Shown here in pieces: positions 1 to 14,187 of a DNA stretch of 14,187 bases. The stretch is from Candidatus Latescibacterota bacterium. Lineage in GTDB: Bacteria > JAAXHH01 > JACQVL01. The position numbers and the translations under genes are program-made. Within the stretch, counting starts at the first letter, position 1. Each line of letters starts with the position of its first letter. The stretch covers positions 1-14,187 of the forward strand of contig JACQVL010000292.1 in NCBI GenBank assembly GCA_016209865.1. Reading direction: 5' to 3'. Under the pieces are notes generated by a model that saw only the letters and a program-made list of their open reading frames with translations, had not been told where the DNA came from and did not search any database.

Positions 1-1213
1 GAGCGTCACTGGAGGATCGGTGAGGAAGGCTGAGATGGACGGGGAGAATCTGGCCGGACCGGGCTAAGATGGCCGCCCGTTCGATGATGTGGTGCAATTC
101 TCGCGCGTTGCCCGGGAACTCATAGCTCATCAGGTGCTGCTGAGCCTCCGGTGAAAACCCCTCGAACCGCAGCCCACGACGGGCCGCGTAGAGGGAGAGG
201 AAATGCTCCGCTAACGGGAGGATGTCTTCCCGCCGCTCCCGGAGCGGGGTCAGATGAATCGTGTACAGGTTGAGCCGGTAGAGCAGGTCACGGCGAAATT
301 TCCCGGCTTCGACGAGGTCTTCTAACAACGTGTTCGTCGCCGCCACCACCCGAACGTCGACGCTGACCTCTTTCGCCCCCCCGACTCGTCGGAGCGTCCG
401 GGTCTCCAGGACGCGCAGGAGAGCCGCCTGGGCGGAGGCGGACAGGTCCGCGATCTCGTCCAAGAAGAGTGTCCCCCCGTGCGCCAGCTCAAAGTACCCC
501 GCCCGGTCGACACTCGCCCCGGTGAACGCCCCTTTCACCGACCCGAACAACTCGCTCTCGATCAGCGAATCGGGAATGGCCGGACAGCTCACCGCGATGA
601 ACGGGCTGGAGTCCGAACCGGCCAGGAAATGAATCTCACGGGCGACGACCTCTTTGCCCGTGCCCGTCTCGCCCGTGATGAGGATCGTCTCGCACCCGGC
701 GTCGACCGCCTGCTGGATCTGATCGCGCACGCGCCGGATCGCCGGACTGATGCCCACCAGGCTGCGATTCCTCTGACGCGCGTCATCGGTCGCCTGAATC
801 CGCCCGACCGTCTCACGCAGGGCGCGCTTGTCCCGGCGCAGCGCGCGGACCCGGCTGGCTTTCTCTAACACCGCATCCAGCTCCAGCAGTTTCACCGGCT
901 TGGTCAGGAAATCCACCGCCCCTAAGCGCAGCGCCTGGATCGCCGTCTCCATGTTGCCGTGTCCGGTGATGAGGACGACCGACAGGTCGGGCTGGAGTTC
1001 CTGAGTCCTGGACAGGAGCGCCAGTCCGTCCATTCCGGGCATGAGGAGGTCTGTCAGTGCCAGGTCGTAATCGTGCTCCTGGATCATCTTCACCGCCGCC
1101 GCGCCGTTCCGGGCGCTGTCAACCCGGTGTCCGGACTCGCGCAGATAGTCCCCGATCGTCTGATGGATGATCTCCTCATCGTCGACGAGCAGGATCGCTA
1201 ACGACGTTTCCAT
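1..1213 (-). CDS. Sigma-54-dependent response regulator module with its own likely start (C-terminus beyond window)
   Basis: This is the regulator part of the longer frame, listed separately because ATG 1213 has a good AAGGAG eight bases upstream. Residues 1-120 form a receiver with the acidic pair D11-D12, phospho-acceptor Asp55 in ALTDLLMPG, and the conserved Lys of LTKPV. After a linker comes the AAA+ sigma-54 activator domain: Walker A GETGTGKE, the sigma-54 contact loop GAFTGA, Walker B GGTLFLDEI, an arginine-finger region FRRDLLYRLN, and PGNARELHHIIERA near the window edge. The family hydrolyses ATP to remodel the RNA polymerase-sigma-54 closed complex at enhancer-dependent promoters. 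The C-terminal Fis-type DNA-binding domain is expected just beyond position 1 and is not visible. Its target is unknown. The homogentisate genes directly upstream are a guess only, since I found no -24/-12 promoter in the window. Confidence 0.85.
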   Translation of the reverse strand, partial: METSLAILLVDDEEIIHQTIGDYLRESGHRVDSARNGAAAVKMIQEHDYDLALTDLLMPGMDGLALLSRTQELQPDLSVVLITGHGNMETAIQALRLGAVDFLTKPVKLLELDAVLEKASRVRALRRDKRALRETVGRIQATDDARQRNRSLVGISPAIRRVRDQIQQAVDAGCETILITGETGTGKEVVAREIHFLAGSDSSPFIAVSCPAIPDSLIESELFGSVKGAFTGASVDRAGYFELAHGGTLFLDEIADLSASAQAALLRVLETRTLRRVGGAKEVSVDVRVVAATNTLLEDLVEAGKFRRDLLYRLNLYTIHLTPLRERREDILPLAEHFLSLYAARRGLRFEGFSPEAQQHLMSYEFPGNARELHHIIERAAILARSGQILPVHLSLPHRSSSDA

Positions 1214-2845
1214 GATTGCGGCTCCTTTTTTACCGACCCCTGACCCCTGACCCCTGTAATCTGATTCCGCCGGCAGGGAAACCGTCACCGTCGTCCCCTG
1301 GCCGGGGGTTGACTGAATCGAGATCGTCCCGCCGAACTGCTCGATGATCGACCGGGAGATCGCCAATCCCAGCCCGGTCCCACGGTCGGGGCCTTTGGTC
1401 GTGAAGAACGGGTCGAACACCCGTGGGAGGATCGACTCGGGAATCCCGACCCCCTGGTCGATCACGTCAACCTGGACGTGGTGCGCCGGACCGTCCCCCT
1501 CGACCCGTGTCCGCACCAGCACGCGGGGGGAGTCGGCCATCGCGTCAGCGTGCAGTCGCTCCTCAGTCGCGTCGCGCGCGGTGACGAGGTTGTTCAACAC
1601 GACTTCTTCTAACGAGAACGGGTTCGCGGACACGACCGGCAGTCCGTCCGCCAGGTCGCACGCCAGCTCGATCCCGCGCGACCGGGACTGCACGTCTAAC
1701 ATGTCGATCGCCGCCCTGACCACGTCGTTGACCTGGACGGGCTGGCGTTCGAACTTGTCCGCTTCCCGGGCGAACATCCGCACGTGCTGGATGATGTGTG
1801 TCATCCTATCCGCCTGCTCGACGATCAGCCTGAGTTTCTCACGGATTTTGTCCTGGGTGAGGTTCCATCCCCGGTCGATCCCGATGAGGAGGTGCTCGGC
1901 CAGTCCTCGCACCCCGACGAGCGGCTGGTTGAGCTCGTGGGCGATCCCGGCGGCCATCTCGCCTAACGACCGCAGCCGGTCGGAGCGAATCGACAGCGTC
2001 CGCTGCGCCTCCAGCTCACGCGCCGTTGCCTGCCGGGCCTCCTCGGCCCGCTGGCGCTCCGCGTCTGTCCGGTTGAGGAATTTAGCGTACCACCAGATCA
2101 GGATGAGGAAACCGACGATGATCGAGATGACGAGGAGCGACACCCCGCGCTGGGTGTCGTAGAGGCCGAGACGCCCGCCCTCCAGCCTCAGCCAGCCCAG
2201 CACCGATGGGATGACGATCGCCGCCACGAACAGCCGCCGGGCCATCATCCCGCCCACTCCCTCGCTCGTCACGATGGCCATCAGGCCGCGGTCGGGACGA
2301 ACGCTGAGGACGCCCACGCCGAGGACGAGGAACGTCACCGCCGTGAGCAACGTCATGCCGGTATACGAGGAAATGCCGTAGAAGCGGTAGACATGGCCGC
2401 TCATCGCCAGGAGTGAGAGGATGCTGGCGATGAACGCGAAGTACTGGGCGGGCCGATAGCCCCGGCGTGTCTCCACATCGAGGAGCAGCAGGGCGAGACC
2501 GATCAGCACCCCGCTGAGGGAGGTGAGGAGGCTGAGGAGGACGACGAGGGAGGCAAAGAGGGCGGCGAGGAGGCGAGACGAATTTTGGATTTTGGATTTT
2601 GGATTTTGGATTGAAACGAGGACAGATTTTGAATCGAGCAGCCAGAGGGAGATGCCGGACAGGATGAACGTCAGCGCGATGGTGGCGGGTGCCGCGACCA
2701 GGAGAGGCGGCACGGAGACCTGCGGGGCGAGGTCGAGGAGCCAGCTAACGAACATCAGACTCCCGATCAGGGTTGCGAGCGCGCTGGCGACCCGTGCGAC
2801 TGTGTGGAACGACGCGAGGAGACGAGTGTTGGGATGCGAGGTCAT
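1..2845 (-). CDS. Membrane histidine kinase fused in frame to an NtrC-family sigma-54 response regulator (partial)
   Basis: One uninterrupted reading frame runs from ATG 2845 to the window start. Residues 1-544 form a sensor kinase. Several hydrophobic segments fill roughly residues 10-255, followed by a short coiled linker rich in Arg, Glu and Ala. The H-box reads GIAHELNQPL with phospho-acceptor His303, then comes an N-box (residues about 414-426), DQGVGIP, the F-box FDPFFTTK and the G2 box GTGLGLAIS, ending GQGTTVTVSLP. The usual second N-box Asn is Thr422. No stop follows: about 16 linker codons, including a translated heptamer repeat, lead into the regulator at Met545 (receiver, AAA+ domain). 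By family the kinase senses an unknown cue at the membrane and phosphorylates the receiver. Whether the cell makes one fused protein or also a free regulator from the internal start at 1213 is open. An alternative ATG at 2917, in frame and overlapping the upstream gene's stop as TGATG, would add 24 residues. Neither start has a strong ribosome site. Confidence 0.85.
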   Translation of the reverse strand, partial: MTSHPNTRLLASFHTVARVASALATLIGSLMFVSWLLDLAPQVSVPPLLVAAPATIALTFILSGISLWLLDSKSVLVSIQNPKSKIQNSSRLLAALFASLVVLLSLLTSLSGVLIGLALLLLDVETRRGYRPAQYFAFIASILSLLAMSGHVYRFYGISSYTGMTLLTAVTFLVLGVGVLSVRPDRGLMAIVTSEGVGGMMARRLFVAAIVIPSVLGWLRLEGGRLGLYDTQRGVSLLVISIIVGFLILIWWYAKFLNRTDAERQRAEEARQATARELEAQRTLSIRSDRLRSLGEMAAGIAHELNQPLVGVRGLAEHLLIGIDRGWNLTQDKIREKLRLIVEQADRMTHIIQHVRMFAREADKFERQPVQVNDVVRAAIDMLDVQSRSRGIELACDLADGLPVVSANPFSLEEVVLNNLVTARDATEERLHADAMADSPRVLVRTRVEGDGPAHHVQVDVIDQGVGIPESILPRVFDPFFTTKGPDRGTGLGLAISRSIIEQFGGTISIQSTPGQGTTVTVSLPAESDYRGQGSGVGKKGAAIMETSLAILLVDDEEIIHQTIGDYLRESGHRVDSARNGAAAVKMIQEHDYDLALTDLLMPGMDGLALLSRTQELQPDLSVVLITGHGNMETAIQALRLGAVDFLTKPVKLLELDAVLEKASRVRALRRDKRALRETVGRIQATDDARQRNRSLVGISPAIRRVRDQIQQAVDAGCETILITGETGTGKEVVAREIHFLAGSDSSPFIAVSCPAIPDSLIESELFGSVKGAFTGASVDRAGYFELAHGGTLFLDEIADLSASAQAALLRVLETRTLRRVGGAKEVSVDVRVVAATNTLLEDLVEAGKFRRDLLYRLNLYTIHLTPLRERREDILPLAEHFLSLYAARRGLRFEGFSPEAQQHLMSYEFPGNARELHHIIERAAILARSGQILPVHLSLPHRSSSDA
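1222..1227 (-). promoter_or_regulatory. Shine-Dalgarno site for the internal regulator start
   Basis: On the minus strand AAGGAG lies eight bases upstream of ATG 1213. It sits inside the open linker between kinase and regulator. It is the main evidence that the regulator can be translated independently even though no stop separates the two modules. Confidence 0.6.
1234..1254. repeat. Heptamer tandem array (TGACCCC), 3 units
   Basis: Three consecutive 7-bp units are present, the first as CGACCCC and the next two as TGACCCC. The array lies at the kinase-regulator junction. Read on the minus strand in the kinase frame it contributes the linker residues GQGSGV. The same unit occurs once in the array at 9093-9113. 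Confidence 0.9.
2583..2610. repeat. Heptamer tandem array (TTTTGGA), 4 perfect units, inside the kinase gene
   Basis: Four perfect copies of TTTTGGA occur in a row, inside the kinase coding sequence. On the minus strand they encode the hydrophilic peptide IQNPKSKIQN (about residues 79-88), which sits between two hydrophobic segments and so probably in a loop. The AT-rich block stands out sharply from its GC-rich surroundings and looks inserted. It keeps the frame open. Confidence 0.9.
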
Positions 2846-2916
2846 GGCCGGCCCTGTACACGGAGCAGGCTCGATCCGGTTGTGACAGGGAATGCCAGAG
2901 GTTGTAACATCTCCCA

Positions 2917-3579
2917 TCACGCCCGCGCCGCATCCGGCGGAGAGGCGGACACCGCCTGGGGACGAGACATCTCGAACATCGCGGGCGCATACGCGCGGCA
3001 GTACCAGTTGTCCCCCATCCGCGCGATAGCATCGACGCGGAGGGCGTCAATCCTTCCATCCACCCATACACTGTCTGAGACGTGGAAGTAGACGACCTCG
3101 CCGATGATGTAATTCGCGGCCAACGGCCCGCTGCCGTGATGCACGATCTGGAACAGATGACATTCCAGGTGCAGGGGACTCTCGGCGACCCGCGCTGGCT
3201 TGACCTTCACAGATGGCAACGAGGTGAACCCGGCCTCCACGAATTCATCCACCCCGTACGGGAACTCCGCCGATGCCAGGTTCATCCGCTCCCGGATGGC
3301 GTACGTGACGACGTTGATGACGTACTCCCCGGTCGCCTCGATGTTCCGCAGGGTGTCCTTCAGCTCGCCCGTGCGCGTCGTCAGCGGGGAGATGACGACC
3401 GAGGGCGGGTTCGCGCCGCCAGCCATGAAGTAGCTGAACGGCGCCAGGTTCGGTTTGCCATTCGGCGACAGGGTTGACGTGAACGCAATCGGCCGGGGCG
3501 AGACGCAATGGAGCAACAGCCGGTGCGCCTCCTGGCGGGACAACGTCTGAGGGTCGATGCTGTGAAATTCGTCAGGCAC
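2917..3579 (-). CDS. Flavin-reductase-like FMN-binding split-barrel protein
   Basis: This 220-residue protein belongs to the flavin reductase-like (DIM6/NTAB) split-barrel family. The N-terminal region RPIAFTSTLSPNGKPNLAPFSYF and the block PPSVVISP with KDTLRNI are the typical FMN-binding part. The later LECHLFQIVHHG and YIIGEVVYFHV strands complete the barrel. Members reduce or carry flavin for partner oxygenases, or act as stand-alone FMN oxidoreductases. The substrate here cannot be read. The start is GTG 3579, with AAGGAG six bases upstream. It begins 16 bases after the homogentisate dioxygenase stop, so it is probably co-transcribed. Its TGA overlaps a possible kinase start (TGATG). It has no signal peptide and is likely cytoplasmic. 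None of the three neighbouring ring-cleavage enzymes needs a flavin reductase, so its role in this operon is unclear. Confidence 0.85.
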   Translation of the reverse strand: MPDEFHSIDPQTLSRQEAHRLLLHCVSPRPIAFTSTLSPNGKPNLAPFSYFMAGGANPPSVVISPLTTRTGELKDTLRNIEATGEYVINVVTYAIRERMNLASAEFPYGVDEFVEAGFTSLPSVKVKPARVAESPLHLECHLFQIVHHGSGPLAANYIIGEVVYFHVSDSVWVDGRIDALRVDAIARMGDNWYCRAYAPAMFEMSRPQAVSASPPDAARA

Positions 3580-3595
3580 AGGTCGCTCCTTCCCC

Positions 3596-4753
3596 CTATG
3601 TTGCCGGCTGCCAGCTCAACGAATACCGTTGGTCTTCGATGTCGAGCGCCTGGGGCGTGACATGGAGCGGGCGGAAAGTGTCGACCATGACCGCCAGCTC
3701 CGCCGTCTCCGTCTTCCCCAGGCTTGCCTCCACCGCGCCGGGCTGCGGGCCGTGCGGCAGGCCGGACGGATGGAGGGTGATCGACCCCTCTTCAATCCCC
3801 CGCCGGCTGCCGAATTGATCGTTCGCGTAAAAAATCATCTCGTCGCTCTCGACGTTGCTGTGGTTGTATGGAATGGGCACCGCCTGCGGATGATAATCCA
3901 GCTTGCGCGGGACGAACGAACAGACGACGAAGTTGCGGCCCTCGAACGTCTGGTGCGCGGGCGGCGGTTGATGGACGAGGCCGGTGATGGGCTGGAAGTT
4001 GTGGATGCTGAACACCCAGGGATAGACATAGCCGTCCCAGCCGACGACGTCGAACGGATGGAAGTCATAATAGTACGCGTTCAGCACCCCGCGTGCTAAG
4101 ATGCGCACCTCATACCGGCCCGGCTCGTCATGCGTCTCCAGTATCTCCGGCACGCGGATGTCGCGCTCACAGTACGGGGCGTGCTCTAACAGTTGCCCAT
4201 ACTCGTTGCGGTACCGGCGGGGAACCTCGATCGCGCTCCGGGCTTCCACGACGAACAGTCGCATCCCCGTCGTATCCTCGACGAGCCGGTAGATCGTCCC
4301 GCGCGGGATGATCAGGTAGTCGCCTGCCTGGTAGGGGAGCGTCCCGAACATCGATTCTAATCGGCCGCTCCCCTGGTGGACGTAGAGCAGCTCATCCCCA
4401 TCCGCGTTCTTGAACAGAAACGGCATCGTCTCGGCGGTGTGAGCGTAGAAGAGGCTGACGTCCTCGTTGAAGAAGAGCGGCACGCGGCCGGAGACCGCGT
4501 TCCCACGGGCCGGGAGCGTCTGCGTCTTGAGGTGCCGGTGGCGGAGCGGCTCTTCCGGGAGCGTCCGTGGCCGGATGTCGGTCAGACGCTCGAACGCGGC
4601 GACCTGCGTGGGCAGATGGATATGGTAGAGGATCGACGACGGCCCGGAGAACCCGCGCGTGCCGAATACCTGTTCCGCGTATAAGGTTCCGTCAGGCTGA
4701 CGGAACTGCAGATGTCGTTTGGGCGGTAGCGTCCCTAACCTGACGTATCGCAT
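3596..4753 (-). CDS. hmgA: Homogentisate 1,2-dioxygenase
   Basis: A 385-residue cupin-type ring-cleavage dioxygenase that opens homogentisate to maleylacetoacetate, using non-haem Fe(II), in tyrosine and phenylalanine breakdown. The N-terminus (MRYVRLGTLPPKRHLQFR), GDYLIIPRGTIYR in the first cupin, and WDGYVYPWVFSIHNFQPITG are family hallmarks. Likely metal ligands are His298 and the acidic group D304/E305 in YNHSNVESDE, plus His334 in GLPHGPQPG. The short length fits the roughly 380-residue bacterial branch rather than the 430-450-residue branch. ATG 4753 has AGGAGG four bases upstream. It is the third enzyme gene after the 4-hydroxyphenylpyruvate dioxygenase promoter, separated from the FAH gene by a palindromic repeat. 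The Gln in PHGPQPG, where I would expect His, is a small oddity and not a metal ligand. Confidence 0.93.
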   Translation of the reverse strand: MRYVRLGTLPPKRHLQFRQPDGTLYAEQVFGTRGFSGPSSILYHIHLPTQVAAFERLTDIRPRTLPEEPLRHRHLKTQTLPARGNAVSGRVPLFFNEDVSLFYAHTAETMPFLFKNADGDELLYVHQGSGRLESMFGTLPYQAGDYLIIPRGTIYRLVEDTTGMRLFVVEARSAIEVPRRYRNEYGQLLEHAPYCERDIRVPEILETHDEPGRYEVRILARGVLNAYYYDFHPFDVVGWDGYVYPWVFSIHNFQPITGLVHQPPPAHQTFEGRNFVVCSFVPRKLDYHPQAVPIPYNHSNVESDEMIFYANDQFGSRRGIEEGSITLHPSGLPHGPQPGAVEASLGKTETAELAVMVDTFRPLHVTPQALDIEDQRYSLSWQPAT

Positions 4754-4788
4754 ACGCCCTCCTTTCGGGGAGACTATGCAAACCAGTT

Positions 4789-4867
4789 TTCACCACAAAG
4801 ACACAAAGAACACGAAGACTACTAAAATTTTTGAATTCCTTGGTGTCCTTTGTGTCTTTGTGGTGAA
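4789..4867. repeat. Palindromic intergenic repeat (25-bp arms, possible REP/MITE-like element)
   Basis: Left arm 4789-4813 and right arm 4843-4867 are inverted repeats matching at 24 of 25 positions. Each contains ACCACAAAGACACAAAG or its complement. The 29-base loop is AT-rich. The arms are built from near-repeats of CACAAAGA. The element fills most of the 132-bp gap between the FAH stop and homogentisate dioxygenase. Similar ACCACAAAGACACAAAG palindromes are, from memory, dispersed in several environmental phyla. As RNA it would form a strong hairpin that could stabilise or partly terminate the transcript. It has no U tract of a classical terminator. Confidence 0.9.
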
Positions 4868-4885
4868 TCCTCTTTGTACAGAGCA

Positions 4886-5617
4886 TCACTCCGCAACGAC
4901 GAGATTGCTCAGAACCCCCAATCGCTCGATCTCCAACTCCACCACATCCCCCGGCTGGAGCCAGGGGTATGTCCCCTTCGGGAACTCGGTGATGCAGCCG
5001 GTCCCGACCGTCCCGGAGCCGATGAGGTCGCCCGGCAGGAGCACTGTATGGCGCGACGCGTGGGCGATCAGTTCCGCGAACGTCCAGTGCATCGTCCACG
5101 CGTTGCCCCGCGAGTACTCCGTCCCGTTCACGCGAGCGACCATCCCCAGGTCGTACCGGTGGCCGCGACTGCGATCCGGCAAGATGCGGTCCTCCAGCTC
5201 GTCGGGTGTCACCAGATCAGGACCGAGGCTTGTGGCGAAATCCTTTCCCTTCGAGGGGCCGAGTCCGACCTTCATCTCCCGGCGCTGGATATCGCGGGCG
5301 CTCCAGTCGTTGAGGATGGTGAACCCGGCGATGTACCGGTCCGCGCCCTCCACCGGGATATTCCCGCCCTCTTGCCCGATGAGGACGGCCAACTCCAGCT
5401 CATAGTCGAGCTCATGCGTCTCGGGCGGTTTCCGGATGGGCGCGTGCGGGCCGTAGAGGGAGGCGGTGTTCGAGAAGTAGAACACCGGCGCGTCATACCA
5501 TTCCGGGACGATCTCCAGGCCGCGATTCCGCCGCGCGTTCCGGACGTGCTCCTCGAACGCGTAAAAATCCCGGAAGCTGCGAATCGTCCCCAGAACCTCC
5601 TGGATCGGCCGTCTCAC
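4886..5617 (-). CDS. Fumarylacetoacetate hydrolase family protein
   Basis: A 243-residue FAH-fold hydrolase, expected to split fumarylacetoacetate into fumarate and acetoacetate, the last step of tyrosine breakdown. The metal site is visible in LDYELELAVLIG (Glu73 and Glu75 region). GFTILNDWSARDIQ, GPSKGKDF and GSGTVGTGC are family signatures. The start is GTG 5617, overlapping the dioxygenase stop as GTGA (4 bp), so translation is probably coupled. The first residues already align with SLRDFYAFEEHV-type sequence, which in 320-330-residue relatives lies after an N-terminal extension. This copy therefore lacks about 70-80 residues but keeps the catalytic domain. It could act on a related beta-diketone, but the operon position favours fumarylacetoacetate. 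Confidence 0.88.
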   Translation of the reverse strand: MRRPIQEVLGTIRSFRDFYAFEEHVRNARRNRGLEIVPEWYDAPVFYFSNTASLYGPHAPIRKPPETHELDYELELAVLIGQEGGNIPVEGADRYIAGFTILNDWSARDIQRREMKVGLGPSKGKDFATSLGPDLVTPDELEDRILPDRSRGHRYDLGMVARVNGTEYSRGNAWTMHWTFAELIAHASRHTVLLPGDLIGSGTVGTGCITEFPKGTYPWLQPGDVVELEIERLGVLSNLVVAE

Positions 5618-6720
5618 AGCGTGCCCCGGATCATCTGCTCGTGCTCGATCGCTTCGAACAGGGCTTTGAAATTCCCCTTCCCGAAGCCCCGAGAGCCGTG
5701 CCGCTGGATGACCTCGAAGAAGAGCGTCGGACGGTCTTCGACCGGCTTGGTGAAGATCTGCAGGAGGTACCCTTCATCGTCCCGGTCGGCCAGAATGCCG
5801 AGTTCGGCCAGCCGGCTGATGTCCTCATCGATGCGGCCGATGCGCTCCGGCAGCGCCTCGTAGTAGGTCTGCGGCACGTACAGGAAGCTGACATCGTTCG
5901 CGTTCATCGAGGACACCGTCGTGATGATGTCATCGGTCGACATGGCGATGTGCTGGACGCCGGGCCCGCCGTAGAAGTCCAGGTACTCCTCGATCTGTGA
6001 TTTGCGCCGCCCTTCCGCTGGTTCGTTGATCGGAAACTTGATCCGCCCCTGCCCGTCCTGCACCACTTTGGACATCAGCGCGCTGTATTCGGTGCTGATG
6101 TCTTTGTCGTCAAAATGGACGAGCTGAGAGAACCCCATCACGTACTCGTAGAAGTGCACCCATTCATTCATCTTGCCTAATTCGACGTTGCCGACGATGT
6201 GATCGATGTGCTTGAGGCCGACCGGGTGGCGCGTGGTGGGACTGTACCGGGAGGGGTCGATCGGCTTGTAGCCGGGGGCGAAGATGCCGTGATACCGGTC
6301 ATGGTTCACGAACGTGTGGGTGGTGTCGCCGTACGTGCGGATGGTGGCGAACTCATACACCCCATTCTCGTCTTCGATGACCGTCGGCTCACGAACGCCG
6401 ACCGCCCCGCGGCCGGTCGTCACCGCGTAGGCGGCGCGCACGTCGTCAACTTCGAGGGCGACATCCTGCACCCCATCGCCATGCAGGGCGAGGCACTGGT
6501 TGTCCGGATGGCCGGCACGCAGGGGGGAGACGAGGACGAAGGTGATCTCGCCCTGTTGGAGCACGTACCCGGCCTCGTCCTTGACGCCCGTCTCCAGGCC
6601 GGCGTAGGCGACGACATCGAACCCGAAGGCATTACGATAAAAATAGGCGGATTGGCGCGCGTTGCCGACAAACATCGTCACGTGGTCGATCCGGCGCAAG
6701 GGGAGAAAATCGCTGTTCAT
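5614..6720 (-). CDS. hppD: 4-hydroxyphenylpyruvate dioxygenase
   Basis: A 368-residue two-domain vicinal-oxygen-chelate enzyme converting 4-hydroxyphenylpyruvate to homogentisate with Fe(II) and O2. The N-terminal barrel starts at RRIDHVTMFVGNARQSAYFYRNAFGF. The catalytic C-terminal barrel has the metal triad His174 (LKHIDHIVGNV), His257 (GVQHIAMST) and Glu336 (LFFEVIQRHG). The C-terminal GFGKGNFKALFEAIE helix is diagnostic of this enzyme rather than hydroxymandelate synthase. The frame is open further upstream, but ATG 6720 is chosen because AGGAGG lies five bases before it and the conserved domain follows at once. The upstream part would translate a tandem repeat. It is the first gene of the homogentisate operon and has its own promoter at 6799-6827. 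Confidence 0.95.
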   Translation of the reverse strand: MNSDFLPLRRIDHVTMFVGNARQSAYFYRNAFGFDVVAYAGLETGVKDEAGYVLQQGEITFVLVSPLRAGHPDNQCLALHGDGVQDVALEVDDVRAAYAVTTGRGAVGVREPTVIEDENGVYEFATIRTYGDTTHTFVNHDRYHGIFAPGYKPIDPSRYSPTTRHPVGLKHIDHIVGNVELGKMNEWVHFYEYVMGFSQLVHFDDKDISTEYSALMSKVVQDGQGRIKFPINEPAEGRRKSQIEEYLDFYGGPGVQHIAMSTDDIITTVSSMNANDVSFLYVPQTYYEALPERIGRIDEDISRLAELGILADRDDEGYLLQIFTKPVEDRPTLFFEVIQRHGSRGFGKGNFKALFEAIEHEQMIRGTL

Positions 6721-6746
6721 ACGCGCCTCCTCTGCTGTGAAGACAT

Positions 6747-6786
6747 ACGTTGGCACGTTCGCACGTTGAAACGTTCTCGCGTTCCA
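6747..6786. repeat. Octamer tandem array (ACGTTNNN), 5 units, in the hppD leader
   Basis: Five consecutive 8-bp units share ACGTT (the last GCGTT) followed by three variable bases: GGC, CGC, GAA, CTC, CCA. The constant core with a free triplet differs from the heptamer arrays, which repeat whole units. It lies between the predicted transcription start and ribosome site of hppD, so it would be in the 5' untranslated RNA. Confidence 0.85.
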
Positions 6787-6798
6787 CCTCCGTATAGA

Positions 6799-6827
6799 AA
6801 TATATCCTTGATGAAACGGATGGTCAA
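6799..6827 (-). promoter_or_regulatory. Sigma-70 type promoter for the homogentisate operon
   Basis: On the minus strand TTGACC (6822-6827) and TATATT (6799-6804) are separated by exactly 17 bases. The -35 box overlaps the TGA stop of GH29 copy 1 (6824-6826). Transcription would start near 6792, leaving a leader of about 70 bases with the octamer array and the AGGAGG site. Confidence 0.7.
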
Positions 6828-7834
6828 CCGTATTCGTTACTACGGCCCGGCCGGGTGCCGTAGACAGACTCCCCATGTACCGAGAGCCACGCCCCCAGCC
6901 CCCGCAGCCGCTCGACATGCTCCGGTTGGATTTCGCCCGACGGCATCGGTCCGACGTTGAGTAACAGATTGCTGTCCTGCTCGACGCACGCCACCAGGAA
7001 CTGTATCAACTCCGCCACGGATTTGTGAGCGTGGTCCTCCGAATGATACCCCCAGCTCTTGTTGATCGTCAGGCAGGACTCCAGGGGGCGATCCCCGATA
7101 GAGGGAGCGTTGAACCCCGCCGTATTCTCCCCCGGCAAGTCCTGCTCGAACATCTGAAAATCCTCTCCCGGCAGCGGCGTCACATGATGGTTGTTCCCGA
7201 TGAGCGCCTGCGGTTGCAGTTCGTGGATCAGGTCATACGTCTCGGCCAAATCCCAGGGACCGCCTTCCAGAAAATGGGCCGGGGAATCATGGGCGGGCCA
7301 GTAGCCGTCGAACCAGATCATGCCGATGTCGCCGTACTGCGTGCAGAGTTCGCGGACCTGACCCTGGTAGTAGGCGACGTAGGCGGGCCAGTCGGCGCGG
7401 TAGGCGGGATGATGCCAGTCGAGGAGGGAATAGTAGAAGCCGAGCACCAGGCCGCGCTGCCGACACGCCTCGGCCAGCTCGGCGACGGGATCGCGTCCGA
7501 ACGGCGTGTTCGTCACGCGATAATCCGTCAGCGCGCTGTCGAACATGCAGAACCCTTCGTGATGCTTGGTGTCGAAGACCATATACCGCTGTTCGGCCTC
7601 GACCATCAGATCGGCCCACTCGTCCGCGTGAAACCGGGTCGGGTTGAATCGGGGCGGGAGTTTTTCGTATTCATCGACCGGAATCTGCTCGGTGTGCATC
7701 ACCCATTCGCCATGACCGATGAGGGCGTAGACTCCCCAGTTGACGAACAGGCCGAAGCGCATCTCCTGAAACCGGCGTACCGCGTCAGAGGTGGCCTGCA
7801 GGCGGACGCAAGACATATCCTCGATAGGTCGCAT
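6824..7834 (-). CDS. GH29 alpha-L-fucosidase family protein, copy 1 (active-site His replaced by Asn)
   Basis: A 336-residue GH29 catalytic (beta/alpha)8 barrel. Motifs in order: FGLFVNWGVYA, HGEWVM, KHHEGFCMFDS, FYYSLLDWHH, MIWFDGYW with the likely nucleophile Asp176, and SNLLLNVGPMPSGEI near the end. Family members hydrolyse terminal alpha-L-fucose by a retaining mechanism. It has no signal peptide and no C-terminal beta-sandwich, so it is short for the family and probably cytoplasmic, acting on imported small glycosides. Residue 32 is Asn (AAC), where GH29 enzymes and copy 2 have a substrate-binding His, so activity may be lowered or specificity altered. ATG 7834 is chosen because GAGGAG lies six bases upstream and it aligns with the start of copy 2. 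It is about 83% identical to copy 2 by eye. Confidence 0.88.
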   Translation of the reverse strand: MRPIEDMSCVRLQATSDAVRRFQEMRFGLFVNWGVYALIGHGEWVMHTEQIPVDEYEKLPPRFNPTRFHADEWADLMVEAEQRYMVFDTKHHEGFCMFDSALTDYRVTNTPFGRDPVAELAEACRQRGLVLGFYYSLLDWHHPAYRADWPAYVAYYQGQVRELCTQYGDIGMIWFDGYWPAHDSPAHFLEGGPWDLAETYDLIHELQPQALIGNNHHVTPLPGEDFQMFEQDLPGENTAGFNAPSIGDRPLESCLTINKSWGYHSEDHAHKSVAELIQFLVACVEQDSNLLLNVGPMPSGEIQPEHVERLRGLGAWLSVHGESVYGTRPGRSNEYG

Positions 7835-7854
7835 GATAGGCTCCTCATGTTTTC

Positions 7855-7875
7855 TCGTCACTTGTCACTCATCAC
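7855..7875. repeat. Heptamer tandem array (TYRTCAC), 3 units, over a stop codon
   Basis: Three units follow one another: TCGTCAC, TTGTCAC, TCATCAC. The array spans the 3' end of the 391-residue gene, and the last unit supplies its TGA stop (7872-7874, minus strand). It also fills most of the gap before GH29 copy 1. Confidence 0.75.
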
Positions 7876-9047
7876 GGCCATTTCTCAAGCAACGCGCCAG
7901 CCGGCCGCGAGCCGGTCGGACGGATGAGGGGATGCTCGTAGGAGCGGTACTGGACATCCAGGTGAGGGGTCTCCAGCCGGACGTGACCCTGGTAGCATGA
8001 GTTCATCACCCCATCGAGGATGCCGGACGTGAGCAATGTCCGTTCGGCGGGATACTGCGGCCGACCGGTGACGAACATCTCCTCGATGTTCAGGCTCAAA
8101 TAGCTGAAATGCCCGTACGGCCACTCGTTCTGCAGGTAGAATTCCGTCGCCAGGACCTCCCCATCCGACCGGGCCGCGTACGCGAAATCCTGGAGATACC
8201 CGTTCAGCATCAACACTGCGCCCCGGCAGTCGTCACGGTATTCGATGAGCATGACCGCCGGCTCCTTGCAGTGGGCCTCCATCCGTCCCTCCGGCTTCGT
8301 CGGGATCGTCCTGAGCGCGGCGTCGACGAGCGCACGCGACCACCGGCCCTCGTCGCCTGCCCGCCAGACGGCCTCCCCTTCCAGGCACTGCACCGCCGCC
8401 ACCCCCGTCTCCCCGCCCCGCCGCCGCTCGATCATGCACTGGAGCGTCTCTAACGCGTGGAAGCCGTATGACTCGAGGCCGCCGTAGGCGACCGCGACCG
8501 CTTCTTGAATCGGAGTCTCCAGCGGGTGCTCGAGAAACGGGTCTCGCCAGCAGACCGGCAGGGAGGAGCCGGCCATGAACGGGACGCGCAACTCGACTGC
8601 CCGGTCGACCATCCACTTCGAATCCGTCCAGTTGTACGAGAGGTGCTTGTCGTTGAACACCGGAACCGGCCGGCCGCTGAACGCGAACGTCCCGCAGATC
8701 TGCTCGAATAAGTACTTCCGGGGGTAGAGGTGCTGGCCCTTCTCGTTGTGCGGATAGTCGCCGTGCTCGCCGATCAGCAGGACTCCGTCGACCGCCAGGT
8801 CGCGTCCTCCCAGCGTCAACGCTTCCCGGATGCTCTGGTAGACGGGGACGTTGTGTTCCCGCGCCAGTCCCAGTCCGATATCCTGGGGATGGATTTGATC
8901 CAAGAAAATGGAGACGACATCGGCGCGCGGCGGGCGAATCCCGTCATCCGTCGGGAACCCCTTCAGGTATTTGGTGACGATCACGTCCGCGTGCGAGCGC
9001 GGGAAATAGGAGGTGATGACAGCGGCGATTTTCTTGCGAGTCGACAT
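7872..9047 (-). CDS. Uncharacterised protein, possibly Gfo/Idh/MocA-like
   Basis: A 391-residue protein of no function I can name. It opens with RKKIAAVITSYFPRSHADVIVTKYLKGF, like the first strand-helix of a nucleotide-binding fold but without a GxGxxG motif. VDGVLLIGEHGDYPHNEKGQ, PVPVFNDKHLSYNW and VPFMAGSSLPVCWR follow, resembling the middle of Gfo/Idh/MocA-type oxidoreductases, where a Lys-His pair is catalytic. The C-terminal half (PAVMLIEYRDDCRGAVLMLNGY) looks like the beta-sheet dimerisation part. No signal peptide or membrane segment is seen. ATG 9047 has AGGA eight bases upstream. A GTG at 9125 in the same frame would overlap the upstream stop as GTGA and translate the heptamer array. 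It lies between the dioxygenase and GH29 copy 1, suggesting sugar-derivative metabolism; this is inference. Confidence 0.75.
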   Translation of the reverse strand: MSTRKKIAAVITSYFPRSHADVIVTKYLKGFPTDDGIRPPRADVVSIFLDQIHPQDIGLGLAREHNVPVYQSIREALTLGGRDLAVDGVLLIGEHGDYPHNEKGQHLYPRKYLFEQICGTFAFSGRPVPVFNDKHLSYNWTDSKWMVDRAVELRVPFMAGSSLPVCWRDPFLEHPLETPIQEAVAVAYGGLESYGFHALETLQCMIERRRGGETGVAAVQCLEGEAVWRAGDEGRWSRALVDAALRTIPTKPEGRMEAHCKEPAVMLIEYRDDCRGAVLMLNGYLQDFAYAARSDGEVLATEFYLQNEWPYGHFSYLSLNIEEMFVTGRPQYPAERTLLTSGILDGVMNSCYQGHVRLETPHLDVQYRSYEHPLIRPTGSRPAGALLEKWP

Positions 9048-9092
9048 CGTTCTGTCCTGGCCTCTCTCAGTGGAGTTGACATGAGTCTTTTC

Positions 9093-9113
9093 TGACTCCT
9101 GACTCCTGACCCC
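9093..9113. repeat. Heptamer tandem array (TGACTCC/TGACCCC), 3 units
   Basis: Two TGACTCC units are followed by one TGACCCC unit, the same unit as the array at 1234-1254. It lies in the 74-bp gap between the dioxygenase stop and the start of the 391-residue gene. It is open in the downstream gene's frame, where it would read GVRSQESE. Confidence 0.9.
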
Positions 9114-9121
9114 CGATTCGA

Positions 9122-9937
9122 TCACCCATACGCGCCGTGTTCCAGGAACCCGAGCAACCGGCGCAGCCTCGGGTTTGCGTCGGCGTACACATGTTCAGGC
9201 ATGGTATAGTTCATGAACGGGTAATACTTGTGGCCGATGATGCGCCGGGCATAGGTGATCTGCGTGATGTAGCGCGTCTGGTCGCTCTGGTTCGGCCCAC
9301 CGCGATGCCACACCTGGTTGTTGAACATGATCACGCTCCCGGCTTTCCCCAGGTTGTAGTGGATCAGCGATTCCCACTTCGTCCCTTCGAGGGCCTGGGG
9401 AGGACTCGACCCGAACAGGTGGGACCCCGGAATGACTTCTGTCCCTCCGATCTCTTTTTCCATGACATCAGTCAGGTAGTAGTTGGCGGTAAAGAAGAGG
9501 ACCGGGAGGCGCACGTTCGCGGGCGGCTCGCCGTGCGTCACGATGAAATGCGGCGCGTCATCCTGGTGCCACGTCGAAATCCCGCCCCCCGGCTTCGTAA
9601 TGAACGAGTTGTTATGGATGACGTGGCAATTCTTGGCGACCAGCGCCTCAGCGAAACTGACGATGGGTTCCAGGTCGAACAGCCGCAAGTTTGCGGGGCT
9701 GCGCTCGAACATCCGCACCCGGAGTCGGAGGTTCGCGTTCTGATCTTCCGGCGTTTCCTGTAAGACCCGATCGAGATCCGCACGGAGTTCGGCGCACCAG
9801 TCAGGCGGCAGGATATTCTCCAGGAACAAAAAGCCCTGCTTGTGGAATGTGTCCACCCACGCTTGAATCTGCTCCTCGCTGACGGTCTGATTGGCTAAAC
9901 AAGTCTGAGGTTGTGCGGTTGTGCTGACTGCAGGCAT
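9122..9937 (-). CDS. Phytanoyl-CoA dioxygenase (PhyH) family Fe(II)/2-oxoglutarate oxygenase
   Basis: A 271-residue double-stranded beta-helix oxygenase. The iron triad is clear: His124 and Asp126 in STWHQDDAPH, and the distal His211 in QVWHRGGPN. Arg222 in SDQTRYITQ is placed to bind the 2-oxoglutarate carboxylate. GGTEVIPGSHLFG is the typical PhyH strand before the distal His. The family hydroxylates small molecules using O2 and 2-oxoglutarate. The substrate is unknown, and phytanoyl-CoA itself is unlikely in this setting. ATG 9937 has AGGAGG about eight bases upstream. It starts 15 bases after the stop of GH29 copy 2 and is certainly in the same transcript direction. With the flanking fucosidases it may modify or release a fucosylated or methylated sugar, which is inference. 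It is cytoplasmic, with no signal peptide. Confidence 0.92.
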   Translation of the reverse strand: MPAVSTTAQPQTCLANQTVSEEQIQAWVDTFHKQGFLFLENILPPDWCAELRADLDRVLQETPEDQNANLRLRVRMFERSPANLRLFDLEPIVSFAEALVAKNCHVIHNNSFITKPGGGISTWHQDDAPHFIVTHGEPPANVRLPVLFFTANYYLTDVMEKEIGGTEVIPGSHLFGSSPPQALEGTKWESLIHYNLGKAGSVIMFNNQVWHRGGPNQSDQTRYITQITYARRIIGHKYYPFMNYTMPEHVYADANPRLRRLLGFLEHGAYG

Positions 9938-9952
9938 CGTATGCCCTCCTGT

Positions 9953-10966
9953 TCATGTCTGGTGAGACGTCGGTCCCCGTCGGGAGCCGTAGACCGACGC
10001 CCCATGCTCCTTGAGCCACGCCCCCAGCCCCCGCAGCCGCTCGACATGCTCCGGCTGAATCTCCCCCAGCGGGGTTGGGCCGACGTTCAACAACAGATTG
10101 CTGTCCCGCTCGACGCACTGGCTGAGAAACCGGATCAGGTCGGGGACCGACTTGTGCTCATGATCGTTCGGGTTGTACCCCCAGTTCTTGTTGATCGTGA
10201 GACAGGATTCCAGGACTCGATCCCCGATAGAGGGCGCGTTGAACCCCGCCGTGTTCTCCCCCGGCAAATCCTGCTCGAACATCTGAAAATCCTCCCCCGG
10301 CAACGGCGTCACATGATGGTTGTTCCCGATCAACGCCTGGGGTTGGAGGGTGTGGATCAGGTCATACGTCCCGGCCAAGTCCCATGCCCCCCCTTCCAGA
10401 AAATGGGGCGCCGGCGGCTCATGGGCCGGCCAGTACCCGTCGAACCAGATCATCCCGATCTCCCCATACTGCGTGCACAGTTCGCGGACCTGGCCCTGGT
10501 AGTAGGCGACGTAGGCGGGCCAGCCGGCGCGGTAGGCGGGGTGATGCCAGTCGAGGAGGGAGTAGTAGAAGCCGAGCACCAGGCCGCGTTGCCGACACGC
10601 CGCCGCCAGCGCGGCGACGGGATCGCGTCCGAACGGGGTGTTGGTCACTTTGTAGGCGGTCAGCGCGCTGTCGAACATGCAGAACCCGTCATGATGCTTG
10701 CTGGTGATGACGATGTACCGCTGGCCGGATTCCACCATCAGGTCGGCCCAGGCATCGGCGTTGAAGTTGACGGGGTTGAACTGTGGGGGGAGTTTTTCAT
10801 ACTCCGGGATCGGAATCTGTTCGGTGTGCATCACCCATTCGCCATGACCGATGAGGGCGTAGACTCCCCAGTGGACGAACAGGCCGAAGCGCATCTCCTG
10901 AAACCGGCGCACCGCGTCGGGTGCGGCCCGGAGACGGACGCGAGACATGTCTTCGATCGGACGCAT
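9953..10966 (-). CDS. GH29 alpha-L-fucosidase family protein, copy 2
   Basis: A 337-residue paralogue of the gene at 6824-7834, keeping the full active site. It has His32 in FGLFVHWGVYA, HGEWVM, the His pair of KHHDGFCMFDS, the tyrosine-containing FYYSLLDWHH and the likely nucleophile Asp176 in MIWFDGYW. It should be the catalytically standard copy, removing alpha-L-fucose inside the cell. ATG 10966 has AAGGAG six bases upstream; an open frame extends 12 codons further but lacks support. It is the first gene of the minus-strand cassette, so its promoter should lie in 10967-11163, though I see no convincing boxes on that strand. It has one extra Pro in the loop after the nucleophile compared with copy 1, and the C-termini diverge. 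Confidence 0.9.
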   Translation of the reverse strand: MRPIEDMSRVRLRAAPDAVRRFQEMRFGLFVHWGVYALIGHGEWVMHTEQIPIPEYEKLPPQFNPVNFNADAWADLMVESGQRYIVITSKHHDGFCMFDSALTAYKVTNTPFGRDPVAALAAACRQRGLVLGFYYSLLDWHHPAYRAGWPAYVAYYQGQVRELCTQYGEIGMIWFDGYWPAHEPPAPHFLEGGAWDLAGTYDLIHTLQPQALIGNNHHVTPLPGEDFQMFEQDLPGENTAGFNAPSIGDRVLESCLTINKNWGYNPNDHEHKSVPDLIRFLSQCVERDSNLLLNVGPTPLGEIQPEHVERLRGLGAWLKEHGASVYGSRRGPTSHQT

Positions 10967-11125
10967 GGTGGGCTCCTTTCGCTCTGCTGTCGAAGTCGGC
11001 ATCCCCGGCCTTGTGATGGAGAATGCTCTTCATCCTGGTTTCTGCGCTGTCTAAGCCGTAGGGGGGATATTGGAGGTCATTATTGTGGTACCCTGCCGAG
11101 TGTACCTTGAAAAAATCAGAAAAAG

Positions 11126-11146
11126 GGTTGACTAATCAAGTAAACC
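11126..11146. promoter_or_regulatory. Imperfect inverted repeat over the -35 box (candidate operator)
   Basis: Arms GGTTGACTA (11126-11134) and AAGTAAACC (11138-11146) are inverted repeats with 7 of 9 matches around a 3-base centre. The repeat covers the -35 hexamer and part of the spacer, where a bound dimer would block polymerase. The adjacent gene encodes an XRE-type domain, so autoregulation is plausible but not shown. Confidence 0.4.
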
Positions 11147-11156
11147 GTGTTATTAT
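11128..11156 (+). promoter_or_regulatory. Sigma-70 type promoter of the methyltransferase gene
   Basis: TTGACT (11128-11133) and TATTAT (11151-11156) are 17 bases apart. The expected start of transcription, six to eight bases after the -10 box, falls on or next to the ATG at 11164, and no ribosome site precedes that ATG. The message would be leaderless. Confidence 0.65.
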
Positions 11157-11163
11157 TAAAAAT

Positions 11164-12510
11164 ATGAGCAACCATGTGATCAGACAAAGATCATCGGAAC
11201 CCCTCGATCGAGTGGAACTGGGCCGGCGCCTGCGGGCAGCGCGAGTAGCCGCGGACCTGTCCCTTGCTGCACTCGCTGCCAGGATAAAGGTAACGAAAGG
11301 CTATCTGTCCCGAGTAGAGCGCGGACAGACACGACCCTCAGCCTTGATGATTGAGCGTATCGCTAAGGCTGTCGGCACTGATCCCAGCCTTCTCTGTCTC
11401 CTGGCAGGTTACTTTCCTCCCGATGTCACACAAATCCTTTCCAGCCACCCTGTGGAGGCACCAGCCGTACTTCGAGAGACCTTTGCTCCGTACGGGAGCC
11501 ATACCGAAGCTCGACAAGCGAGCACGAATATTCACGCGTCTGTGCCTGCTACTTCTAAGCAGATACATACAAGGACAGAACTGGAAACTCCTTACGAGGT
11601 TGTCCACACTGACTGTATCGAGTGGTTAGAACATCGTGCGGCCAACAGTATTCATGCTATTGTCACAGATCCGCCTTATGGACTTAAGGAATACACCGAT
11701 GAGGAGAAAAATAAGTTGCGACGTGGACGAGGTGGTGTGTGGCGCATACCTCCAACTTTTGACGGATGCACGAGACGACCTCTTCCACGGTTCACCGTTC
11801 TCACAGACCAGGAAAAGGTAGCGCTCCGCGATTTTTTCCTCCGTTGGGCCACACTGGTATTCAGGGTACTTGTACCCGGTGGCCACGTCTGCATTGCCAC
11901 TAACCCTCTCGTCTCGCACCTGGTTTATCTGCCTATGATAGAGGCTGGTTTTGAAAAACGCGGAGAAATTCTACGCTTAGTTCAGACGCTACGAGGAGGC
12001 GATCGACCTAAGAACGCCCACCAAGAATTTAACGATGTCACTGTCATGCCTCGCTCGTGCTGGGAGCCGTGGGGTCTCTTCAGGAAGCCCTGCGAGGGCA
12101 GAGTGCAAGACAACCTGAGAAAGTGGAAAACAGGGGGGCTTCGACGCCTCTCCGACGAGCAGCCCTTTTCCGATGTGATCAAAAGTGCACCCACGCGTAG
12201 TACCGAGCGCGATATCGCCTCACATCCTTCTCTAAAACCCCAGGCCTTCATGCGCCAGATTGTTCGTGCTGTGCTCCCGCTAAGCGAGGGGATCATCCTG
12301 GATCCATTCATGGGAGGAGGATCTACTATCGCTGCGGCCTGCGCGGTCGGGTACCGAAGCATCGGGATTGAGTCTGACCCGGAATTTTACGCGATGGCGG
12401 TGCAAGCCATTCCACGGCTTGCGGCATTAGTCCCCAACGGCGATAGTAACAGGACAATGACAGAAGTAGCTCCCTATGAAAACATCCAGCAAACCTTGTT
12501 TGAGAATTGA
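11164..12510 (+). CDS. XRE helix-turn-helix fused to a beta-class DNA methyltransferase
   Basis: A 448-residue protein. Residues about 16-80 (ELGRRLRAARVAADLSLAALA, VTKGYLSRVERGQTRPS) form a Cro/C1-type DNA-binding domain. After a linker, DPPYG (Asp169-Tyr172) is catalytic motif IV of amino-methyltransferases, and DPFMGGGST (from Asp380) is the S-adenosylmethionine motif. Motif IV before motif I with the target region between marks the beta class. DPPY favours N6-adenine over N4-cytosine. HPSLKP just before motif I is typical of this class. It should methylate DNA at an unknown sequence and perhaps repress its own promoter. No restriction enzyme is seen; an insertion sequence starts ten bases after the stop. 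The base composition is AT-richer and the strand opposite to the neighbours, suggesting transfer. ATG 11164 is chosen because the HTH domain follows closely. A TTG at 11083 behind GGAGG is the alternative and would translate the promoter. Confidence 0.85.
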   Translation: MSNHVIRQRSSEPLDRVELGRRLRAARVAADLSLAALAARIKVTKGYLSRVERGQTRPSALMIERIAKAVGTDPSLLCLLAGYFPPDVTQILSSHPVEAPAVLRETFAPYGSHTEARQASTNIHASVPATSKQIHTRTELETPYEVVHTDCIEWLEHRAANSIHAIVTDPPYGLKEYTDEEKNKLRRGRGGVWRIPPTFDGCTRRPLPRFTVLTDQEKVALRDFFLRWATLVFRVLVPGGHVCIATNPLVSHLVYLPMIEAGFEKRGEILRLVQTLRGGDRPKNAHQEFNDVTVMPRSCWEPWGLFRKPCEGRVQDNLRKWKTGGLRRLSDEQPFSDVIKSAPTRSTERDIASHPSLKPQAFMRQIVRAVLPLSEGIILDPFMGGGSTIAAACAVGYRSIGIESDPEFYAMAVQAIPRLAALVPNGDSNRTMTEVAPYENIQQTLFEN

Positions 12511-12520
12511 TCGCACTGAC

Positions 12521-12537
12521 TTACTCGACTTTTGCAG
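12521..12537. repeat. Left terminal inverted repeat of the IS
   Basis: TTACTCGACTTTTGCAG is the exact reverse complement of 14171-14187. The match stops at 17 bases; the next bases inward do not pair. Confidence 0.93.
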
Positions 12538-12664
12538 TGCTCTAAAACGAGTCTTTTAGCATCTCAGTCAAGTGAGAGCTTCGGCGGGAGGATAGACTCT
12601 CCCTCCCCTTGGCGCGGCGCGTCCCACGCCAAGCATCCTCACGAACTTTGGGAAGAGGCCCCCT

Positions 12665-14073
12665 CTATCGGGAGAAGGCCGCGACGAGGGGGGGCATCAC
12701 CTCGCGTAATGTCTGGCCTTGAGCCAGGGCCGTCGCGATCAAGGTCGCCAATGCCCAGAGGGCCTGCCCTTGTGTGTTCCGACGCCACAAGCCTGCTGAG
12801 CCGTCAAGCTCGGTCTTGACAGGGCGTTGAAGTTTGTGAAGCAAGGCGGGATCGTGGGGGGGGCTCGCAGTAAACTGTAGGGGACGGCGACCAGGGCGAT
12901 CTGCCGGGCTATCGCTTGGAAGTCCCGCACCTGATCCTGATCGAGACCCTCCGCTTTGCCTTCTTCGTGAGAGACTTCAACGGGCCAGCGGTGGCGGCGG
13001 ATGCGAGTGAGGCCGCCGGCGTGCCAGTGCAGTTTGTTAGAGATCAAGAACACGGCGGCATCGGACAGGTCCGCGGTCCGATGGTTGATGACCACGCGCT
13101 GCTTCCCACAGTGGTGGATTCGATGGGTCTGGCAATAACTGTAATAGGTCTCTTGGGCTCCTTTGTAGGCGATCGTGATTTTCCGAAAGCTGGGGGCCCC
13201 GCCCCCTTGGAGGGCCTGGGCGTGTTCGGCTTGCAACTGGCGGTCAAAGTCCTCGACGCGTTGGACCCCAGTGGTCAAGCTGACCCGCGCATCCCCCGTG
13301 AGCGGGCCCCCAGAGGCCAGCTTGAGGGTCTGATCCACAAACCGACAAAACGCCGGTTGGGTCTACCAGGTGTCGAACGTGACCGGCAAGCGGCCCTGGG
13401 GGTGCTCCGCGATGAACTGCGCCAGCAGCGCTTGGGCGATCAGGAGCTTACTCTGATACAACTGCTGCACAGCGGGCTTGTGCTGGTGCCGTCGCCACAA
13501 ACTCAACAGAGACTGACGCCACGTTTTCGGATCGCGCTCTTTGAGTCCCAGCTTGCTGGGACGGATGGCCACGCCCGCTGCGGTGAACCCCGCTTCCAAC
13601 TCGGGGAGGTCCGCCGGTTGCCATAACTGGAAGGGGAGGGGAGAGTCGGTCTGATCATCACTCTAATGGAGATTGACCAGATTGTGGGCCCACACCGAGC
13701 CCTCCTGGGTCGGATCATACAGAGAGGCGATCTTGTCAAACTCATGGCCATAGTGGGGCAACCGCGTCTCGTCGACACTCAACACCCCCGTGGGTTTCCT
13801 CTGGGTCCCCGGGAGACTCGCCAGGAGGGCTAAGCGCGCCCGGTGTAACGCCTCGACCGAAAACGGACTCGCGGTTAACCGCCGATTCAGACTGCTTTGA
13901 TGACGGACATCGAGCACAAAGAGCCGATTGATCCCGTCGACGGTCTTGTTCTCAGAGACGATCAAGCCACTGCTATCTCGTTTAAACTGTGCCAACGCCT
14001 CCGGAGAAAAGACCGACGTAAAAAACGACTCGTAGTGACGCACAATCTCTGGAATTTCAACCAAGGGCAGCAT
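12665..14073 (-). pseudogene. IS701-family DDE transposase, broken by two amber stops and a frameshift
   Basis: Read from ATG 14073, the frame gives MLPLVEIPEIVRHYESFF and NKTVDGINRLFVLDVRHQSS, typical of IS701-type transposases. The first catalytic Asp is D101 in GVLSVDETRLPHYGH. TAG at 13663-13665 interrupts it after NLVNLH, and another TAG at 13363-13365 follows RLPVTFDTW, which holds the second Asp. Both lie in one frame and are single-base changes from Tyr codons. The frame continues through RRHRWPVEVSHEEGKAEGL (the Glu region) to a run of eight G at 12856-12863. A one-base slip there shifts the frame. Restoring it gives HDPALLHKLQ and VMPPLVAAFSR with a stop at 12665. The intact protein would be about 469 residues. 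Without repair this copy cannot transpose itself, but its ends could still be mobilised. Confidence 0.88.
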
Positions 14074-14170
14074 GCGGACACCTCCAGGGCAAGGTATGGA
14101 TGAAGGGACTTCCCTAGAGCAAATCTACCGTGTCCGGCACCTGTGAACAACTCTTTTGATTATCTTTTCG

Positions 14171-14187
14171 CTGCAAAAGTCGAGTAA
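14171..14187. repeat. Right terminal inverted repeat of the IS (window end)
   Basis: CTGCAAAAGTCGAGTAA is the exact reverse complement of 12521-12537. It forms the last 17 bases of the window, so a longer repeat or the flank cannot be judged. Confidence 0.92.

Follow-up and report, generated by a model that had tools for sequence, protein, structure and literature searches.

Short arrays of G-rich heptamers are dispersed in the genomes of Xanthomonas and Nostoc, where, according to the accessible part of Rehm et al. 2015 (PMC4692102), they prefer four units and lie on the sense strand at stop codons or within 50 bp of them. The GGGGTCA arrays of the genome described here (G000; a MAG of 3.75 Mb in 356 contigs, estimated to be 83% complete) are alike in being dispersed and G-rich, in the 7-bp unit, in the preference for four units and in the proximity to stop codons. 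They differ in the sequence of the unit, which is GGGAATC or GGGGA(C/T)T in Rehm et al., and in that the flank often bears a stop and the loss of a unit appears to fuse genes, features that the accessible part of that paper does not report (PMC4692102). The TAACTGA heptamers of the Beggiatoaceae (MacGregor 2015) are also dispersed, some overlap stop codons, and they share with GGGGTCA a strand asymmetry, one orientation carrying a stop in every frame and the other staying open. Unlike the arrays studied here they lie mostly upstream of start codons, and the accessible part of that paper describes no fusion of neighbouring genes (PMC4679880). Joining of two genes in dependence on repeat length is already known: in NgoAV the repeat length sets whether the adjacent genes hsdS1 and hsdS2 are separate or fused, as at the present locus, but there the repeat is a homopolymer poly-G, the genes are restriction specificity genes and the variation was shown across strains (PMC9577141). 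Chains with both a membrane kinase and a DNA-binding regulator are familiar from the hybrid two-component systems (HTCS) of Bacteroides. These form a conserved family, marked by a conserved inhibitory REC-DBD motif and lacking the sigma-54 AAA+ domain, and in most members the domain arrangement is of a special inhibitory kind, whereas the fusion described below occurs in a single genome (PMC11253607). The GGGGTCA arrays are a known class of repeat that would act here in a way we have not found described, and a literature search, mostly without subscription papers, yielded no direct precedent for a kinase/NtrC fusion.

The kinase-regulator frame and its junction

The analysed window of 14,187 nucleotides is an entire contig (C251). 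On its minus strand, to which all coordinates of the kinase and regulator refer, the ORF list and translation show one frame open from ATG 2845 to position 1 (1..2845, at least 947 codons). ATG 2845 agrees with the start of the orthologue in genome G001, and a GTG at 2920, upstream, is likewise in frame. An effect of window truncation was rejected for the open end, as position 1 is the true end of the contig; the 3' end of the regulator and its DNA-binding domain are therefore missing from view. Pfam assigns to the one chain, in this order, HisKA, HATPase_c, a linker, Response_reg, Sigma54_activat and an AAA lid. The kinase half begins with a membrane region of several predicted hydrophobic helices (approximately 2090..2803, from Kyte-Doolittle only), followed by the HisKA domain (1766..1966) with an intact H-box (MAAGIAHELNQP) and the HATPase_c domain (1265..1612). 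In the NtrC-type regulator (1..1213) the receiver occupies 869-1195, the sigma-54 AAA+ domain 254-757 and the lid 17-241; the Walker A motif GETGTGKE and GAFTGA are readable in the translation, and the contig stops within the lid, short of any C-terminal helix-turn-helix. A HisKA and HATPase_c kinase thus adjoins a REC and sigma-54 AAA+ regulator, the composition of an NtrB/NtrC-type pair. The frame passes without interruption through kinase, receiver and output ATPase, and the fusion is confirmed as real in the assembled sequence.

Behind the kinase end TVSLP the frame goes on for 19 codons as AESDYRGQGSGVGKKGAAI (1214..1270) up to the regulator ATG 1213; the first-pass annotation had recognised the open frame, but with a linker of about 16 codons. 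It had also placed a heptamer array in the linker and ascribed an AAGGAG of its own to the regulator, and both are present. The array lies at 1234..1254, and its three units read GGGGTCA, GGGGTCA and GGGGTCG on the gene strand; the ribosome-binding site AAGGAG lies at 1222..1227, 8 nt upstream of ATG 1213. Since these start signals are intact, free regulator is probably still made beside the fused product. For a possible G-quadruplex the array offers three GGGG tracts only, and its right flank reads G-TAA; this TAA (1230..1232), directly after the array, is out of frame at three units and would be in frame at four. An open frame across the array is unsurprising, because GGGGTCA repeats hold no stop in any frame of the gene strand; on the opposite strand TGACCCC has a stop in every frame at three or more units. 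About one phase in three from the array leads into the regulator frame. In a simulation of unit number the kinase stopped at the TAA, which precedes the regulator ATG by 19 nt, with 1, 4 or 7 units and at a TAG 13 nt inside the regulator, as an overlap, with 2 or 5 units, while 3 or 6 units gave the fusion.

The remainder of the window holds two alpha-L-fucosidase-like genes that resemble each other and point the same way, likely a duplication (6824-7861 and 9953-11002), an ORF resembling an XRE-type helix-turn-helix domain plus a DNA methyltransferase (11083-12510), and, on the minus strand, fragments resembling a broken transposase (12739-14073).

GGGGTCA arrays in the genome and a second readthrough

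Fifty-four distinct arrays with at least two perfect GGGGTCA units were found in the genome, by which the idea of array insertion as a rare event was discarded. With variants allowed, 37 of the 54 have four units, seven have three, eight have two and two have five. A sense-strand gene end lies within about 60 nt of 24 arrays, before the array in nine cases and after it in 15. In their dispersal, the prevalence of four units and the placement near sense-strand gene ends these arrays agree with the type of Rehm et al. The window itself has another GGGGTCA/GGAGTCA array at 9092-9113, about 8 nt past the stop of a phytanoyl-CoA dioxygenase-like gene and on its sense strand; this is the usual placement, and the genes there are separate. 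Inverted array pairs 110-195 bp apart are frequent (L019, L030, L128, L131, L139, L143, L144, L145); they may represent a small mobile cassette or else a terminator shared by convergent genes.

Seven genes enter a four-unit array whose right flank bears a stop; six of them (L025, L030 minus, L136, L139, L144 and L146; the exception is L132) stop at +1, the position of the flank TAA. The kinase, with three units, and a second locus, L140, with two, would stop at the flank TAA if four units were present. Eight of nine arrays are in one phase; if phases were random, this would be expected with a probability of about 0.001, in a calculation whose nine arrays were picked after the pattern had been seen. 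At L140 (2289-2302; contig C216 near 3288) the frame of a Ham1/RdgB homologue crosses a two-unit array and continues into the small gene that follows, which it enters at AGGAGG..ATG, a ribosome-site layout as in the kinase case. Four units would separate the two genes by a stop at the flank TAA. The Ham1 orthologues of 12 same-order genomes match the query at residues 1 to about 197 only, without a stop and in frames of about 200 aa; the tail is therefore specific to genome G000. L007, L027 and L137 were rejected as further fusions, as their translations place each array inside an apparent single gene; these in-frame four-unit arrays lie in a sugar nucleotidyltransferase, an ATPase-like protein and a formate-dehydrogenase-like subunit.

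The four-unit norm, the phase of the flank TAA and the L140 case together make the loss of a unit from a stop-bearing array the best account of the junction. The membrane histidine kinase and the NtrC-type regulator would once have been ordinary neighbouring genes, and a four-unit GGGGTCA array followed by G-TAA at the kinase 3' end would have supplied the kinase stop. The loss of one 7-bp unit, suggested by the array pattern, would have put the TAA out of frame, and the kinase frame, seen to be open, would from then on have run into the regulator because the repeat is stop-free on the gene strand. That two genes had lost the stop between them by way of the array was already proposed in the first-pass annotation, and the separate orthologues, the dispersed nature of the array and the out-of-frame G-TAA support it well; the insertion or expansion of an array suspected there gives way to a reduction of the usual four units by one.

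An assembly artefact would explain the junction differently: the true array would have four units, or another indel would be present, and the genes would be separate. The MAG is fragmented into 356 contigs, and about 54 near-identical arrays could mislead an assembly; against this, the 21-bp array fits inside one short read, arrays of four and five units were retained in the same assembly, and the flanks are syntenic with G001, by which a chimeric join was rejected. We consider such an artefact unlikely. A contingency switch, with the unit number toggling within the population between fused (3, 6), TAA-separated (1, 4, 7) and overlapping (2, 5) genes, would also produce a three-unit fusion. 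The simulation yields exactly these three states, other loci have two to five units, and poly-G length does likewise for hsdS1/hsdS2 in NgoAV (PMC9577141). The dominance of four units, however, argues for stability. A heptamer array of three units is also short for frequent slippage. Rehm et al. thought similar arrays unlikely to be devices of phase variation and found the repeat regions stable (PMC4692102), and a switch appears improbable to us. About as improbable is the wider proposal of the array as a portable gene terminus, the unit number of which would reversibly join and separate neighbours at two or more loci and create mixed populations of free and membrane-tethered sigma-54 activator.

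Related genomes and the kinase half

The comparison of the junction with related genomes, recommended in the first-pass annotation, revealed separate genes in the orthologues. Kinase and regulator are two genes with an ATGA overlap in G001, a genome of the same order; in G122 the regulator lies in the kinase frame with a TGA between, G119 and G120 have a stop at the junction, and in G011 the two genes are on different contigs. The one-chain architecture is therefore not conserved among these five genomes. In G055 the regulator has no kinase beside it, and a related kinase domain lies on a different contig. The G011 regulator (L122:1447-2539) shows an apparent frameshift split between the receiver and ATPase domains. 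The junction array was absent from all orthologues whose junction sequences were compared, and a search of 58 other genomes for the perfect three-unit pattern GGGGTCAGGGGTCAGGGGTCA gave no match. As judged from these sequences, the fusion is specific to genome G000.

Among about 200 listed matches spanning both halves, which were the best matches per search and were counted by eye with a method blind to out-of-frame pairs, only the window and G145:C1:1099073-1100935 were stop-free. The G145 protein is an uninterrupted membrane HK-REC-AAA+-HTH chain of 1079 aa. An HK-REC-AAA+ chain as something unprecedented was rejected on this ground; the fused layout is rare, not unique, and the earlier view of an uncommon architecture stands with the addition that it is already known in G145.

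In translation the kinase retains the H, G1, F and G2 motifs, with the phospho-acceptor histidine and the G boxes present in AHELNQP, DQGVGIP and GTGLGL. The conserved asparagine of the N-box is replaced by Thr422 (ACC, 1580..1582): Asn fills this column in the close orthologues as well as in 61 relatives of the alignment, the few other letters standing in visibly misaligned contexts or gaps. Dutta and Inouye 1996, a paper cited in the reference list of PMC2688746, describe the EnvZ substitution N347D in their title as kinase-minus and phosphatase-plus. With Thr in the N-box the present protein probably has little or no kinase activity; the threonine might also be an assembly error or a tolerated change. 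A second dispersed heptamer array, of the ATTTTGG family, lies in the membrane region (2582..2612) and is translated as IQNPKSKIQN; this family occurs in dozens of places in the genome.

A functional fusion would unite membrane sensor, kinase and sigma-54 activator in one chain, with phosphotransfer inside it, as in the Bacteroides hybrid two-component systems. The frames are long and intact with most catalytic motifs in both halves, G145 has an uninterrupted protein of this order, and the HTCS proteins show that the principle works (PMC11253607). The linker, however, is a mere translated repeat, and no orthologue conserves the fusion. The loss of the N-box asparagine and the retained ribosome-binding site of the regulator make a working membrane-tethered activator doubtful. 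The membrane-tethered sigma-54 activator envisaged in the first-pass annotation has accordingly lost ground, and we hold a functional fusion to be unlikely.

Origin and meaning of the fusion

We consider it rather probable that the fusion is a recent, near-neutral accident that followed the loss of an array unit in a gene pair under relaxed constraint, and no purpose-built one-chain sensor. The 530 codons of the kinase without frameshifts are no obvious pseudogene, which counts against an accident; a conserved, working one-chain sensor is nevertheless the less likely of the two. For a dispersed tandem repeat, the unit loss proposed here would be a concrete route to the fusion of operon neighbours, consisting of a stop-free strand, a stop-bearing flank and the loss of a unit. 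Two independent cases in the same genome make this route testable. For annotation the fusion is also a warning, since a kinase and regulator annotated as one chain in a MAG may have been joined by an accident of a repeat.
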